DNA from: Rhizobium sp. GN54
GTDB lineage: Bacteria; Pseudomonadota; Alphaproteobacteria; Rhizobiales; Rhizobiaceae
Assembly: GCF_021026345.1 (NCBI RefSeq)
Contig: NZ_JAJNCZ010000010.1
Span: 62,001 to 126,000 of the forward strand
Direction: 5' to 3'
Length of the DNA stretch: 64,000 bases
In this document: positions 1-64,000 of the stretch, piece by piece
How the letters are laid out: each line of letters opens with the position of its first letter
Position numbering within the stretch: the stretch's first letter is position 1
Position numbers and translations under genes: made by a program
The notes under the pieces: generated by a model
Database searches by the model: none
What the model was told of the DNA's origin: nothing
Seen by the model: the letters and a program-made list of their open reading frames with translations, nothing else

Positions 1-501
1 AGAAAGGCTCGTGCACTCGGATACGATCGCACGCTCGTTTTCGATCCGTTTTTGAAGGTCGCGCCAGGGGGCGGCGCAGAACTCGCCACCATCGACGCAC
101 TATGTGCGGAGGCGGACGTCGTCTCGATCCATGCACCGCTGACAGACGCATCTCGGCACATCATCAATGCCGAACGCCTGGCACTGATGAAGCCAAACGC
201 AATCGTGGTGAACACCTCGCGCGGCGGCCTGATCGATACGTCGGCGCTCTACCGGGCGCTGGCGGCGGGTCGCATTTTTGGCGCCGGTCTTGACGTCTTC
301 GAACAGGAGCCGCCGGCGACCAGCGATCAGCTCTTTTCCCTCTCCAATGTCGTCGTGAGCGATCATACGGGCTGGTACTCGGAAGAGTCCGTCCGGGATC
401 TGCGGCGCAAGGCGAGTGAAGAAATTGCCCGTGTATTCGCTGGCGAGACGCCGCGAAACTGGGTGAACCGGTGGGATCAAGAACCCGCTACCCAAGCTTA
501 G
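1..501 (+). CDS. D-2-hydroxyacid dehydrogenase, NAD-binding/C-terminal part (5' truncated by window edge)
   Basis: The reading frame is open from base 1, so the start lies upstream of the window; 166 residues are visible. They match the D-isomer-specific 2-hydroxyacid dehydrogenase family, which reduces 2-ketoacids or oxidises 2-hydroxyacids with NAD(P)H. The three family catalytic positions are visible: Arg in NTSRGG, Glu in GLDVFEQEP and His in SDHTGW. The stop is followed 23 bp later by the RraA-like gene, which has its own AGGAG. With the kinase, SDR and cupin downstream it forms a catabolic operon. The substrate is unknown; a hydroxypyruvate or sugar-acid reductase role is an inference. 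Confidence 0.9.
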   Translation, partial: RKARALGYDRTLVFDPFLKVAPGGGAELATIDALCAEADVVSIHAPLTDASRHIINAERLALMKPNAIVVNTSRGGLIDTSALYRALAAGRIFGAGLDVFEQEPPATSDQLFSLSNVVVSDHTGWYSEESVRDLRRKASEEIARVFAGETPRNWVNRWDQEPATQA

Positions 502-524
502 TGAATGAAATCAGGAGCTTTCTC

Positions 525-1175
525 ATGACACAAGAAGAATTGATCGCAGGTTTCCGCAACGTGGCAACCGCATCCGTCGCGGACGCTGTCGACAAGATTG
601 CCGGCAAAGGCGGCTATATGGACGAAGCCATCAAGCCACGTATCAACGATCGCAGGATCGTGGGGCCCGCTGTGACCATTCTCGAAGGGCCGACCGACGA
701 ATTCTTGCCGCCGCAGCATGCACTCGACGCAATCGACGAGAGCCCTGCCGGAAGCGTCATCTGCATCTCGGTCGGCGAGGAAACGAACGTTGCCGTGTGG
801 GGCGGACTTATGACGGCCGGCGCGGTGGCCAACAAGCATGAAGGCGCCGTTCTCGACGGCGGCGTACGCGATATCACCGAGATCCGCCGAGACTACGATT
901 TCCCGGTCTTCTCGCGCTCGGCTTCGCCCGGGACGACACTTGGTCGCTTCAAAACCCTTTCGGCGAACCAGCCGGTACGCATTGGCGGTGTGATCGTCCA
1001 TGCCGGCGACATCATCGTTGGCGACATCGATGGCGTGGTCGTCGTTCCGAAGGAGCACGCTGCGGCCGTTCTGACCATGGCGCGCGAGATTGATGAGCGC
1101 GAACTGGAGCAAGCAAAGTTGATCATCACGGCTGGCTCGCTGCGCGGTGGCCTGGCGAAATACGGACGCATCTGA
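525..1175 (+). CDS. RraA-family aldolase/decarboxylase-like protein
   Basis: 216 aa. The family includes 4-hydroxy-4-methyl-2-oxoglutarate / 4-carboxy-4-hydroxy-2-oxoadipate aldolases and the RNase E regulator RraA. The signature GGVRD, whose Arg and Asp are the substrate and divalent-metal residues of the aldolases, is present in ...HEGAVLDGGVRDI. The start at 525 is preferred over an upstream in-frame start at 471 because AGGAG lies 8 bp before it and it clears the previous stop. In this operon an aldolase cleaving a 2-keto-hydroxy acid is more likely than an RNA-degradation regulator; that is an inference from neighbours. Confidence 0.85.
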   Translation: MTQEELIAGFRNVATASVADAVDKIAGKGGYMDEAIKPRINDRRIVGPAVTILEGPTDEFLPPQHALDAIDESPAGSVICISVGEETNVAVWGGLMTAGAVANKHEGAVLDGGVRDITEIRRDYDFPVFSRSASPGTTLGRFKTLSANQPVRIGGVIVHAGDIIVGDIDGVVVVPKEHAAAVLTMAREIDERELEQAKLIITAGSLRGGLAKYGRI

Positions 1176-1184
1176 GTGAAAGCC

Positions 1185-2114
1185 ATGCAATACGACGTCG
1201 TAGCACTCGGTGAGCCGCTGATCGAATTCAATCAGGTTGGAGGGATCAGCGGCGATTATAAACTCGGTCATGGCGGGGACACCTCCAACGCAGTCATAGC
1301 CGCTGCGAGACAGGGGGCACGAACCGGTTATGTCACGGCCCTGGGTGCCGACGCGTTTGGCGACGCCTTCATCGATCTTTGGAAGACGGAAGGCGTCGAC
1401 ACAAGTGCGATCATACGCGACCGTGATGCCCACACGGGCGTCTACTTCGTGAGTCATGGCCCTGGTGGCCATGTCTTCAGCTACTTGCGTGCCGGGTCTG
1501 CAGCCGGCAGACTCGGCCCCGAAAAATTGCCGAAAAGCTATATCGCCTCGGCAAAATTCCTTCACCTCTCCGGCATCAGCCAGGCGATCAGCGCTGCGGC
1601 ATGCGATGCGGCGTTTGCTGCCATCGATGTGGCACGGGAAGCCGGCACCAAAGTATCCTTCGATACCAATCTTCGCCTCAAGCTCTGGCCTCTCGCCCGT
1701 GCCCGCGCCGTGATCCATGCAACAATTCCGCTGTGCGACCTGATCCTCCCAAGTCTAGAGGACGCAACCGCGCTGACCGGACTGGAACGCCCCGATGCGA
1801 TCGCGGATTTCTATTTGGGTCTTGGTGTTCCGCTGGTCGTTCTCAAGATGGGAGCTGATGGCGTGCTGTTGGCTACCGGCGACGGACGCTCGCGCATCGT
1901 CGGCAGAACCGTGGCAACGGTCGACGCGACGGGCGCTGGTGACACGTTCGACGGCGCCTTTCTTTCCGGCCTCGCCCGCGGCGCTGCCCCATTGGAGGCT
2001 GCCCATTATGCGAATGCGGCAGCGGCACTCTCGACATGCGGTTATGGCGCTGTCGCTCCCATCCCGACCCGCGCCGAGGTCTTGCAGTATCTGGCGCAGG
2101 AGGACGTCGAATGA
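1185..2114 (+). CDS. PfkB-family carbohydrate kinase (KDG-kinase-like)
   Basis: 309 aa ribokinase-like sugar kinase. The PfkB signature is complete near the C-terminus: DATGAGDTFDGAF, with the GAGD anion hole and catalytic Asp. The N-terminus (VVALGEPLIEFNQ) and the GGDTSNA glycine-rich substrate loop are typical. 2-Keto-3-deoxygluconate kinases look like this, so phosphorylation of a keto-deoxy sugar acid is plausible but unproven. A GTG at 1176 is an alternative start, immediately after the preceding stop; ATG 1185 is used here. The stop overlaps the start of the SDR gene (ATGA), indicating translational coupling. Confidence 0.9.
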   Translation: MQYDVVALGEPLIEFNQVGGISGDYKLGHGGDTSNAVIAAARQGARTGYVTALGADAFGDAFIDLWKTEGVDTSAIIRDRDAHTGVYFVSHGPGGHVFSYLRAGSAAGRLGPEKLPKSYIASAKFLHLSGISQAISAAACDAAFAAIDVAREAGTKVSFDTNLRLKLWPLARARAVIHATIPLCDLILPSLEDATALTGLERPDAIADFYLGLGVPLVVLKMGADGVLLATGDGRSRIVGRTVATVDATGAGDTFDGAFLSGLARGAAPLEAAHYANAAAALSTCGYGAVAPIPTRAEVLQYLAQEDVE

Positions 2115-2815
2115 AGCGCGCTCTTGTCACTGGCGGTAGCCGAGGCATCGGCCTTGCGGCGGCTCTCGCCCTCTGCGACGCAGGATACGAGGTCATCGCA
2201 ACAGGGCTCGATGAGCCCGAAATAGAAGCGATGCCGCTCCGACCTGGTCTGACCGCAACAGTTCTGGACGTGCGCAGCCCGCAAGCCATAGATGACCTGT
2301 TCGCTCCACTGGAGGGGCTCGACGCACTCGTCAATTGCGCCGGCCTCATCCGCCGTGGCGGCGCGGAGTACGATCCGGACACCTTTTCAGACGTCATCGA
2401 CATCAATCTCTCGGGAACGATGCGGATGTGCGTTGCCGCAAAGCCGCTGCTGGCGAAGAGGGGGGGCGCCATCGTCAATACCGCTTCGATGCTATCGTTT
2501 TTCGGCGGCCCGGCTGTTCCTGCCTATACGGCAAGCAAGGGTGGGGTCGCGCAATTGACGAAGTCGCTTGCGGTTGCCTGGGCCGGCGAAGGCATACGCG
2601 TCAATGCGGTCGCGCCTGGGTGGATTGCGACCGAACTCACTCGGCCGATCTATGAAAACAGCGACCGCTCAGAGCCCATCCTGCAGCGTACGCCGATGCA
2701 GCGTTGGGGGACACCAGAGGACGTAGCAGGGCCAATTGTGTTCCTGTGCTCCGATGCTGCGCGCTTCATGACCGGCGCCATTGTGCCGGTGGACGGCGGT
2801 TACTCCGCGGCCTGA
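2111..2815 (+). CDS. Short-chain dehydrogenase/reductase (SDR)
   Basis: 234 aa classical SDR. It has the N-terminal nucleotide loop TGGSRGIG, NCAG in the core, the catalytic Ser in NTASML and the YTASK Tyr/Lys pair. The C-terminus ends in the common MTGAIVPVDGGYSA form. It oxidises or reduces a secondary alcohol with NAD(P). Its coupling to a PfkB kinase and RraA-like aldolase suggests a 3-keto/2-keto-3-deoxy sugar-acid dehydrogenase. The start overlaps the kinase stop by 4 bp. Confidence 0.92.
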   Translation: MKRALVTGGSRGIGLAAALALCDAGYEVIATGLDEPEIEAMPLRPGLTATVLDVRSPQAIDDLFAPLEGLDALVNCAGLIRRGGAEYDPDTFSDVIDINLSGTMRMCVAAKPLLAKRGGAIVNTASMLSFFGGPAVPAYTASKGGVAQLTKSLAVAWAGEGIRVNAVAPGWIATELTRPIYENSDRSEPILQRTPMQRWGTPEDVAGPIVFLCSDAARFMTGAIVPVDGGYSAA

Positions 2816-2831
2816 TCTTGAGGAGATAAGA

Positions 2832-3320
2832 ATGTCGTTTGTTTCCGTTCATCCGCTGTCGCCCCCCGAAATCGTGACAACTGCAGTTCCCGAAGACGAG
2901 CGGATCTGGGTTCCGCAGGCGCCGAACGTCTGGTTTCGCCCGCTGATGCTCAATACCGTGCAGGGTGGGTGGTGCAATCTTCTGCGAGTAAGACGCGCCG
3001 GCATTCTCAGTCGCCACCGGCACCCCGGCCCTGTCCACGGCTATGTGATCAAGGGCCGCTGGCATTACCTTGAGCACGACTGGATCGCCACGGAAGGCTC
3101 GTATGTCTTCGAACCGCCGGGCGAGACCCATACACTGACGGTCCCTGAAGATGTCGAGGAAATGATTACCTTCTTTAACATCTCCGGTTGCATGTACTAT
3201 GTCGACGAGAACGGAAACCATACCGGGTTCGAAGACGTCTTCACAAAGATAGATATGTGCACCGCTCACTACGAAAGGGTCGGGCTTGGATTAGACTTTG
3301 TGAAGCAGTTTGTTCGTTGA
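2832..3320 (+). CDS. Cupin protein, 2,4'-dihydroxyacetophenone dioxygenase-like
   Basis: 162 aa. A single cupin barrel with metal-binding motif 1 around SRHRHPGPVHGYVIKGRW (His residues and a spaced Gly) and motif 2 in PPGETHTL (Glu/His). The pattern resembles the non-heme iron 2,4'-dihydroxyacetophenone dioxygenase group, but cupins of this type are also used as sugar-acid isomerases, so the reaction is open. The ribosome site GAGGAGAT precedes ATG 2832. It is last in the cassette; about 50 bp beyond its stop the sequence becomes a broken transposase, so the original operon may have continued. Confidence 0.8.
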   Translation: MSFVSVHPLSPPEIVTTAVPEDERIWVPQAPNVWFRPLMLNTVQGGWCNLLRVRRAGILSRHRHPGPVHGYVIKGRWHYLEHDWIATEGSYVFEPPGETHTLTVPEDVEEMITFFNISGCMYYVDENGNHTGFEDVFTKIDMCTAHYERVGLGLDFVKQFVR

Positions 3321-3371
3321 GATCGAGGAAAAGAACGGTTAGCGCGCCTGCGCGGACGAGCGCCGCGCGGT

Positions 3372-3670
3372 GAGCGTTGTAGGGCCGGCCTGCCGCATGG
3401 GCATTGGAAAATCACCACCTTCACCGGCGCACTGCGCTTGACCGGTTTGACCGCGCTGTTCGTCTATGACGGCGCCATGACCGGCAACGTGTTCCTCGCC
3501 TATGTCGAACAGATCCTGGTGTGTCGAGCCTGTCGGCCGGCGACATCGTCGTGATGGACAAAAGCACATGGTGGGCCGGGTTGCCGCTTCGCATATGGCT
3601 TTGACTTCAACCGCATCATTCTTTCCCCGTTTGCCACTGCGAGGTACTCCAAACTGAAAAGCGGTCTGCC
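3372..3670 (+). pseudogene. IS630-family transposase remnant (catalytic-domain half)
   Basis: Broken DDE transposase. From 3372 one frame reads ERCRAG then PHGHWKITTFTGALRLTGL and YDGAMTGNVFLAYVEQIL, a strong IS630 catalytic-domain pattern. A frameshift near 3520 moves it to a frame reading SAGDIVVMDKST, which contains the second catalytic Asp region. Degenerate DFN..I and SKLK-like pieces around 3600-3660 recall the terminal PDFNPIE...KLK block. No intact ORF, start or clear terminal repeats were seen. It sits between the cupin and dehydratase genes and marks past insertion. The boundary at 3670 is approximate. Confidence 0.75.
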
Positions 3671-3779
3671 CGTTTTATTAAATTGGCTATAGTTGAACAT
3701 CCATTCTGATTTTAGGTTCCAGCCAGATGCTAACGAGACCGTGCCTTGGTAGACCGAGCCAACCCAGGAAGGAATGAAA

Positions 3780-4979
3780 ATGCAGGTGCTGGACCGTATC
3801 GAACTTTATGTGGTGAATGCCCCCTTGCCGGCGCCTTTCGCTCCGTCATGGATGCCCGGCACAATCCGGCACAATGTGTCTTTCACGCTGGCGAGATTCA
3901 TCACCAATGATGGGGTGGAAGGCTGGAGTGCATTTTCCGGAGGCGGTCGTGATCGCGCAGGTATCGGCGACACCTTGGCCAATCTTTTTCTCGGTCAGGA
4001 TCCGGACGATATCGACGCGGTGTCGGAAAAGATCCACATCATGGCGGTGGGCGGTCACTTCAACTGGTGGCTGGAGCCGGCTTTCTGGGACATCAAGGCG
4101 AAGAACGCGGGCCTGCCTCTCTACAAGCTTCTCGGTGGCAATCACGACCGAATTCGCCTGTATGCCTCTGCCGGCGAACTGCGTGAGCCGATGGCGCGAC
4201 GGGACGAGGCGGAAGCACGCTTCGAGGATGGCTTCGACACATTGAAGATCCGGGTCCACGACTTCGACGAAAAAGTGGACATAGAGCACATTTCCGATGT
4301 CGCGCTTCACATGCAGGGACGGATGAAGATATCCGTGGACTGCAATCAGGCCTTCCGGTTGACCCAGAATGGCCCGGCGCCACTGTGGTCACTCGATCGT
4401 GCGAAGCGGTTCGTCGATGCGGCCGCCGATGTCGGCCTGGCCTGGGTGGAAGAACCGCTCTTCGGTGAATGGCACGAGGAGATTGCAAAACTGACGGCCT
4501 ATTCACGGGTACCCATCGCCGGTGGCGAATTGCACCTCATGGGATATCGGGAACTGGCACGCATGGCCAAGATGGGCTGCTACAATATCCTGCAGCCTGA
4601 CGCGATGTGGGCAGGTGGCGTCAAACAGGGGATCGAGCTCAGCAGGCTGTGCCGAGAGCAAGGCCTGAAATTTACGCCACATTGCTGGTCCAACGGCTTC
4701 GGCTTCATCGTCAACGCGCATGTCTTCGCTGCGAGCGGATTCGCCGACGAGATGCTTTACGAGTATCCGCTGGCTCCGCCCGGCTGGCTTCCCGTGGGGC
4801 GTGATGCGATCATCGACCAACCTTTCATGCACGATCAAGGCTGGTTCGACATGCCGCAGAAACCGGGACTCGGCATCGAAATCGATCACGCGGCGCTGGC
4901 GAAATACGGGCGGTGTTTCTTCAAGGCAGATCGCCAGCAGCGGTATTGGATGCCGGAAGCGTTAGCGGACCTGAAATAA
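3780..4979 (+). CDS. Mandelate racemase/muconate-lactonizing enzyme family protein (sugar-acid dehydratase-like)
   Basis: 399 aa enolase-superfamily enzyme. The start at 3780 is chosen over ATG 3774 because AGGAAGGA lies about 7 bp upstream. The C-terminal barrel shows the KxR acid/base motif near residue 156 and the three metal ligands Asp187 (VDCNQ), Glu225 (VEEPL) and Glu250 (GGEL). Asp274 (QPDAMW) and His301 (TPHCWSNG) form the mandelate-racemase-type dyad. Such enzymes dehydrate or racemise sugar acids, which fits the dehydrogenase, kinase and aldolase upstream across the IS remnant. The exact substrate is not deducible. Confidence 0.9.
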   Translation: MQVLDRIELYVVNAPLPAPFAPSWMPGTIRHNVSFTLARFITNDGVEGWSAFSGGGRDRAGIGDTLANLFLGQDPDDIDAVSEKIHIMAVGGHFNWWLEPAFWDIKAKNAGLPLYKLLGGNHDRIRLYASAGELREPMARRDEAEARFEDGFDTLKIRVHDFDEKVDIEHISDVALHMQGRMKISVDCNQAFRLTQNGPAPLWSLDRAKRFVDAAADVGLAWVEEPLFGEWHEEIAKLTAYSRVPIAGGELHLMGYRELARMAKMGCYNILQPDAMWAGGVKQGIELSRLCREQGLKFTPHCWSNGFGFIVNAHVFAASGFADEMLYEYPLAPPGWLPVGRDAIIDQPFMHDQGWFDMPQKPGLGIEIDHAALAKYGRCFFKADRQQRYWMPEALADLK

Positions 4980-5500
4980 GACCCGCCGCCTGCAGCGGCA
5001 TTTCCGGATCGGAGGGATGCCGTTGCGCGCAGCCGCCTGTGAATCTTGCTTTCAATAGAGAGGCCAGGCAAGCGCAGGGTTTCGATCAAGACTGACAGGG
5101 GTGTCCATTGCCTTTGCCGGCGACCGCAATGAAGGCGTCAGAGTCTGTCAGCTTCATGCCGAAGCCGTCAGGCTCCCGCTGTCTTTGTTATCGTTTATCT
5201 TTTCGGGAAAGCCGGGTTCCACTTTTCCCTGACAAACTCTAGAGAAGACTTGAAATGTCCTTGACGGGCCCGGACCTTTCCACTCGATGCGCGCCTGTCC
5301 ACTCCACTTTAGGGCAATCCGACGCATTGGCGACAGCTTCGCGACGTGGCCCGACGGAAGACAATCCAGGATTGCCGTGCATGCATGCATGTTTTAACCC
5401 GTAACCCTAGTTTCTCATTTGAACGTCACTTCCGGTTCGCCCAACATTGCTCCAATTATCGCCGAAGCGGCGACAAATTTTTTTGACGGTGATAAGCAAC
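4980..5500. other. Non-coding region between the dehydratase and AraC genes
   Basis: About 520 bp with no credible gene. A small GC inverted repeat (GCCGC/GCGGC, 4985-4999) lies just after the dehydratase stop and could be a weak terminator, but it has no T-run. A GCATGCATGCATG alternation lies near 5380. The stretch before 5501 is AT-richer and probably carries the promoter of the AraC gene; no confident -35/-10 pair was found. Confidence 0.5.
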
Positions 5501-6544
5501 ATGAATTTGCACGAGACGATACCGGAATCCCGGAAACTGATACCCGGTATGAAGTTCAATACCGAGTCGTTTGAACGCCATGAGCAGTTCGATGCCTGGT
5601 GCGATTTCACGTCGTCGATGTGCGAACTGGAAGCCATCGAATCACCGAAATCAGGTTTCATTGCGAGTGCGGAATCGTATCATCTCGGATCGCTGCAACT
5701 GACGTCCTTCAAGCTTTCGCCGATGCGGTTCAAATATACGAACGACATCATACGCAAAGCGAGCTTCGATCATTGGTGCATCAGCATCGTGACCAAGGGC
5801 ACCGCCGCTGCAGCAGATGACGACAGAGGGTTCCGCGCCACGGCAGGAGACACGGTACTGCACTCCTATGCCCGGCCGTTTGAAGGACGAGTGGACGTCA
5901 CCAACTATTCCGGCCTGTTCTTCAGCCGTGACGAGTTCTGGGATGTCGCTGACGAGCTCGACAATACCGCGCATCAACAGGTTCACGGACCGATGTCACA
6001 TATCCTGGGAGACTTCCTCGCCTCACTTGAACACCGCGCTGCGAAACTGACGGTGTCGGATGGGAAAGCGGTCAACGAAGCCTTCGGCCATCTGCTTCGC
6101 GCCATGGTGCGTCAGACGCCTGCGAGCATGGAAGCCGCCAGAGCGCCGATCGCAGCGGCGCAATTCGAACGAGCTCGACGCTACATCAACTCAAATCTGA
6201 AATCGCCGAGCCTAACGCCTGATCTGGTCTGCCGTGACGTTGGCGTGTCCCGCCGCCAGCTTTATTATCTCTTCGAACAGCAAGGTGGCGTCGCCACCTA
6301 CATCCGTAACCGCCGACTGGCCGCCTGTTACAGTGCGCTGGTCAAAGCCTCGGAAAGGAGGCTGATCGGCCAAATCGCCTATGAATACGGCTTCACCAAC
6401 CTCTCATCCTTTTGTCGCCAGTTCAGCGCACGCTACGGCTTCGCGCCAAGCGAGGCGCGCGCGGCATGGCTTGCCGGCGGCTCCGCGCCCACACAAGAGG
6501 TGGGAACTTTCGTCGATTGGCTATTGCTGACCGGGGAGAGATGA
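5501..6544 (+). CDS. AraC-family transcriptional regulator
   Basis: 347 aa. The N-terminal 220 residues are a cupin-like AraC-binding domain; the C-terminal 100 residues form the double helix-turn-helix (VCRDVGVSRRQLYYLFEQ and IAYEYGFTNLSSFCRQF...YGFAP). The start at 5501 is a judgement: in-frame alternatives are 5447 and 5549. It lies downstream of the sugar-acid enzymes and upstream of cytochrome b561. It closely resembles the second AraC gene at 17163 in length, domain order and HTH sequence. Target and ligand are unknown. Confidence 0.88.
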   Translation: MNLHETIPESRKLIPGMKFNTESFERHEQFDAWCDFTSSMCELEAIESPKSGFIASAESYHLGSLQLTSFKLSPMRFKYTNDIIRKASFDHWCISIVTKGTAAAADDDRGFRATAGDTVLHSYARPFEGRVDVTNYSGLFFSRDEFWDVADELDNTAHQQVHGPMSHILGDFLASLEHRAAKLTVSDGKAVNEAFGHLLRAMVRQTPASMEAARAPIAAAQFERARRYINSNLKSPSLTPDLVCRDVGVSRRQLYYLFEQQGGVATYIRNRRLAACYSALVKASERRLIGQIAYEYGFTNLSSFCRQFSARYGFAPSEARAAWLAGGSAPTQEVGTFVDWLLLTGER

Positions 6545-6788
6545 AGAGACGTTGCATTTGATGTGACATGAAACCCGGCCCAAGCCTGTGCCGCGGATGA
6601 AAAGGCCCTTGCGGGCAGGAGTTAAGGGCGGTCGCCTTGCACGAGAATACAAGTCTCGTGCACGCTACGTCATTTACGCCGATCCGTTCGGCACACTAGT
6701 GTCTCCGGTGTTTTGGCCGCTACGGTCAGCGCCGACCCTGCGTGACGTTTCTCCAGATCGCACCGGGTCCGTTCTCAAGGGTAATATC

Positions 6789-7364
6789 TTGTCCAAGATC
6801 AACGAACCAAATATTTTTGCAAGGGCGACCTGTCCCACCGAAGCCGATATCCACGTCCACCGGTTTCCCGCCACATCGCGCCTCCTTCACTGGATCGTCG
6901 CGGCACTGGTGCTGGCGACCTGGCCGCTTGGCCTCTTCATCAAATTCACCACCAACGAGGTAAAGCTGGATTTCTACATGATCCATGAAAGCCTCGGCTT
7001 CCTTGTATTGTGGATTATGTTGCTTCGGATCGGTAACAAGCTGCTCGTCAAGGCACCCCCGGCCGAAGGCGCTGCGATCGAGCGCTTCGCCGCCTCGAGC
7101 GTGCACGGGCTGCTCTATCTCTTGCTGATTGTAATGCCTGTCAGCGGCTTTCTCGCCACGAACGCTCACGGTTTCCCGCTCCACTGGTTCGGTCTCGTTC
7201 CGGTCTGGAGCCCGATCGGCAAAACGCCGGAGATCGCCTGGACGCTTTCGGCGGTTCACACCTGGAGCGCATGGATACTTTTGGCGCTTTTCGCGTTGCA
7301 TGTCGGCGCTGTCTTGTTTCATCATGTCATCAAACGCGACAACACCCTGTACCGCATACTCTAG
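6789..7364 (+). CDS. Cytochrome b561-type membrane heme protein
   Basis: 191 aa with a TTG start at 6789 preceded by AAGG; the open frame extends to 6588 but that part looks non-coding. Four hydrophobic helices carry His residues in heme-ligand positions (RLLHW, MIHESLG, VHGLLYL and the HTW...LHVGAVLFHHV end). The prokaryotic b561 family moves electrons from quinol in the inner membrane. The gene is 8 bp from the RibD-domain reductase and presumably co-transcribed. Whether it serves that reductase or is an independent respiratory shunt is unknown. Confidence 0.82.
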   Translation: MSKINEPNIFARATCPTEADIHVHRFPATSRLLHWIVAALVLATWPLGLFIKFTTNEVKLDFYMIHESLGFLVLWIMLLRIGNKLLVKAPPAEGAAIERFAASSVHGLLYLLLIVMPVSGFLATNAHGFPLHWFGLVPVWSPIGKTPEIAWTLSAVHTWSAWILLALFALHVGAVLFHHVIKRDNTLYRIL

Positions 7365-7372
7365 GGACCGCA

Positions 7373-8176
7373 ATGTCCGACTTGGAGATGAATGACACGA
7401 TCTGGTCGCGCCTGCTGGCACTTCGGCAAGGCGCCGGCGAGGTCGCGATGACGGGGGCGGCTTATCGCCTCTACGGGCCGATCGCAGGGGCGCGCGGCCG
7501 TTTCGTGCTGGCGCAGGTAGGCCAGTCCCTGGATGGTCGGATCGCGACGCCGGCAGGTGACGCTCGCGACGTTTCCGGGCGTGGCGGGCTTACCCACCTT
7601 CATCGATGTCGCGCCTTGGTCGATGCCGTAATTGTCGGCGTGAACACCGTCAGGGCCGATGATCCCAAGCTTTCCGTCAGGATGGTCAAAGGGCTGTCGC
7701 CTGTGCGTGTGATCGTCGATTGCCATGCCGAGCTCGACGGCAGCGAGAGCCTTTTTCACGACGGAGGTGCGTCGATCATCGTGTTCCGCAGCGTGAATTC
7801 TAGGCGGCAACCACTACCAGGGGCGGAAATCATCGATCTTGTACCCAAGGCCTGCGGTCTTGATCCTGAAGACATTCTGGACGTGCTGACAGAGCGCAAG
7901 CTCAACCGTGTGCTGGTCGAAGGGGGAGCGCGTACCATAGCTCGCTTCGTTGAAGCGGGGTTGGTCGACAGGCTGCATGTGGCGATTTCGCCGATCATCA
8001 TCGGCTCAGGGCCCAGTGGCATCAGCCTGTCTCCGATCGAACGGCTGACTGGCGCTCACCGCCCGCCGACCGAGGTATACAATCTCGGTAGCGACATTCT
8101 GTTCGACTGCCTGCTGCGGCTGGAATGCACGTCAGACCGGAAGGGCCAGGATATCGGTGTGGCCAACCAGGTCTGA
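7373..8176 (+). CDS. Stand-alone RibD C-terminal reductase domain protein
   Basis: 267 aa. From about residue 45 it matches the RibD_C/dihydrofolate-reductase-like fold: FVLAQVGQSLDGRIATPAG, VDAVIVGVNTVRADDPKL, VLVEGGARTIARFVEAGLVDRLH and SPIIIGSG. The zinc deaminase domain of bifunctional RibD (HAE and PCxxxGxxPPC) is absent. Alone this domain would reduce the ribosyl side chain of the GTP cyclohydrolase II product, as the archaeal/fungal reductases do. A RibA-type gene lies at 11694. The 3' end overlaps the convergent methyltransferase by 45 bp. A role in a special pyrimidine/pterin pathway rather than housekeeping riboflavin synthesis is an inference. Confidence 0.85.
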   Translation: MSDLEMNDTIWSRLLALRQGAGEVAMTGAAYRLYGPIAGARGRFVLAQVGQSLDGRIATPAGDARDVSGRGGLTHLHRCRALVDAVIVGVNTVRADDPKLSVRMVKGLSPVRVIVDCHAELDGSESLFHDGGASIIVFRSVNSRRQPLPGAEIIDLVPKACGLDPEDILDVLTERKLNRVLVEGGARTIARFVEAGLVDRLHVAISPIIIGSGPSGISLSPIERLTGAHRPPTEVYNLGSDILFDCLLRLECTSDRKGQDIGVANQV

Positions 8177-8926
8177 GCCGCGCTGCTTGCCAAGGCCGGC
8201 CAGCCGATACGCCAGCCAATCGTCGATCGCGACATCACTCACACCCGACATTTCGATCAGCGGACCCCGTAGTCCCTTCAACAGTTCCGCATCAAGTTCG
8301 GCCATATCCGCGTCCAGCCGCCATGGACTGTCTCCGGTCCGGACGAAGAAGCCGCGCTTGGCTAGCTGGCGGGTCAGGCAGGCGACTGCATCCGGACCGA
8401 GCGCCGGGCCGAACCCCTTGTCGGTACGTTGATGCCGGTTGAACAATTCAACCATACCGGCATCAAGCGGATGGGGTGGAAACCACCGCATGCTTCCGTC
8501 GTAGTTAAGAGCCGCATAGAGACCACAGCGCGCCGCAGCAAGCCGGTCGGCCAGCGCCGCGCAGAAACGCTCCGAACAAAGGTCGAAAAGGGCCGAGGCG
8601 GTAACGACGCTCACACCTTCCAGCGGCAGGCCCTCGACATCGTTGAGATCGTGCCGGTGGAACGTCACGTCGTCGTCACTACCGATCCGGCGCGCGGCTT
8701 CGTCCAGCAGCAGCGGATCATTGTCCAACATCAGCCAGCGCGTGCCAGCCGGTAGCCGACCGGCGAGACTGCGCCAGGTCGAACCTGTACCGCAACCGAT
8801 ATCGAGGACGAGGGGGGCATCCTGGCCGCGAAGATACTCCGCCAGACTGTTGATCAACCCGGGATGTCGGGCCGCCCGATCGGCGGGCTCACGCAGTGCG
8901 AGCCAGTGCGTGTCGAAACCACTCAC
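8132..8926 (-). CDS. SAM-dependent methyltransferase (class I)
   Basis: 264 aa. Rossmann motif I is VLDIGCGTGSTW, with an acidic LMLDNDPLLL loop after the second strand and a FHRHDLN motif. The family methylates small molecules. Its start overlaps the end of the glycosyltransferase gene by 4 bp, so the two are translationally coupled. It is the last gene of a minus-strand run (dehydrogenase, PTPS-like, GT4, methyltransferase). Its 3' end runs 45 bp into the RibD-domain gene. The acceptor is unknown but presumably the product of the neighbouring enzymes. Confidence 0.85.
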   Translation of the reverse strand: MSGFDTHWLALREPADRAARHPGLINSLAEYLRGQDAPLVLDIGCGTGSTWRSLAGRLPAGTRWLMLDNDPLLLDEAARRIGSDDDVTFHRHDLNDVEGLPLEGVSVVTASALFDLCSERFCAALADRLAAARCGLYAALNYDGSMRWFPPHPLDAGMVELFNRHQRTDKGFGPALGPDAVACLTRQLAKRGFFVRTGDSPWRLDADMAELDAELLKGLRGPLIEMSGVSDVAIDDWLAYRLAGLGKQRGSDLVGHTDILALPV

Positions 8927-9969
8927 GACATTGTCTCCAGTCTGGAAGAGATGATGTCGGCGGTCAGGTCCCAGCCCGGCAACTGCGCGCCGGCGCGTCG
9001 GGAGGCTTCAGCCTTTTGCCGACGCAGATCCTTATCGGCGACCAGGTCATGCAGCGCCTGAGCGAAGGCGCCGATATCATCGACCGGCACCAGTTCTCCT
9101 GCGTCTTCGGGCACCACTTCGGGAACGGCGCCGGCGCGGCAGGCAACGATTGGCAATCCTTGTGACAAGGCCTCGGCGAAAACCATTCCATACCCTTCGA
9201 AACGGCTGGCGAGCGCAAAGATATCCGCCGATGCCAGAAGCGCACGCGCGTCCCTGCACTCGCCGGCAATCTGTATCCGTTCAGCAAGGCCGAGCGTTTC
9301 CACCTGGTGGCGGAGCGCGGCGGCGGTCTGACGGTCGAGCGTCTCGCTGCCGGCGATGGTCGCCCGCCAGGAGAGTTGCTCGATCCGCTTGAGGGCACCG
9401 ATCAGTACGTCATGCCCCTTGCGCTGGGTCAGCGTGCCGATCGAGACGATATGTGCCGGATCGCCATCACAAGTCGCGACTGCGGCGGGGTCGGTGCCGG
9501 GCATGGCGACGATGAGCCTGTCGGGGCCGACATCGTAGTGGGCATTGAGCTCGCGGGCGGTCATGGCCGAGGTGACGATGACGTCGCTTGCGAAGGACAG
9601 TGCACGTCGCTCGCTGTTGCGAAGCAATTGCTGCGCGGTGAAATCCAGCCCTGTCTCGAGCGCCAGCGGATGATGAACGAGGGCAACGATGCGCAAGCGC
9701 CGCGCCTCGCGGCCTGCCCATCGGTCGAGAACACCGAAAGCAAGGCCGTCGATCACCACGAGCGCACCATCGGGCAACTGCGACAAAAGTTGCTCTGCCT
9801 CCCGCTTGACCTCCCGGCTCGGAAAGGGAAAGCCTTCACCTAACGGCAGACACCCGACCGTCCAGCCCCGCTTTCGCAGCCCTGCGATCACACGGCGGTC
9901 ATAGGCGTAGCCACCGGTATTGAGGGTGAGATCGCCGGGAAACGCGACGGCGACATGGCGACGGTTCAA
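8923..9969 (-). CDS. Glycosyltransferase family 4
   Basis: 348 aa GT-B fold. It has an N-terminal GDLTLNTGGYAYDRR glycine loop, a central SIGTLTQRKGHDVLI strand-loop and the C-terminal donor-binding block around SRFEGYGMVFAEALSQGLPIV with the EGYG/E..A..QGLP retaining-GT signature. It transfers a sugar from a nucleotide-sugar donor in the cytoplasm. It is coupled by 4-bp overlaps to both the methyltransferase (downstream) and the PTPS-like gene (upstream). Acceptor unknown. Confidence 0.9.
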   Translation of the reverse strand: MNRRHVAVAFPGDLTLNTGGYAYDRRVIAGLRKRGWTVGCLPLGEGFPFPSREVKREAEQLLSQLPDGALVVIDGLAFGVLDRWAGREARRLRIVALVHHPLALETGLDFTAQQLLRNSERRALSFASDVIVTSAMTARELNAHYDVGPDRLIVAMPGTDPAAVATCDGDPAHIVSIGTLTQRKGHDVLIGALKRIEQLSWRATIAGSETLDRQTAAALRHQVETLGLAERIQIAGECRDARALLASADIFALASRFEGYGMVFAEALSQGLPIVACRAGAVPEVVPEDAGELVPVDDIGAFAQALHDLVADKDLRRQKAEASRRAGAQLPGWDLTADIISSRLETMS

Positions 9970-10364
9970 AGGTCCGCCTCGTACCAGCCGCGGGCTGCGT
10001 GAGATTCGTGCAACGTCACCTTAAGTCGGCAAATCCGATAGCTTCCCGGTCCAAGCTTCTTGTCCGAGACAGCGCTGGCCAGTTGGTCAAAAATATACTT
10101 GGCGATGACCTCGGTCGTCGTGACCTTGTTTGCGAAGGTCGGGAGCTGGTCCAGGTTCTGGTAGTTGAGCGGTTTCAGTACCTCACCCAGAGCCGACATG
10201 GCTGCGCCGATATCCACCGCCAGCCCGTCCTCATCGACATCGCGTGTGAAAAAGGCGGCATCAACCACAAATGTCGCGCCATGCATGCCTTGGGCAGGAC
10301 CGAAGACAGGACGGGGAAGGCTGTGAGCGATCATGATATGGTCGCGGACTTCAACTGCGAACAT
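9966..10364 (-). CDS. 6-pyruvoyl-tetrahydropterin synthase / 6-carboxytetrahydropterin synthase-like protein
   Basis: 132 aa, the usual PTPS/QueD size. N-terminal FAVEVRDHIMIAHSL and GMHGATFVVDA retain His residues at the zinc-site positions; HE in TLHESHAARG matches the C-terminal Glu motif. The canonical catalytic Cys loop is not obvious (GPAQGMHGA), so activity may differ from QueD. It overlaps the dehydrogenase (14 bp) and GT4 (4 bp) genes. No queC/queE partners are present, so queuosine synthesis is unlikely; pterin-type chemistry for the local cluster is an inference. Confidence 0.78.
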   Translation of the reverse strand: MFAVEVRDHIMIAHSLPRPVFGPAQGMHGATFVVDAAFFTRDVDEDGLAVDIGAAMSALGEVLKPLNYQNLDQLPTFANKVTTTEVIAKYIFDQLASAVSDKKLGPGSYRICRLKVTLHESHAARGWYEADL

Positions 10365-11382
10365 GCTTTTCTTGCTCCGAGTAGCAGATACGATGGCAGA
10401 GGGTTTCGGGATCGGCGAGTATGGCTGGATAGAAGGCCGCGAGATCGGCGAAGCGGGTTTCGCCCGATATCAGCACATCCAGGCGGTCGTCGCGCAGAAG
10501 CTCGAGCGCCTTTACGAGCCGTCGCGCATGCGTCCACCGCATCCGCCGCGCCGCAGGCAGGCAACCTACCTGCGAGCTGGCAATAGTCAATCTGCGGGAA
10601 TGGAAGGCGCCTCCGAGTGGCAAGCTGACGGACCGGTCACCATGCCAGCTTGCCTCTACGATGCGGGCTTCCTGACCGGCGAGCTCGATCGCCCTCGACA
10701 GGGCTTGGGCAGAGCCGGAGGCGTTGACAAGAACATCGAATTCATCCGCGACCGTATCGCCAGTAGCAAAGGCGATGCCAAGACCTGCAGCGAGTGATGC
10801 CCGCATCGGATTCCGGTCGATCAGCAGGACGTCGGTGCCGATGATGCCGGAGGCCAGATAGGCAACGAGGGCACCCACCACGCCCGCGCCGAAGACGGCG
10901 ACCCGGTCGCCCGGCAGGATACCGGCATCCCAGACGATGTTCAGCGCAGTTTCCATATTGGCTGCCAGCACAGCCCGTGCAGGAGGAAGCGCCTCGGGCA
11001 GAGGCACGACCGCGTCGTCCGCGACCGTGAACATATCCTGATGTGGATGGAGACAGAACACAGTGCGGCCAAGCAGCGAAGCATCGCCCTGTTCCACCAG
11101 CCCGACGGCCGAGTACCCGTATTTTACCGGAAACGGGAAAGCTCCCCGCATGTGAGGCCCACGCATTCTTTCGAATTCGCTGGATGGCACCCTGCCATGG
11201 AAAACCAGGCTTTCCGTTCCCCGACTGATCCCACTGTGAAGCATGCGGACCCGGACCTCGCCGTCTCCTGGTTCAGGCAAGGGCTCCTCGCGCATCTCGC
11301 AAAGGCCTGCGGACGGAAACCACAGCGCGCATGCGTTTGGCGCTGCGCCGTCCATCTCCGCCATCTCAGTATCAGACTTCAT
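10351..11382 (-). CDS. Zinc-type alcohol dehydrogenase-like MDR protein
   Basis: 343 aa from ATG 11382, which has GGGGGA upstream; the open frame extends to 11529 but that extension is unlikely. MDR layout: N-terminal GroES-like part (SGISRGTESLVFHG, KYGYSAVG) and a Rossmann part with VAVFGAGVVGALVAYLA. The segment resembles the group used for chlorophyll/sugar-type dehydrogenases that lacks clear zinc ligands, so zinc dependence is doubtful. It heads the minus-strand run and is divergent from GTP cyclohydrolase II across a 311-bp gap. Confidence 0.82.
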   Translation of the reverse strand: MKSDTEMAEMDGAAPNACALWFPSAGLCEMREEPLPEPGDGEVRVRMLHSGISRGTESLVFHGRVPSSEFERMRGPHMRGAFPFPVKYGYSAVGLVEQGDASLLGRTVFCLHPHQDMFTVADDAVVPLPEALPPARAVLAANMETALNIVWDAGILPGDRVAVFGAGVVGALVAYLASGIIGTDVLLIDRNPMRASLAAGLGIAFATGDTVADEFDVLVNASGSAQALSRAIELAGQEARIVEASWHGDRSVSLPLGGAFHSRRLTIASSQVGCLPAARRMRWTHARRLVKALELLRDDRLDVLISGETRFADLAAFYPAILADPETLCHRICYSEQEKHVRS

Positions 11383-11693
11383 AGGGCGTCCCCCTGAATC
11401 ATCCCGTTGTTTCGCTCCTCGCGCGGAACCCGCACCGACGATGCCCCGAATCCGAACACCAAGCCAACCGGACGATACCGTTTTTCCGTGGCCCGGGTAC
11501 CATGGCTGCGCGTGCGACGCCGCTGGCAACGGCTGTGCAGACGTGCAATTTGCTTGTCATTTCGTGCGCGCAAGCGGTTTAACCATGGCACGCGCCGAAG
11601 AAATTCGACAAATGGCCTGCAAGGCCGCACACGGATTGCGAACGGATCCGGTGCAGTATTTCACATACTCCAGACCTCTCGGATAACTCGCTC
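11383..11693. promoter_or_regulatory. Divergent intergenic region (MDR dehydrogenase / GTP cyclohydrolase II)
   Basis: 311 bp between the 5' ends of two oppositely transcribed genes, so it should hold both promoters. The MDR Shine-Dalgarno (AGGGGG on the minus strand) is at its left end. No riboswitch-like FMN aptamer core was recognised, and no convincing operator palindrome. This is inferred from gene orientation only. Confidence 0.45.
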
Positions 11694-12800
11694 ATGACAG
11701 AAATCGACGGCTACGGTTTTCAGTTCGTATCCCCCGCCATGCAGGTGGAGCGCGCCGTGGCCGAATTGCGTTTCGGACGCCCCGTCATCGTCGCGGACGG
11801 CACTCGCCGGCTGGCAGTGCTGGCACTCGATTGCGTGGCCCCTTCCGTCTATGACCGGTTTGCCGATGCGGTCGATGACCGGCAGTCGCTGTTCCTGACC
11901 TCGCACCGCTCCGCACGTCTGCAGCCTCCTGTCCGCGGGGATATCGCCGTCCCGCTGCGTGGTATCGGTTTTGATGCCGCCTCGCGCCTGGCTTACGGGT
12001 TTCGTGCCGAAGCGCCCGCGCTATGGCGAAGGGCCGAGCCGCTGATGGGGGCGGGCGCCGAACTGGCACGGCTGGCGCTGCTTCTGCCCGCTGTGATCTG
12101 TGCCGAGATCGAGGGGAACGAAAAACGGTTCGCGGGCTGTTGCGGGATCGAGAAACACGCTCTTCCGGCCACCGGTGCTGCGCGCCAGACATTCGAGACC
12201 GTGGTGCGCACACGCGTGCCGCTGCGCGATCTCGGTGATACGGAATTCGTGGTGTTCCGCGGCGGCCTCGCGCAGAAGGACCAGGTGGCGATGATCGTCG
12301 GGCGGCCGGATTTCACCGGTGCCGTACCGATCCGGATCCATTCCTCCTGCATCACGGGCGACCTCTGCGCTTCGCTGAAATGCGACTGCGGCGACCAGTT
12401 GCGCAACGGGCTCGTCGCGCTGAAGGCGATGGGCGGCGGCGTGCTTCTCTATCTCGACCAAGAGGGGCGCGGCACCGGCATCGGCGCCAAGATGCGGGCC
12501 TACGGCTACCAGCATCTAGGGCTGGATACGATCGATGCCGATGCCGAGCTCGGCTATGGCAGCGACGACCGGCGCTTCGAGGCGGCAATCGCCATGCTGC
12601 GTAAGCTGGAAATTGCGCGAGTGGTGGTCTTTACCAATAATCCGTCGAAGCTGGCGGCACTGTCCGAAGGCGGCATCGCGGTAGAAAGCCGCGTGGCCTT
12701 GACCGGCGAGGTGACCATCGAGAATGCCGGATATCTGCGCACCAAGAAGGCCCGGGCCGGCCATATGCTCGATATCGAGACGCTTGTCGCGGCGGAGTAG
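11694..12800 (+). CDS. ribA: GTP cyclohydrolase II (RibA-type) with divergent N-terminal domain
   Basis: 368 aa. The C-terminal ~190 residues are GTP cyclohydrolase II: zinc ligands Cys219, Cys230 and Cys232 in HSSCITGDLCASLKCDCGD (spacing as in E. coli RibA), YLDQEGRGTGIG, KMRAYGYQ with the catalytic-region Tyr270, and FTNNPSKL. The first ~170 residues look like a degenerate RibB-type region (RAVAELRFGRPVIV) without its active-site acidic cluster. It converts GTP to the diaminopyrimidinone phosphate that the RibD-domain reductase at 7373 could use. The start follows a divergent promoter region; the lipid-type genes follow within 5 bp. Confidence 0.88.
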   Translation: MTEIDGYGFQFVSPAMQVERAVAELRFGRPVIVADGTRRLAVLALDCVAPSVYDRFADAVDDRQSLFLTSHRSARLQPPVRGDIAVPLRGIGFDAASRLAYGFRAEAPALWRRAEPLMGAGAELARLALLLPAVICAEIEGNEKRFAGCCGIEKHALPATGAARQTFETVVRTRVPLRDLGDTEFVVFRGGLAQKDQVAMIVGRPDFTGAVPIRIHSSCITGDLCASLKCDCGDQLRNGLVALKAMGGGVLLYLDQEGRGTGIGAKMRAYGYQHLGLDTIDADAELGYGSDDRRFEAAIAMLRKLEIARVVVFTNNPSKLAALSEGGIAVESRVALTGEVTIENAGYLRTKKARAGHMLDIETLVAAE

Positions 12801-12804
12801 TCTT

Positions 12805-13587
12805 ATGCAGCCGCAGGAATCACCAGCCATGCGGGAAGGCGCCGGGGAAAACAGGCCGTCGCCGGCGCTGAAGGCCAGCGCGCTACTCGTGCTGGCCACC
12901 GTCTTCGTCGGCGCTGCCGCCGCCTATCTGCCGCTCGCCGATCACCTGTCGTTCGACCACGATATCGGCATCGCCGCGGCGGCGCTCCTGCTCGTCATCT
13001 TCGTGCTCGTCTTCAACGGCCTGCAGCATCATCGACACCAGAGCTTCGGTCTCGCCAATGCCGTGACCGCCGTCAGGGCCGCGATGGTCAGTTTGGTCGC
13101 GGCGGCGGTATTTTATCCGGCAGCGTCGCAAAGCATCGCGAATGCCCCCTGGAGCTTCGTCGTCTTCGTTCTCGTGGCGCTCGCCCTGGATGGGTTCGAC
13201 GGCCACCTGGCGCGCCGCTACGAGCAGGTTTCCGATCTCGGCGCCCGTTTCGACATGGAGATCGACGCACTGCTGATCCTCTGCCTCTCGGCCGCCGCCT
13301 TCTTCCTGGGCAAGGCGGGAGCCTGGGTCCTGCTGATCGGCCTCATGCGCTATGGATTCGTGCTGGCGCAATATCCCGTGCCGCGCCTTGCCGGGGAACT
13401 CCATCCCACCCTGCGGCGCAAGCTCGTCTGCGTCGTACAGATCGCGGCCTTGTGCGCGATCCTCTTGCCATTCGTCACCGCGCCCGTAAGCTCCTGGCTC
13501 GCGGCCCTTGCGCTGCTGCTGCTCTCCTATTCCTTCGCGGTCGACTGCCTTTACCTGCTGAGCGGAGCCGGGGAGGAGGAGGAGTGA
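12805..13587 (+). CDS. CDP-alcohol phosphatidyltransferase family membrane protein
   Basis: 260 aa with about six hydrophobic segments. The family signature DGx2AR-x8-Gx3Dx3D is present: DGFDGHLARRYE followed by Gly, Asp and Asp in LGARFDMEID. It transfers a phosphatidyl or similar phosphoalcohol group from a CDP-linked donor. The start (ATG 12805) lies just after the RibA stop. Neither substrate is predictable. Its placement between RibA and an FkbM methyltransferase suggests the cluster product is attached to, or modifies, a membrane lipid. Confidence 0.88.
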   Translation: MQPQESPAMREGAGENRPSPALKASALLVLATVFVGAAAAYLPLADHLSFDHDIGIAAAALLLVIFVLVFNGLQHHRHQSFGLANAVTAVRAAMVSLVAAAVFYPAASQSIANAPWSFVVFVLVALALDGFDGHLARRYEQVSDLGARFDMEIDALLILCLSAAAFFLGKAGAWVLLIGLMRYGFVLAQYPVPRLAGELHPTLRRKLVCVVQIAALCAILLPFVTAPVSSWLAALALLLLSYSFAVDCLYLLSGAGEEEE

Positions 13588-13589
13588 CC

Positions 13590-14336
13590 ATGTTCGCCAG
13601 GATCGACACGGCAATCGGCGTGACGCGTTCGCTGCTGATCTATTACGGCCAGCCTTGGCGGCGCCGGGCGCTCGGGCGCTTTTACCGGAACCTGGTCTCG
13701 CCCGGCGATCTCGTCTTCGACATCGGCGCCCATGTCGGCAGCCGCAGCAGGACCTTGGTCGCGCTTGGCGCCGAGGTCGTGGCGGTGGAACCGCAACCGG
13801 TATTCGCCGACATGATCGAAATGCATCTTGCCGGCAGGCTGAAAGGCTTCGAGCGCGTAGCAGTCGGCGCGGTCGAAGGCGAGGCGACCCTGCATATTTC
13901 GAGCCGTCACCCGACGGTGACCACCATATCGGACCGCTTCATCGACGGCGTCGGGCAGACCGAGGGCTTTCGCCACGTGGTATGGGACAGCGAGGTCGGG
14001 ATCCCGATGACCACGCTCGACCGGCTGATCGAGAAATACGGCCTGCCCAAATTTTGCAAGATCGATGTCGAGGGTGCCGAGAGCGAGACACTACGCGGTC
14101 TTTCCCTTCCGATCCCATTGATCGCCTTCGAATATATTCCGGCCATGCCGCAGGTCGCACGCGAGGCGATCAACCGGCTCGGCCAACTCGGGAACTATCG
14201 CTTCAGGCGGGTGATCGGCGAGAGCCATCGTTTTGTCGATACCGAGTGGAAGGACGCGGATGCGCTGCTTGCCGACCTTGAAAAGCTGACGCCGAGCAGC
14301 CCTTCGGGTGACATCTACGCCCGGCTGACACCGTGA
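13590..14336 (+). CDS. FkbM-family methyltransferase
   Basis: 248 aa. Start at 13590, with GAGGAGGAG a few bases upstream and 2 bp after the previous stop. The FkbM features are VFDIGAHVGSRSRTL (motif I), VAVEPQP, a TTLDRLI segment and KIDVEGAE near the C-terminus. FkbM enzymes O-methylate sugars and polyketides. It is co-transcribed with RibA and the CDP-alcohol transferase and is the second methyltransferase of the region. Confidence 0.9.
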   Translation: MFARIDTAIGVTRSLLIYYGQPWRRRALGRFYRNLVSPGDLVFDIGAHVGSRSRTLVALGAEVVAVEPQPVFADMIEMHLAGRLKGFERVAVGAVEGEATLHISSRHPTVTTISDRFIDGVGQTEGFRHVVWDSEVGIPMTTLDRLIEKYGLPKFCKIDVEGAESETLRGLSLPIPLIAFEYIPAMPQVAREAINRLGQLGNYRFRRVIGESHRFVDTEWKDADALLADLEKLTPSSPSGDIYARLTP

Positions 14337-14350
14337 CACCGGCCGACATG

Positions 14351-15274
14351 TCAGCGCCTGCGCCCGAGCCCGCCGGTCAGCGAGAATGCCAGCACGACGA
14401 GGCCCGGAAGCGCGGTGCCGGCCAGCGAAAAGATTCCGTAGAGCAGGCTTGCCGCCACCCCTTCGGCGCCGGAGAAGCCGAAGAACGGCCAGAGTGCCGC
14501 CGCGGCAGCTTCGCGCGTGCCCCATCCGCCGATTCCGACCGGCACAAGCATGGTCAGCAGGCAGAGCGGAACGGCGGTGACGGCGGCGATCAGCGGCAGC
14601 GTGGCGCCGACGGCATCGGAAGCCAGCAGGAAGGTCGCCACATAGGTGCCGACGATCAGAATGCTGAGCCCGGCCTGCATGCCGAGAGCCCCGTCTTGCA
14701 AGAAGGCCGCCGCGAGATCGGGCCCCAGACGGCCGAACCGGACCTTCAGAGGCTTGCGCAGCCAGCCGGCGACCGTCGCGCATACGGCTACGATGGCCAC
14801 GGCGATCCAGGCCAGCGGCGAAGGATCGACGGGCATGGCATCCGGCAGCAGGATTGCCCAGGCGGCAAGGCCGAGGCAGGTCAGAAGGAAGAAGGCGAAC
14901 TGGCCGGAGAGGCGTTCCAGCACCACGGCGGTCGCCGCGCGCTTCCAGCCGCCCGCCTGCTCGTCGCCGCTGCGATAGGCCCGGGCGGCATCGCCGGCAA
15001 TGCCGCCGGGCAGGATCTGGTTGAGCACGCCGCCGAGGTAGTATTCCCGGATAGCGACGGACGCCGGGATGACATGGCCGAGGCGCGCGGCGGTGAAGCG
15101 CCAGCGCAGCGCCGACAGAACGATCTGTACCTGGACGACAGCCAGGGCCACGATCACATGTCCCGGCGGCACTCGACCGAGCGCATCGAGCACGCCGGCC
15201 GGATCGACGGTGGAGATCACGACCGTCAGGAGCAGGAGGCCGGCGCCTATGGCGACCCTCTTCAGTTTGCCCAT
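14351..15274 (-). CDS. Lysylphosphatidylglycerol-synthase-type/UPF0104 flippase-like membrane protein
   Basis: 307 aa with 7-8 hydrophobic segments. The diagnostic block YYLGGVLNQILPGGIAGDAARAYR is present, as in the UPF0104/LPG_synthase_TM family, whose MprF member flips aminoacyl-lipids. It lacks a catalytic aminoacyl-transferase domain. It lies tail-to-tail with the FkbM gene and head-to-head with the sulfatase-superfamily gene (74-bp divergent gap). Export of a lipid-linked product from the neighbouring enzymes is an inference. Confidence 0.85.
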   Translation of the reverse strand: MGKLKRVAIGAGLLLLTVVISTVDPAGVLDALGRVPPGHVIVALAVVQVQIVLSALRWRFTAARLGHVIPASVAIREYYLGGVLNQILPGGIAGDAARAYRSGDEQAGGWKRAATAVVLERLSGQFAFFLLTCLGLAAWAILLPDAMPVDPSPLAWIAVAIVAVCATVAGWLRKPLKVRFGRLGPDLAAAFLQDGALGMQAGLSILIVGTYVATFLLASDAVGATLPLIAAVTAVPLCLLTMLVPVGIGGWGTREAAAAALWPFFGFSGAEGVAASLLYGIFSLAGTALPGLVVLAFSLTGGLGRRR

Positions 15275-15348
15275 GGCTGGCTCAAGTCAATTGAAAGGTT
15301 GCAAGCGGCGCGCCGATGGTCTGATCTGCGGGCGAGAGGGTGAGGCGT

Positions 15349-16992
15349 ATGACGTGGCTGACTATCGACGAGGGGACCGGGCAGGTTCGCGGGTGGAAGG
15401 CCGGCCTTGCCGTGCTGGTCTTCGTCGTTATCGGTTTTGCCGCGTGCACGATGCCGGACAGTCCTGAAGGCTTCCATGTCGAGGCCCTCCTGCGCCTGCC
15501 GCTCGAACTGCCGCTGGTCGCGCTCGCCCTGTTGCTGCTGCCCGGGCGACTGGCCCTGGCCGCGGCGCTTCTTGCCACGATAACAGTCCTTTGTCTCCTG
15601 TTTCTGAAACTGGCCGATATCGGCGTCATCTCGGCCTTCCAGCGGCGGTTCAATCCCTATCTGGATCTGAAGATGATGTTCGATGGCTGGAACATGCTTT
15701 CCGGCGCGATCGGCACGGCTGCCGCCGCTGGTGCAATGCTGCTGGCAATCGCGGCCCTCGCGGTGCTGGTATGGCTCTTCTGGCGGGCATGCCGGGGCAT
15801 GATCCGGCTTCATCGATCCGCCGGCCGGATATCCGTTGCCGCCTTCTCCATCGCGCTTGCCGGTGGGCTGGCGCTCCTCGGAGCGAGTTCCTTCGGCATG
15901 GCGCGGAGCGTCGCTGACCTGCGCGTCGCCGCCTATCTCGGCGAGCGGCTTTCTCTGGTGGCTCAATCTGTCGCAGATATCAGAGCATTCGAGGCCGAGC
16001 TTGCCGTCGCGGATCTGCCCGCCGAAGGCGACACCCGTTTTGCCCGCATCAGGGGCCGCGACGTGATCCTGGTCTTCGTCGAATCCTATGGGAGGAGCGC
16101 TGTCGAGGACCCGCGCTATGCCGGGCTGATCCGGCCGCGCCTTGATAACGTCGAACGACAGCTTCGAGAAGCTGGCTTTGCCGCGGCAAGCGGCTGGGTG
16201 CGTTCGCCGACCGTCGGCGGGCTGAGTTGGCTTGCCCATGGAACATTGCTCTCCGGCCTGCGGGTCGACAGCCAGGCGCGCTATGACAGGCTGATGGCCA
16301 GCGATAGGCCGAGCCTCAACCGGCTGTTCCGCGCGGCCGGCTGGCGAACGGCGGCTGTCATGCCGGCTATAACGATGGATTGGCCAGAAGCCGCCTATTA
16401 CGGCTATGACCAGATTCTGGCGGCCAGGGATCTCGGTTATCGCGGCAAGCCCTTCAACTGGGTGACGATGCCGGACCAGTATACGCTTTCCGCCTTCGAG
16501 CGCCTTTCGCGCCGGCCGGCAGCGGGCGGTGATCGGCCGGTCATGGCCGAAATCGCACTGATTTCCAGCCATGCGCCCTGGACGCCGGTGCCGAAGATGA
16601 TCGACTGGGATGCGGTCGGTGACGGCACGGTCTTCGACAGCCAGGCCGAAAGCGGCGATATGCCAGCGGTGGTCTGGGCCGATCACGACCGTGTCCGTCG
16701 TCAGTATGCCGAAACCATCGATTATTCGCTCCAGGCGCTGGCGGGCTACATGCTGCACTACGGCCGGGATGCTGTCTTCGTGATCCTCGGCGACCACCAG
16801 CCGGCGGCGCTGGTCACCGGCCCGGGTGCCTCGCGGGCCGTTCCCGTACATGTCATCAGTCGTGACCTCGATCTTGTCGGAAGATTCATCGCCGATGGCT
16901 TCGATGCCGGCATGACGCCGTCGCAGCAAGGGGCGGAACCGCCCATGGATCGCCTTCGCGAACGCCTGATTGGGCATTTCAGTTCTCCCTGA
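15349..16992 (+). CDS. Membrane-anchored sulfatase / alkaline-phosphatase-superfamily transferase
   Basis: 547 aa. Four to five N-terminal hydrophobic segments (to about residue 180), then a large extracytoplasmic catalytic domain. The metal/nucleophile region is VILVFVESYGRS, followed by SPTVGGLSWLAHG and a late ILGDHQP metal motif. The arrangement matches LtaS/EptA/OpgB-like enzymes that move phosphoglycerol or phosphoethanolamine groups to envelope glycans and lipids. ATG 15349 is used, preceded by AGGGTGAGG; a GTG at 15340 is possible. Substrate unknown. Confidence 0.85.
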   Translation: MTWLTIDEGTGQVRGWKAGLAVLVFVVIGFAACTMPDSPEGFHVEALLRLPLELPLVALALLLLPGRLALAAALLATITVLCLLFLKLADIGVISAFQRRFNPYLDLKMMFDGWNMLSGAIGTAAAAGAMLLAIAALAVLVWLFWRACRGMIRLHRSAGRISVAAFSIALAGGLALLGASSFGMARSVADLRVAAYLGERLSLVAQSVADIRAFEAELAVADLPAEGDTRFARIRGRDVILVFVESYGRSAVEDPRYAGLIRPRLDNVERQLREAGFAAASGWVRSPTVGGLSWLAHGTLLSGLRVDSQARYDRLMASDRPSLNRLFRAAGWRTAAVMPAITMDWPEAAYYGYDQILAARDLGYRGKPFNWVTMPDQYTLSAFERLSRRPAAGGDRPVMAEIALISSHAPWTPVPKMIDWDAVGDGTVFDSQAESGDMPAVVWADHDRVRRQYAETIDYSLQALAGYMLHYGRDAVFVILGDHQPAALVTGPGASRAVPVHVISRDLDLVGRFIADGFDAGMTPSQQGAEPPMDRLRERLIGHFSSP

Positions 16993-17162
16993 CGCCCTCA
17001 TCAAGGGCAAATAACGCGGGCCAAGGCCTGCGCATTACATGATCGTGCGTCCGAACGGGTGTGACGCGCATAACAGGGGCTCCCACCGGATTTGAGGCTC
17101 TATGGGCTCACAGGCCGCGAGGACTGGTCTCGCGGACCGGATGCAACAGGGAGAGCCCTCTC

Positions 17163-18209
17163 ATGGGTACGCCGCAGCCGCATAATCAGGCTCTCGACAC
17201 GCGGATCCGCGAGGATCGCTTCACCACCTTGGTGAAGGACAAAGCCGAACAATTTCCCTGCTGGCGCAACCTTGTCGCTTCGATTGCCGAAGTGGAGCGC
17301 GGCGAACACGGCAAACAGGGTTTCGATGCCACGGTCAGGGCGCATGATCTTGGCAGGCTGCATATCGCATCTTTGCGCGTCGATGCGATGAGGTATCGCC
17401 GCACGCCACAACTGATCCGGCGCAGCAGGGTCGATCACTGGCAGCTCGCCTTGCGCCGCAGCGGTTCGGAATTCAGCAGTTCGAGCGGTCACGTCCTGCG
17501 CAGCTCCGCCGGCAGCCTGGAACTACGTTCGCTGACCATGCCGTCCATCGCCCATTCCACCGCCGGCGAGACAATCTGCATCTGGTTGAAGCGCGACAAT
17601 TTCGCCGCCATGGCCGGCAGTCTCGACGCCGCCAGCCACAGGCCGATCCAGGGGCCGATGAAGAATATCATGCAGGAATTCATCCTGACGCTCGAACGCT
17701 ATCGATCGACGCTCACCCACCGGGATGTGCCCGCGGCCGTCGGCTCGCTGACCGCCCTTCTCGGCGCTCTCGTCAAGCCGACGCAGGACGGGTTCGAGGC
17801 GGCTGCGACGCCGATCGCCGCGAGCCAGCTGGCAATCGCCCGCAAATATGTCGACGCCAACCTCGCTTCGCCAACCCTCGGGGTAGGGGATCTGTGCCGG
17901 GCGCTGGGCGTCTCGCGCCGCAAGCTCTATTACCTTTTCGAACATTGCGGCGGCGTTTCGAGCTTCATCCGCGAGCGGCGGCTTGCCGCCTGCCACGCAG
18001 TGCTGGAGGACATTGCCGATGTCAGGCTGATCAGCACCATCGCCTACGACCACGGCTTTGCCGATCCGGCCCAGTTCAGCCGGCAGTTTCGCGCGCATTT
18101 CGGCTATAGCCCGAAGGATGCCCGGGAGTTTCGTCTGTGCGGGCACGTGATACAGCCCGGGGTGCCGAGCAGTTTCGCGCAATGGCTGCTGCAGGTGCAG
18201 AACCGCTGA
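17163..18209 (+). CDS. AraC-family transcriptional regulator (paralogue of the 5501 gene)
   Basis: 348 aa. Start at 17163 with AGGGAGAG upstream; the frame is open to 17061 but without a good start. The N-terminal AraC-binding domain is followed by a double HTH (LCRALGVSRRKLYYLFEHCGG and IAYDHGFADPAQFSRQFR..FGYSP). The HTH and the C-terminal F..WLL tail closely match the AraC gene at 5501, so the two are paralogues about 12 kb apart. It ends 18 bp from the convergent cyclase gene. It may control the envelope/biosynthetic genes to its left. Confidence 0.88.
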   Translation: MGTPQPHNQALDTRIREDRFTTLVKDKAEQFPCWRNLVASIAEVERGEHGKQGFDATVRAHDLGRLHIASLRVDAMRYRRTPQLIRRSRVDHWQLALRRSGSEFSSSSGHVLRSSAGSLELRSLTMPSIAHSTAGETICIWLKRDNFAAMAGSLDAASHRPIQGPMKNIMQEFILTLERYRSTLTHRDVPAAVGSLTALLGALVKPTQDGFEAAATPIAASQLAIARKYVDANLASPTLGVGDLCRALGVSRRKLYYLFEHCGGVSSFIRERRLAACHAVLEDIADVRLISTIAYDHGFADPAQFSRQFRAHFGYSPKDAREFRLCGHVIQPGVPSSFAQWLLQVQNR

Positions 18210-18227
18210 TGCCGGGGCCGGGCGGGC

Positions 18228-20066
18228 TCAGCCCCGTTGCGCGATCTCGGCCGCGGTCCAGACGGCGATATCGATTGCCTGTTCGCGGCCCCGGATGTCG
18301 ATCCGTTCGAACCGCCGGCCATCCGCCATCAGGTCCTGCTGCAATCCGGCGGCCTGTACCAGGTCCGACGACAGGGCGAGCGCCGCCCCGCGAGATCGCA
18401 CGGTCTCGACAAGCCGGCTCGCCACATTGACGCAATCGCCGGTCGCGGCGATCTGCTGGTGCTTGTCATGGCCGAGGCGGGAAAGCACGACGGGGCCGCA
18501 ATGGGCACCAATGCGGACCGCGCTCGTTTCTGCCAGCCCCGCGCCAAGCAGCCAGTCGTCGATCGCGCGGACCAGGCAAAAAGCCGCGGAGACCGCATTG
18601 GCGGTATCCCGTGGGCCTGCATCCGGAATGCCGAAGCCGACCATCACCCCATCGCCCATGAAATCCATCACCAGCCCCTGCCGCCGCTCGCTTTCGTCGA
18701 CCACGATCGTGTGGAAGGCCTTGAGCATATCGCGGGTCCGCCTCGGCCCCAGCCTTTCGCTGATGCCCGTGAAGCCCACGAGATCGACGAACAGGATGAC
18801 GGCGTTCTGTTCGCGCGGTTCGAGCAGGAATGACGGATCCTCGGCGATGCGCCTGGCGAAGGTCGTGGACTGGAACTGCCCGAGGGCCGCCTGGGCAGAA
18901 GCCAGCCGGCGCATCCGGTAACGGTCGAAGGCCTGCCTGGATATGGCGGTCGCCAAGACGGGAGGCAGGCTTACCGCGAGCGGCAGCGCACCGCTCAGCC
19001 AATAGAACTGGCCGTAGGCGAGCGTGACGGCCGCAAACCAGCCAAGGAGAATGGCGAGATAGGTGAGCGAGCCTGCCGCCAGCGGCATCAACGCCATGGC
19101 GGCGATCGCCGTCAGGGTGACGAGCATTGCAGCCGCCCCGTCGATCCGGCGGACCATGCCGTCGCGCCGCAGCGCCGACCCGTCCAGCAGGTTGGACATG
19201 CCGGTCGCCAGCACCTCGACGCCGGGCAGTATCTGGTCGAAGGGCGTGGTGAAGCGATCGCCGACACCAGTTGCCGTCACCCCGAGCACCACCAGTCGGC
19301 CTTCAAGTGGCCGCCCGGCATCCTCGTCCTTCAAGATATCCAGAGCACCGATCGTGCGGATCGTTCCGCCGGGTCCGTAATAGTTGAGGGCGAGATGCCA
19401 GCCGAGGTCGAGTGATGTCACGGCCTGTCCGATCGTCAGGCCGCTGGCGTTCAACACGGGTTCCTGACCGGAATAGAGCGCGGCCGCGCGCAGGACGATG
19501 GAAGCCTCCGGGCCGTCCGCCGTCCGGAACAGCATGGGAATTTGACGCGGTGTGCCGCCGGCGTCCGTCACGACATTGACGAGTCCGAGTTCTGCGACGG
19601 TCGCAAAAAGCGGAAGCGGCATCAGCACCTCCTTCGCGGCCGGTACGTAGCCGATACGGGCCTCCTTTTCGGAAAACCTGGCCGCGCCGGCGATCACGAC
19701 CGGAATGCGGGTCAGCGCCGCGGCCAGCGCGGCGTCCGCGTCCGGTTCGCTCGGCTGGAGAAGCAGCATGTCGATCGCAAGCGCGCGCGCGCCGGCGTGG
19801 CCGATCCTGTCGATCAGATCCGCCAATTTCCGCCGGTCGAGCGGATAGCGGCCGGCATCAAGAACCGTCGCGTCATCGATCGCCACGATCGCAACTTCGA
19901 CCGGCGCATCCCGTCCTCCGACCAGACTGCCCCTGAGGTCGAGAAGGACGGTTTCCATCCGGTCGATCAGGCTCGCGGAACCATCGATATGGTTCATTCC
20001 CAGCAGTCCGGCCCATAGTCCGCCGATCGCCAGGGCGATCCACCAGACCGGCAGGCCTGTCCTCAT
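18228..20066 (-). CDS. CHASE2-domain adenylate/guanylate cyclase (class III)
   Basis: 612 aa from ATG 20066. Order: N-terminal membrane anchor, periplasmic CHASE2 sensor (about residues 30-310, with AIVAIDDATVLDAGRYPLDR), three hydrophobic segments, then the cyclase domain. The metal-binding Asp residues are in LFVDLVGFTG and DFMGDGVMV, and the transition-state region is GDCVNVASRL. It makes a cyclic nucleotide in response to an extracytoplasmic signal. It overlaps the FecR-like gene by 4 bp (ATGA), and a Crp/Fnr regulator lies divergently, so a local cyclic-nucleotide circuit is likely. Earlier in-frame starts fall inside the FecR gene and were rejected. Confidence 0.92.
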   Translation of the reverse strand: MRTGLPVWWIALAIGGLWAGLLGMNHIDGSASLIDRMETVLLDLRGSLVGGRDAPVEVAIVAIDDATVLDAGRYPLDRRKLADLIDRIGHAGARALAIDMLLLQPSEPDADAALAAALTRIPVVIAGAARFSEKEARIGYVPAAKEVLMPLPLFATVAELGLVNVVTDAGGTPRQIPMLFRTADGPEASIVLRAAALYSGQEPVLNASGLTIGQAVTSLDLGWHLALNYYGPGGTIRTIGALDILKDEDAGRPLEGRLVVLGVTATGVGDRFTTPFDQILPGVEVLATGMSNLLDGSALRRDGMVRRIDGAAAMLVTLTAIAAMALMPLAAGSLTYLAILLGWFAAVTLAYGQFYWLSGALPLAVSLPPVLATAISRQAFDRYRMRRLASAQAALGQFQSTTFARRIAEDPSFLLEPREQNAVILFVDLVGFTGISERLGPRRTRDMLKAFHTIVVDESERRQGLVMDFMGDGVMVGFGIPDAGPRDTANAVSAAFCLVRAIDDWLLGAGLAETSAVRIGAHCGPVVLSRLGHDKHQQIAATGDCVNVASRLVETVRSRGAALALSSDLVQAAGLQQDLMADGRRFERIDIRGREQAIDIAVWTAAEIAQRG

Positions 20067-20581
20067 CGCGCGAAGCGAGCCATGAGGCGGGCGGCGCGTT
20101 CCTGGCCCCACACTCTGGAGACAAGTGGCTGGCCGGCCGTGGCATCCGTGCCCTCGCCGGGGCCCAGGACGACGGTCTGCGAGCCATCCGGCAGGGAAAC
20201 CGAAACCTCGCCCTCGATGACAAAGACCGAGGTGGTGTCGGCCGTGACATCGACGACATAGGCGGTACCCCGCACGGCGGCGATGGCGTGGGGCGTCAGG
20301 ATCTGAAAGGCGCCGCTGCCGGGCTCGACCTCGATCAGCACGGCCTTGTCGGACACGGTGGCCGAGGCCGCTCTCGTTCGTCCGGCGTCCTGCGGGATTC
20401 CGAGTTGCGCCGCAGCTTCGGCTTCCAGAACAAGACCGTTGGCGCAACGATAGACAAAACGTGGGGGATCAGGACGTTCTTCGCGCTGGCAGGAGGAGGA
20501 CTGCTGAGCTGTCGCCATCGAAACGATCGAAAGGAAAATGGCCAGGGTGGCCAACATTCTTGCGACAAAGATGGATTTCAC
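20063..20581 (-). CDS. Secreted FecR-domain protein
   Basis: 172 aa. A hydrophobic signal peptide ends in SMATAQ. The remainder holds a FecR-like domain: FQILTPHAIAAVRGTAYVV, TSVFVIEGEVSVS and VVLGPGEG. FecR proteins with CHASE2 cyclases form common pairs in proteobacteria; here the stop overlaps the cyclase start. The likely role is periplasmic partner or input for the CHASE2 sensor, inferred from the pairing. Confidence 0.85.
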   Translation of the reverse strand: MKSIFVARMLATLAIFLSIVSMATAQQSSSCQREERPDPPRFVYRCANGLVLEAEAAAQLGIPQDAGRTRAASATVSDKAVLIEVEPGSGAFQILTPHAIAAVRGTAYVVDVTADTTSVFVIEGEVSVSLPDGSQTVVLGPGEGTDATAGQPLVSRVWGQERAARLMARFAR

Positions 20582-20698
20582 GGGAAGTCCCTGAAGTTGC
20601 TTCGATCGAATGCCCGTTTATCCGGTTGCAATTCGGCAATGTCAATTTAGGTGTAACGAGGAAACCGATTGAACCATCTTCGGAGCGGAACGACACGG

Positions 20699-21397
20699 AT
20701 GAATGACCGCGGCATAGACAAGGAAAAGCTGCTTGCCCAGAGTCTGATATTCCAGGCCCTGGATACACAGGCTCGCAGGGATCTGGCCTCTTTTGCCCAT
20801 ATCACGCGCCATGTCGCCGGCGAGGTGATTTTCCAGATGGGCGCGCCGGGCCAGAGCATGATGGCGATCGCGGAAGGCACGGTCCGGGTGGAGGTCGTGA
20901 CACCGAGCGGGCGCGACGTGACCCTGAGTGATCTTCGGCCCGGAGACATCTTCGGCGAGATCGCCCTGCTCGACGGCGGCGAACGGTCCGCCACGGTTCG
21001 CGCCCTCGGGTCCTGCGCGCTGATCGTGCTCGAGCGCCGCTCGTTCCTCGACGTGTTGCAGCGCAATCCGGATTTCTCGATCCGGCTGATCGAGTTGCTC
21101 TGCCAGCGGGTCCGGCGCTCCGACGAGCGGATGATGGAAATTGCCTTCCTGGATCTGCCGACCCGGCTCGCGCGCCTTCTGTTGCGGCTGTCGGTGACGT
21201 CGCCCGCCAGCCCGGCGTCTCCCCTGTCACGCCTGTCCTTGTCCCAGGCGGATATCGCGAAAATGATCGGCAATAGCCGGGAAAACGTCAACCGGTGCCT
21301 CAAGAGGTGGGAGGAGGCACGCCTTGTCGATCTCAAGGATGGCTGGCTCATCCTGCGTGACAGGGCTGGGCTCGAGGCGCTGGCTGACGCCAATTGA
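20699..21397 (+). CDS. Crp/Fnr-family transcriptional regulator
   Basis: 232 aa. The N-terminal cyclic-nucleotide-binding barrel has GEVIFQMGAPGQSM and PGDIFGEIALLDGGERSATVRA, which is close to the CRP phosphate-binding cassette (FGEhALh...RSA). The C-terminal winged helix is LSQADIAKMIGNSRENVNRCL. It lacks the Fnr cysteines. It is divergent from the FecR/cyclase pair and probably senses the cyclic nucleotide that pair makes. A TTG at 20669 is an alternative start. Confidence 0.9.
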   Translation: MNDRGIDKEKLLAQSLIFQALDTQARRDLASFAHITRHVAGEVIFQMGAPGQSMMAIAEGTVRVEVVTPSGRDVTLSDLRPGDIFGEIALLDGGERSATVRALGSCALIVLERRSFLDVLQRNPDFSIRLIELLCQRVRRSDERMMEIAFLDLPTRLARLLLRLSVTSPASPASPLSRLSLSQADIAKMIGNSRENVNRCLKRWEEARLVDLKDGWLILRDRAGLEALADAN

Positions 21398-21574
21398 ACC
21401 CAGCCTAGTTCCCTCGAAACGACAGGAAAGGTGAATGAACCATTTGTCCTGATTTCGGAACCCAGGAGTGGAAGACCTCCGACATGGTGGAGGCCGACAT
21501 GACCTCGGATGGTCGGATTGCCGCGTCTTGTCGGCGCCGTTCGAATCCACCCGGTTCCGGAGAGGGGATTTTTG

Positions 21575-22399
21575 ATGAGACTGCTGTCAGCCCTGCTGAT
21601 CGCCCTGTCGATCGTGGCGGCGCCGTTCGCCTGGCATTTCGCCCGGAACCATTTCACGTCTCCACCCGCTCCCGCCTCCGTCGAATTCGACACGACGAAA
21701 ATGGACGTTGAGATCGGTTCCCTGCGGCAAGAGGTGGCTGAACTGCGCAATCGCATCGACGGACTCGATGCGCGAACCTCGCTTGGCCTTGTCGGCGCGC
21801 AGCGAGAGACGGCGCCGGAGCCGGAGGTCGCCATCGCGTCTGACAGCCTCAAGGATTCCTTCGCCCAGGTCGTGCTGATCGCCGACAGGCGTTCGGCCAA
21901 TGAGGGGCTGACGGTCCCGACGCCGTCCTTTCTCCAGGATCTGCTCGGCCTTCCACGAGAAAACCTGACGGATGATTGCCAATCGGCAACCAATCCGAAG
22001 CTGGCCGAATTGCTTTCGACCGAGAATGTCGGTCCGATCGACGTGCGCATGCTACGTCCCGCACTCATCTCGGCGCGTCAGGTCTTCGCCAATGTGAAAC
22101 TGTTCGAACCGGAGCTCTATGCACGGATCAAGAGCGCGGGCTCACTCTGTGTGCGATTGATCCGGGGTTCGACGAGTTCCGCTTCAGCCCACGCCTATGG
22201 TCTGGCCATGGATATCAACATCGACGGCGTGCTCGATACGCTCGCCGACGACAAGACGCAGCTCGGACTGATCCTGCTCGCCGATTTCTTCAAGAAGGAA
22301 GGCTGGATCTGGGGTGCCGGCTTCAGCCGCGAGGATTCCATGCATTTCGAGGTGAGCCGCGAGAAGCTGGAGCAATGGCGGCGTCTGGGCGAAATCTGA
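21575..22399 (+). CDS. M15-type peptidoglycan peptidase (D-Ala-D-Ala carboxypeptidase-like), membrane-anchored
   Basis: 274 aa. ATG 21575 follows GGAGAGGGGA. It has an N-terminal membrane segment (LLSALLIALSIVAAPFAW), a short coiled-coil (VEIGSLRQEVAELRNRID), then an M15/VanY-like zinc domain. Zinc ligands are His206 and Asp213 (SAHAYGLAMDI) and His257 (DSMHFEV), with WIWGAGF before the last. It should cleave peptidoglycan stem peptides in the periplasm. It lies 1.1 kb from the end of the type VI cluster on the opposite strand. A housekeeping or secretion-assisting role is more likely than an injected effector, because it has its own membrane anchor. Confidence 0.83.
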   Translation: MRLLSALLIALSIVAAPFAWHFARNHFTSPPAPASVEFDTTKMDVEIGSLRQEVAELRNRIDGLDARTSLGLVGAQRETAPEPEVAIASDSLKDSFAQVVLIADRRSANEGLTVPTPSFLQDLLGLPRENLTDDCQSATNPKLAELLSTENVGPIDVRMLRPALISARQVFANVKLFEPELYARIKSAGSLCVRLIRGSTSSASAHAYGLAMDINIDGVLDTLADDKTQLGLILLADFFKKEGWIWGAGFSREDSMHFEVSREKLEQWRRLGEI

Positions 22400-22535
22400 C
22401 TCCGGTATGGCCGCGCCAGCATTTCCTTGAAGAGGTACACGACGTTCCTCGCTTTGTGAACCTTTCCGCATTCTGCCGCCACTCACCAGTATTATCAACT
22501 TTTGCCGTAAAGGCGGCCAACAAGGCGAGAATGCA

Positions 22536-23444
22536 ATGAAGAGATATGGCAAAATCAGGTATCCCGACAGGGCCTTTGACGTCATCAAGGACCAGGAGAT
22601 GGCCTCAGTTCTTTATCAGTTCCTCAAAAGCGAATTGTCTGAGGGGAATATCCTGTTTCTGATGTCTCCGTTCAAACCCAAAACCCTTTACTTAAACTTC
22701 CTGAAGGATGGATCGCCCCATTCACTTAACGTCCAAAGTGCAATTCTCAAAAGGGCCAAGGAACTTGGTGAACAGGAGTTGTGGGAGGACCCGCGCTGGG
22801 ATTCAATTGTCAAGGAAGCCAGATACGTTGTTGCGGATCTAATAGAGGGCAATGCTTTGGCGTACCGCTTCTGGCAGTCGGAAGAGTTCCTCGAATACCA
22901 CGAGAAGAAAGGTGGAAATAGGGAGGATAAGCTCGTTTCGCCTGTAGAGGAGGCCGCTGAGGAGCTCCATTTCAAGAGCCATGAACTGCTCGACGCCTAT
23001 ATCAAGGCCTATAAATTGAAGGGGGAAGATGCAACACTGACTGTTGCCACGAAGCTCTTGCGATCCGAGCGTACGGTCATGAGTGTCACCGATTTCAACA
23101 GGTTTCTGATCGACCGCGGTCTCATGTCGGCGTCGAAGCCAAGTTCAAAGCCAAAACCCGCTACGGACGAGGAAGTGCCGCCACCGCCGCAGCGGATCGA
23201 ACTCGATCTGAAAAAGCTGAAGCAATGCGGCTTCGACAATGTTGGCGGCGTCATCATTCAGGAACGGTGCCAGGAGATGATCGAATGCTACCTGAACAAG
23301 GATAGACAAAAGGCGATTGCCATTTATGAGAAGATCTTGAAAGCGGAGCCCAAGAACAGCAAATTGCAGACGACACCGTTTGTCGATCTCATCAAGCGTT
23401 TCAAGGAAAAGAAGGTCTACAAGGACTTGGCGAAGCAAGGCTGA
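22536..23444 (+). CDS. RGS-like domain protein of unknown function
   Basis: 302 aa. Residues ~14-125 follow the regulator-of-G-protein-signalling helical pattern: LYQFLKSELSEGNILFLMS (helix 3-4 block, compare FLKSEySEENIxFW), LYLNFLKDGSPHSLNV (compare IYxxFIxxxAPxxVNL), then a spaced helix and AYRFWQSEEFLEY (compare SYxRFLxSxxYxxL). The rest is a charged Pro-rich linker (EVPPPPQRIE) and a helical C-terminal domain. Codon use is AT-richer than neighbours, suggesting transfer. It ends at a good terminator beside the type VI cluster. The RGS call is by-eye and unverified. Confidence 0.6.
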   Translation: MKRYGKIRYPDRAFDVIKDQEMASVLYQFLKSELSEGNILFLMSPFKPKTLYLNFLKDGSPHSLNVQSAILKRAKELGEQELWEDPRWDSIVKEARYVVADLIEGNALAYRFWQSEEFLEYHEKKGGNREDKLVSPVEEAAEELHFKSHELLDAYIKAYKLKGEDATLTVATKLLRSERTVMSVTDFNRFLIDRGLMSASKPSSKPKPATDEEVPPPPQRIELDLKKLKQCGFDNVGGVIIQERCQEMIECYLNKDRQKAIAIYEKILKAEPKNSKLQTTPFVDLIKRFKEKKVYKDLAKQG

Positions 23445-23483
23445 CTCTTGGCGCAGCAAACGCATCACAATTAGCAAATTCCC

Positions 23484-23530
23484 ACGGGAGCAGAGCTGCG
23501 CAGCCAGTTTTGCTCCCGTCTTCTTTTGTT
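23484..23530 (+). terminator. Rho-independent terminator after the RGS-like gene
   Basis: A 9-bp perfect inverted repeat, ACGGGAGCA (23484-23492) and TGCTCCCGT (23511-23519), with an 18-nt loop that can fold further. It is followed by the T-rich tail CTTCTTTTGTTTG. It lies 39 bp past the stop of the plus-strand gene. It separates two convergent genes, though the last bases reach the edge of the opposite gene's stop. Confidence 0.8.
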
Positions 23531-23535
23531 TGTTT

Positions 23536-24567
23536 TCAACAGCTACAGCTGCCGCACATGTCGAACGGCTCCATGTCGATCGCGAACTGTAGCGATGCGT
23601 GAAGCGCCAGGACCATGTTGAGGAAGGGCCCGATGGCGAGTTTCGGCGGTGCGAAGTTGGCCGCGAAAGCGCCCGCGGTCTGGCCGGCCACGGCTTCGCC
23701 GAGACGGATATCCTCCATCGTAGGCAGCAGGTCGAGCTTCGCATTCAGCGCCAGCGCGAGTTCCGGTGTGGGGAACGGCAGTTGGAAGCCTCTCCACATC
23801 GACAGCATCGTTTCGATCCGCCCGAGCTTGGCTGGCGAGAACGCGTCAGGACCGAAAGCTTCCTCGATCTTCGCCAGCGATTCCAGCACCATGGCGAGTT
23901 TCATCAGCAGTGGCATGGGAATGATCAGGCTGGGCGGGGCGAGGCTCGCCATGCCCTGCAGCCGGTTGTTGAGGGCGGAAACCGCGCCGGGATCACCAAG
24001 GGGCGGCAGGTCCAGCATCTCGCTCATCTGCATGATCGTCGGCAGGCCGGCGACGATCTTCGCCATCCTCAACTTCAAGGGGGAGAGCGCGAATCCGAAG
24101 TTGGGAATGGTCGAAGACGAGGCCGGGAACGTATCGACCACGAACGGATCGATGCCGAGTGCCTGCAGGTCGAGAACCAGCCGGGCCACCAGCGCATAAT
24201 TGACGAGCGGCTGCATCTTCAGCGTCGTCAGCCATCCGAGCCTTGGCCAGACATTGCGCGCGATGCTGTTGGCCGCCTGCTCCATTTGCATTTCCAGCTT
24301 CGGCAGGTCGTCGAGCGCGAATGTGCCGGACATCAGCGACAGCATCATGGCTATCTGTCCCAGCGGTCCACCGCCGAAATCGAGATTCGGGAGGGTTTCC
24401 GGCTGGAATCCGGAGGCAATCTTCATGTCGAGCCGGCTCGCGGGCTGCATGCCGGGGATGGCCAGCGCAAGCTTCATTGTTAGCGGCGCCGTCGGCAGGA
24501 CCGGCATGATGCCCCAGTTGAACCGGTTGCGTGCGCTGTCGGCAGGGACGGTGCAGAAGCAGGACAT
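23536..24567 (-). CDS. Unknown Met-rich helical protein with cysteine motifs at both ends (type VI locus)
   Basis: 343 aa, not recognised. It begins MSCFC and ends CGSCSC; almost no cysteine lies between. The body is a run of amphipathic, Met/Leu/Pro-rich helices with recurrent MxLxLxxP-like spacing and no signal peptide or clear transmembrane helix. It is 6 bp downstream of pppA, so it is transcribed as the last gene of the type VI operon. Possible roles are a metal-binding or disulfide-stabilised accessory protein, or a cargo protein; there is no direct evidence for either. Confidence 0.75.
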   Translation of the reverse strand: MSCFCTVPADSARNRFNWGIMPVLPTAPLTMKLALAIPGMQPASRLDMKIASGFQPETLPNLDFGGGPLGQIAMMLSLMSGTFALDDLPKLEMQMEQAANSIARNVWPRLGWLTTLKMQPLVNYALVARLVLDLQALGIDPFVVDTFPASSSTIPNFGFALSPLKLRMAKIVAGLPTIMQMSEMLDLPPLGDPGAVSALNNRLQGMASLAPPSLIIPMPLLMKLAMVLESLAKIEEAFGPDAFSPAKLGRIETMLSMWRGFQLPFPTPELALALNAKLDLLPTMEDIRLGEAVAGQTAGAFAANFAPPKLAIGPFLNMVLALHASLQFAIDMEPFDMCGSCSC

Positions 24568-24573
24568 CGCCGC

Positions 24574-25302
24574 TCAGGCCTCTACGACGATAACGGAAAT
24601 ATTGTCGACGGCTCCGCCCTTGAGAGCGATCTCTATCAGTTCCTCGGCAAGGACGTCGATCGGCCGTTCCAGGAGATGACGGCGCAGGACATCGAGGCCG
24701 GCATATTTTGAAAGGCCGTCGGAGCAGAGCAGGAAAATATCACCCGGACGGATGTCGCCTCGCCGCTTGTCGATTTCCAGCGTTTCGCCGACGCCGATGG
24801 CACGGGTGATCTGGTTCGCCTGGGGATGGTTTTCAGCCTCGTCCCATGTGAGAAAGCCGTGCTCGACCAACTCACCGACAAACGAATGATCGGTGCTGAT
24901 CATTTCAAGTTCGCCTTCGCGCAGGCGATAGAGGCGACTGTCACCGACCCAGAAACACATGAAGTGCTGTTCGGAAAGCAGCAGCACGACCACGGTCGCC
25001 CCGATCAAGCCGCTTTCGCGCCGGTTAGCCTCGATGCCGATCAGCCGATGCGCCTCATGCAATGCCTTGCGGGCCTCCTGCATGGTCTCGGCGGGGTCGA
25101 GATCGGCGGGCAGGCGATCCAGCAGCTCGGTGATCGCCTGGCTGGCGAAATCGCCCGCGGCATGTCCGCCCATTCCGTCGGATACGGCCCAGAGCCCGAT
25201 ATCGGGTCGGGCGAGGATGGCGTCTTCATTCACCTTGCGGACAAAGCCGACATGGGTCCGAGCGCTGTGGCGCCGGATTGTCGTGGCGGAATTTGCGGTC
25301 AT
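24574..25302 (-). CDS. pppA: Type VI secretion PP2C-type serine/threonine phosphatase
   Basis: 242 aa from ATG 25302, preceded by GGAGAGG; an ATG at 25317 lacks a ribosome site. PP2C motifs in order: VNEDAILARP, SDGMGGHAAG (metal Asp), LYRLREGELEMIS, LLCSDGLSKYAG and the C-terminal DNISVIVVE. PppA removes the phosphate put by PpkA on the FHA-binding partner and so turns secretion off. It follows tagF by 19 bp; kinase, FHA protein, TagF and phosphatase are all in this locus. Confidence 0.93.
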   Translation of the reverse strand: MTANSATTIRRHSARTHVGFVRKVNEDAILARPDIGLWAVSDGMGGHAAGDFASQAITELLDRLPADLDPAETMQEARKALHEAHRLIGIEANRRESGLIGATVVVLLLSEQHFMCFWVGDSRLYRLREGELEMISTDHSFVGELVEHGFLTWDEAENHPQANQITRAIGVGETLEIDKRRGDIRPGDIFLLCSDGLSKYAGLDVLRRHLLERPIDVLAEELIEIALKGGAVDNISVIVVEA

Positions 25303-25321
25303 CGTGAACCTCTCCATCGGC

Positions 25322-25984
25322 TCAGTCGTGGAAAACCCACCGGGGGCTGTGAATATCGAAAAGCGCGGTCGCCTCGTCAGATCCGGATGGTAATTGCCCT
25401 GTCAGGAGGAGGCGGTTTGCTCCCATGACAGTCGATATGAAGATTGACGCCGGCTTCGGGATTGCGCGCGTGGCAAGCGCGAATTCCGGGCTGTCATCCG
25501 TGACGATCGCCCCGGCTGAGCCGATCGTCCCGGACCGGGCCACGGCTGGCGCCCCGGGTGGTGGAAGCCCGGCCAACGCGTCCTTCAGGAAGGACAGGGA
25601 AGAGCCATCCTCGAGCATGGCGAGAGCTGTCTCTTCCAGCGGCGCGAAAATCGGTTCGAGGGCCCGATAGGCGGACCAGACCGGGGCATCGAGCTCCACC
25701 GCCAGACAGAGCGGATATTCGCGACCGACCCGGTCGACGCTCGGCATCACGATGCCCGCCACCGCGTGCGATCCGGTCATTCCAGGCGAGAGGGCGAAAC
25801 GCCAGATCGGCGCGCTGAAATAGCATTCCCGCCAACGCTCGCCCAGGACCTCCCGCCCCGTGGTCAGCAATGTCTGCATCCACGCATCCCAGGCGACGAC
25901 GAATTGCGGTGAGAGGCCGGAGCGAACGAAATCGCCGACGCAGGGAACTTTCCCATACCAGCCATAGTTCATGCCGGCTTCCAT
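25322..25984 (-). CDS. tagF: Type VI secretion protein TagF
   Basis: 220 aa. It has the TagF pattern: GWYGKVPCVGDFVRSGLSPQFVVAWDAWMQ at the N-terminus and IWRFALSPGM later. TagF represses type VI assembly independently of phosphorylation in Pseudomonas. The start at 25984 overlaps the tssM stop (TGATG). A GTG 18 bp upstream is possible but gives a longer overlap. It lies between tssM and pppA. Confidence 0.9.
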   Translation of the reverse strand: MEAGMNYGWYGKVPCVGDFVRSGLSPQFVVAWDAWMQTLLTTGREVLGERWRECYFSAPIWRFALSPGMTGSHAVAGIVMPSVDRVGREYPLCLAVELDAPVWSAYRALEPIFAPLEETALAMLEDGSSLSFLKDALAGLPPPGAPAVARSGTIGSAGAIVTDDSPEFALATRAIPKPASIFISTVMGANRLLLTGQLPSGSDEATALFDIHSPRWVFHD

Positions 25985-28900
25985 CACAGCGAGCTCGGGC
26001 ACTTGAAGCTGCCGATCGCCGAACCCGTGAACGGATTGAGCGCGGAACCGGCTCTCAGCTGAAAGATCGCGATCCTGCCGCCGAGATTGAAGACCACGCG
26101 ATTGCGATCTGAGACGTTCGTCCGCCGCACCTCGGCCGTGTCAAGAAGCCGGAACCAGGACCAGGGGCCGTCACGCTGGATGGCGTTTTCGATATCGGTG
26201 CGGGCGGGGGAAAAGGACACCCGCGTGCGCCCGCTGTTCTGGCCGGGCCATGTGAGAGGCGTGACCTGCGGCGGACCGTGAGCATAGGTGACCGGCTGCC
26301 CCTCGATCTCCACCACGACCTGCTCGACATTGGGATCGAGCGCGACCGGGGTGACGTCGAAGGTGATCGACGGCAGGCCGGGCGCCACGAAGAAGCTGTC
26401 GCGGATCTCCGATGCCTTCTGGAACTGCGCGATGACGGCGTCGGATATGCCGATATCGACGCCGTTCACTCGCCTCAACCGCCAGGGGTTCGAGGTCGTG
26501 TCGACGAATTGGGCCATGTTGTCGTTGAAGAATTTGTCGATCAGTCCGTTCGGCGCGAACAGCCGGCCGAAATCCTGGAGGGCCACATCGGCCTCGCCCT
26601 GACGGTTGAAGGGATAACGGCCGTCGATCGCACGCGTGCAGAAGGGCAGGACCTGACCTTGCCATTTGGCATTGATATCTGCGCGTGCCCCGCCGACGGC
26701 TGCTCCCGACGAGGCCGTGACGATCTGGGAGGCCCAGCGCTGCAGCGGATTGGGCAGGAGCGTGATGGCGGCCTGAAGCTCGGCCACGGCGCCGGATCCC
26801 TGGCCGGCGATCGCGGCGCCGGTATTCTGGCCGAGCGATAGCCGGTTGAGCTCTCCGAAGACGTCCGCCATGCGCTGGATGATCCGGTCCAGCTCGGACT
26901 GGGCACCATCGGCGCCGGCAACAAGCTCGTGCAGGCTGCGGAAGCGATCCTCGACGAAGCGTCCGGGTGCCGCGGTCTGGACGTCGGTCGGCACGGCTGA
27001 ACTCAGCGCCTCGACGATTTGCTGCCCGCCGGCATCCAGCTTCGAGATGGCCTCGCCGCGCGCGAGGTCGGTTACGGCGGAAATCGCGTTTCCGGCCACC
27101 GCCTCCGCACCCGGCAGGACCGTCAACCGGGTTTCCTTGCTTACCGCCTGCAGCACGTTGCGGATCGGCGATGTCGGTCCCGAGAGGATGTTGATGACCT
27201 GGGTCGCCTGGCCGAGATTTTCCATCGGAATGATATCGACATCGGCCAGAAGCTCGTCATAGCGGGCGACGTAGTCGTTTTCGTAGAGGGCGAGGATATC
27301 CTTGCCGAGCCGGGCCAGAATTTCCGGCGTCACCTCGTCCGCATGCGGGCCGAGGACCAGATTTTCGAACTGGACGCGATCGGAGACCGTGCCGAGCGAC
27401 GGCAGGAAATACGTGTAGAAGCCATTCCGCGTATAGACGCCTTCCACGCCGGCGCTGAGCGGCTTGCCGGAGGGACGCAGCATGACGCGCGAGACGGCGG
27501 GGCCGCCGACATCCGTGATGCGGAAAGGCTCGAGCGCTGCGGCCGCCGGCGCCTTGACCAGGCTCCGATAGACCCGTTCGGCGATCGGCGTCTCGGCCAG
27601 CAGCAGCTGGATCTGTTCGACCAGCGGACCGTTAAGCCCGATCTTGCGCATTGGCTGGTTGACCAACTCGTCGAGATGACCGAGCAGTTCCTGCTGCACC
27701 TCGTCCTGTCCCTTGAAGGCGATCGCCCAGTCGATCTGCATCCATTGCCGGACGGTATCGGCATCCATCGGGCCTTGCAGGCCCAGCATCTGGTAGACCT
27801 TGAGCGCCTCGAACAGGAACTCGGGATTGTTGATATTGGACTGCATCTGCTCTTCGAGGCGGAAGAGGAGACGGGGCAGCATCATGCTGTTGAGCGCGCT
27901 GCGATAGGTCTGCGCGGACTCGGTGCCGACTGCGTCACCCTGGTAGAGGCCGAAGGTCAGTTCGAGCGGCGCTTCGGGATCGCTTGCCGCGGGATTGCCG
28001 GGCAGGTCGCGCAGGAGGTTGAGGGCTGGCACGATGGCCGGCAGATCGGCATCGGCGATCGGGTTGCCGGGAATGCCGCTGGCGAGCTTGCGGAACTCGT
28101 CGACCTGGGCGGTGGCGCCGGAGATCAGGGCCAGGTTTCCGACGAAGCTGTTGGTCCAGAGCGCGGTGGCTCCGAACAATGCCAGGATGCTGGCGGCGAT
28201 GGCGCCGCGCTTGACCCAGCGATAGCGCCGCTCGACCGCGTCATCGTCTGAGACCAGCCCTGCCTCACGGAAGATCACGGTATTCATCAGCCGCGTCAGG
28301 AAATAGCTGCGTCCCTGGCCACGGCCGGTGCCGATGGCCTGCCGGCCGATGCCGAAGGTGCGGGCCATGCCCATCATCAGCCGGTCGATCGGCGTGCCTT
28401 CCTGGGTGCCGGAGGTGAAATAGACACCCCGCAGGAACTGGTTGTCCTCGAAGCGGCTGTCGTGGAAGATGTCGCCGAGGAAGCTTTCGGCCACGCCGCG
28501 AAGCGAGGCGATCTGCGCGGGGAAACCGGCGATGAGGCTGCGGCGCTGATAGTCGGTCTCGGCCTGCATCCGCTCCAGGCTGCGATTGGCGAGCTGTGAC
28601 AGCAGCTGTTCGAATTCGGCATTGAACGAGGCAAGCGCCTTGTCGGTGGCCTCTGCGCCCTTTTCATAGGGAAGGGTGAAGCCCCAGACCTGTTCGCGCT
28701 CGTCGGATCCGAGATTGTCGAAGAACTCCTGGAAGCCGGCGATCAGGTCGGCCTTGGTGAAGAGGATATAGACTGGAAAGCGGACGCCGAGGCGCTCGCG
28801 CAATTCCTGCAGGCGGGAGCGGATCGCCTGGGAATGGGCGCGCCTTTCCTGGTCGTCCAGCAGCGACAGGTCGGAGAGACTGATGGCGACCATGGCGCCG

Positions 28901-29571
28901 TTGATAGGTTGGCGGCGCCGATGCTTCTTCAGCATGTCGAGAAAGCCGGTCCAGGCCATGGCGTCGGCATCGCGATTGCTGTCCTGCGTGGTGTAACGGC
29001 CGGCGGTGTCGAGAAGCACCGCCTCGTTGGTGAACCACCAGTCGCAATTGCGGGTGCCGCCAACCCCGCCGATGGCGCTCTTGCCCATGCGCTCGGCAAG
29101 CGGAAACTGCAGGCCCGAATTGACGATCGCCGTCGTCTTGCCGGCGCCCGGCGGGCCGATGATGATGTACCAGGGCAGTTGGTAGAGGTAGCGCGAGCCG
29201 AAACGGCCGCCGAGCTTGGAATTGCGCAGGAAGCCGAGCGCCTCGGTCATGCGCTTGCGCACTTCGGAAAGCTCTGCCGCGACGGCGCCGTCATCGGCTT
29301 CAGTCGTTGGGGCGGCGGCATTGCTGGCGATCGCATTGGACATCTGGCGATCCTGCGAGCGGCGACGCAGCAGGATGACGAGAATGGCGATGATCGTGAC
29401 GGCGGCAAGGCCGGCGATCGCGATCAGCCGGTTGGCCGGCCTGTCGAACGGGCGGACATCGCCGATCGCCAGAAGCGGGCCGAGCAGCCAGACGGTGACC
29501 GCCAGGATCATGCTGAAAAGGATCAGCACTCCGATCGGGCTCAGGAGGTGGGAGCGGATGGTGCGGAACAT
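25984..29571 (-). CDS. tssM: Type VI secretion membrane subunit TssM (IcmF)
   Basis: 1195 aa, normal full length. Two N-terminal membrane helices (about residues 13-36 and 49-68) and a third near 450 flank a cytoplasmic GTPase-like domain with an intact Walker A motif GPPGAGKTT at 139-147. The long periplasmic C-terminal part ends in the IcmF C-terminal/DUF1215 region. TssM links the TssJ lipoprotein to TssL through the envelope and anchors the baseplate. It is 3 bp after tssL and coupled to tagF. Confidence 0.97.
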   Translation of the reverse strand: MFRTIRSHLLSPIGVLILFSMILAVTVWLLGPLLAIGDVRPFDRPANRLIAIAGLAAVTIIAILVILLRRRSQDRQMSNAIASNAAAPTTEADDGAVAAELSEVRKRMTEALGFLRNSKLGGRFGSRYLYQLPWYIIIGPPGAGKTTAIVNSGLQFPLAERMGKSAIGGVGGTRNCDWWFTNEAVLLDTAGRYTTQDSNRDADAMAWTGFLDMLKKHRRRQPINGAMVAISLSDLSLLDDQERRAHSQAIRSRLQELRERLGVRFPVYILFTKADLIAGFQEFFDNLGSDEREQVWGFTLPYEKGAEATDKALASFNAEFEQLLSQLANRSLERMQAETDYQRRSLIAGFPAQIASLRGVAESFLGDIFHDSRFEDNQFLRGVYFTSGTQEGTPIDRLMMGMARTFGIGRQAIGTGRGQGRSYFLTRLMNTVIFREAGLVSDDDAVERRYRWVKRGAIAASILALFGATALWTNSFVGNLALISGATAQVDEFRKLASGIPGNPIADADLPAIVPALNLLRDLPGNPAASDPEAPLELTFGLYQGDAVGTESAQTYRSALNSMMLPRLLFRLEEQMQSNINNPEFLFEALKVYQMLGLQGPMDADTVRQWMQIDWAIAFKGQDEVQQELLGHLDELVNQPMRKIGLNGPLVEQIQLLLAETPIAERVYRSLVKAPAAAALEPFRITDVGGPAVSRVMLRPSGKPLSAGVEGVYTRNGFYTYFLPSLGTVSDRVQFENLVLGPHADEVTPEILARLGKDILALYENDYVARYDELLADVDIIPMENLGQATQVINILSGPTSPIRNVLQAVSKETRLTVLPGAEAVAGNAISAVTDLARGEAISKLDAGGQQIVEALSSAVPTDVQTAAPGRFVEDRFRSLHELVAGADGAQSELDRIIQRMADVFGELNRLSLGQNTGAAIAGQGSGAVAELQAAITLLPNPLQRWASQIVTASSGAAVGGARADINAKWQGQVLPFCTRAIDGRYPFNRQGEADVALQDFGRLFAPNGLIDKFFNDNMAQFVDTTSNPWRLRRVNGVDIGISDAVIAQFQKASEIRDSFFVAPGLPSITFDVTPVALDPNVEQVVVEIEGQPVTYAHGPPQVTPLTWPGQNSGRTRVSFSPARTDIENAIQRDGPWSWFRLLDTAEVRRTNVSDRNRVVFNLGGRIAIFQLRAGSALNPFTGSAIGSFKCPSSL

Positions 29572-29574
29572 GGC

Positions 29575-30984
29575 TCAGCCTGCCTTCACTAGAATGACTT
29601 CGATGCGGCGATTGGTGGCACGACCCTCGGCCGTGTCGTTCGACGCCAGCGGCTCCTTGTCGGCGCGTCCCTCGGCCGTGATGCGGCCCTTGTCAGTCAG
29701 CGTGCCGGAAATCCGGCCCATCACGGATTTCGCCCGGGACAGGGAAAGCTGGAGATTGGAGGCGAAGCGCGCGGACTTGATCGGAACATTGTCCGAATGG
29801 CCGGCGACGATGATGCGACCTTCCTCGTCGTTCAGCGCCTTGGAGACCCGGTCCATGATGTCGCCGAACCGTGGCTCGAGCTGGTCCGAGCCGGACGGGA
29901 ACATGCCGTTGCCGGTAATCCTGATCGTCAGCGTGTTGCCAGTGCTCGCCACGGATACCAGGCCCTCGTCGATCTCGGGTTTCAGGAAGGAGGAAACGGC
30001 CTCGACGGTCGAAATCTCCTGTGGTGCCGGCGGTGGCGGCGGCGGCGGTGGTGCCGGGCGCGAGAGCTCGACCGGTCCGTTGACGTCGAGGGAGGTGATG
30101 AGCCCGCTCAGCCGGTTGGTGTCGCCGCCCAATGCAAAGGAGAAACCGAAGAAGATCAGGCATGTCATGGCCAGCGTGGCGCCCGCGGTGATCCAGACGG
30201 GTGTCCAGGCGGACAGCATGCGGTGAGCGATATCGGCGCCCCTCCAGCGGATGGACAGATCAGGCTCGACCGGGCCGCGATGGGTCCGGATCAGCCTTGC
30301 AAGGCCATCGCGGATTTCCAGGTGCTTTTCGGCCCCGCGCGGGGCGACGCGCAGGCGGCCCTCGAAGCCGAGGCTCAGGCAGACATAGAGGAATTCCAGC
30401 ATGTCACGGTTCTGCGAGGGGGCTGCCTCGAAGCGCGACAGCAGTTCATAGAAACGATCGCCGCCATGGGTCTCCTTGTGGAACGTGCCAACCATGCTCT
30501 GCAGCGCCCAGACGCTCTGGCCGCCCCAGGGCGTGTTCAGCACGACGTCATCAATCGTCGCGCAGATCGCGTAGCGGGCGGCGACAACGGTCTGGGCCGG
30601 CACGCCGGCCTGCAGGGCGGCGTTCTCGAAATTGCGGATCTCGGTCACGACGCTTTCGCGCAGGGCCGCCGGATCGGAATGCTGTGCGCGGTTACGGATG
30701 CGGGCGACAAGTGAGAACAGTGTCGAGGCGGCGGCGTTGAGCGGGTTCAGGCCTGTCGAGCCGGCGCCGACCGGCACGTTCTGGGCATCCGCGCTCGCAG
30801 GCGCCGAAGCGGAACCGTAACCGGACGAAGGAGCCGGCATGGCCGCAGGCCCGGGACCGGGCTGCGATGCCTGGTCCGGAGGGGGCATCGGCGTCGGGGC
30901 CGCGGGTCGGCGACCGGCGGGATTGGGTCGGATGACCGTCTTGTCCGTGTCGAACGGTTCGGCAAAGGGGTCGTCACGGTTCAT
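29575..30984 (-). CDS. tssL: Type VI secretion membrane subunit TssL with OmpA-type domain
   Basis: 469 aa, ATG 30984 after GAGGAG. A Pro/Ala-rich N-terminal tail (about 75 residues) is followed by the DotU domain with YAICATIDDVVLNTPWG. A single membrane helix (about residue 255-280) and a Pro-rich hinge follow. The C-terminal OmpA-like peptidoglycan-binding domain has VAGHSDNVPIKSARFASN, L...RAKSV and a closing TNRRIEVIL. This evolved form anchors the membrane complex to the cell wall without a separate TagL. Confidence 0.96.
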   Translation of the reverse strand: MNRDDPFAEPFDTDKTVIRPNPAGRRPAAPTPMPPPDQASQPGPGPAAMPAPSSGYGSASAPASADAQNVPVGAGSTGLNPLNAAASTLFSLVARIRNRAQHSDPAALRESVVTEIRNFENAALQAGVPAQTVVAARYAICATIDDVVLNTPWGGQSVWALQSMVGTFHKETHGGDRFYELLSRFEAAPSQNRDMLEFLYVCLSLGFEGRLRVAPRGAEKHLEIRDGLARLIRTHRGPVEPDLSIRWRGADIAHRMLSAWTPVWITAGATLAMTCLIFFGFSFALGGDTNRLSGLITSLDVNGPVELSRPAPPPPPPPPAPQEISTVEAVSSFLKPEIDEGLVSVASTGNTLTIRITGNGMFPSGSDQLEPRFGDIMDRVSKALNDEEGRIIVAGHSDNVPIKSARFASNLQLSLSRAKSVMGRISGTLTDKGRITAEGRADKEPLASNDTAEGRATNRRIEVILVKAG

Positions 30985-31008
30985 GGGTTGCTCCTCGGGG
31001 GGCAGGGC

Positions 31009-32343
31009 TCAGCGGATGGCCCAGAGTTCCATTTCAAGATCGGGAAAGTCGCCGGAGACATGCACGGCCAGCCCGCCCGACGTCGTCATCTGCTTCCAGG
31101 ACGGACCTGTCGTATCGAGCTCGAAGTAGACGACGCCGGCGTGGTAGGGCACCTGGCGCGGAGCCACGGGCAGCGGACGCAGCGCGACGCCCGGCAGCGC
31201 GGAGTTGACGAGCTGGCGGATATCCTCGACGGGACCGAGCTTGGCCTGGGTCGGAAAGTGACGCCTGACGGCCTCCGGTGGCACGGCGGCCTTGGCGGCA
31301 AGCACGAAAGTCGCCGACGACAGCAGTCGCTTGTCGCTGATCAGGGCCACCGACACGCCGTATTTGCGCGGCTCGATCGGGATCAGGACCGCGTTCTGCT
31401 CCAGCACCGCGCTGAGGTACTGGCGCAGCGCCCGGAAGACCGGCTGGAACACATTGGTCAGGTCGTGATGCTGGTAGATCGGAAACTGGGGCGACAGTTT
31501 CTCGGGCGTCATGAACGTGGCGATCTCGCCGGCGAGCGAGGCCAGCGTCTGGAAGACCACCTGCGGATGCGCATTCTCGATGGAGACGAGGTGGCGGATC
31601 GCCGGCAAGGCCTTGTTGACGGACAGAAGCAGCAGGAAGTCTGTGATCTCGGCGACGCCCTTCGCCGTACCGTTCTGGTTCAGTCGCCCGGCCAGCGCCT
31701 CGGCGCGATGGCTCAGCAGACCTTCCAGCTCCCGCAGGAAGTCATGCAGCGGCGGCGCGGCGCGGGCATCGGTGCAGGTGGCGATGAAGGCGCGGTCGAG
31801 GATGATCTCGCGGTCCTGGCGCACCTCGATGATGCGCGCGATCGGGATGACGATCTGGTCCGAAAGATCGTCCAGATCGATCGCGAATTGAAGGCGCAAC
31901 CTGGCGATCGCCATGCGCACGGCCCTGTTGTCGCGGCCCATGCTGTCGGTCACCTCGATCTCGTCGGGCCTGAACCGCGCCGCGGATTGCGGCGCCCCGG
32001 TCATGTCGACTTCGGCGGCGCCCTGCCGGCGGATCGGGATCGCCAGATAGACGACGGAATTCTTGACGCTGGCCGGGACTTCCAGCGCCGAAGGGTGATC
32101 GTCGGTGAGCGGTATCCGGAATGTCGTGCCGTCGGGCGTGAGGCCGGTGCAGGATTTCACGGCTATCTTGCCGAGCTTCAGCAATTCCTCGTCGAGCGTC
32201 AGCTCCCTGACGCCCCAGGCATAGGGCGCGACAGCCGAAGCGACGCCGGCAACCAGAGCCTCGACATATCGGTCATGCTGCTGGAAGTGATGGGGCTGGA
32301 GGAACAGCCCCTCCTGCCAGACGACCTTGTTTTCCCAGGACAC
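31009..32343 (-). CDS. tssK: Type VI secretion baseplate subunit TssK
   Basis: 444 aa with a GTG start at 32343 (AAGGAG about 10 bp upstream). The family hallmark WQEGLFLQPHHFQQHDRY is at residues 9-26. TssK forms trimers that join the baseplate to the TssL/TssM complex. It lies between tssJ (27 bp) and tssL (24 bp), the conserved J-K-L-M order. Confidence 0.96.
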   Translation of the reverse strand: MSWENKVVWQEGLFLQPHHFQQHDRYVEALVAGVASAVAPYAWGVRELTLDEELLKLGKIAVKSCTGLTPDGTTFRIPLTDDHPSALEVPASVKNSVVYLAIPIRRQGAAEVDMTGAPQSAARFRPDEIEVTDSMGRDNRAVRMAIARLRLQFAIDLDDLSDQIVIPIARIIEVRQDREIILDRAFIATCTDARAAPPLHDFLRELEGLLSHRAEALAGRLNQNGTAKGVAEITDFLLLLSVNKALPAIRHLVSIENAHPQVVFQTLASLAGEIATFMTPEKLSPQFPIYQHHDLTNVFQPVFRALRQYLSAVLEQNAVLIPIEPRKYGVSVALISDKRLLSSATFVLAAKAAVPPEAVRRHFPTQAKLGPVEDIRQLVNSALPGVALRPLPVAPRQVPYHAGVVYFELDTTGPSWKQMTTSGGLAVHVSGDFPDLEMELWAIR

Positions 32344-32370
32344 GCTTGCGTTACTCCTTCAATGGCCGGT

Positions 32371-32796
32371 TCAGCGGATCGAAACGGACTTGCCGGAGAC
32401 GACGATCCGGACATTGTCGGTAAACGGGCGAACATCGAGGAACTTCGCGCCATCGATATCGCGGAAGGCGGCGACCACGCCGATCGCCGCAGGCGCCGTC
32501 GGGAAGCTGCGGGTATTGTTGACTGTGCGGCCCGGAGCCAGCTGGAATTCGTCGACGGCGATCAGGTCGGCGCCGAGTGCGGCCTGGGGTGAATTGAAGA
32601 CCGTGAAGAAGTCCGAAGTCCGGAAGGTTCCGCTCGAAGTGAGATAGTAAACCTTGACCTTCGCCGGCGCGCCGCCGTTCATGTCGTTCGTGCCGGCGAT
32701 GGAGAGCTGGACGGTCGTCGCCGCTGGTCCGGTTGCGGCGCAACCGAAAAGGGCGAGGAATCCTGCCAGGGCGAATATTGAGCGGATGAGGGACAT
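32371..32796 (-). CDS. tssJ: Type VI secretion outer-membrane lipoprotein TssJ
   Basis: 141 aa. Lipoprotein signal: hydrophobic FALAGFLALFGCAAT with lipobox LFGC, lipidated Cys at residue 19. The transthyretin-like body has VQLSIAGTNDMNGG and KVKVYYL. TssJ recruits TssM to the outer membrane. The start has AGAAGGAAC upstream. It follows tagH by 12 bp. Confidence 0.93.
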   Translation of the reverse strand: MSLIRSIFALAGFLALFGCAATGPAATTVQLSIAGTNDMNGGAPAKVKVYYLTSSGTFRTSDFFTVFNSPQAALGADLIAVDEFQLAPGRTVNNTRSFPTAPAAIGVVAAFRDIDGAKFLDVRPFTDNVRIVVSGKSVSIR

Positions 32797-32808
32797 GGTC
32801 CGTTCCTT

Positions 32809-34275
32809 CTAGAGTTTGCGGAGTTGTGCTTGATAGGCCCGTGCGAATTCGCGACCGAAGGCGGACTGGAAGTCGTCTTCGGTCTCCTTCGCGATCTGGG
32901 CGTACATCTTTTCGTAGGCTTCCCAGTAACGGGCCTTCTTGCCGGCCAGCAGGCTGCCAAGCGTCGTTCCGGACTCGATGCGGGCCGACAGCTGATCGGG
33001 GCCGAGCCGCTGGAGCAGGTCCTTCAACGCCGCCTGCATGCCGGACATCATCGCCACTTCATGGGCGCGAATGTCGTTCAGCGCTTCGGCGGTGGCCGCG
33101 TCGGCATCAAGATAGCCACGCACCGTCGGGCGGATCATCGCCTCGATCGCCTGTTCCGGACTGATCGAGAATTTCAGCGGATTGTTGCCACTCGAGCCGA
33201 TCATGGTGCGGTCCATGCGCATCTCGCTCTTGATCGAGGCGCGGGTCATCAGGATTTCCCGCATGCCGGTGACCATGGCTGCGAACACGCCGCCGAGCCG
33301 CTTCATGATGTCCTCCAGTTCGGCGGGAGGGATGTTCAGGTGGCTCGCGCCCGCGCCGGCGAGAAACGCCCGTGCCGCGGCATCGCCTGTCGCCGGCGAC
33401 GTGGGCGTCGGAGGGACACTGGCCGCGGCCGGCTGAACCGGGGTGGCGGAAACCGAAGGGAAGGAAGGCGGAGGGGGCGGCGGCGCGAAAGCGGGAGCCG
33501 CCGGCGGTGGTTCGAATGCCGGAGGTGCGGGAGGTGCCGGCTGGGGTGCCGATTGGGCGGCGGGTTCCTGTGGCGCCGGGGCAAAGAGCTCGTCCCAGTC
33601 GTCCGGGATCGCCGAGGACTGAACGGCCGGAACGGCGAAATAGTCCTGCGATGTCGGGCGATGATCAGAGATGCTCGCACCTTGCGAAGGCGACGGCTGG
33701 CCGCCGAGGAAGCTGTCGGCACCAGGCAGCACCGCCGACAACGGGTCGTCGGGGAGAGCGGGGCTGTTCCAGGACGGGGCGCCGGCGACGGGAGCGCTCG
33801 AGCCGAGCAGGTCGTCGAGCGGGTCATGGCCCGGCGTCACCATGCCGGCCAGGAAGTCGTCCAGGCCGGACGTCGGATGCGCACCGGCGGATGGAACGGG
33901 AGCGATCACGCTGTCTGCGGCCGGTGGCAGCGGCTGTACGGCGCGAGCATTGTGCGCCGCAGCCGCGATCTCGACGGTCAACTCGAACGAACCGAGTTGG
34001 ATCACGTCGCCATGGTTGAGCGGCGTGGGGATCGTGCCGAGACGTTCAGTACCATAGTTCAGAAACGTGCCGTTCGTGCTGATGTCGATGATGACATAGT
34101 CGCCATTGCGCTCCTCGAGCACGCAGTGGCGCTTGGACAGCTGGCGGTCCGGATCCGGCAGGGCGAGATCGTTTTCCTCGCCGCGCCCGATGGTCAGCGC
34201 GCCATTGACCATGTCGATCGTGTTGCGTCCATTGGGAAGCGTGCCCGAGGACATCAGTCGCAGTGTGAGACCCAT
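32809..34275 (-). CDS. tagH: FHA-domain type VI scaffold protein TagH
   Basis: 488 aa from ATG 34275 (GGGAGGA upstream; the longer frame was rejected). N-terminal FHA domain, residues ~1-105: TIGRGEENDL, LSKRHCVLE and DISTNGTFLN, the phosphothreonine-binding loop residues. A 230-residue Pro/Ala linker follows (PPPAAPAFAPPPPPP type), then the conserved C-terminal domain of type VI FHA proteins. In Pseudomonas the FHA protein is phosphorylated by PpkA and triggers assembly; PpkA and PppA are both here. Confidence 0.93.
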   Translation of the reverse strand: MGLTLRLMSSGTLPNGRNTIDMVNGALTIGRGEENDLALPDPDRQLSKRHCVLEERNGDYVIIDISTNGTFLNYGTERLGTIPTPLNHGDVIQLGSFELTVEIAAAAHNARAVQPLPPAADSVIAPVPSAGAHPTSGLDDFLAGMVTPGHDPLDDLLGSSAPVAGAPSWNSPALPDDPLSAVLPGADSFLGGQPSPSQGASISDHRPTSQDYFAVPAVQSSAIPDDWDELFAPAPQEPAAQSAPQPAPPAPPAFEPPPAAPAFAPPPPPPSFPSVSATPVQPAAASVPPTPTSPATGDAAARAFLAGAGASHLNIPPAELEDIMKRLGGVFAAMVTGMREILMTRASIKSEMRMDRTMIGSSGNNPLKFSISPEQAIEAMIRPTVRGYLDADAATAEALNDIRAHEVAMMSGMQAALKDLLQRLGPDQLSARIESGTTLGSLLAGKKARYWEAYEKMYAQIAKETEDDFQSAFGREFARAYQAQLRKL

Positions 34276-34279
34276 GGCG

Positions 34280-34570
34280 CTATCCTCCCACCAGAACTGT
34301 GACGCAGCCCATGACGATCGCGCCGCCATGGGCGCAGGTGTCACCCAGCCGGGCCTGGGGCTTCTTGCCGGTCAGGACCGTGGCCGAGCCCTTGGCGATC
34401 ATGTCCGGCGGACCGATGCAGACGGCCATGGCGGTTGCGGTCGCGGCCGGCATCTTGCCGATCAGCACGGTCGGGCAGGGCACGGCGATCGGGCCTCCCA
34501 CATGCGGGATGACCCCGGTCAGCATCGGGCACACATGATTGTCGGCGACGCGCGCGGCGGGCAGGGTCAT
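34280..34570 (-). CDS. PAAR-domain spike-tip protein
   Basis: 96 aa, entirely a PAAR fold. It has two Pro-Ala-Ala-Arg-type repeats (LPAARVADNHVCP and KKPQARLGDTCAHGG) with regularly spaced His/Cys residues for the zinc at the tip. It has no C-terminal toxin extension. It caps the VgrG spike. It overlaps the 213-aa gene upstream by 4 bp and is 4 bp from tagH. Confidence 0.92.
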   Translation of the reverse strand: MTLPAARVADNHVCPMLTGVIPHVGGPIAVPCPTVLIGKMPAATATAMAVCIGPPDMIAKGSATVLTGKKPQARLGDTCAHGGAIVMGCVTVLVGG

Positions 34571-35208
34571 GGCGTCGCCTCGCTGCCGGGCATGGCTCGG
34601 CCAGCGGCGCCGGCGCCGGCATTGCCGCTGCCACCCCGGGCGATATCGAGTGCGCGGGCGAGAAGCAGCGGACCGCGCGTTCCGACCTGTTCCTCGTTAT
34701 GGAACAGCGAGGTGAGCGCCATGCCGAATACCGCGCCACCCACGGCGCCGGGCGGCGCCTGGTAGTCCTCGAGTTCGCCGGGGCCGAGCGTGCCGTCGGC
34801 GAAGCTGGCCGCCATGGCGCAGAGAAAGGTCTCGTCCTCGTTTCCGGCGCTGTCCAGCGCCTCGCGGGCACGGGTCCGGCTCTCGACGCCGGGCTGGTAG
34901 ACCCATGCCTCGGCGGCCTTCAGGGAGGCGGGGATGGTGGCGCCTTCGGGAACGATGTCGCGCGCCGACAGGCAGGCCCACCAAGTCGCCTCGCGGGCGG
35001 GAAGGCTGTGGGCGAGAAGCTGCAGCATGTCGATCAGCGCGCCTTTTGTCTCCAGTTCCGCCAGCACGTCGGCGATCGAGGCGCTGGCGGCGGCCTCCAG
35101 CCGTGTCCGCAGCACGACATTGCCTTGCGCAAGGATCCTGGCCGCCGGAATGCCGGGCAGTTTCTTCAGATCGCGATAGGGAGAACCGTCTGTCATCGCC
35201 GTGCCCAT
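34567..35208 (-). CDS. Uncharacterised type VI-associated protein between vgrG and PAAR
   Basis: 213 aa, helical, Ala-rich, no signal or membrane segment. It contains LPAREATWWACLSARD in the middle; from memory this resembles a domain of unknown function (DUF6931) found beside PAAR genes, but I could not check. It starts with TGATG coupling to vgrG and overlaps PAAR by 4 bp, so it is made with the spike. A second start at 35196 is possible. An adaptor/chaperone for loading VgrG-PAAR is an inference from position. Confidence 0.75.
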   Translation of the reverse strand: MGTAMTDGSPYRDLKKLPGIPAARILAQGNVVLRTRLEAAASASIADVLAELETKGALIDMLQLLAHSLPAREATWWACLSARDIVPEGATIPASLKAAEAWVYQPGVESRTRAREALDSAGNEDETFLCAMAASFADGTLGPGELEDYQAPPGAVGGAVFGMALTSLFHNEEQVGTRGPLLLARALDIARGGSGNAGAGAAGRAMPGSEATP

Positions 35209-37334
35209 CAGTTGATCATCGTCAGAGCGCCCTTGGCGATCAGCAGGCCGGAGGATTTCAGCTGGGTCATGCCGCCGCCCTCGAGCTTCAGCATGCCGCC
35301 ACCCTTCAGCGAGGCCTGTCCCTGGCCTTCCATCGTCAGCTGGGCACCGGCCGTCACCTTGGCGGTGGCGGTGGCCTTCACCTCGATCTGGGTGGAGGAA
35401 ATCGTGATCTTCGCCGGCGTCATCTCGATCTGCGAGCCGCCGCAGACCAGCGTGATCTTCGACCCGGCCGAGATTTTCAGCGTCGTTCCGACATCTATGT
35501 CGTAGCTCTTGCCGATATCGTCGGACTTCACGCCGGTGATGGCGACGGCCTGGTCGGCCTTGACGGTCAGCTTGTCATCATTGCCGATCGTGGTGGTACG
35601 CTTCTGGGCGATCGAGATCGCCTCCTCGCCCTTGGCGACGGTGAAGCTGTGGTTGCCCTCGCGAATGGTCTCGGTCTTGTCGCCATGGATGGTCTGGCGC
35701 AAGGTGCCGCCCTTGCGATGCTCCAGGCCGACAGTGATCTCCGCATTGTTCTTGACGATCTGCGTGTAGTCGCGCTCGGCCTGGAAGCGCACGAGCTCCG
35801 CGTCCCGCTTGTCGTCGAAGACGAGCTCGTTGAAGCCGCCGCCGCCTTTCGAGCTGTTGGTCTTCAGCCCGACCTGGGTCTGGTTGGCGGGCAGGGTATA
35901 GGGCAATCTGGTATCGCCGTTGTAGACCATGCCGGTGATCAGCGGACGGTCGAGATCACCTTCCTCGAACTGGACGACCACTTCCTGGCCGATGCGCGGA
36001 ACGCCGACCATGCCCCAGCCTTTGCCGCTCCACGGCACGGCGGTGCGGATCCAGCAGGACGACATGTCGTCGCGACGCCCCAGGCGGTCCCAATGGAACT
36101 GAACCTTCACCCGGCCATACTGGTCGGTCCAGATTTCCTCGCCCGGCTTTCCGACGACGACGGCGGTCTGCAGGCCGGAATGGGTCGGGCGCGGGGTGAC
36201 CTGCGGCGCGCGAAATGCCATGTCGACCGGCTGGACCTCGAAGATGCAGCGATAGATGTCGCTGCTGTTGCCACCGTCGAAATCGAGCGTCGGGCCGAGG
36301 ATTGCATCGATGAATTCGCGGTCCTCGACATCGGCGTCGATCTGCAGCTGGTGGCGGGCATGAATGACGAGATACTCGCTGTTTTCCGCCTTGCGGGGAT
36401 GTTTCTTCAGCTTGAACTTGTTGCCGGCCGCCATCTGGCGGACATTGCTGACGCCGCGGGAGCGCTGGGCCTGGGCGGCGAAACCCTCGACCTTGACGCG
36501 CGCATGATGTTCGCCTTCGCGGATGTCGGCGTGTCGACCCGGATATTCATAGACCTCGTAGGACTTATAGGCATGCTTGCCCTTGGGGAGCGCCTTCACC
36601 GATTTCAGGTCGGATCTCGGCTTCTCGAAATCATAGTCCTGCAGGGTGACCTTGCCGGTGCGGATGCTTTCGGCGCCGCGCCATTCGAAGACATGGTCCT
36701 CGTTTCGGCGATAGGAGGATTCGCGGAAGTAGAATTCGATCTCGGCGCCGTCCTCGATTTCCTTGTGAGCGCTGGCCTCGTCTGCGAGGACCAGGATCTC
36801 CTTCGTCTTCTCGTGGGTGAAATAATAATAGATGCCTTCCTCCTCCATCAGCCGGGAGACAAAGGCGAAATCGGTCTCGTGGTACTGAACGCAATAATTG
36901 CGCTTGGGGTAGGGATGCTTGGTCGTGTTCCGGAAGTCGGAAAAACCGTGCTGGCCGAAGATTTCCTTGATCACGTCGATCACCGACTTGTCCTGGAATA
37001 TCCGGCAGTTCGAGGTCAGCGTCAGGAACCACAGCCACGGCCGCACCTCGGCGCGGAAATAGCCGCGTCCGGCATGGGAACCCAGATATTCGGCGGCGGC
37101 GCAGCGCCCCTGGAAATAGCGAATCTTGTCCTTCGGCGCATCGATCTCCAGCCGCAGACGCTCACCGACGATCTTTTGCAGGTCGAGGTCGATATCCGGA
37201 GACATGAACTCGATCGTCGCTTCCGTGATCCGGCTCAGGCCTTCCCCGACCTCGGCCCTCATGAGGAAACCCTTGAGGTTGTTGGGAAGCTCGAGGCGGA
37301 CCTGACGTCCTTCCAGAATGCTGTTGCTGGCCAT
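35208..37334 (-). CDS. vgrG: Type VI spike protein VgrG (TssI)
   Basis: 708 aa. It has the gp27-like N-terminal part (YHETDFAFVSRLMEEEGIYYYFTHE is diagnostic), the OB-fold/gp5 part (GRVKVQFHWDR, SCWIRTAVPWSGKGWG, GQEVVVQFEEGD) and the long beta-helix needle with GNDDKLTVKAD-type repeats. It ends in TMIN with no effector domain. As the only vgrG in view, cargo is probably carried by PAAR or adaptor proteins encoded next to it. Confidence 0.97.
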   Translation of the reverse strand: MASNSILEGRQVRLELPNNLKGFLMRAEVGEGLSRITEATIEFMSPDIDLDLQKIVGERLRLEIDAPKDKIRYFQGRCAAAEYLGSHAGRGYFRAEVRPWLWFLTLTSNCRIFQDKSVIDVIKEIFGQHGFSDFRNTTKHPYPKRNYCVQYHETDFAFVSRLMEEEGIYYYFTHEKTKEILVLADEASAHKEIEDGAEIEFYFRESSYRRNEDHVFEWRGAESIRTGKVTLQDYDFEKPRSDLKSVKALPKGKHAYKSYEVYEYPGRHADIREGEHHARVKVEGFAAQAQRSRGVSNVRQMAAGNKFKLKKHPRKAENSEYLVIHARHQLQIDADVEDREFIDAILGPTLDFDGGNSSDIYRCIFEVQPVDMAFRAPQVTPRPTHSGLQTAVVVGKPGEEIWTDQYGRVKVQFHWDRLGRRDDMSSCWIRTAVPWSGKGWGMVGVPRIGQEVVVQFEEGDLDRPLITGMVYNGDTRLPYTLPANQTQVGLKTNSSKGGGGFNELVFDDKRDAELVRFQAERDYTQIVKNNAEITVGLEHRKGGTLRQTIHGDKTETIREGNHSFTVAKGEEAISIAQKRTTTIGNDDKLTVKADQAVAITGVKSDDIGKSYDIDVGTTLKISAGSKITLVCGGSQIEMTPAKITISSTQIEVKATATAKVTAGAQLTMEGQGQASLKGGGMLKLEGGGMTQLKSSGLLIAKGALTMIN

Positions 37335-37356
37335 CGACGGTTTCCTTCGTCCCCGC

Positions 37357-37653
37357 TCAGTTCGGCTGGGCCAGCTCGACGGCGACCAGCTCGTCGTTCT
37401 GCTTCAGACGTGCGACGATGTCGGGATGAACGGCCCACAATTCGCCCGGGGTGACGCCTTCCGGCAACAGCTCGCCCAGCGCCGACATTGAAGGCAGGCC
37501 CAGGCAGCGCACCGGCTTGGGATAGGGCTTTTCATTGCTCAACATGGCGCTGAGATGCGCGTCGCCGTCCAGCAGCCAGAAGGATTGCTCCACTTCGACG
37601 AGAAGGATGCCTTCATCCCGGTCATCTTCCTGGTTGGTCTCAAGGTGTTGCAT
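37357..37653 (-). CDS. Small acidic hypothetical protein upstream of vgrG
   Basis: 98 aa, start ATG 37653 overlapping the stop of the sheath-fusion gene (TGATG). Not recognised. It is acidic, with an EDDRDEG start, a LLVEVEQSFWLLDGDAHLSA segment and RCLGLPSMSALG; no signal peptide. Coupling to the sheath fusion on one side and vgrG 22 bp on the other suggests a type VI accessory role. Confidence 0.7.
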   Translation of the reverse strand: MQHLETNQEDDRDEGILLVEVEQSFWLLDGDAHLSAMLSNEKPYPKPVRCLGLPSMSALGELLPEGVTPGELWAVHPDIVARLKQNDELVAVELAQPN

Positions 37654-40616
37654 CACAGGTTCTCCAGAAGGGCCGCCAGTTCGGGGTCGAGTTCGGAATC
37701 CGACGATCCGCCGGTGTCGTCGGCGAACTGGGCAAGCAGGTCATCAAGGCTGACGTCGTCGTCGGAAGCGGTTCCGGTGTCGAGATTGAGATCGAAGTCG
37801 GGTTCCGCGCCATCATTCGATTCGGTGGCGGGCGCGGTGTCCCCGGTCTCCGTCGATGGGGCGGCGGCAAACGAGATGATGGTGTCATCCATGCTCGCCG
37901 AACGGGTTGGCGTGCCCGCCCAGGGTCCGGCGAGCATGGCGCCACCAAGCGATTGGAACGAGCCCTGGCGGATTTCCGTGCGCCCCTTGACGGACAGGAC
38001 CGGCATGAAGCCGCGCGCCACGACCTCGGCCGCGCCACGCGTATCCAGCAGCCGCTCGGTGCAGGGCAGCGCGATCTGGTCGCCGTGCTGATCGGTCATG
38101 ACATGCATGGGAATGTCGCCGAGCGACATGACCTCGCCGAGGCGTATTGTCTTGCCCATGCGGGTCACCGTGGCGGCCATGAGGATGGCCGAGAGGATGG
38201 CCGGATTGGCCCACAGCATGCCCTTGAGGCCGCTGCGCAGGGTGAATTCCTCGAAGTCGAACGGCTCGACCGGCTCGGTCCGGCGGCCATAGGGCAGGCG
38301 CAGCAGGAAGCGCGGCGCCGCAAGGCCGACATGGGCCGCCTCGGGAAGTGCCCGCAGATCATCCCATGTCCTGGCGACGATCGGATGGCGGTCATGCTTG
38401 CGCGTTTCCAGGAATTGCGGGGAGATCGCCGCGACGAAGGGCGCGTTCATCCAGGCCGATATTTTCGACATGCGCGCCAGAAGCTCGGCGTGCGGCGGGG
38501 TTTCTTCCAGCGTGTAGAGACCGAACACGGCGGACAGCGGTCCCTGCCGATCATCGAGCCTGGGCTCCTCGGCCAGCATGCGGAACAGCCCGCTTTCCGA
38601 CAGGTCGTCCTGGGCCGAGAGATCCGCCGCCCATTCCTCGGCGGAGACGTCGTAAAGCACGATTTCGAGGTTTGCACCGGTCTCGATCCGCCGCGCCAGA
38701 AGTTCCAGGCTGCGCCAGGTGGCCTCGACCGCCTGAAAATCCGGATGATGGAGAATGGCGCGCATCGCGCCCGAAAGCGCCTCGTCGATGACGGCGAGCA
38801 TCGTGTCCTGGGCGGGGTCGCGGGCGGCATGAACATAGGGGCCGACGATCCGGGCGATCAGTTCCGTGGCGGGGCTTGCCTGCGTCAGCCGACCCTGGCT
38901 GTCGCCGATGAGCGAGCGGAAATCGCCGAGCCTGCGATCGGCCGGTACGGCGCTACCTTTCGCCCGCTTGCGGGACGAAAGGTCGAAGTCTGCGTGAATG
39001 CCGGCGAAGCCCTGCAATTCGGCCATGGCCCGCTGATCGCCCCGGGCGACACGCTGGCGAAGACCGGCGAGTTCCTCGAACAGGGCGACATTGTCGTAAA
39101 GCGCATCGGGATGCAGGTCGTCGAGGTTCCTCAACGTCACTTCGACGCCCGCGCCGTCCGCGCCGATCGGCAGGACAAGCGTCGTGGCGAAGCGGGCGAT
39201 CACGGCGTCGATGCTGTCGACGTCGAAGCGGATCGGCTTGCGAGCGGCAAGCTCGTCGCCGATCTCGATTGACCCGCGCACGGCCCGGCCGGAAAAATCG
39301 CCAAGAAGCGCAATGCGGAATTTTGCCCGAGGCAGATCGAGCTCGGCGGGTCGTTCCGCCGTCAGGGTGCCGAAGGGGGACAGGATCGCCGCCGCCGGCT
39401 CTTCGGTGTCCGCGGTTTCTTCCGTCTCGTCATCGTCGAGGCCGGCGAGGAGGCTGGACAGGTCGTCATCCGTGTCGGGTTCCGTGGCCTCGTCCTGCGA
39501 GTCCGCATCGAGCCCACTCAGCAGGGCATCGAGGTCGGCGTCCGGCTCCGCCCCGGTTTCATCGTCGGAGGCGCCGAGATTTTGCAAAAGGGCGTCGAGA
39601 TCGTCGTCAGCGTCGGGCTGCGGCTCCTCCCCGGCTTCCTCATTCGGCGAAAGCTCGGCAGCCTCCGACAATTCGGGGCTGTCGAGGAAGCTCTCCGGCA
39701 GTTCGCTGGCGACGGTGTCCGCCGCATCTTCATCCTCGATGTTCAGCAGCAACAGGGCGTCGATGTCGTCGTCTGGCTCCGCGTCCGATACCTCGTCGGT
39801 GTCGTCGCCGAGATTGTTCAACAGCGCATCCAGATCGTCGTCCGCAACCGGATCCGCTTCCGCCGTGTCGTCGGATACCGGTTCGAATTCCTCTATCCGG
39901 TCGGCATTGTCAGGGATTTCGGCCTCGTCGGAAGCAGCGACAAGCTTCATCCGGTCCAGTACGGATGCGGTGGCGGCGCTTTCATCGACCGCTTCCGCAA
40001 CCGGCGTTGCGCGAAGGGAGTTCAGGATCGCATCGACATCGTCGCGCCCGGCAGGCTCCTCGGCATCCGGCACCGCAGCCCGCAGGCTTTCGAGCGCATT
40101 CGAGCGGTCGTCGGACGGATTTCCCGACGCGCCGGAAAGTCCGGTCAGCGCCGCGAGCGTGGCGGGATCGGAGATCAGTTTCGCGATCAGATCCTCCGCT
40201 CCGGTCTTGCCGTCCATGTAGGTTACGAGATGGCTGAGCTTTGTCCGTGCCTCCAGAAGCTTGCGCAGCGGTTCCACGTTCTTCGCGATCGCCGCCGGAG
40301 AAAAGTCCTCCAGGCGCTCGAAGGTCAGGTCGACGGAGAGATTGCCTTCGCCCGTCAGCATGTTGGGCACATGGAAGGCCGCGCGCGGACGGATCGCCTT
40401 CATCCGTTCGTCGAAATTGTCGACGTCGATTTCCAGGAACTTGCGATCGGCGACCGCCGGCAGGGGCTCGGCCGAATTGCCGGAGAGATCGGCCATCACG
40501 CCCATGACGAAAGGCAGCTGGACCGTCTTTTCCGCTCCGTACACTTCCACGTCATATTCGATCTGCACCCGAGGCGCCCGGTTGCGCGCAACGAATTTCT
40601 GACCGCTTTTCGACAT
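37653..40616 (-). CDS. Giant sheath-like fusion: TssB - acidic repeat linker - TssB-like - TssC
   Basis: 987 aa from ATG 40616 (GGGGAAGG upstream). Residues 1-158 are a TssB domain about 80% identical by eye to the stand-alone TssB (shared IEYDVEVYGAEK, FVMGVMADLSG, RKFLEIDVDNFDERM). Residues ~165-410 are an Asp/Glu-rich linker with short LDALL repeats. Residues ~430-545 are a second, divergent TssB-like unit (FRIALLGDFSGR, DDLHPDALYDN). Residues ~585-935 are TssC-like: FQAVEATWRSLELL, FVAAISPQFL, PRFLLRLPYG and CTERLLDTRGAAEVVARGFMPV. An acidic tail follows. Ordinary tssB and tssC are also present, so this is a specialised extra sheath or tail protein. Confidence 0.88.
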   Translation of the reverse strand: MSKSGQKFVARNRAPRVQIEYDVEVYGAEKTVQLPFVMGVMADLSGNSAEPLPAVADRKFLEIDVDNFDERMKAIRPRAAFHVPNMLTGEGNLSVDLTFERLEDFSPAAIAKNVEPLRKLLEARTKLSHLVTYMDGKTGAEDLIAKLISDPATLAALTGLSGASGNPSDDRSNALESLRAAVPDAEEPAGRDDVDAILNSLRATPVAEAVDESAATASVLDRMKLVAASDEAEIPDNADRIEEFEPVSDDTAEADPVADDDLDALLNNLGDDTDEVSDAEPDDDIDALLLLNIEDEDAADTVASELPESFLDSPELSEAAELSPNEEAGEEPQPDADDDLDALLQNLGASDDETGAEPDADLDALLSGLDADSQDEATEPDTDDDLSSLLAGLDDDETEETADTEEPAAAILSPFGTLTAERPAELDLPRAKFRIALLGDFSGRAVRGSIEIGDELAARKPIRFDVDSIDAVIARFATTLVLPIGADGAGVEVTLRNLDDLHPDALYDNVALFEELAGLRQRVARGDQRAMAELQGFAGIHADFDLSSRKRAKGSAVPADRRLGDFRSLIGDSQGRLTQASPATELIARIVGPYVHAARDPAQDTMLAVIDEALSGAMRAILHHPDFQAVEATWRSLELLARRIETGANLEIVLYDVSAEEWAADLSAQDDLSESGLFRMLAEEPRLDDRQGPLSAVFGLYTLEETPPHAELLARMSKISAWMNAPFVAAISPQFLETRKHDRHPIVARTWDDLRALPEAAHVGLAAPRFLLRLPYGRRTEPVEPFDFEEFTLRSGLKGMLWANPAILSAILMAATVTRMGKTIRLGEVMSLGDIPMHVMTDQHGDQIALPCTERLLDTRGAAEVVARGFMPVLSVKGRTEIRQGSFQSLGGAMLAGPWAGTPTRSASMDDTIISFAAAPSTETGDTAPATESNDGAEPDFDLNLDTGTASDDDVSLDDLLAQFADDTGGSSDSELDPELAALLENL
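39438..40049 (-). repeat. Acidic DxLDALLxxL protein repeats in the sheath-fusion linker
   Basis: Six copies of a ~12-residue motif of the form D-D-h-D-x-L-L-x-x-L (h = hydrophobic): DDVDAILNSL, DDLDALLNNL, DDIDALLLLN, DDLDALLQNL, ADLDALLSGL and DDLSSLLAGL, at roughly residues 190-393. Two more relatives lie at the C-terminal end (SLDDLLAQF and DPELAALLENL). Spacers are Asp/Glu/Ala/Thr-rich and probably disordered. DNA between copies is not identical, so these are protein-level repeats. Confidence 0.8.
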
Positions 40617-40785
40617 CGAACCTTCCCCGAGAACCTGACAATCGGGCGGGTGTCGGAATAGTCGACCACGGCCCTGTTGCTGGTTAGTGCTCGGGAAAGT
40701 CAAAGAGGTTCGAACCGGAAGCAAAAAAAACGAAGATCGCCCTTTTGCCGGCGCTCACGCCATTTGCATGGCAGGCAAAAGTGCC

Positions 40786-40805
40786 GCCCCGCTTGAAAAC
40801 GGGGC
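40786..40805 (-). terminator. Possible weak terminator/hairpin after the coiled-coil gene
   Basis: Perfect 6-bp stem GCCCCG/CGGGGC with an 8-nt loop, 12 bp beyond the stop of the minus-strand gene at 40817. There is no T-run directly after the stem on the minus strand, only ACTTTTG some bases later, so termination may be partial. It lies in the 200-bp gap upstream of the sheath-fusion gene, the largest gap inside the type VI cluster. Confidence 0.4.
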
Positions 40806-40816
40806 TTTCCCGGGGC

Positions 40817-41884
40817 CTAGACCGCCAGTTCCTTGATACTGTCGAAAAGCGACCTGACTTCCCCCACGGTTTCGGTGAGGCTGTTGGCTTTCTCGAAAAT
40901 CGTCTCCTTGTTGAAGGCCTTGAGCTTGTCCATCACGGTGCGGTCATCGACGTCGCCACCGTTTTTCTTGAACATGTCCTGCATGTCGGCCAGATAACGC
41001 TCGCGTTTTGTCAGCGTCTCGGTCATCGAGCGAACTTCGCCTTTGAGCTTCATGCAGGCTGCTCCGACCTTGACGCCTTCCTTCAGCGTCGTGGCGGCCT
41101 TCATCTCTGTCTGCAGCTTTCCTGCATTCACAGAAACATTATCGATTTTTTGCCGGAATTTGGTCAGGTGATCGCGATAATACTTACGTGTCTTCTCGAC
41201 CTTGCCTGCGGCGTTATCCACATCCTTCGAGGGTTTTTTCGCTGAGGTGTCCTTTTTCTTTTCGGTGAGGTAGTTGGAGAGCGCGCCTTCGAGGTCCCGT
41301 TCCAGTTCGTTCTCTCGCTTTCCGAGCTGGATAATCTCGGCCTGGAGGGTGACCAGCGTGTTCAGAATGCCGACGATAGCCGAAATGTCTGTTCCATGGG
41401 ACGCGGCGAGCTTGGCGGCGCTTGCGACAAGCTTGATCACGGAGGTCGCGAAGAAAATGGCCGTCTTGACCTGCGCCTCGCGCAGGTTCTCGTTGTCCTT
41501 CTTTTCCCTTTCAAATCGCTTCTTGACCTTGTTGTCCGCGTCCTCTTTGGCCGAATCCAGCAGCTCCTGAATCTTCTTGTTCGCGATGGAAGCGATGTAC
41601 ATCGCCTTCGGGTGATCCTCGTCGTCAGGCTTGCCGTCGCCGAGAAGCTCGTTGACCTGCTTGGCCACCGCGAAGGCATAGAGGGTGATTTCCTTCTCCT
41701 TTGCCTCCAGTGCCTTGCGCCCTTCCTCCTCCAACCGTTTGAGAAGCGATTCCGGCGCGGGATCTTTACCCCTCGTGGAGACGGTGATCTCCATTCTCAC
41801 TGTATATCTGGGTATCTCTACGAACTTGCTCTTGGGCCTGTTGCGAACCAGATCGACAATGTAAAACTTGTGCGTGGTTTCCAT
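40817..41884 (-). CDS. Unknown coiled-coil protein with a central hydrophobic hairpin (type VI locus)
   Basis: 355 aa, not recognised. The start has a weak ribosome site. Residues ~45-135 and 185-350 are Lys/Glu-rich predicted coiled coils; residues ~139-185 form a hydrophobic stretch (TAIFFATSVIKLVASAAKLAA, then VGILNTLVTL). There is no signal peptide. Codon use and base composition are AT-richer than the flanking tss genes. It sits between clpV and the sheath fusion, where effectors or accessories often insert. The coil-hydrophobic-coil layout recalls alpha-helical pore formers, but that is an inference only. Confidence 0.78.
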   Translation of the reverse strand: METTHKFYIVDLVRNRPKSKFVEIPRYTVRMEITVSTRGKDPAPESLLKRLEEEGRKALEAKEKEITLYAFAVAKQVNELLGDGKPDDEDHPKAMYIASIANKKIQELLDSAKEDADNKVKKRFEREKKDNENLREAQVKTAIFFATSVIKLVASAAKLAASHGTDISAIVGILNTLVTLQAEIIQLGKRENELERDLEGALSNYLTEKKKDTSAKKPSKDVDNAAGKVEKTRKYYRDHLTKFRQKIDNVSVNAGKLQTEMKAATTLKEGVKVGAACMKLKGEVRSMTETLTKRERYLADMQDMFKKNGGDVDDRTVMDKLKAFNKETIFEKANSLTETVGEVRSLFDSIKELAV

Positions 41885-41921
41885 CGTTTAGAAGTCCTCT
41901 TTATTCCAGTATGTTCGTCCT

Positions 41922-44630
<2,709 letters not shown>

Positions 44631-44653
44631 GGTCGTCCTTCCCGATGGCTGGC

Positions 44654-45673
44654 TCAGGGCGCATGCTGCGCCGGAGCCGTGAGATACAGATCGTCGGCGT
44701 CGGCGGCCGGTCGCACGCCTATCCAGGTGGTGTGTCCAAGCGCTCCGGAACGGCCGAGGACGCTTGGCGGCACCTGGTTCCTGTCGAGCACCAGGTTTGC
44801 CTCCCATTCCAGAGTGTCGCCGGCATAGCCGCGGATGAGTGCTGCCAGCCGCTTGAGGCTCTGGCCGCCCGGCAGCAGGCGACGGTAGTCCTCGAGCGAG
44901 AGCGGACCCATACGGATGCGAAACCGGGCTTCGCGCGACCAGACTTTCTCGCCGAGACTGGCGCAACCGCCGAGGCTGGCATTGCCCAGACGGCCGCGAT
45001 CATGGGGTTCCAGATGCAGCCAACTGCCGACAAAGCTTTCGATCGAGATCTCCGCGCGGAAGAAGCGTGCCAGGATCGCCTTGAGGCCGGCCTCGCTGCG
45101 CGGGGCGGTCGCGAGCAGGCCGGCGAAATGCCGCTTGGCAAGATCAGGCATGGCGTCACGGCATTCGAAGTTTTCGCCGGCCAGGCCGGCGAGGGCGTCG
45201 AGCTTGGTGCCGAAGGGATCATCGTCGGGGCGGTCGAAGGAGGGGGCCGGTTCGCCGGTTGCCCATGCCCGGTAGAGAAGCGACATCATGCGATGGTGGA
45301 AGACGTCGGCGAAGGCGACGATCGTCGGGTCCTGGTGGTTCCGCTGCCGGTCGCGGGCATATTCGGTCAGATGCAGCGGCAGCGCGCCGTTGGGGCCGAA
45401 GAGCCCGAAGAACCGCTGCGTCAGGAGATGGCGGCCGGTTTCCGGATCGCTGGAGAAGGCCGAGAGCGTGGAGGTCGGAAAGGCGAGCTCCGGCGCCTGT
45501 GACAGACGGACCGCATCCTGCGAAGGACGGCGCGACCGTCCGAGGCGCGGACGGTCGGAATGGGTGGCCTCGATCAACCGCAAGGCCTGAAAGATGTGAT
45601 GGGACTGCGGGTCCTGTCCGAGCGCGGCCAGGCGGCTCAGATCAGGACCCGCCTCCCGCTTTTGGCCGGCCAT
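44654..45673 (-). CDS. tssG: Type VI baseplate subunit TssG
   Basis: 339 aa from ATG 45673, overlapping tssF by 37 bp. TssG features: HHIFQALRLIEATHSDRPRLG near the N-terminus, ELAFPTSTLSAF, RFFGLFGPNGALPLHLTEYARD and FHHRMMSLLYRAW. It builds the baseplate wedge with TssF and TssE. The longer open frame to 46189 lies inside tssF and was rejected. Confidence 0.94.
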   Translation of the reverse strand: MAGQKREAGPDLSRLAALGQDPQSHHIFQALRLIEATHSDRPRLGRSRRPSQDAVRLSQAPELAFPTSTLSAFSSDPETGRHLLTQRFFGLFGPNGALPLHLTEYARDRQRNHQDPTIVAFADVFHHRMMSLLYRAWATGEPAPSFDRPDDDPFGTKLDALAGLAGENFECRDAMPDLAKRHFAGLLATAPRSEAGLKAILARFFRAEISIESFVGSWLHLEPHDRGRLGNASLGGCASLGEKVWSREARFRIRMGPLSLEDYRRLLPGGQSLKRLAALIRGYAGDTLEWEANLVLDRNQVPPSVLGRSGALGHTTWIGVRPAADADDLYLTAPAQHAP

Positions 45674-47511
45674 CTCGCGATGTCCCCCCGCTGCTGTGAA
45701 TGAATGACGGTCTCGGTAAAGCTGTTGAGCGATACGTATTTGGCGAAGAACGCCTCCAGCACCGCGCCGAGCAGGTAGCAGCCGGACCCTTCGAAGAAGC
45801 TCTCGTCGAAGCCGACGCGGACCTCGAGCCCGCGCACGGCGGTGGAGAGCACCTGTTCGGCCATGCGGCGGACGATCGGTCTTGAGCTGACGGAGATCAG
45901 CCCTTCCATCTGCTTGGCGAGGGCCGGTTCGCCCAAGGGGGTGTAAAGGCCGATCAGTTCGCGCAGGGCATTGGCCCCCTTGCCGCGATCCGCATCGGCC
46001 AGCGAGAGATAGTTGAGGCTCAGATGGCTGACGAGCTGCCAGGCGCGGACACCTTCGGCCAGGCTCTGGCGCGGCCGTGTGGGCGGCACGATCGCGCGGA
46101 CTTCGGAGGCCGGACCTCCATCGGGAAGGGTGAAATCGGTCTCCGCTCCGCCGATCGCGGTCAGCATCGGCAGGTCGCGATTGGTGCACAGCGCCCTGAC
46201 GGCCAGTTGTTTCACATGACTGGGATAGGGCGCCTGCTTGCGGTCGCTGAGCGAGAGATAGATTTCCGCGCCGAGATAGGAGGTCCGCGTACCCTTCAGC
46301 CGCTGCTTCTCCGAGCGCTGACGCATCCGGCGACGGACATTGTAATAGGCGTCGTGGGTATCGGCGAAGGGGGTGAAATCCTGGGCGCTGTAGAAGGGAC
46401 GGAAGGAAATGTCTTCGGCCCCGTCCCCAGCAATCCCGATGACGTCCTCGAGCTGATAGATCTCGTAGTCGAGCGGTGCCGTGCGGTCGACGGTCACGAG
46501 ATGGTCGATCTCGGTGCCGGCCACCGCCACCCGGTCGCAGCGCTTGGAAAAGAGATTGATCGCCGGAACCGCGAACATGTCGAAGCTTCGGGCGGTGATC
46601 GATTTCAACGCCGGATTGCCCTCGGCCAGCAGGATGTAGATATCGAGATCGTCGCCTTCCGCCCGTCGAACCGCGGGCTGCAGCCCGCCGAGATCGATGA
46701 AGAAGAACCGCTGCGGCATGGCGAAATATTCCTGCAACAGCCGGTAGCCCTCGAAGGACTGGCCGGGGACCGGCAGGAGGGCTTCCTCGGGCTCGAAGCC
46801 GCGTGGGCGGATGGTCTTTCCAAGCGAGAGCGACCAGTCCTGCCGCCGGTCCGTCGAGCGTCCTGCCAGACCGAGACCCTGGGCCAGGATCGCCTCGTAC
46901 AGACGCCAGGCCTCGGCACCGGCGCCCGAGAGATGAAGCGTCAGGCGATCGAGCGGCAGTTTGCTAAGCGGTGCGCCGCCATTGCGCCGGATACGAAGGC
47001 GCAGTGCCGCCTTGGCGGCGTTGTCCTTCGCCAGTCCCGCTGCCACCAGTTCGCTGCGGCCCTCGACATATTCCGCTTCGGCAAGCTCGATCGGCCACAG
47101 GGTCAGGTCCTGCGATGTCCGGAACTGGCAGGCGGTCTGCTCGCCATCCGTCAGCCGGCCGCGAAGAGACGTGCCGCGCGGCAGGGTGAAGCCGTCGTTT
47201 ATGCCGCCCTGGGCCGCATCCGGCACCATCCGGACAATGGTCATGGAAGGGGTCGGCGCCAGGAAATGCGGATAGACGATTTCCAGCAGGTTCTGCGTGA
47301 AGACCGGGTACTGCAGTTCGAGTTCCAGCTGCACGCGGGCCGAGAGGAAAGCAAAACCCTCGAGCAGGCGCTCGACATAGGGATCGAGCACCTCGATCTG
47401 CTTCATGCCCAGCCGGGCGGCGATCTTCGGATAGGCCTCGGCGAATTCCGCGCCCATCTCCCGGATGTAGCCCAGCTCGTTTTCGTAGTGTTTGAGAAGC
47501 CGCGTATCCAT
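45637..47511 (-). CDS. tssF: Type VI baseplate subunit TssF
   Basis: 624 aa, normal length. The hallmark N-terminus is LLKHYENELGYIREMGAEFAEAYPKIAARLGM, with DPYVERLLEGFAFLSARVQLELE. TssF pairs with TssG in the baseplate wedge. It is 4 bp after tssE. Confidence 0.96.
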   Translation of the reverse strand: MDTRLLKHYENELGYIREMGAEFAEAYPKIAARLGMKQIEVLDPYVERLLEGFAFLSARVQLELELQYPVFTQNLLEIVYPHFLAPTPSMTIVRMVPDAAQGGINDGFTLPRGTSLRGRLTDGEQTACQFRTSQDLTLWPIELAEAEYVEGRSELVAAGLAKDNAAKAALRLRIRRNGGAPLSKLPLDRLTLHLSGAGAEAWRLYEAILAQGLGLAGRSTDRRQDWSLSLGKTIRPRGFEPEEALLPVPGQSFEGYRLLQEYFAMPQRFFFIDLGGLQPAVRRAEGDDLDIYILLAEGNPALKSITARSFDMFAVPAINLFSKRCDRVAVAGTEIDHLVTVDRTAPLDYEIYQLEDVIGIAGDGAEDISFRPFYSAQDFTPFADTHDAYYNVRRRMRQRSEKQRLKGTRTSYLGAEIYLSLSDRKQAPYPSHVKQLAVRALCTNRDLPMLTAIGGAETDFTLPDGGPASEVRAIVPPTRPRQSLAEGVRAWQLVSHLSLNYLSLADADRGKGANALRELIGLYTPLGEPALAKQMEGLISVSSRPIVRRMAEQVLSTAVRGLEVRVGFDESFFEGSGCYLLGAVLEAFFAKYVSLNSFTETVIHSQQRGDIARWPAKSGRRVLI

Positions 47512-47515
47512 GCCG

Positions 47516-48010
47516 TCACCCTTGCCGCGTCAGTGTGATCTCGCCATTGGTCACGTCGAGCGCCGTGCGCAGGTAGAGATCGACAGGCACAGGTTCGGCC
47601 CAGAGTTCGCCGCGAATGTCGAAGGAGATGACGGCACCGCCGCCGCTGTCCTGTCGCATCTCGATGTCGAGCGTCTGCGGCAGGATGCGCGGCTCGAAAG
47701 TCTCGATCGCCTTGCGCAATGCCAGCCTGATTTCGTCGGCCCGGATACGGGTGCTGGACGACCCGGACAGTGTGGGAGTGCCGTAGTTCAGCACGGAAGC
47801 GGCGACATTGGGAAAGAGCGCCAGGTCATGCTCGGCCTCTATGTTCGACGTATTGAGCAGCCAGGCGAGGTCGCGCTGGATGATCTCGCGAAGCCTTGCG
47901 ATGTCGATCATGCGGCCGGAACCCGCTTCCGCCATGCTGCGGGGCGCGTCGTCTGTCAGCCGGTCGAGCAGCGAGGGCTGCAGCCGTTCCGCGAGCAATC
48001 GGTCAGCCAT
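47516..48010 (-). CDS. tssE: Type VI baseplate subunit TssE (gp25-like)
   Basis: 164 aa. gp25/GpW lysozyme-like fold typical of TssE: LLDRLTDD, REIIQRDLAWLLNT, SVLNYGTPTLSG and IRLALRKAIETFEPRI. It nucleates sheath assembly on the baseplate. Its start overlaps the impE-type gene by 8 bp. Confidence 0.94.
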   Translation of the reverse strand: MADRLLAERLQPSLLDRLTDDAPRSMAEAGSGRMIDIARLREIIQRDLAWLLNTSNIEAEHDLALFPNVAASVLNYGTPTLSGSSSTRIRADEIRLALRKAIETFEPRILPQTLDIEMRQDSGGGAVISFDIRGELWAEPVPVDLYLRTALDVTNGEITLTRQG

Positions 48011-48818
48011 TGTCGGCAGCCGCCTCCTCTGACTGCCCGATCGTCAGCTCGCGAAGGTCCATGAGCGCGCAATCCCCGGTATCGGTGGCCAGCAGGCGTT
48101 GGCCGACGGCTGCGGTGGCGCCCGTTTCGGCACCAAGCCAGTCGGTGGTGAGTGCCAGACGGTGGCGGCTGCCGGCGGCCTCGGCGGTTCCGGCATAGCG
48201 CGTGGGGATCAGCACGACCGCGTCACCGCCGTTCGACCAGGTGACGTCGGCCGGCATCCAGACCCGGTCCCTGAGATCGGCCGGCGGTTTCATGACGATC
48301 CGTGAGATCGCGGTGAGCGGCGCCCAGAAATAGCGACCGTTGACGATGATTTCGAGAAGCGGGCCGAGCCGCGGATCCGCATCGGCGATCCAGGAGAACG
48401 CAGTGCCGTTCAGCTGGCCGGGCATGGCGGTGGCCGTGTCGAAGGCACGCAGTCGCAGCTCTTCGGCGGCACGGTGATTGCCCTCGGCTTCCAGCCGCAG
48501 CGCCTCGACCATCCATGCGATCCAATCCTGCGGCTCGCCGAAGACAAGCGGCTGTTTCTCGCCACGAAACACCTTTTCCCGGGTGATCTCGCAGATGATC
48601 GCCGTGCGATACATGTGCGCCATGTCGCTCGCCTGTGGGTCGAGCGTGGCGCAGGTCTTGAGCTGGGCGATCGCCCGCTGCCATTGGCCCTGCACGCAGA
48701 GCAACTGGAACAGGAAGATGCGCAGGCGGCTGTCTTGCGGCGTCTTGCGGATCGTGTCCTGCAAGGCGGCAAGAGCGCCTTCGAGATCGCCCAGTTTGAG
48801 AAGTTGCTCGGCTGTCAT
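48003..48818 (-). CDS. ImpE/SciE-type type VI accessory protein
   Basis: 271 aa from ATG 48818; the frame is open to 48938 but that runs into the hcp terminator area. The N-terminal TPR-like helices (LLKLGDLEGALAALQDTIRKTP, FLFQLLCVQGQWQRA) are followed by the ImpE beta-rich domain (GRYFWAPLTAISRI, RDRVWMPADVTW). ImpE proteins accompany many alpha-proteobacterial type VI loci; their exact role is unclear. Confidence 0.9.
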   Translation of the reverse strand: MTAEQLLKLGDLEGALAALQDTIRKTPQDSRLRIFLFQLLCVQGQWQRAIAQLKTCATLDPQASDMAHMYRTAIICEITREKVFRGEKQPLVFGEPQDWIAWMVEALRLEAEGNHRAAEELRLRAFDTATAMPGQLNGTAFSWIADADPRLGPLLEIIVNGRYFWAPLTAISRIVMKPPADLRDRVWMPADVTWSNGGDAVVLIPTRYAGTAEAAGSRHRLALTTDWLGAETGATAAVGQRLLATDTGDCALMDLRELTIGQSEEAAADNG

Positions 48819-48853
48819 GGTTTCCGGTCTTGTCGCGATGGATGAAGGTTCGT

Positions 48854-48875
48854 CGGGCCGGAGCTGGCCGGCCCG
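48854..48875 (-). terminator. GC-rich hairpin after hcp (attenuator or mRNA-stability element)
   Basis: Perfect 8-bp inverted repeat CGGGCCGG / CCGGCCCG around a 6-nt loop. It lies 20 bp downstream of the hcp stop on the minus strand and before the ImpE gene. There is no T-run after it, so full termination is doubtful. Such a hairpin would let hcp mRNA accumulate above the downstream genes, matching the high demand for Hcp. Confidence 0.5.
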
Positions 48876-48895
48876 GCGAATTGGGGTCCTGGACC

Positions 48896-49426
48896 TTACT
48901 TGACCTCGTAGGTCGCCCGGTTCATGACGCGGCTCCACTTGGTCTCGCCCTGCCCGCCGGACGCCTTGGTCATGCGGCCGTCCTTGCCCTGCTTGAAATA
49001 CTCGATCTTGATCGCGCCATATTCGAACTGGATCTTTTCGTCGGCCGAGTCTTCACCGGCACTCCAGGCCATTTCGGCGATCATCACCAGCTTGAAATGG
49101 ACCTTCATGAAGGTGGTGCCGGAACTGCTGGTGCTGCCACCGGAACGACGCAACTCGAGGATCGCCTCATCGAAATGCTTGCCGGAGCACAGTGCGGAAA
49201 ACAGGCCGCATGAGCCGGTGTCGGTGCGCTTTTCGACCGAAACAGGGTCAAAATCAGCCTTGCCGGCGCCGCCACCACCCGTAGACGAGCCGATGTTGAT
49301 CTTGTTCTTGATGGTGAAATCGAAGTTCTTCAGTTCGAAGGCGCGCTTCTCGGACATATCTCCATCGAGGGTTTCGCCGACGACGTCCGTCTGACCGGGG
49401 AAATAGAGGAAGGCATCAATGGACAT
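48896..49426 (-). CDS. hcp: Type VI tube protein Hcp (TssD)
   Basis: 176 aa, start after AAAGGAA. Hcp pattern: DAFLYFPGQTDVVGET, FELKNFDFTIKN, a Gly/Ser insert, AILELRR and MKVHFKLVMIAEMAW. It forms the hexameric inner tube that carries or shoots VgrG/PAAR. Expression is probably boosted by the hairpin after the gene. It lies 50 bp downstream of tssC. Confidence 0.95.
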   Translation of the reverse strand: MSIDAFLYFPGQTDVVGETLDGDMSEKRAFELKNFDFTIKNKINIGSSTGGGGAGKADFDPVSVEKRTDTGSCGLFSALCSGKHFDEAILELRRSGGSTSSSGTTFMKVHFKLVMIAEMAWSAGEDSADEKIQFEYGAIKIEYFKQGKDGRMTKASGGQGETKWSRVMNRATYEVK

Positions 49427-49476
49427 GGAATGTTCCTTTCAATCATGGATATGATGGGATTAGGAGAGTGGGACGG

Positions 49477-50982
49477 TCAGTTCCCGCCTCTCTGGGAGGG
49501 CAGCTTGGACACCAGGCGCAGCGACACGGTGAGCCCTTCAAGCTGATAATGCGGACGAAGGAAGAACTTCGAGGTGTAGTAGCCGGGATTGCCCTCGACC
49601 TCTTCCACCAGCACTTCTGCGGCTGCCAGGGGATGCCTCGCTTTCACCTCTTCCGGTGAGGTTTCCGCGTTGAAGTCGACATAGTTGTTGATCCAGTCCT
49701 GAAGCCAGGTCTGCATGTCCGCGCGTTCACGGAACGAGCCGACCTTGTCGCGGACGATGCACTTCAGGTAGTGGGCGAAGCGGCAGGTGGCGAACATGTA
49801 GGGCAGGCGTGCCGCGAGGTTCGCGTTCGCCGTCGCATCCGGATCATCGTATTCCGCCGGCTTCTGCAGCGACTGGGCGCCGATGAAGGTCGCCATGTCG
49901 CTATTCTTGCGGTGGATCAGCGGCATCATGCCGTTGCGCGCCAGCTCGGCCTCGCGGCGGTCCGAGATCGCGATCTCGGTCGGGCACTTCATGTCCACGC
50001 CGCCGTCATCGGTCGGGAAGGTGTGGGTCGGCAGGTCGTCCAGGGTGCCGCCCGATTCCACGCCGCGGATGCGCGTGCACCAGCCGTATTGCTTGAACGA
50101 ACGGGTGACGTTGCGCGCCATGCCGTAGGCGGCGTTGACCCAGCAGTATTTGTCGGACGAGGCGCCCTCGGTGTCTTCCTGGAAGGCGAACTCGTCGACC
50201 GGATCGGTCTTGTCGCCATAGGGCTGGCGACCGAGGAAACGCGGCATGGCAAGGCCGATATAGCGGCTGTCCTCGCTTTCGCGGAGAGAGCGCCAGGCCG
50301 CGTATTCCGGGGTCTGGAAGATCTTCGTCAGGTCGCGCGGATTGGCGAGTTCAGACCAGCTGTCCATCTGGAACAGCGACGGGGCCGCTGCGGTCAGGAA
50401 AGGCGCATGGGCCGCCGCCGCCACCTTCGACATCTCGCCGAGCAGCTCGACGTCCTGCGGGCTGTGATCGAAATAGTAGTCGCCGACGAGGCAGCCATAG
50501 GGCTCGCCGCCGAACTGGCCGTATTCCTCTTCATAGAGCTTCTTGAAGATCGGCGACTGATCCCAGGCCGTGCCCTTGAACTTGCGCAGGGTCTTGGAAA
50601 GATCCTTCTTCGAGACGTTGAAGACGCGGATCTTCAGCATCTCGTCCGTCTCGGTATTGTTGACGAGGAAATGCAGGCCGCGCCACGCGCTTTCCAGCTT
50701 CTGCAGGTCGGCATGGTGGAGGATCAGGTTGACCTGCTCGGTGAGCTTCCGGTCGATTTCGGCGATGATGCTCTCGATGGAGCGGAGCGCGTCGTTGGAG
50801 ACGAGCTTCTCGTTCAGGAGAACCTGTTCGGCCAGCGTCCGCACCGCTTCCTCGACGGCGGAGCGCGCCTGATCCGACTTCGGGCGAAACTCCTTCTGGA
50901 GCAGGGATGCGAATTCGCTGGAGGCGAAGATGGTCTCGGTTGCCGGTTCGGACCCGGCTGCCAGGTGCGTCGTATCGTTCAC
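49477..50982 (-). CDS. tssC: Type VI sheath large subunit TssC (VipB)
   Basis: 501 aa, normal length. It shows the whole TssC sequence: LQKLESAWRGLHFLVNNTETD, FLTAAAPSLFQMDSW, MPRFLGRQPYG, FRERADMQTWLQDWI and the C-terminal FFLRPHYQLEGL. It forms the contractile sheath with TssB, 3 bp upstream. It differs clearly from the TssC-like part of the fusion at 37653. Confidence 0.97.
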   Translation of the reverse strand: MNDTTHLAAGSEPATETIFASSEFASLLQKEFRPKSDQARSAVEEAVRTLAEQVLLNEKLVSNDALRSIESIIAEIDRKLTEQVNLILHHADLQKLESAWRGLHFLVNNTETDEMLKIRVFNVSKKDLSKTLRKFKGTAWDQSPIFKKLYEEEYGQFGGEPYGCLVGDYYFDHSPQDVELLGEMSKVAAAAHAPFLTAAAPSLFQMDSWSELANPRDLTKIFQTPEYAAWRSLRESEDSRYIGLAMPRFLGRQPYGDKTDPVDEFAFQEDTEGASSDKYCWVNAAYGMARNVTRSFKQYGWCTRIRGVESGGTLDDLPTHTFPTDDGGVDMKCPTEIAISDRREAELARNGMMPLIHRKNSDMATFIGAQSLQKPAEYDDPDATANANLAARLPYMFATCRFAHYLKCIVRDKVGSFRERADMQTWLQDWINNYVDFNAETSPEEVKARHPLAAAEVLVEEVEGNPGYYTSKFFLRPHYQLEGLTVSLRLVSKLPSQRGGN

Positions 50983-50985
50983 GGC

Positions 50986-51504
50986 TTATTCCTCGGTTTC
51001 GACTGTCTTGGACTGCACGGCGGGACCCGACGTCAGGGCCTTCAGCAGGGTCGGATCCTGGATGATCTGCGCCACCAGGTTTTCGGCGCCGGTCTTGCCG
51101 TCCATGTAGGTGGTGAGGTTTGCGAGCTGGGTTCGCGCCTCCAGCAGCTTGCGCAGCGGCTCGACCTTGCGGGCGATCGCGGCGGGCGAGAAGTCCTCGA
51201 GGCTCTCGAAGGTGATGTCGATGGCGAGATTGCCTTTACCGGTCAGCGTGTTGGGCACGGTGAACGCGGCTCGCGGCCGCATCGACTTCATGCGCTCGTC
51301 GAAATTGTCGACGTCGATTTCCAGGAATTTCCGATCCGCGACCGCCGGCAGCGGCTCTTCCGACTTGCCGGACAGATCCGCCATGACGCCCATGACGAAT
51401 GGCAGTTGCACGGACTTTTCTGCGCCGTACACTTCCACGTCATATTCGATCTGAACGCGCGGCGCGCGATTGCGCGCAATAAACTTCTGACTGCTTTTGG
51501 CCAT
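50986..51504 (-). CDS. tssB: Type VI sheath small subunit TssB (VipA)
   Basis: 172 aa. The TssB sequence includes KFIARNRAPRVQIEYDVEVY, FVMGVMADLSG, RKFLEIDVDNFDERM and LRKLLEARTQLANL. It pairs with TssC immediately downstream (3 bp). The first 158 residues of the 987-aa fusion are a close copy, showing a fairly recent duplication. Confidence 0.97.
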   Translation of the reverse strand: MAKSSQKFIARNRAPRVQIEYDVEVYGAEKSVQLPFVMGVMADLSGKSEEPLPAVADRKFLEIDVDNFDERMKSMRPRAAFTVPNTLTGKGNLAIDITFESLEDFSPAAIARKVEPLRKLLEARTQLANLTTYMDGKTGAENLVAQIIQDPTLLKALTSGPAVQSKTVETEE

Positions 51505-51573
51505 CTCTGGGTTCCCGTGTTCGTCTGCCGGTGAGTGCCGTCAGGGAACCCAAAGGTTCATTCGATCTTCGTC

Positions 51574-52605
51574 TCAGTCGTCGCTTTCTGAAAAACCGCC
51601 GATCAGGGCCGCATTCTCCATGCCCTGAGGGGCGATATCCCTGAGGATCGTGACGAAATCGGCCGACACAAGCCGCCGTGCCCGATGGAGCAGGAGCGGA
51701 ATGGGACTCGAAGGCTCATGACGGGCATAATAGTCGAGGATGCGATCGATCGCGTTCTTGACGTCTTCCGGAGAACCGATCGCGCCCGACGGCATGGCCC
51801 GCGTCGTGACACCGGCAGCCGGTCGGCTTTCCTCGCCCTCCAACGGCTCGGCCGAGGACTCCCCGACCTCCGTGACGACATGGGAGGCGAGCCGGCTGCG
51901 GATGTCGTGGAGCATCCTGTGCAGCGGATCGAGATCCGGCGCGAGCCCCCCCACCTTGTCGTCAAGCACGGTCTCGATGGCCTTGACGTGACCGCGGCAC
52001 TTGTCGATGGCCTCGGCAATCGCCGTCAGCCGCACCGGATCGCTATCCTGGAAGGCCGCGGAGATGGTCTGGTGCGTGGGGACGACTTCGGCTTCGGATC
52101 CCGGCGAAATCTCGCCCTCCGCGAGTTGCAGGTCCCGCAGGGCGAACCGCCCGAAAGCCCGGCTGTCGGCCAGCTGGGCGGAGCGAAGGGCGGCAAGGAC
52201 GGTCGAGCGGTCGATCAATCCGAGCACGGCATTGATCCGCATGGTCGGATCATTGTCGTCATCCTCGTCCAGCTTCGGATGAATGCTTTCCCAATAATCC
52301 TCGAGGGACCGGCGGATGTAGTCGAGAACTTCCTCGAAACCCGGCAGTCCCCGGGTTTTCAGCATCGCGTTCGCCAGGATGACGGCAATGCGGATATCCC
52401 TGGTGCGTCCGAGCAGGTCGATGGCGTTCCGGCTGACCATGCCATAGTCCGGCTCCTCGGCCGGGATGACCGAGGCGCCGACGACCCGTTCCTCGCCGAC
52501 CTGGCTTGCAAGGATCAGCGCGGTGAAATCGGAATCATATTCAAGGTCAGGGCCGCTCGGCGCATCGTCGTCGAGGCTGCGTAACAGGTTGTCCAGGTCC
52601 AGCAT
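51574..52605 (-). CDS. tssA: Type VI sheath-assembly protein TssA (ImpA)
   Basis: 343 aa. The ImpA N-terminal domain is clear (SGPDLEYDSDF, RDIRIAVILANAMLKTRGLPGFEEVLDYI, LEDYWESIHPKLDEDDDNDPTMRINAVLGL). The C-terminal part is short, and LLLHRARRLVSADFVTILRDIAPQG near the end is the usual small TssA closing segment. It coordinates tube/sheath growth. It lies between ppkA and tssB. Confidence 0.94.
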   Translation of the reverse strand: MLDLDNLLRSLDDDAPSGPDLEYDSDFTALILASQVGEERVVGASVIPAEEPDYGMVSRNAIDLLGRTRDIRIAVILANAMLKTRGLPGFEEVLDYIRRSLEDYWESIHPKLDEDDDNDPTMRINAVLGLIDRSTVLAALRSAQLADSRAFGRFALRDLQLAEGEISPGSEAEVVPTHQTISAAFQDSDPVRLTAIAEAIDKCRGHVKAIETVLDDKVGGLAPDLDPLHRMLHDIRSRLASHVVTEVGESSAEPLEGEESRPAAGVTTRAMPSGAIGSPEDVKNAIDRILDYYARHEPSSPIPLLLHRARRLVSADFVTILRDIAPQGMENAALIGGFSESDD

Positions 52606-52652
52606 GGCGTTTCCATTCGGGGTGTTCGGGGTTGGGGCGGTCCTGATAATGG

Positions 52653-54005
52653 TTACAGGATCTTCTTTGCAGCGGTCAGGAACTGTTCCCGCTCGCGCGC
52701 ATCGCTGAGATTTTCGGCGACCTGACGGACGAGGTCTTCCGGTGTCGTCGCCTCGCGCGCCGTGCGCCTGACCAGGATATTGGCCATCGGCCCGACATGG
52801 GGCCGCATGATGTCGGTGAGGCGCGCGAGGGTTTCCTCGGCAAAGCCGGCGGTGGAGGCGGTGGAAGCCGGCGTCTCGGCCAGAGCGTGCTGCATCGCGA
52901 TCCGCATGTCGCGCCGTTCCGCTTCGTCGGGAAACTCCTGCAGCACGGTTTCGATCATCTGCTCGACGCTGGTTGACTTCCCGGCCGCGCGTCGGGCAAT
53001 CACCTTGCCCATCGGACCGATGCTCCGGGTCAGGAACTGCTCGACCTTTCCGAGCGTCTGCGCGTTTATCCGCTCGATCATCGTGCCGGACAGGGAGCCA
53101 TCGAGACGGGCGGCGGGTCGCGGCAGCGCCGTCACCTCGATCAGGCCGGTGCGGTCGGCCTTCGGCAGCGCCTTTTCCAGTGCTTCGCGCATCTCCGCGG
53201 CGTGGGCGAAACGCTTGTCCGGCTCCACGCTCATCGCCTTGAAGACAATTTCGTCCAGCGCTGCCGGGACGGACGGAACGATTTCGCTCGGCGGGGTGAA
53301 GCGGCCGTTTCGCACGGCCTCGAACAGCGCCTCGATGCCTCCGCCCTTGTAAGGCTTGCGGCCGGTCAGCAATTCGTAGAGCACCACGCCACCGGCATAG
53401 ATGTCCGCGCGGGCGTCGACCTCGGAGCCCATCAATTGTTCGGGCGCCATGTAGGAGGGCGTGCCGACCATGCCGGCGCCGGTCGCATCCATCGCGGTGA
53501 GGCGGGCGATGCCAAAATCCGTCAGCTTGACCGTGCCGTCATCCGTCAGCATCACGTTGGCCGGCTTCAGGTCGCGATGCACGATCCCCGCTGCATGGAT
53601 GCAGGCGAGCCCAGCCAGGATCTGCGCCATGATCGCATGCACTTCTTCCAGCGGCAGATGTTGGGCGCCGTTGCGGCGATCTTCGAGCGTGATCGAGCGG
53701 ATGCGTTCCATGACGAGATAGGGAACGCCGTCCAGTTGCAGGTATTCAAAGATCGTCACCAGGTTCGGATGCAGCACGCGCCCGGCGGCGCGCGCCTCGC
53801 GCGCAAAGCGCGTGAGCCATTCGTCGCTGCCGGCGGCCTTGATCAGGTGCTGGTGGATCGTCTTGATGGCGACGGGACGGTCGATATCCGGGTCCTGCCC
53901 GGCATAGACCACACCCATCGCACCCTTACCGAGGGTGCCGTCGATCCGGTACTTGCCGATATATCGGCGCTCTTCGCCCGCGACGATGACGGTTTCGTCA
54001 GACAT
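52653..54005 (-). CDS. ppkA: Type VI regulatory Ser/Thr kinase PpkA-like, with two C-terminal repeats
   Basis: 450 aa. Kinase domain residues ~15-275: LGKGAMGVVYAG, VAIKTI (Lys), IVHRDLKPANVML and LTDFGIARL, all catalytic residues present. Residues ~310-450 hold two copies of a ~60-residue unit, each with L..hh...hGPMh..hhRR.A...T..-hh..h.-.h (KVEQFLTRSIGPMGKVIARR and RLTDIMRPHVGPMANILVRR). There is no membrane helix, unlike Pseudomonas PpkA. It overlaps the heme/HAMP sensor gene by 8 bp. It presumably phosphorylates TagH. Confidence 0.93.
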   Translation of the reverse strand: MSDETVIVAGEERRYIGKYRIDGTLGKGAMGVVYAGQDPDIDRPVAIKTIHQHLIKAAGSDEWLTRFAREARAAGRVLHPNLVTIFEYLQLDGVPYLVMERIRSITLEDRRNGAQHLPLEEVHAIMAQILAGLACIHAAGIVHRDLKPANVMLTDDGTVKLTDFGIARLTAMDATGAGMVGTPSYMAPEQLMGSEVDARADIYAGGVVLYELLTGRKPYKGGGIEALFEAVRNGRFTPPSEIVPSVPAALDEIVFKAMSVEPDKRFAHAAEMREALEKALPKADRTGLIEVTALPRPAARLDGSLSGTMIERINAQTLGKVEQFLTRSIGPMGKVIARRAAGKSTSVEQMIETVLQEFPDEAERRDMRIAMQHALAETPASTASTAGFAEETLARLTDIMRPHVGPMANILVRRTAREATTPEDLVRQVAENLSDAREREQFLTAAKKIL

Positions 54006-54870
54006 CGATCATGCTCATCGCCCGTTCTAGGCTGCGCCGCATGCGATTGAAGGAGAGTGACAGCGAGCTGATCTCGTCCTTGCCGGGCTTGCGGTATTCC
54101 GGCTGCGAGAAGTCGCCCATGCTGACCTTTTCCGCGAGATCGGACATACGTCGCACCGGACGGACCACGATGCGGCCGAGCATCAGGTTTGTCAGAACGA
54201 AGACGAGCAGGAAAACCAGGGTAAGACCACCGATCAGGATCAGCCCGGTTTCCCGCGCGCGCTTTTCGACGATGGACATCGGCGCGGAAATGATCTGCGC
54301 GCCGACGGTTTCGCCCATCTTCCAGCCGAACCCGTTGTGCGGTCCGTACAGATCGACCATGGCAGGCGGCGCGGCTTCCGGCGTCGAATGGCAGGTCAGG
54401 CAGCCTTCCTGAGTGATGGTGAGCGGAAAGGCGACGGTGAAGAAGCGACCGGTGTCATTTTCCACCACGGTGCTGATCCGATCGAGCGAGGAATCGGCTC
54501 GCAATTGCTCGATCAGCTTGGCTTCCAGCTCGTTCGGCAGGTCGGCCGGATTTGTCGGATTGAGGGCTGCCTCCTTGTAGCTGAATTCGGGAAACTGCTT
54601 CTGGAATGTCGCGAAAACCGTCCGGGCCGCATACGAGGTGACCGTTTCCGGCAGGAACAGGATATCGTTGTTGTCGGACAGCAGCGGGTCGATGCTGTTC
54701 AGCGTGTAGGAGCGAACCGCGATCGCATTGGAGCGCAGCAGGCTGATCGACTGCATGATCTCTTCCGTCGCCGATTTCTGAACGAAGAAAAAGGAAATGA
54801 CGGTCGCAGCGGCGATACCCACAAAACATGCGAGGAACAGGACGATATTGTATTTCAGGCGCAGGCCCAT
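53998..54870 (-). CDS. Membrane sensor with DUF3365-type c-heme domain and HAMP domain
   Basis: 290 aa. Helix at 8-30, a periplasmic region of about 170 residues with one c-type heme site CLTCH (Cys157, Cys160, His161), a second helix about 203-228, then a HAMP domain (RIVVRPVRRMSDLAEKVSMGDFSQ) ending at residue ~285. There is no kinase or methyl-accepting output domain. It is first in the type VI gene run, overlapping ppkA by 8 bp. It likely supplies the periplasmic signal (redox, gas or heme ligand) to the soluble PpkA. Confidence 0.86.
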   Translation of the reverse strand: MGLRLKYNIVLFLACFVGIAAATVISFFFVQKSATEEIMQSISLLRSNAIAVRSYTLNSIDPLLSDNNDILFLPETVTSYAARTVFATFQKQFPEFSYKEAALNPTNPADLPNELEAKLIEQLRADSSLDRISTVVENDTGRFFTVAFPLTITQEGCLTCHSTPEAAPPAMVDLYGPHNGFGWKMGETVGAQIISAPMSIVEKRARETGLILIGGLTLVFLLVFVLTNLMLGRIVVRPVRRMSDLAEKVSMGDFSQPEYRKPGKDEISSLSLSFNRMRRSLERAMSMIDV

Positions 54871-54940
54871 GGGTCTTGGTCCTTGATGGCACGCTTGGCG
54901 CGCGGTTGAACGGGGCGCGGGTGAAGGCCCGCGGAGGGGG

Positions 54941-55945
54941 TCACGAGATCAGGTCGAGCTGCTGCTGGCGATTGAGGAGGCCGGTCGGTTCCTCCGAACG
55001 GCTTGTCTGGAAGGTCTTGATGGCATCACGGGTTTGCGGGCCGAAAATGCCGTCCACCAGGCCTTTGTAATGGCCGAGGTCACGGAGCTTGCGCTGGATG
55101 GACCGTTTGGCAGCCCGGGAAATGGATTGCTCCAGCAGGGTCAACTCTTCCAGGGTTTCCTGCGGCTCGGACTGTTCTCCGGAGGCTGTTTCCGGCGCAG
55201 AAGGCGTGGCTGGCGCTTCGGGCAGGGCGATCGCCGGTGCGGTCGTGGCCGCCGTATCGACCCGCGCCGGTGCTGGAGGCGGCGTCCCGATCCGCAGCAG
55301 GATCGGAATACGCGGAATGTCGGATACCGTGACGCCAGCCTGGCTGGACATTTGTTTCAACATGGCTCCGAGTTCGATCTCTTCCTGGGTCGCAGCGGTT
55401 TCGACGATCGCGAGCAGGGGTTCGAAGGCATCGACAGCTGCGACCAGAACGGCGGCGGAACCCGGCACGGATTCCGGCGCGCGATCGGTGACGGTGAGGG
55501 CATCCGGCAGCTCGCCCGGCTGGCCGGCCACCATCATGGCCACGGCCCCTCCCTGCTCAGCCTGCGCCGAAGATCGGGCAAAGGCCTGGATCGGTATTCC
55601 CTGGGTGAAGATGTCGGTCGGGTTCTTCAGGGTCGCGCCCTTGGGCAGGACGAAAGTACGACCTTCGAAATTCACCGCAGGGGCGTCGAGATAGACGAAC
55701 GTGGCGCGGGAATCCGCGGCTTCGCGGGCAAATCGCGTGACGATCGAGCGCAGTTGTGCATTGTTCGGGCCGTCCGCGCGCAGCGTTTCGGCGCCCATCA
55801 ACTGCAATTGGGTCTGAACGGCGTCGGCGCGCGCCGTGCCGTCACCCACGGACACGACCAGGGCGACGACGCGCTCGGATTGAGCCGTGGCCGGCAGGCT
55901 GCCCAGAACAAGCGCCAAGATCGCGAGAGCAATGCGCATTCCCAT
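54941..55945 (-). CDS. Secreted protein with degenerate caspase-like fold and peptidoglycan-binding domain
   Basis: 334 aa with a signal peptide (ALVLGSLPATAQ). Residues ~24-115 follow a caspase/metacaspase p20 layout: RVVALVVSVGDG strand, LMGAETLRADG, FAREAADSRATFVYLDAPAV and FEGRTFVLPKGA. The catalytic His-Gly block (GHG) is replaced by DAPAV, so it is likely inactive. A Pro/Ala linker leads to a peptidoglycan_binding_1 domain (~285-330: IQRKLRDLGHYKGLVDG, FGPQTRDAIKTFQ). It lies between the type VI operon and the sigma/protease operon. The fold call is by eye. Confidence 0.7.
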   Translation of the reverse strand: MGMRIALAILALVLGSLPATAQSERVVALVVSVGDGTARADAVQTQLQLMGAETLRADGPNNAQLRSIVTRFAREAADSRATFVYLDAPAVNFEGRTFVLPKGATLKNPTDIFTQGIPIQAFARSSAQAEQGGAVAMMVAGQPGELPDALTVTDRAPESVPGSAAVLVAAVDAFEPLLAIVETAATQEEIELGAMLKQMSSQAGVTVSDIPRIPILLRIGTPPPAPARVDTAATTAPAIALPEAPATPSAPETASGEQSEPQETLEELTLLEQSISRAAKRSIQRKLRDLGHYKGLVDGIFGPQTRDAIKTFQTSRSEEPTGLLNRQQQLDLIS

Positions 55946-56102
55946 TTATCGTCCCTTCTCCATCGGTTCCGGCGAGGCATTTCCGCGCCGCTCGGCGACA
56001 GCATGTGAAGCCTCGTTCAAGCCGTAGGTGCCCGAAGCGATCGATCAGGTTCATGACGGAGAAAAAATAATGGTCCCAGGGACCGGGACTGGTCGACTGG
56101 CT

Positions 56103-57272
56103 CTATCGGCCGCAGTCCATCGTCTCTTCGACGACGGCCGAGAGGGCGCGGCAAGCATCCAGCATTCCGGTCTCGCCGTGCATTGCCGTTGCTTCACGCA
56201 GGGCGTGAGCGACCTCTTCCGGTCGCAGGCCAGGGCTTGCCGCCCGCATCAGCGCGGCCACGCCGGCGACATGCGCAGCCGCGACCGAGGAGCCGGAAAC
56301 ATAGCGGTATCCGTCGCCTGGCGCGGTGCTGAGCACGTCGATCGAAGGAGCGGAGATCGCCTCATGGGAAGGGCCGACGGCGATCACGCCCGGAGCCGAG
56401 GCTGGAAATGCCAGCGTACCGGTTTCGCCCGCGGCGGCGACGACCACGGTTCCCTTGCCGATCGCCGCCTGCACCAGTTCGCCGATCAGCGCGTCGGGTG
56501 GACCGCCGAGGCTCATGTTGACGACATCGACTTGGTCGAGCACGGCGACATTCAGGGCGCGGGCGAGAGAGAAGCTGTTGCAATGGCCCGATTTGCCCTC
56601 TTGCCAGCAGGCTCTGAGGCCGACAAGCGCGACTTCCGGCGCCACGCCCTCTATGCCGATCCCGTTCCTGGCGTCCGCAGCGATGATCCCGGCAACCGCC
56701 GTTCCATGGGTTTCGGCCGCTTGTGACGGATCGAGCCCGACGAAGTCCTGCTGTTTCGATACGCGCGCGACGAGATCCGGATGCGCGGCATCGATGGCGG
56801 TGTCGATGATGGCAACCTTGACGCCCGTGCCCTTGGATAACCGCTGGGCTGCGGGAAGGTTCATCTGCCGCAGCGCCGTCTGCGCGGGGAAAAGCGGATC
56901 GTCATTGTTATTACCGAGCGTGCTGAAATCCTGCATCGGCTGGACCGTGCGGATGTCTACGTCGGCGCGCATGCGCGCAATCAGCTCATCGATATTCGTG
57001 ATCCCGCTCACGTCCATCACGAAGCAGTGGACGGCAATCGATGCAAGCGGCCATTCCGCGGCAAGCCGCACGCCGAAACGGGCCTCTATCCCGGCGGCCT
57101 TCGCCGTCAGCATATCAGGCTCGGCCAGCGGAACGGTCAGGATCAGATGCGTGTTGGACGTCAGAGAATTGGCTGGTTCCAGGCGCGGGCTCTGGGCCCA
57201 GCCAGGACTGAACTGCGCGAAGGCAAGGATGAAGGCGATGACCAGGGCAGGCGCGTGGCGGATCGCGTTCAT
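56103..57272 (-). CDS. Secreted subtilisin-like serine protease (S8) with altered oxyanion residue
   Basis: 389 aa. Signal peptide to about residue 26, then a pro-domain-like region, then subtilase domain 145-375. Triad: Asp157 (AIIDTAID), His189 (ETHGTAVAG) and Ser329 (VSGSSVAAAHVAG). The Asn of the usual AAGN oxyanion motif is Glu283 here (AAAGETG), which may weaken activity. It starts inside the anti-sigma stop (ATGA). Position in a sigma/anti-sigma operon suggests an envelope-stress function. Confidence 0.88.
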   Translation of the reverse strand: MNAIRHAPALVIAFILAFAQFSPGWAQSPRLEPANSLTSNTHLILTVPLAEPDMLTAKAAGIEARFGVRLAAEWPLASIAVHCFVMDVSGITNIDELIARMRADVDIRTVQPMQDFSTLGNNNDDPLFPAQTALRQMNLPAAQRLSKGTGVKVAIIDTAIDAAHPDLVARVSKQQDFVGLDPSQAAETHGTAVAGIIAADARNGIGIEGVAPEVALVGLRACWQEGKSGHCNSFSLARALNVAVLDQVDVVNMSLGGPPDALIGELVQAAIGKGTVVVAAAGETGTLAFPASAPGVIAVGPSHEAISAPSIDVLSTAPGDGYRYVSGSSVAAAHVAGVAALMRAASPGLRPEEVAHALREATAMHGETGMLDACRALSAVVEETMDCGR

Positions 57273-57922
57273 TCCGCCGGAGCCGCGAACATGATCTGCG
57301 GAGCTGTCATCAGCGCCTTGGCGGAAGCCTGCGGGTCGGCTCCGTCGCGCGTTGGAATGGCGGTATAGACCCCGGATTCCGAGGGGCCATCCACGAACTC
57401 CAGGCCGTGTTCCGCCAGGATCGCTTCAAGCTGCGCGCGGGCAAGGCCGGACACGGTCTGGAATTTTATCGTATTGCTGCTGCCGGACGTGCTGCTGGTC
57501 AGAGTGCGGAAACCACCGTCGGTCGGTATGAAGGCGAATATCGCCAGCAGACAGGCTGCGGCACAGGCCCCACCCAGCATGAAACCGCCACGGGTACCGC
57601 CAAACCGGTTTCGGGGGGGCGAGCGTCGCATGCGGCCGTCACGCTCGGACTTGATCTGCGAACTGAGCTTCTTCCAGCTGCGCGCGGTGGAAACCGCATG
57701 GGGATCGCCGACGGAAATCTGCGCGGCGATACCGCGCTGGCGGGAGACCTCGACCGTGCATTCGGCGCAGCTCATGATGTGTCTCTCGATGACCGTCATA
57801 TCCTCAGGCGGCAGGGAGCCGTTGACATACCAAGGTATGAGCTCCCAAACATCATCATGATTGCCCGCCGACCATGAGCTTCGACTGTCAAGCAACTGCG
57901 TTCTCCGGAAATATGACCGCAT
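57269..57922 (-). CDS. Anti-sigma factor with N-terminal zinc-finger (zf-HC2) domain
   Basis: 217 aa. Zinc-finger anti-sigma signature: HIMSCAEC preceded by WELIPWYVNGSLPPED at residues ~26-60. One membrane helix at ~115-135 (GFMLGGACAAACLLAIFAFI) with an extracytoplasmic C-terminal domain. It overlaps the ECF sigma gene by 35 bp and is coupled to the subtilase by ATGA. It likely sequesters the sigma factor; the protease gene downstream may act on the same pathway. Confidence 0.88.
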   Translation of the reverse strand: MRSYFRRTQLLDSRSSWSAGNHDDVWELIPWYVNGSLPPEDMTVIERHIMSCAECTVEVSRQRGIAAQISVGDPHAVSTARSWKKLSSQIKSERDGRMRRSPPRNRFGGTRGGFMLGGACAAACLLAIFAFIPTDGGFRTLTSSTSGSSNTIKFQTVSGLARAQLEAILAEHGLEFVDGPSESGVYTAIPTRDGADPQASAKALMTAPQIMFAAPAE

Positions 57923-58484
57923 CGTCGGAAAGCATCTCCCGAAGGCGGCGGCGCGCCGTCATCATGCGCGTCTTGACGGTGCCCACCGGGCATCCGAGGA
58001 TCTCGGCTATTTCGGTGTATAGATAGCCGTTGTAATAGGTTAGTTCAACGACGGCGCGCAATTCGGGTGTCAGCCGTTGAAGCGCGCCGCTGATGTCTCG
58101 TTGCCGCATGATCGTGGCCGCCGTGTCGGCGTCGTCGATCAGTTCCTCATCCAGGAGTACGTCACCCCTGTGTCGGCCTATGGATTGCCGCTGCTTGAGT
58201 GACAGCCTGTAAGCGATGCCGAAAATCCAGGAAGACGGTTTTGAACGCCCCTCGAAGCGATCGGCAGTCTTCCAGACCACCATCAAAGTGTCGCCGGCGA
58301 CTTCCTCCGCTGCCTCGGAACTTCCCGTGATACGCTTTGCGAAATGCATCAGCTTCGGGAAATAACGCTGATGCAGGCATTCAAAGGAAGCCATGTCGCC
58401 CCTGGCGATGGCAATCAGCAAATCATCATCCGTCTGCGGCCTCTGGCCGCGGAGGGAGCTTCTCCATTTTTCAAGTATTCGCAT
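57888..58484 (-). CDS. ECF-type RNA polymerase sigma factor
   Basis: 198 aa. Region 2: LIAIARGDMASFECLHQRYFPKL and SSWIFGIAYRLSLKQ. Region 4: LTPELRAVVELTYYNGYLYTEIAEILGCPVGTVKTRM. Region order and size are those of ECF sigma factors. It heads an operon with anti-sigma factor, subtilase and probably the caspase-like protein, reading away from the gene-poor region at 58.5-59.3 kb, which must hold its promoter. Confidence 0.94.
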   Translation of the reverse strand: MRILEKWRSSLRGQRPQTDDDLLIAIARGDMASFECLHQRYFPKLMHFAKRITGSSEAAEEVAGDTLMVVWKTADRFEGRSKPSSWIFGIAYRLSLKQRQSIGRHRGDVLLDEELIDDADTAATIMRQRDISGALQRLTPELRAVVELTYYNGYLYTEIAEILGCPVGTVKTRMMTARRRLREMLSDDAVIFPENAVA

Positions 58485-59335
58485 TCTGACAATTCACTTT
58501 GCTGTTAGCAGTGGTGGGTTTCTCGAGATCGGCGAAAGGTTCATTGTCCCAGACCAAGTTCGGGACCCATCTCACTTTTGGTGGTCGAAGAATCGGCCTT
58601 TCGTGACACCAGGCTTCACGGAGGCGAGCGGGGCCGCATGCCTGGCGCCATTTGCCTTCGGCCAATTGTCCGGAAGACTGAGGGACGGCACGGCAAATGC
58701 GCCGGCCTTTCGCGTCCGCCATCGCCTTCCGTCAAGTCCCGGTCGGCAGCACGATCAAGGCGAGAGGGGAGAGGGGGGGCGCGAACCGGAGTTCGCGCCA
58801 TGTCTGCGAACCATGTTTTTGTGTTCGCGTCCGCTATCGGGAGACTGGCAGGCCGCTTCCCTAGTCGGAGCCACTGCCCTGCCAAGGAGTTATAGCAAGG
58901 CGGGAACGCCTTTGGATTGCCTCGGGCTCTGCCGGCTCGAAAGCAACTTGTCATCGCAGCGCCTCCTACGGCCCGGACCTGAATGATCGCGCACCGGACG
59001 CAACAGTGTGTCAGTTAGTTCAATGGACTGCTTGGAACATAGCAGAACGATTTCCCGCATTTGGGCCGGGCGCTTGTCGGTAAGTGCAAATCTGCTTTCG
59101 CCTGATGCAAATCGCCGGAATGAGACAGGCCGACATGAACCTTCGACGATATGCCTGTCTGAACTTGGCCGTGGTCGCCCCGGCTCCTTGATCTCAACTC
59201 AGCATTTTCAGCTTTACGAAGACGCGGCCGAACCGTTGGAGAATTCCAGAGCCGGTCCCGCGATTGTGGGATCGATTGTGATGTGACGTCTGTCGTCGAT
59301 GATGATTCAACATCCACCTTGTTGAACGCAGGCGG
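58485..59335. other. Gene-poor region upstream of the ECF sigma gene
   Basis: About 850 bp without a credible gene; short open frames here lack ribosome sites and family features. It must contain the promoter of the minus-strand sigma operon. I saw a GAACTT element near 58550 on the minus strand but could not pair it confidently with a -10. The last ~60 bp before 59336 may include the outer end of the IS630 remnant. Confidence 0.5.
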
Positions 59336-59485
59336 GTGATGGCCAGAGCGCTGAGCAACGATCTACGGTCACGGGTTGTGAAGGCGTCGGCGGCAGGTAT
59401 GTCGGCACGGCAGGTAGCGGCCCGGCTCGGGGCATCGAGTGCTATCCCAGTGGATCGCGCGGGCGAGGGCGAGATGACGCCGCGC
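59336..59485 (+). pseudogene. IS630-family transposase N-terminal remnant
   Basis: The frame opens with MMARALSNDLRSRVVKASAAGM and SARQVAARLGAS, the classic N-terminal helix-turn-helix of IS630 transposases, then becomes unrelated after about 50 residues (GEMTPR is the last matching block). The catalytic half is missing here, but a catalytic-half remnant of the same family, also on the plus strand, lies at 3372. Boundary approximate. Confidence 0.75.
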
Positions 59486-59496
59486 CAGTACCCGTA

Positions 59497-59703
59497 CTAT
59501 TCGATGACGACGCCGGCGGAACGCGGGCGCCTGCGGAGCGGCAACTGAAGTTGAGCGCCAGCCTTGCGCAACACATAGATGGGACGCGGTGCTTCCAGCT
59601 GCTTCTGTGCTTCCGCGCGACGCGCAAGGAGGCGTTCGCGAAGCGCCTTTGAGGCTGCGACTGCGGCGAGGGCATTCGCGACGACTCTGTCGGTATAGGC
59701 CAT
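59497..59703 (-). CDS. Small hypothetical protein
   Basis: 68 aa from an ATG at 59703 preceded by GCAGGAG at good spacing (the frame extends to 59757 without a better start). Ala/Arg-rich: AYTDRVVANALAAVAAS and ERLLARRAEAQKQLE suggest one amphipathic helix; the basic C-terminus reads LPLRRRPRSAG. No family recognised. Its 3' end abuts the IS630 remnant, so its tail may be altered. Confidence 0.45.
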   Translation of the reverse strand: MAYTDRVVANALAAVAASKALRERLLARRAEAQKQLEAPRPIYVLRKAGAQLQLPLRRRPRSAGVVIE

Positions 59704-59893
59704 GACGAAACTCCTGCGAGTTCCCTTTATGTTCTCATTTTGGATACGGGCAGTCAAGGCTCAGCCGCGTTTCTCGGCCTGCACATTTGTCGCTTAGGTG
59801 CGGGTGACGTAGGTGCGCCTCGTCTGGGACTTCAGCCCTCGGTGAGCCCGTCGAATACGTCCAGCATCGGATCGTCAATGGCCTGACCCAGGC

Positions 59894-60733
59894 CTAAGGC
59901 GACTCGGCGCTGGTTGCTCCATTGGCAGATCCGACGTTACTAACCGGCTTTCTGGCGACGATCGCGTATCTGTGCTGCAGTCCCCGTGCCAGCGCTTTCA
60001 GATAGTTCCAGTTCTTGGTCTGCGTCCGGTGAACGTCCCGAAAATCGGTATCGACCGCGACCGCCTCGAATCCCGTGCTTTCGAGCAGGGCGGCTACCGT
60101 CTCGGCGCGTGCACCGTTTGAGAAATGAACGCGCGCCAGAATGCTCTTGTGGCGCTCAGCCATCTGCGGCGGCGTGTGCATCGGATCCAGCTTCAGTAGA
60201 CCCGCCTTCTCAAGCAAGGCGGCCAATTGCTTGGCGATCTTCTCGCCGCGGCTGACATTGACGAAATCCCCGTCGACGACAAGCAGCCGACCACCGGGTT
60301 TTAGTACCCGTAACCATTCGCGAAAGCATGCCTCGGGATCGACAAGCGTCCAGACCAGATGACGGTTGATCACCACGTCGAAACTGGCGCTTGCCTCCAT
60401 CGTATTTTCCGCGTCGCCCAAGTAGAATCGGATCGAGCGGTTACGTTGCATCGCTTTTGTCCGCGCCCGCTCCAGCATCGTTTCAGACCAGTCCAGTCCG
60501 GTCACATCGAAGCCGACGTCGTCCATCAGATGCGAGATGACGCCGGTGCCGCTCGCAAGATCGAGTGCTTTACGCCGATCGCCCGCGCCCAGATGCTTAC
60601 GAATCAGCTTTTGCCATGCCGTCCGCTCAGCCTCCGAGAAAATTTCGTGGCCCGGTGATAGGTCGAATGTGGCCGCGCGTTCAGACCAGTAAGCTTTGAT
60701 CTCCTCGCGCAGTCCGTGGTTTTGACCCTGCAT
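59894..60733 (-). CDS. SAM-dependent methyltransferase (UbiE-like class I)
   Basis: 279 aa. Motif I ALDLASGTGVIS, post I GLDWSETML, motif II/III FDVVINRHLVWTL and LKPGGRLLVVDG. It is divergent from an iron/siderophore ABC transporter, with 117 bp between the starts that include a RirA-type box. Methyltransferases of this type often sit beside siderophore/heme uptake genes; substrate unknown. The ribosome site before ATG 60733 is weak. Confidence 0.84.
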   Translation of the reverse strand: MQGQNHGLREEIKAYWSERAATFDLSPGHEIFSEAERTAWQKLIRKHLGAGDRRKALDLASGTGVISHLMDDVGFDVTGLDWSETMLERARTKAMQRNRSIRFYLGDAENTMEASASFDVVINRHLVWTLVDPEACFREWLRVLKPGGRLLVVDGDFVNVSRGEKIAKQLAALLEKAGLLKLDPMHTPPQMAERHKSILARVHFSNGARAETVAALLESTGFEAVAVDTDFRDVHRTQTKNWNYLKALARGLQHRYAIVARKPVSNVGSANGATSAESP

Positions 60734-60793
60734 TTCAAGTACGTCCCTGTGCCAAGCTGCGGCTTGTTTTGAATGTGTCTAAAAGATCAAACT

Positions 60794-60808
60794 TGACCAT
60801 TATAATCA
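60794..60808 (+). promoter_or_regulatory. RirA-type iron-responsive operator (IRO box)
   Basis: TGA-N9-TCA in an AT-rich context (TGACCATTATAATCA), the consensus described for RirA in rhizobia. It lies 43 bp before the substrate-binding protein gene and between two divergent starts, so it could repress both under iron sufficiency. The call is from pattern only. Confidence 0.5.
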
Positions 60809-60850
60809 TAAAACTTAGACGGCGCGCAATTTCCACCGGAGATCAAATCG

Positions 60851-61981
60851 ATGCGCCTCACCCTTAAAGCGGCAGTCCTTTCGACCGGCATGCTTCTGTC
60901 TTCCGCCTGGCCGACCTTGGCCGACACGATCACCCTCAAGGATGTGACCGGCCGCGACGTCGAGGTCAACGTTCCCGTGAAGCACGTTATCCTCGGCGAA
61001 GGCCGGCAAATCTATTTCTTGGCGGCGCTCAACAAAGAAAATCCGTTCGAACAGGTCGTTGGCTGGCGTGACGATCTGCCGAAGGCGGATCCGGAAACTT
61101 ATGCCGCCTATCTGGCCAAGTACCCGGATATCGCCAAGCTGCCGACATTCGGCGGCATGAAGGACGGCACGTTCGACATCGAGCAGGCGGTGGCTTTGAA
61201 GCCTGACGTCATCCTCATGAACGTCGACGCGAAGACGGCCACGGAAGAGGCCGGCTATATCGAAAAGCTCGGCAAGGTCGGCATTCCCCTCGTCTATGTC
61301 GACTTTCGCGAAAAGCCGATGGAAAACACCGAGCCCAGCATGCGTATCATGGGCAAGCTGACGGGCAAGGAACAACTGGCCGAGGACTTCATCAAGTTTC
61401 GGGCCGAGAGCATTGCCCACGTGACGGACGTCCTCGCGAAGGCCAACCCGGACAAACCTGTCGTCTTCGTTGAGCGCGCCGGCGGCTACTCCGACGATTG
61501 CTGCATGTCCTTCGGCAACGAGAATTTCGGCAAGATGGTTGAGATTGCCGGCGGCATCAACATGGCCAAGGACATCATCCCCGGCACCTTCGGCACGGTG
61601 AATCCCGAGCAAATCATTGCTTCAAACCCCGACCAGATCATCGTTACCGGCGGCATGTGGGAAGCTTTTGTTCCAGGCGGCGCCTGGGTCGGCGTCGGCT
61701 ATGGCGCGAATGTCGAGGAAGCCCGCGTTAAGCTCGAAAAGCTGACCGAGCGCCCGGCCTTTACCGGCGTCAAGGCCGTGAAGGACGGCCAAGTCCATGC
61801 GATCTGGCACCAGTTCTACAACAACCCCTACCAATTCGTGGCCATCCAGGAAATTGCCAAGTGGCTGCATCCCGAGCTGTTCCAGGATCTGGACCCTGAA
61901 GCGACATTCAAGGAACTGCACGCACGCTTCCTGCCGCTCGACTACAAGCCGGGCTATTTCGTCTCCCTGAAGGACGAATAG
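60851..61981 (+). CDS. Iron-siderophore ABC transporter substrate-binding protein
   Basis: 376 aa. Signal peptide cleaved after about residue 24 (SAWPTLADT). FecB/FhuD-like two-lobe protein: DVTGRDVEVNVPVKHVIL, ALKPDVILMN, PEQIIASNPDQIIVTGG and VHAIWHQFYNNPYQ near the C-terminus. It captures a ferric siderophore or heme-type ligand in the periplasm. It is followed by FecCD permease (3 bp gap) and ATPase, preceded by a RirA box. Confidence 0.9.
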   Translation: MRLTLKAAVLSTGMLLSSAWPTLADTITLKDVTGRDVEVNVPVKHVILGEGRQIYFLAALNKENPFEQVVGWRDDLPKADPETYAAYLAKYPDIAKLPTFGGMKDGTFDIEQAVALKPDVILMNVDAKTATEEAGYIEKLGKVGIPLVYVDFREKPMENTEPSMRIMGKLTGKEQLAEDFIKFRAESIAHVTDVLAKANPDKPVVFVERAGGYSDDCCMSFGNENFGKMVEIAGGINMAKDIIPGTFGTVNPEQIIASNPDQIIVTGGMWEAFVPGGAWVGVGYGANVEEARVKLEKLTERPAFTGVKAVKDGQVHAIWHQFYNNPYQFVAIQEIAKWLHPELFQDLDPEATFKELHARFLPLDYKPGYFVSLKDE

Positions 61982-61984
61982 CCG

Positions 61985-63049
61985 ATGGCGGCCGTTGCTG
62001 AGCCTGCTGCTGCAACGGGGCGGGAGCGCTATCGCGCTCTCGCCCTTCGGCGCATTTTCCTCCTCGTCCTGCTGATGGCAGCGTTGGCCTTCACCATGGC
62101 CGCCGATATGGCGCTGGGGCCGGCAAATTACTCACTCTCCCAGGTGCTCTCCGCACTTTTCGATCCTGCCTCCGCTGGCGACCAGCTTCGTGTCGTCATT
62201 TGGGATATCCGGATGCCGATCGCCCTGATGGCGGTCCCGGTAGGCGCTTCGCTGTCGGTCGCCGGCGCGCAGATGCAGACGATCTTGTCCAATCCCCTTG
62301 CAAGCCCGTTTACGCTCGGCATCTCGGCCGCAGCCAGCTTCGGGGCGGCGCTCGCCTTGGTCGCAGGCGTCGCCATCTTCCCCGCCGCCCTTCAATATAT
62401 GGTGCCGATCAACGCCTTCCTGATGGCCATGGTGGCAGCGCTGTTCATCCATTTTGCCTCCACCATGCGCGGCGTGACGGTCGAGACGATCGTGCTGCTC
62501 GGTATCGCCCTTGTCTTCACCTTCAACGCAGCGCTGTCGCTGCTCGAGTATCTCGCATCCGAGCAGGCGCTGGCGGCAGTGGTGTTTTGGACCATGGGCA
62601 GCCTGACGAAGGCGACCTGGGACAAGGTCTATGTCACCGCGGCCATCATAGTTGTGACGGTTCCACTGTTCATGAAGAACGCATGGGCACTGACCGCCTT
62701 GCGCCTCGGAGACGACAAGGCCGCCAGTATGGGCGTCAAGGTGCGCAGCCTGCGCCTGCAGACGATGCTGACGGTCAGCCTGCTGGCAGCCATCCCCGTC
62801 TCCTTTGTCGGAACGATCGGCTTCGTCGGCTTGGTCGGTCCCCATATCGCCCGAATGCTGGTGGGCGAAGATCAGCGGTTCTTCCTGCCGGGATCGCTCA
62901 TATGCGGCGCGCTGCTTCTCTCGGCGACATCCGTTGTCAGCAAGATCCTGATTCCCGGTGCGATCCTGCCGATCGGCGTCATCACCGCTGTCGTTGGCGT
63001 GCCGTTCTTCTTCGTGCTCATCTTCAGCAACAGGAGGCGTGCATGGTAG
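61985..63049 (+). CDS. Iron-siderophore ABC transporter permease (FecCD family)
   Basis: 354 aa with about ten membrane helices. FecCD hallmarks: MPIALMAVPVGASLSVAGAQMQTILSNPLASPFTLG and GFVGLVGPHIARMLVGED, the conserved cytoplasmic coupling loop. It forms a homodimeric channel for ferric siderophore. It overlaps the ATPase start by 7 bp. Confidence 0.93.
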   Translation: MAAVAEPAAATGRERYRALALRRIFLLVLLMAALAFTMAADMALGPANYSLSQVLSALFDPASAGDQLRVVIWDIRMPIALMAVPVGASLSVAGAQMQTILSNPLASPFTLGISAAASFGAALALVAGVAIFPAALQYMVPINAFLMAMVAALFIHFASTMRGVTVETIVLLGIALVFTFNAALSLLEYLASEQALAAVVFWTMGSLTKATWDKVYVTAAIIVVTVPLFMKNAWALTALRLGDDKAASMGVKVRSLRLQTMLTVSLLAAIPVSFVGTIGFVGLVGPHIARMLVGEDQRFFLPGSLICGALLLSATSVVSKILIPGAILPIGVITAVVGVPFFFVLIFSNRRRAW

Positions 63050-63795
63050 CCCTCTCGCTCAAGGAGGTCGGCGCATCCTACGGCCGCAAGACCGCCCTGT
63101 CGAACGTGGGCATCGACGCGCTGAAGAGCGGCAGCCTGACCGCGATCATTGGACCCAACGCGGCGGGAAAATCGACCCTGTTCAAACGTATTGCCGGGCT
63201 GATTTCGGGGCCTGGCCTGGTGCACCTTTCTGAGACCGAACGGGGCGACCGTGCCATCTGTTACATGCCCCAGGATACGGGGGCGAATGCCGTTCTCACC
63301 GTCTATGAATCGGTTTTGCTTTCCGCCAAGCAAGGGAGTGGTTGGCGGGTAAACGACGAGGAACTCTTCGAGATCGATGCGATCCTGAAGGCGCTTCGCA
63401 TTGAGAATCTGGCATTCCGTGGTCTCGGCGAACTGTCGGGCGGCCAGCGCCAGCTTGTTTCGCTGGCGCAGGCACTGGCGCGTAAGCCGGAAGTGTTGCT
63501 CATGGACGAGCCGACGTCGGCGCTCGACCTGCACCGGCAGATCGAGGTTCTGGGCTTCGTCAGTGACCTCGCCCGCAAGGCCGGCATGATTGTTCTGGTG
63601 GCGTTGCACGACCTGAACCACGCGCTGCGCTACTGCGAGCAGGTCATCGTCATTGCCAACGGTGAAATGGTCGTCAGTGGACCAACAGGTGAGGTCATCA
63701 ATTCGGCCATGCTCCGGGACATCTACAAGGTCGCCGCGCGTATCGAAACCTGCTCCAGGGGACAGCGGTTCATACTTGTCGATGGGCTGGCCTGA
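63043..63795 (+). CDS. Iron-siderophore ABC transporter ATP-binding protein
   Basis: 250 aa. Walker A GPNAAGKST, Q-loop MPQDTG, signature LSGGQRQLVSLAQALA, Walker B VLLMDEPTSALD and His-loop ALHDLNHALR; the layout is that of FepC/FecE. It energises the FecCD permease. ATG 63043 lies in the permease tail with AGGAGG upstream. Confidence 0.94.
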   Translation: MVALSLKEVGASYGRKTALSNVGIDALKSGSLTAIIGPNAAGKSTLFKRIAGLISGPGLVHLSETERGDRAICYMPQDTGANAVLTVYESVLLSAKQGSGWRVNDEELFEIDAILKALRIENLAFRGLGELSGGQRQLVSLAQALARKPEVLLMDEPTSALDLHRQIEVLGFVSDLARKAGMIVLVALHDLNHALRYCEQVIVIANGEMVVSGPTGEVINSAMLRDIYKVAARIETCSRGQRFILVDGLA

Positions 63796-63819
63796 CCGGT
63801 CCATAAAGCACTTGCCCAA

Positions 63820-63845
63820 GGCACGGTTAGACAATCAACCGTGCC
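63820..63845. terminator. Probable bidirectional terminator between ABC operon and integrase
   Basis: Perfect 9-bp inverted repeat GGCACGGTT / AACCGTGCC with an 8-nt loop, between the stop of the plus-strand ATPase gene and the end of the minus-strand recombinase gene; it overlaps the last codons of the latter. Neither side has a strong T-run, so termination strength is uncertain. Confidence 0.4.
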
Positions 63846-64000
63846 GCCTTGCCGCGCTTGCGGTCGGGATTGTTATAGTAGGATGCCGCCTGGGTCAGCG
63901 ACTTATGCTGCGACTGCTGCATCGCCTCTGGCATGGGAATGCCCCGATTGGCAGCCTCGGTGAGATAGCCGGAACGCAGGCTATGGGCGGAGAACTTCTG
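63827..64000 (-). CDS. Tyrosine recombinase/integrase, C-terminal part (truncated by window edge)
   Basis: 57 residues plus a stop are visible, read on the minus strand into the window edge. They carry the catalytic C-terminal pattern HSLRSGYLTEAA (HxxR), a QSQHKSLTQAASYY block (second His, nucleophile Tyr) and a basic tail. It is a site-specific integrase of mobile elements or phages. The window ends before its start and no att site is visible. Confidence 0.8.
   Translation of the reverse strand, partial: QKFSAHSLRSGYLTEAANRGIPMPEAMQQSQHKSLTQAASYYNNPDRKRGKAARLIV

Follow-up and report, generated by a model that had tools for sequence, protein, structure and literature searches.

A TssB-headed fusion in a Rhizobium type VI cluster, possibly an accessory sheath subunit built on a protomer core that lacks the lattice domain

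The window analysed here, a stretch of 64,000 nucleotides from Rhizobium sp. GN54, carries a complete type VI secretion cluster. In order of transcription its genes are tssA, tssB, tssC, hcp, tagJ, tssE, tssF, tssG and clpV, followed by a hypothetical gene of 355 aa, the fusion gene studied here, a 97-aa open reading frame (ORF), vgrG, a DUF6931 gene and PAAR, and then by tagH, tssK, tssL, tssM, tagF and a PP2C gene (Table 1). A first-pass annotation had described the fusion as TssB, acidic linker, TssB' and TssC joined in one chain. Its coordinates for the gene were correct, and the strand, which it did not give, is minus. It had also placed the gene immediately before the vgrG/PAAR genes; vgrG is indeed close, but the 97-aa ORF, which has no Pfam match, intervenes, and PAAR lies two genes past vgrG. 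The ATG at 40616 yields the 987-aa product and corresponds in position to the start used in relatives of the fusion, while a longer mechanical ORF of 1023 aa begins at a TTG further upstream. Relatives of the adjoining 355-aa gene were found in 12 of 72,556 plasmid records, all of them from Rhodobacterales, and the core of the fusion was present in all 12.

Table 1. Features of the fusion gene and its type VI neighbours in the window
Feature	Position in window	Strand	Basis
Whole fusion gene, 987 aa	37653..40616	minus	single open frame
TssB head, residues 10-158	40143..40589	minus	PF05591, 192 bits
Acidic linker array, residues ~159-417, 9 LxxL-type motifs	39366..40142	minus	
TssB' of core, residues ~425-523, first ~33 TssB residues absent	39048..39344	minus	PF05591, 29.7 bits, and alignment
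TssC' of core, residues 604-886, without VipB_2/domain 1	37959..38807	minus	
C-terminal tail, two motifs, SLDDLLAQF and ELAALLENL	37656..37757	minus	motif conserved, model helices
97-aa ORF, overlaps the stop codon of the fusion	37360..37653	minus	open frame
vgrG	35208..37334	minus	Pfam
Conserved hypothetical gene, 355 aa, adjoining the fusion	40817..41884	minus	relatives on plasmids
clpV/tssH with Arg6 and Asp87, blocked-groove class	41922..44630	minus	TIGR03345, 1256 bits
tagJ (ImpE)	48003..48818	minus	PF07024
Ordinary tssC with VipB_2; N-terminal EFASLL like P. aeruginosa HsiC1	49477..50982	minus	Pfam
Ordinary tssB	50986..51504	minus	Pfam

Profile searches bear out the sheath-derived segments. 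Pfam assigns VipA/TssB to residues 10-158 and to a second stretch (E 9.6e-64 for the entire protein) and the VipB/TssC N-terminal domain to residues 604-886 (E 9.9e-45), and the NCBIfam profiles agree on these segments. The first-pass annotation had named as refuting findings a lack of TssC homology in residues 585-935, or an assembly artefact joining separate genes. TssC homology in this region is clear from Pfam, and the head-linker-core frame recurs in 64 of 88 homologous loci, which argues against an artefact. Base composition along the gene is without a break (GC 0.61-0.68, third-position GC 0.71-0.87). The same annotation was right that a normal tssB and a normal tssC, the latter with VipB_2, are encoded in the same stretch.

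The head covers nearly the full PF05591 profile (positions 2-151 of 155), and TIGR03358 scores 200.7 bits on the fusion protein against a cut-off of 97.25. The head N-terminus, QKF..RNRAPRVQIEYD, is invariant in 33 of 33 heads, with the lattice strand and the TagJ-binding segment kept. These comparisons show the head to be a complete TssB at the level of sequence, with lattice strand, TssC-binding helix and TagJ-binding N-terminus, and support the earlier proposal that it would be competent to join the sheath. In the predicted structure the head is of low to middling confidence. It had been called a copy of the local TssB; the homology holds, but at 81% identity the duplication looks old, and the head is a paralogue of long standing and not a fresh copy. 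Identity of heads to their own TssB is ~79% (75-85%) and to one another ~76% on average, compared with ~91% between TssB proteins. In 26 pairs heads were about as close to other TssB proteins as to their own, and we rejected gene conversion of the head by the local tssB.

The core pairs a TssB' with a TssC'. TssB' matches PF05591 at E 1.7e-6 over profile positions 23-120 of 155, and in the alignment it lacks the first TssB strand and the core lacks the TagJ-binding TssB N-terminus. On the TssC side, PF05943 (the VipB N-terminal domain) was found in 33 of 33 cores and PF18945 (VipB_2, domain 1) in none of the 33 by profile, an absence also seen in the alignment. With sheath protomer domains defined as in the available text of PMC5807055, profiles and alignment show that what remains of the protomer in the core is its outer part, domain 2 and the domain 3 helices, and that domain 1 has been lost from both halves. 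Because the lattice-making domain 1 is missing on the TssB and TssC sides alike, the core should not polymerise. Structure comparison finds the outer-domain fold of the sheath within one chain, as in one-chain phage sheaths. Many residues are invariant in head and core.

TIGR03355 gives 153.3 bits on the window's fusion and 95.2-218.9 bits on six relatives, all below its equivalog cut-off of 271.5, and NCBIfam holds no dedicated model for the core. A tree built on the TssC N-terminal domain included 12 cores, which came from alphaproteobacteria, one betaproteobacterium and three more genomes. They stood apart from 34 TssC rows, some of them identical, with support of 100/100, and every one of the 200 bootstrap trees had this split; some of the core branches are long, which the tree program flagged. 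Tandem second TssC proteins formed a separate clade inside TssC, and the cores did not group with them. By this tree the core forms a separate family, distinct from both TssC and tandem TssC.

Between head and core lies the acidic linker, which spans 86-1000 aa in 65 headed proteins (median 598 aa; 33% Asp+Glu). In the window's fusion it is predicted to be mostly disordered with short helices. Non-overlapping matches to [VILMAD]-L-x-x-[LFMI] number 1544 in these 65 linkers, compared with 364 +- 14 in shuffles. Each linker holds 1-48 of them (median 24; 9 in the window's fusion), and their number follows linker length with r 0.95. The stricter LDx[ILVM]2 occurs 526 times, compared with 40 +- 6, and is present in 60 of the 65 linkers as well as in 57 of the 65 tails. 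Leucine autocorrelation in the linkers shows one maximum at 21 and a further one at 40-42. Read from its sequence, the linker is an array of acidic LxxL/LDxLL motifs with a 21-residue period, and its length is unequal in near kin: one Leisingera has 716 aa and another 810 aa. LDxLL motifs in general are generic. The tail is predicted to form helices at residues 957-965 and 978-986. Its C-terminal motif, L-x-A-[LM]-[LM]-x-x-[LM], is present in 88 of 88 loci (with one residue extra in L022) and in 1 of 16 more distant cores.

Compared beyond the LxxL anchor, the array units are most similar to the core's own helix (3.24) and then to the tail motif (2.32). Small rises were seen against the protein's own end (0.82) and the TssB C-terminus (0.48), and the units are unlike the ordinary TssC N-helix (delta -0.96). 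We rejected the array as copies of the TssB C-terminus, where the beyond-anchor score rises little, and as copies of the TssC N-helix, where it falls. The few TssA N-termini found differ too much for such scoring.

To place the fusion among other genomes, the core alignment was compared with 84,980 species genomes by tblastn, which gave at least 498 similar stretches, ordinary TssC possibly among them. The best 80 of these were, by title, mostly from Rhodobacteraceae and their kin, and the closest among the matches listed was from Rhizobium halophytocola (79%). The 88 loci examined are these best 80 and 8 from plasmids. A TssB head lies in frame with linker and core in 64 of them, 11 are truncated at a contig edge and 13 scored headless, the last including the frame-broken plasmid copy L027, L068 with a divergent head below the cut-off, and L059 and L107, which have an array and no head. 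The same frame occurs on plasmids of Ruegeria, Phaeobacter, Qingshengfaniella, Leisingera and Parasedimentitalea, where six intact fusions are single frames of 1213-1540 aa. Plasmid annotation names the fusion 'contractile sheath large subunit' and sets its start downstream of the head. Such starts had suggested a programmed frameshift between head and core, which we discarded since the six frames are open throughout. In Rhodobacterales plasmid clusters the fusion adjoins vgrG. A viral origin was also discarded, as there were 40 pattern matches but, by tblastn, no relative in viral_contigs.

Among 61 genomes of the window's relatives, the core was found only in the window's own genome; within its genus 0 of 6 had it. 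Because it is absent from the others, the window's type VI cluster was probably acquired sideways. In the Ruegeria conchae family (295 genomes), a TssC-like match at 1e-15 was present in 72 genomes. The core was present in 32, at E 8e-198 or better with the next match at 3.4e-48, and each of these 32 also had an ordinary TssC. The core frames of this family are long in 25 of the 32 (981-1781 aa, a contig end truncating at least one of them) and too short for head and core in the other 7 (588-746 aa). An even sample of 397 genomes across the phylum returned the core at 1e-60 in 4, namely the window's and three headless forms. In another class of the phylum, searched with its member G342 as the centre, 12 of 369 genomes had the core at 5e-114 or better in frames of at most 608 aa; three weaker matches there, at 26% identity, also look core-like. 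Headless cores also occur in a betaproteobacterium and in genomes of other classes. ClpV and ordinary TssC were present in all three distant core genomes checked, with the core on a different contig from ordinary tssC in two. The core follows tssK in Eleftheria, where a search of the core plasmid found no ClpV, and lies beside FHA-tssK-tssL-tssM in L114.

In a 42-row core tree the 25 headed and 17 headless forms are intermixed, with 7 changes, at least 4 of them forced by well supported branches. Several independent head fusions are unsupported: although 5 changes are required on the best tree, a single clade of heads was not rejected (AU p 0.51), so one gain of the head with several losses is the simplest reading. 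Intermediates are seen in L107 (array without head), L068 (divergent head) and L137 (short array). As far as these loci tell, head and array come and go and the core is the retained part. Seven of eight headless genomes searched had one full TssB, and G452 had a second TssB far from the cluster. ClpV was whole in the five headless loci that showed it (L034, L057, L090, L093 and L098), and we rejected a broken ClpV as the mark of headless systems. TagJ was not found in 3 of 14 headless loci compared with 0 of 27 headed ones; two of those three are close kin, and we do not press a link between losing TagJ and losing the head.

The window's system is of the P. aeruginosa H1 class: its TssC carries EFASLL, TagJ is present and its ClpV has Arg6 and Asp87, residues also present in 40/43 and 39/43 of the ClpV proteins examined. 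TssC of other classes has LLDEII in place of EFASLL. According to the available text of PMC4239648, TagJ of the H1 class grips the TssB N-terminus and binds ClpV, and a ClpV groove with Arg6 and Asp87 is reported to be incompatible with the LLDEII helix. ClpV grooves differ, since in E. coli there is a different binding mode again, as described in the available text of PMC5048182. Because the window's ClpV belongs to the Arg6 and Asp87 class, binding of the array to ClpV cannot simply follow the V. cholerae mode. In distant cores an LLDxII-like motif stands at the place of the TssC ClpV-helix in 10 of 16 by a relaxed and 7 of 16 by a strict pattern, with ~1 expected. Alphaproteobacterial cores have LLDxII at the TssC-helix place in 7 of 41 by the strict pattern, the matches seen lying in the next helix, and the proteins carry an LLDxII-like motif in array and tail instead. 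The core motif tracks TssC class (6/6 versus 1/16; Fisher p 0.0009 over 16 pairs); the tree reduces this to a single independent contrast, and we did not accept it as proof. In 3 of 4 cases a short-segment score ranked a core's own TssC first.

Since ordinary TssB and TssC accompany the fusion, with ordinary TssC in 32 of 32 core-bearing genomes of one family sample, we regard it as accessory rather than bulk protomer, in line with the first-pass annotation. The fusion is assembled from known sheath parts in a new role, apparently as a new accessory component of the type VI machine. The reading that we tentatively favour is an accessory sheath subunit, a sheath-tethered, non-polymerising protomer mimic that acts at the ClpV/TagJ recycling face; the anatomy is close to certain, and the action at that face is weakly suggested. 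In such a subunit the head would pair with ordinary TssC and enter the sheath, from whose surface array and core would then dangle. The core would display a copy of the face on which ClpV and TagJ work and might hold or recruit the recycling machinery at the sheath, or alternatively serve as a decoy that delays it. Headless forms would be untethered cores with the same role and fewer motifs. Possible binding to the ClpV N-domain is hinted at by motif resemblance. Counting against a recycling role are the blocked groove of this ClpV class, the LLDxII motif mostly missing in alphaproteobacterial cores, an array unlike the TssC N-helix, the C-terminal motif in 1 of 16 distant cores, the Eleftheria core plasmid on which no ClpV was found, the generic nature of LDxLL and the low to middling confidence of the head model. 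We are rather doubtful of a fuller version, in which several proteobacterial classes share an undescribed extra subunit, a lattice-less protomer mimic. Its alphaproteobacterial form would be a leash with a true sheath subunit at one end and up to 48 ClpV-directed docking motifs at a 21-residue pitch, so that the recycling machinery would be aboard the sheath ahead of contraction, with repeat number tuning the reloading.

Other roles at the sheath have to be weighed against this accessory subunit. The first-pass annotation had proposed a specialised cap or terminator, to which nothing points and which we consider improbable. A factor of this kind, setting sheath end or length, whose head adds at the growing or finished end, whose lattice-dead core stops addition and whose array sets the reach, would account for a core that is an outer fold without the lattice domain, for array length that varies from 86 to 1000 aa and for one chain with one sheath-competent end. 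The head, however, retains its domain 1 strand and should not halt growth alone, cores without a head are frequent (in one family 7 of the 32 frames lack room for one) and the arrays of two close Leisingera measure 716 and 810 aa, so we think such a factor unlikely. We give a similarly low rating to an outer brace or baseplate link, in which the core packs outside the sheath or on the baseplate or spike and steadies the extended state, the array being a multivalent hub for TagH, VgrG or the neighbour protein. The multivalent, acidic array would suit it, as would a gene that adjoins vgrG on Rhodobacterales plasmids, tssK in Eleftheria and FHA-tssK-tssL-tssM in L114, but no specific partner was found and core and ordinary tssC are on separate contigs in two of three distant genomes checked.

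We place very little weight on a drifting TssBC duplicate without present function, or an assembly artefact. The plasmid copy L027 is frame-broken and heads are more diverged (~76% mean identity) than TssB (~91%), as such drift would have it; yet 64 of 88 loci show the parts in unchanged order within a single open frame, the C-terminal motif is in 88 of 88, the cores form one clade across classes and head and core hold many invariant residues. The self-assembling tail-like particle that the first-pass annotation had offered is more improbable still. The TssB'-TssC' chain folds like one-chain phage sheaths, but domain 1 is lost on both sides of the core, which leaves the idea unsupported, and no viral-contig relative was found.

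A search of open-licence literature by titles and abstract openings, with partial coverage, found no description of the fusion, and one may exist elsewhere. The available text of PMC9113992 notes an unusual i3 group of plasmids from Rhodobacteraceae, Phyllobacteriaceae and Rhizobiaceae and does not use the words 'fusion' or 'fused', which the available text of PMC2660368 applies to VgrG only. A conserved part of a much-studied nanomachine has been masked by annotation as ordinary TssC, the head being left outside the annotated start. In the fusion, nature appears to have parted the outer face of the sheath, where recycling acts, from the layer that forms the lattice, and the role of that face in ClpV/TagJ access and disassembly timing may be approachable through one accessory gene. 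The array would offer an unusual natural repeat-number series for multivalent recruitment on a filament.

One-chain sheath proteins polymerise through domain 1. Those of phages, pyocins and extracellular injection systems (6j0n, 3j9r) share ~8-13% identity with the core. Compared with the TssB-TssC (VipA-VipB) protomer, for example P. aeruginosa TssB1C1 (5n8n), the fusion has TssB' and TssC' in one chain, lacks domain 1 in both halves of its core and carries the linker array and tail as extras. TagJ/HsiE1, the recycling adaptor, may share the sheath-ClpV step with the fusion and is a distinct protein from a separate gene of the same cluster. The tandem second TssC, which we take to be the TssC40/ImpD type of rhizobia, is like the fusion a TssC paralogue beside ordinary TssC; unlike the core, it carries, in the rows examined, no part derived from TssB, and it forms a separate clade inside TssC.

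In the Rhodobacterales plasmid clusters (L020, L024 and sister loci), a gene for a voltage-gated-type ion channel, an odd companion for a T6SS, immediately precedes the gene for the fusion of TssB head, acidic linker array and TssB'-TssC' core. The window, unlike these clusters, has no such channel gene directly ahead of its fusion. In the public records of six plasmid loci (L020, L021, L023-L026), the annotated gene start lies downstream of the TssB head, and the part that follows is labelled TssC large subunit.

Coordinates of features at fusion and related loci
Feature	Location	Strand	Remarks
Voltage-gated-type ion channel gene	L020:16151-17008		PF00520, E 4.6e-41
Voltage-gated-type ion channel gene	L024:11613-12443		PF00520, E 3.3e-39
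Broken fusion copy, Parasedimentitalea marina	L027:2149-5898		Frame changes
355-aa neighbour gene	window 41884-40817	minus	Relatives at 36-40% identity
97-aa ORF	window 37653-37360	minus	Overlaps fusion stop codon (TGATG)

Three loci are intermediates in gain or loss of the head/array module: L107 retains the array without a head, L137 has a short array and no head, and the head of L068 is divergent. In two closely related headless systems (L133 and L149), no recognisable TagJ was found. The Eleftheria terrae plasmid T6SS (L022) carries the core with its C-terminal motif (L-x-A-[LM]-[LM]-x-x-[LM], here with one extra residue); ClpV was not found on that plasmid. Four consecutive genes there are annotated as hcp, and R-body genes lie ~13 kb beyond the T6SS. 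In P. marina, the vgrG and PAAR genes adjoining the broken copy are annotated as short.

Pfam gives no clear family for the 355-aa neighbour of the window's fusion, and its relatives occur in 12 plasmid records, all 12 with the core. A gene similar in size to the 97-aa ORF occupies the equivalent position in Qingshengfaniella.
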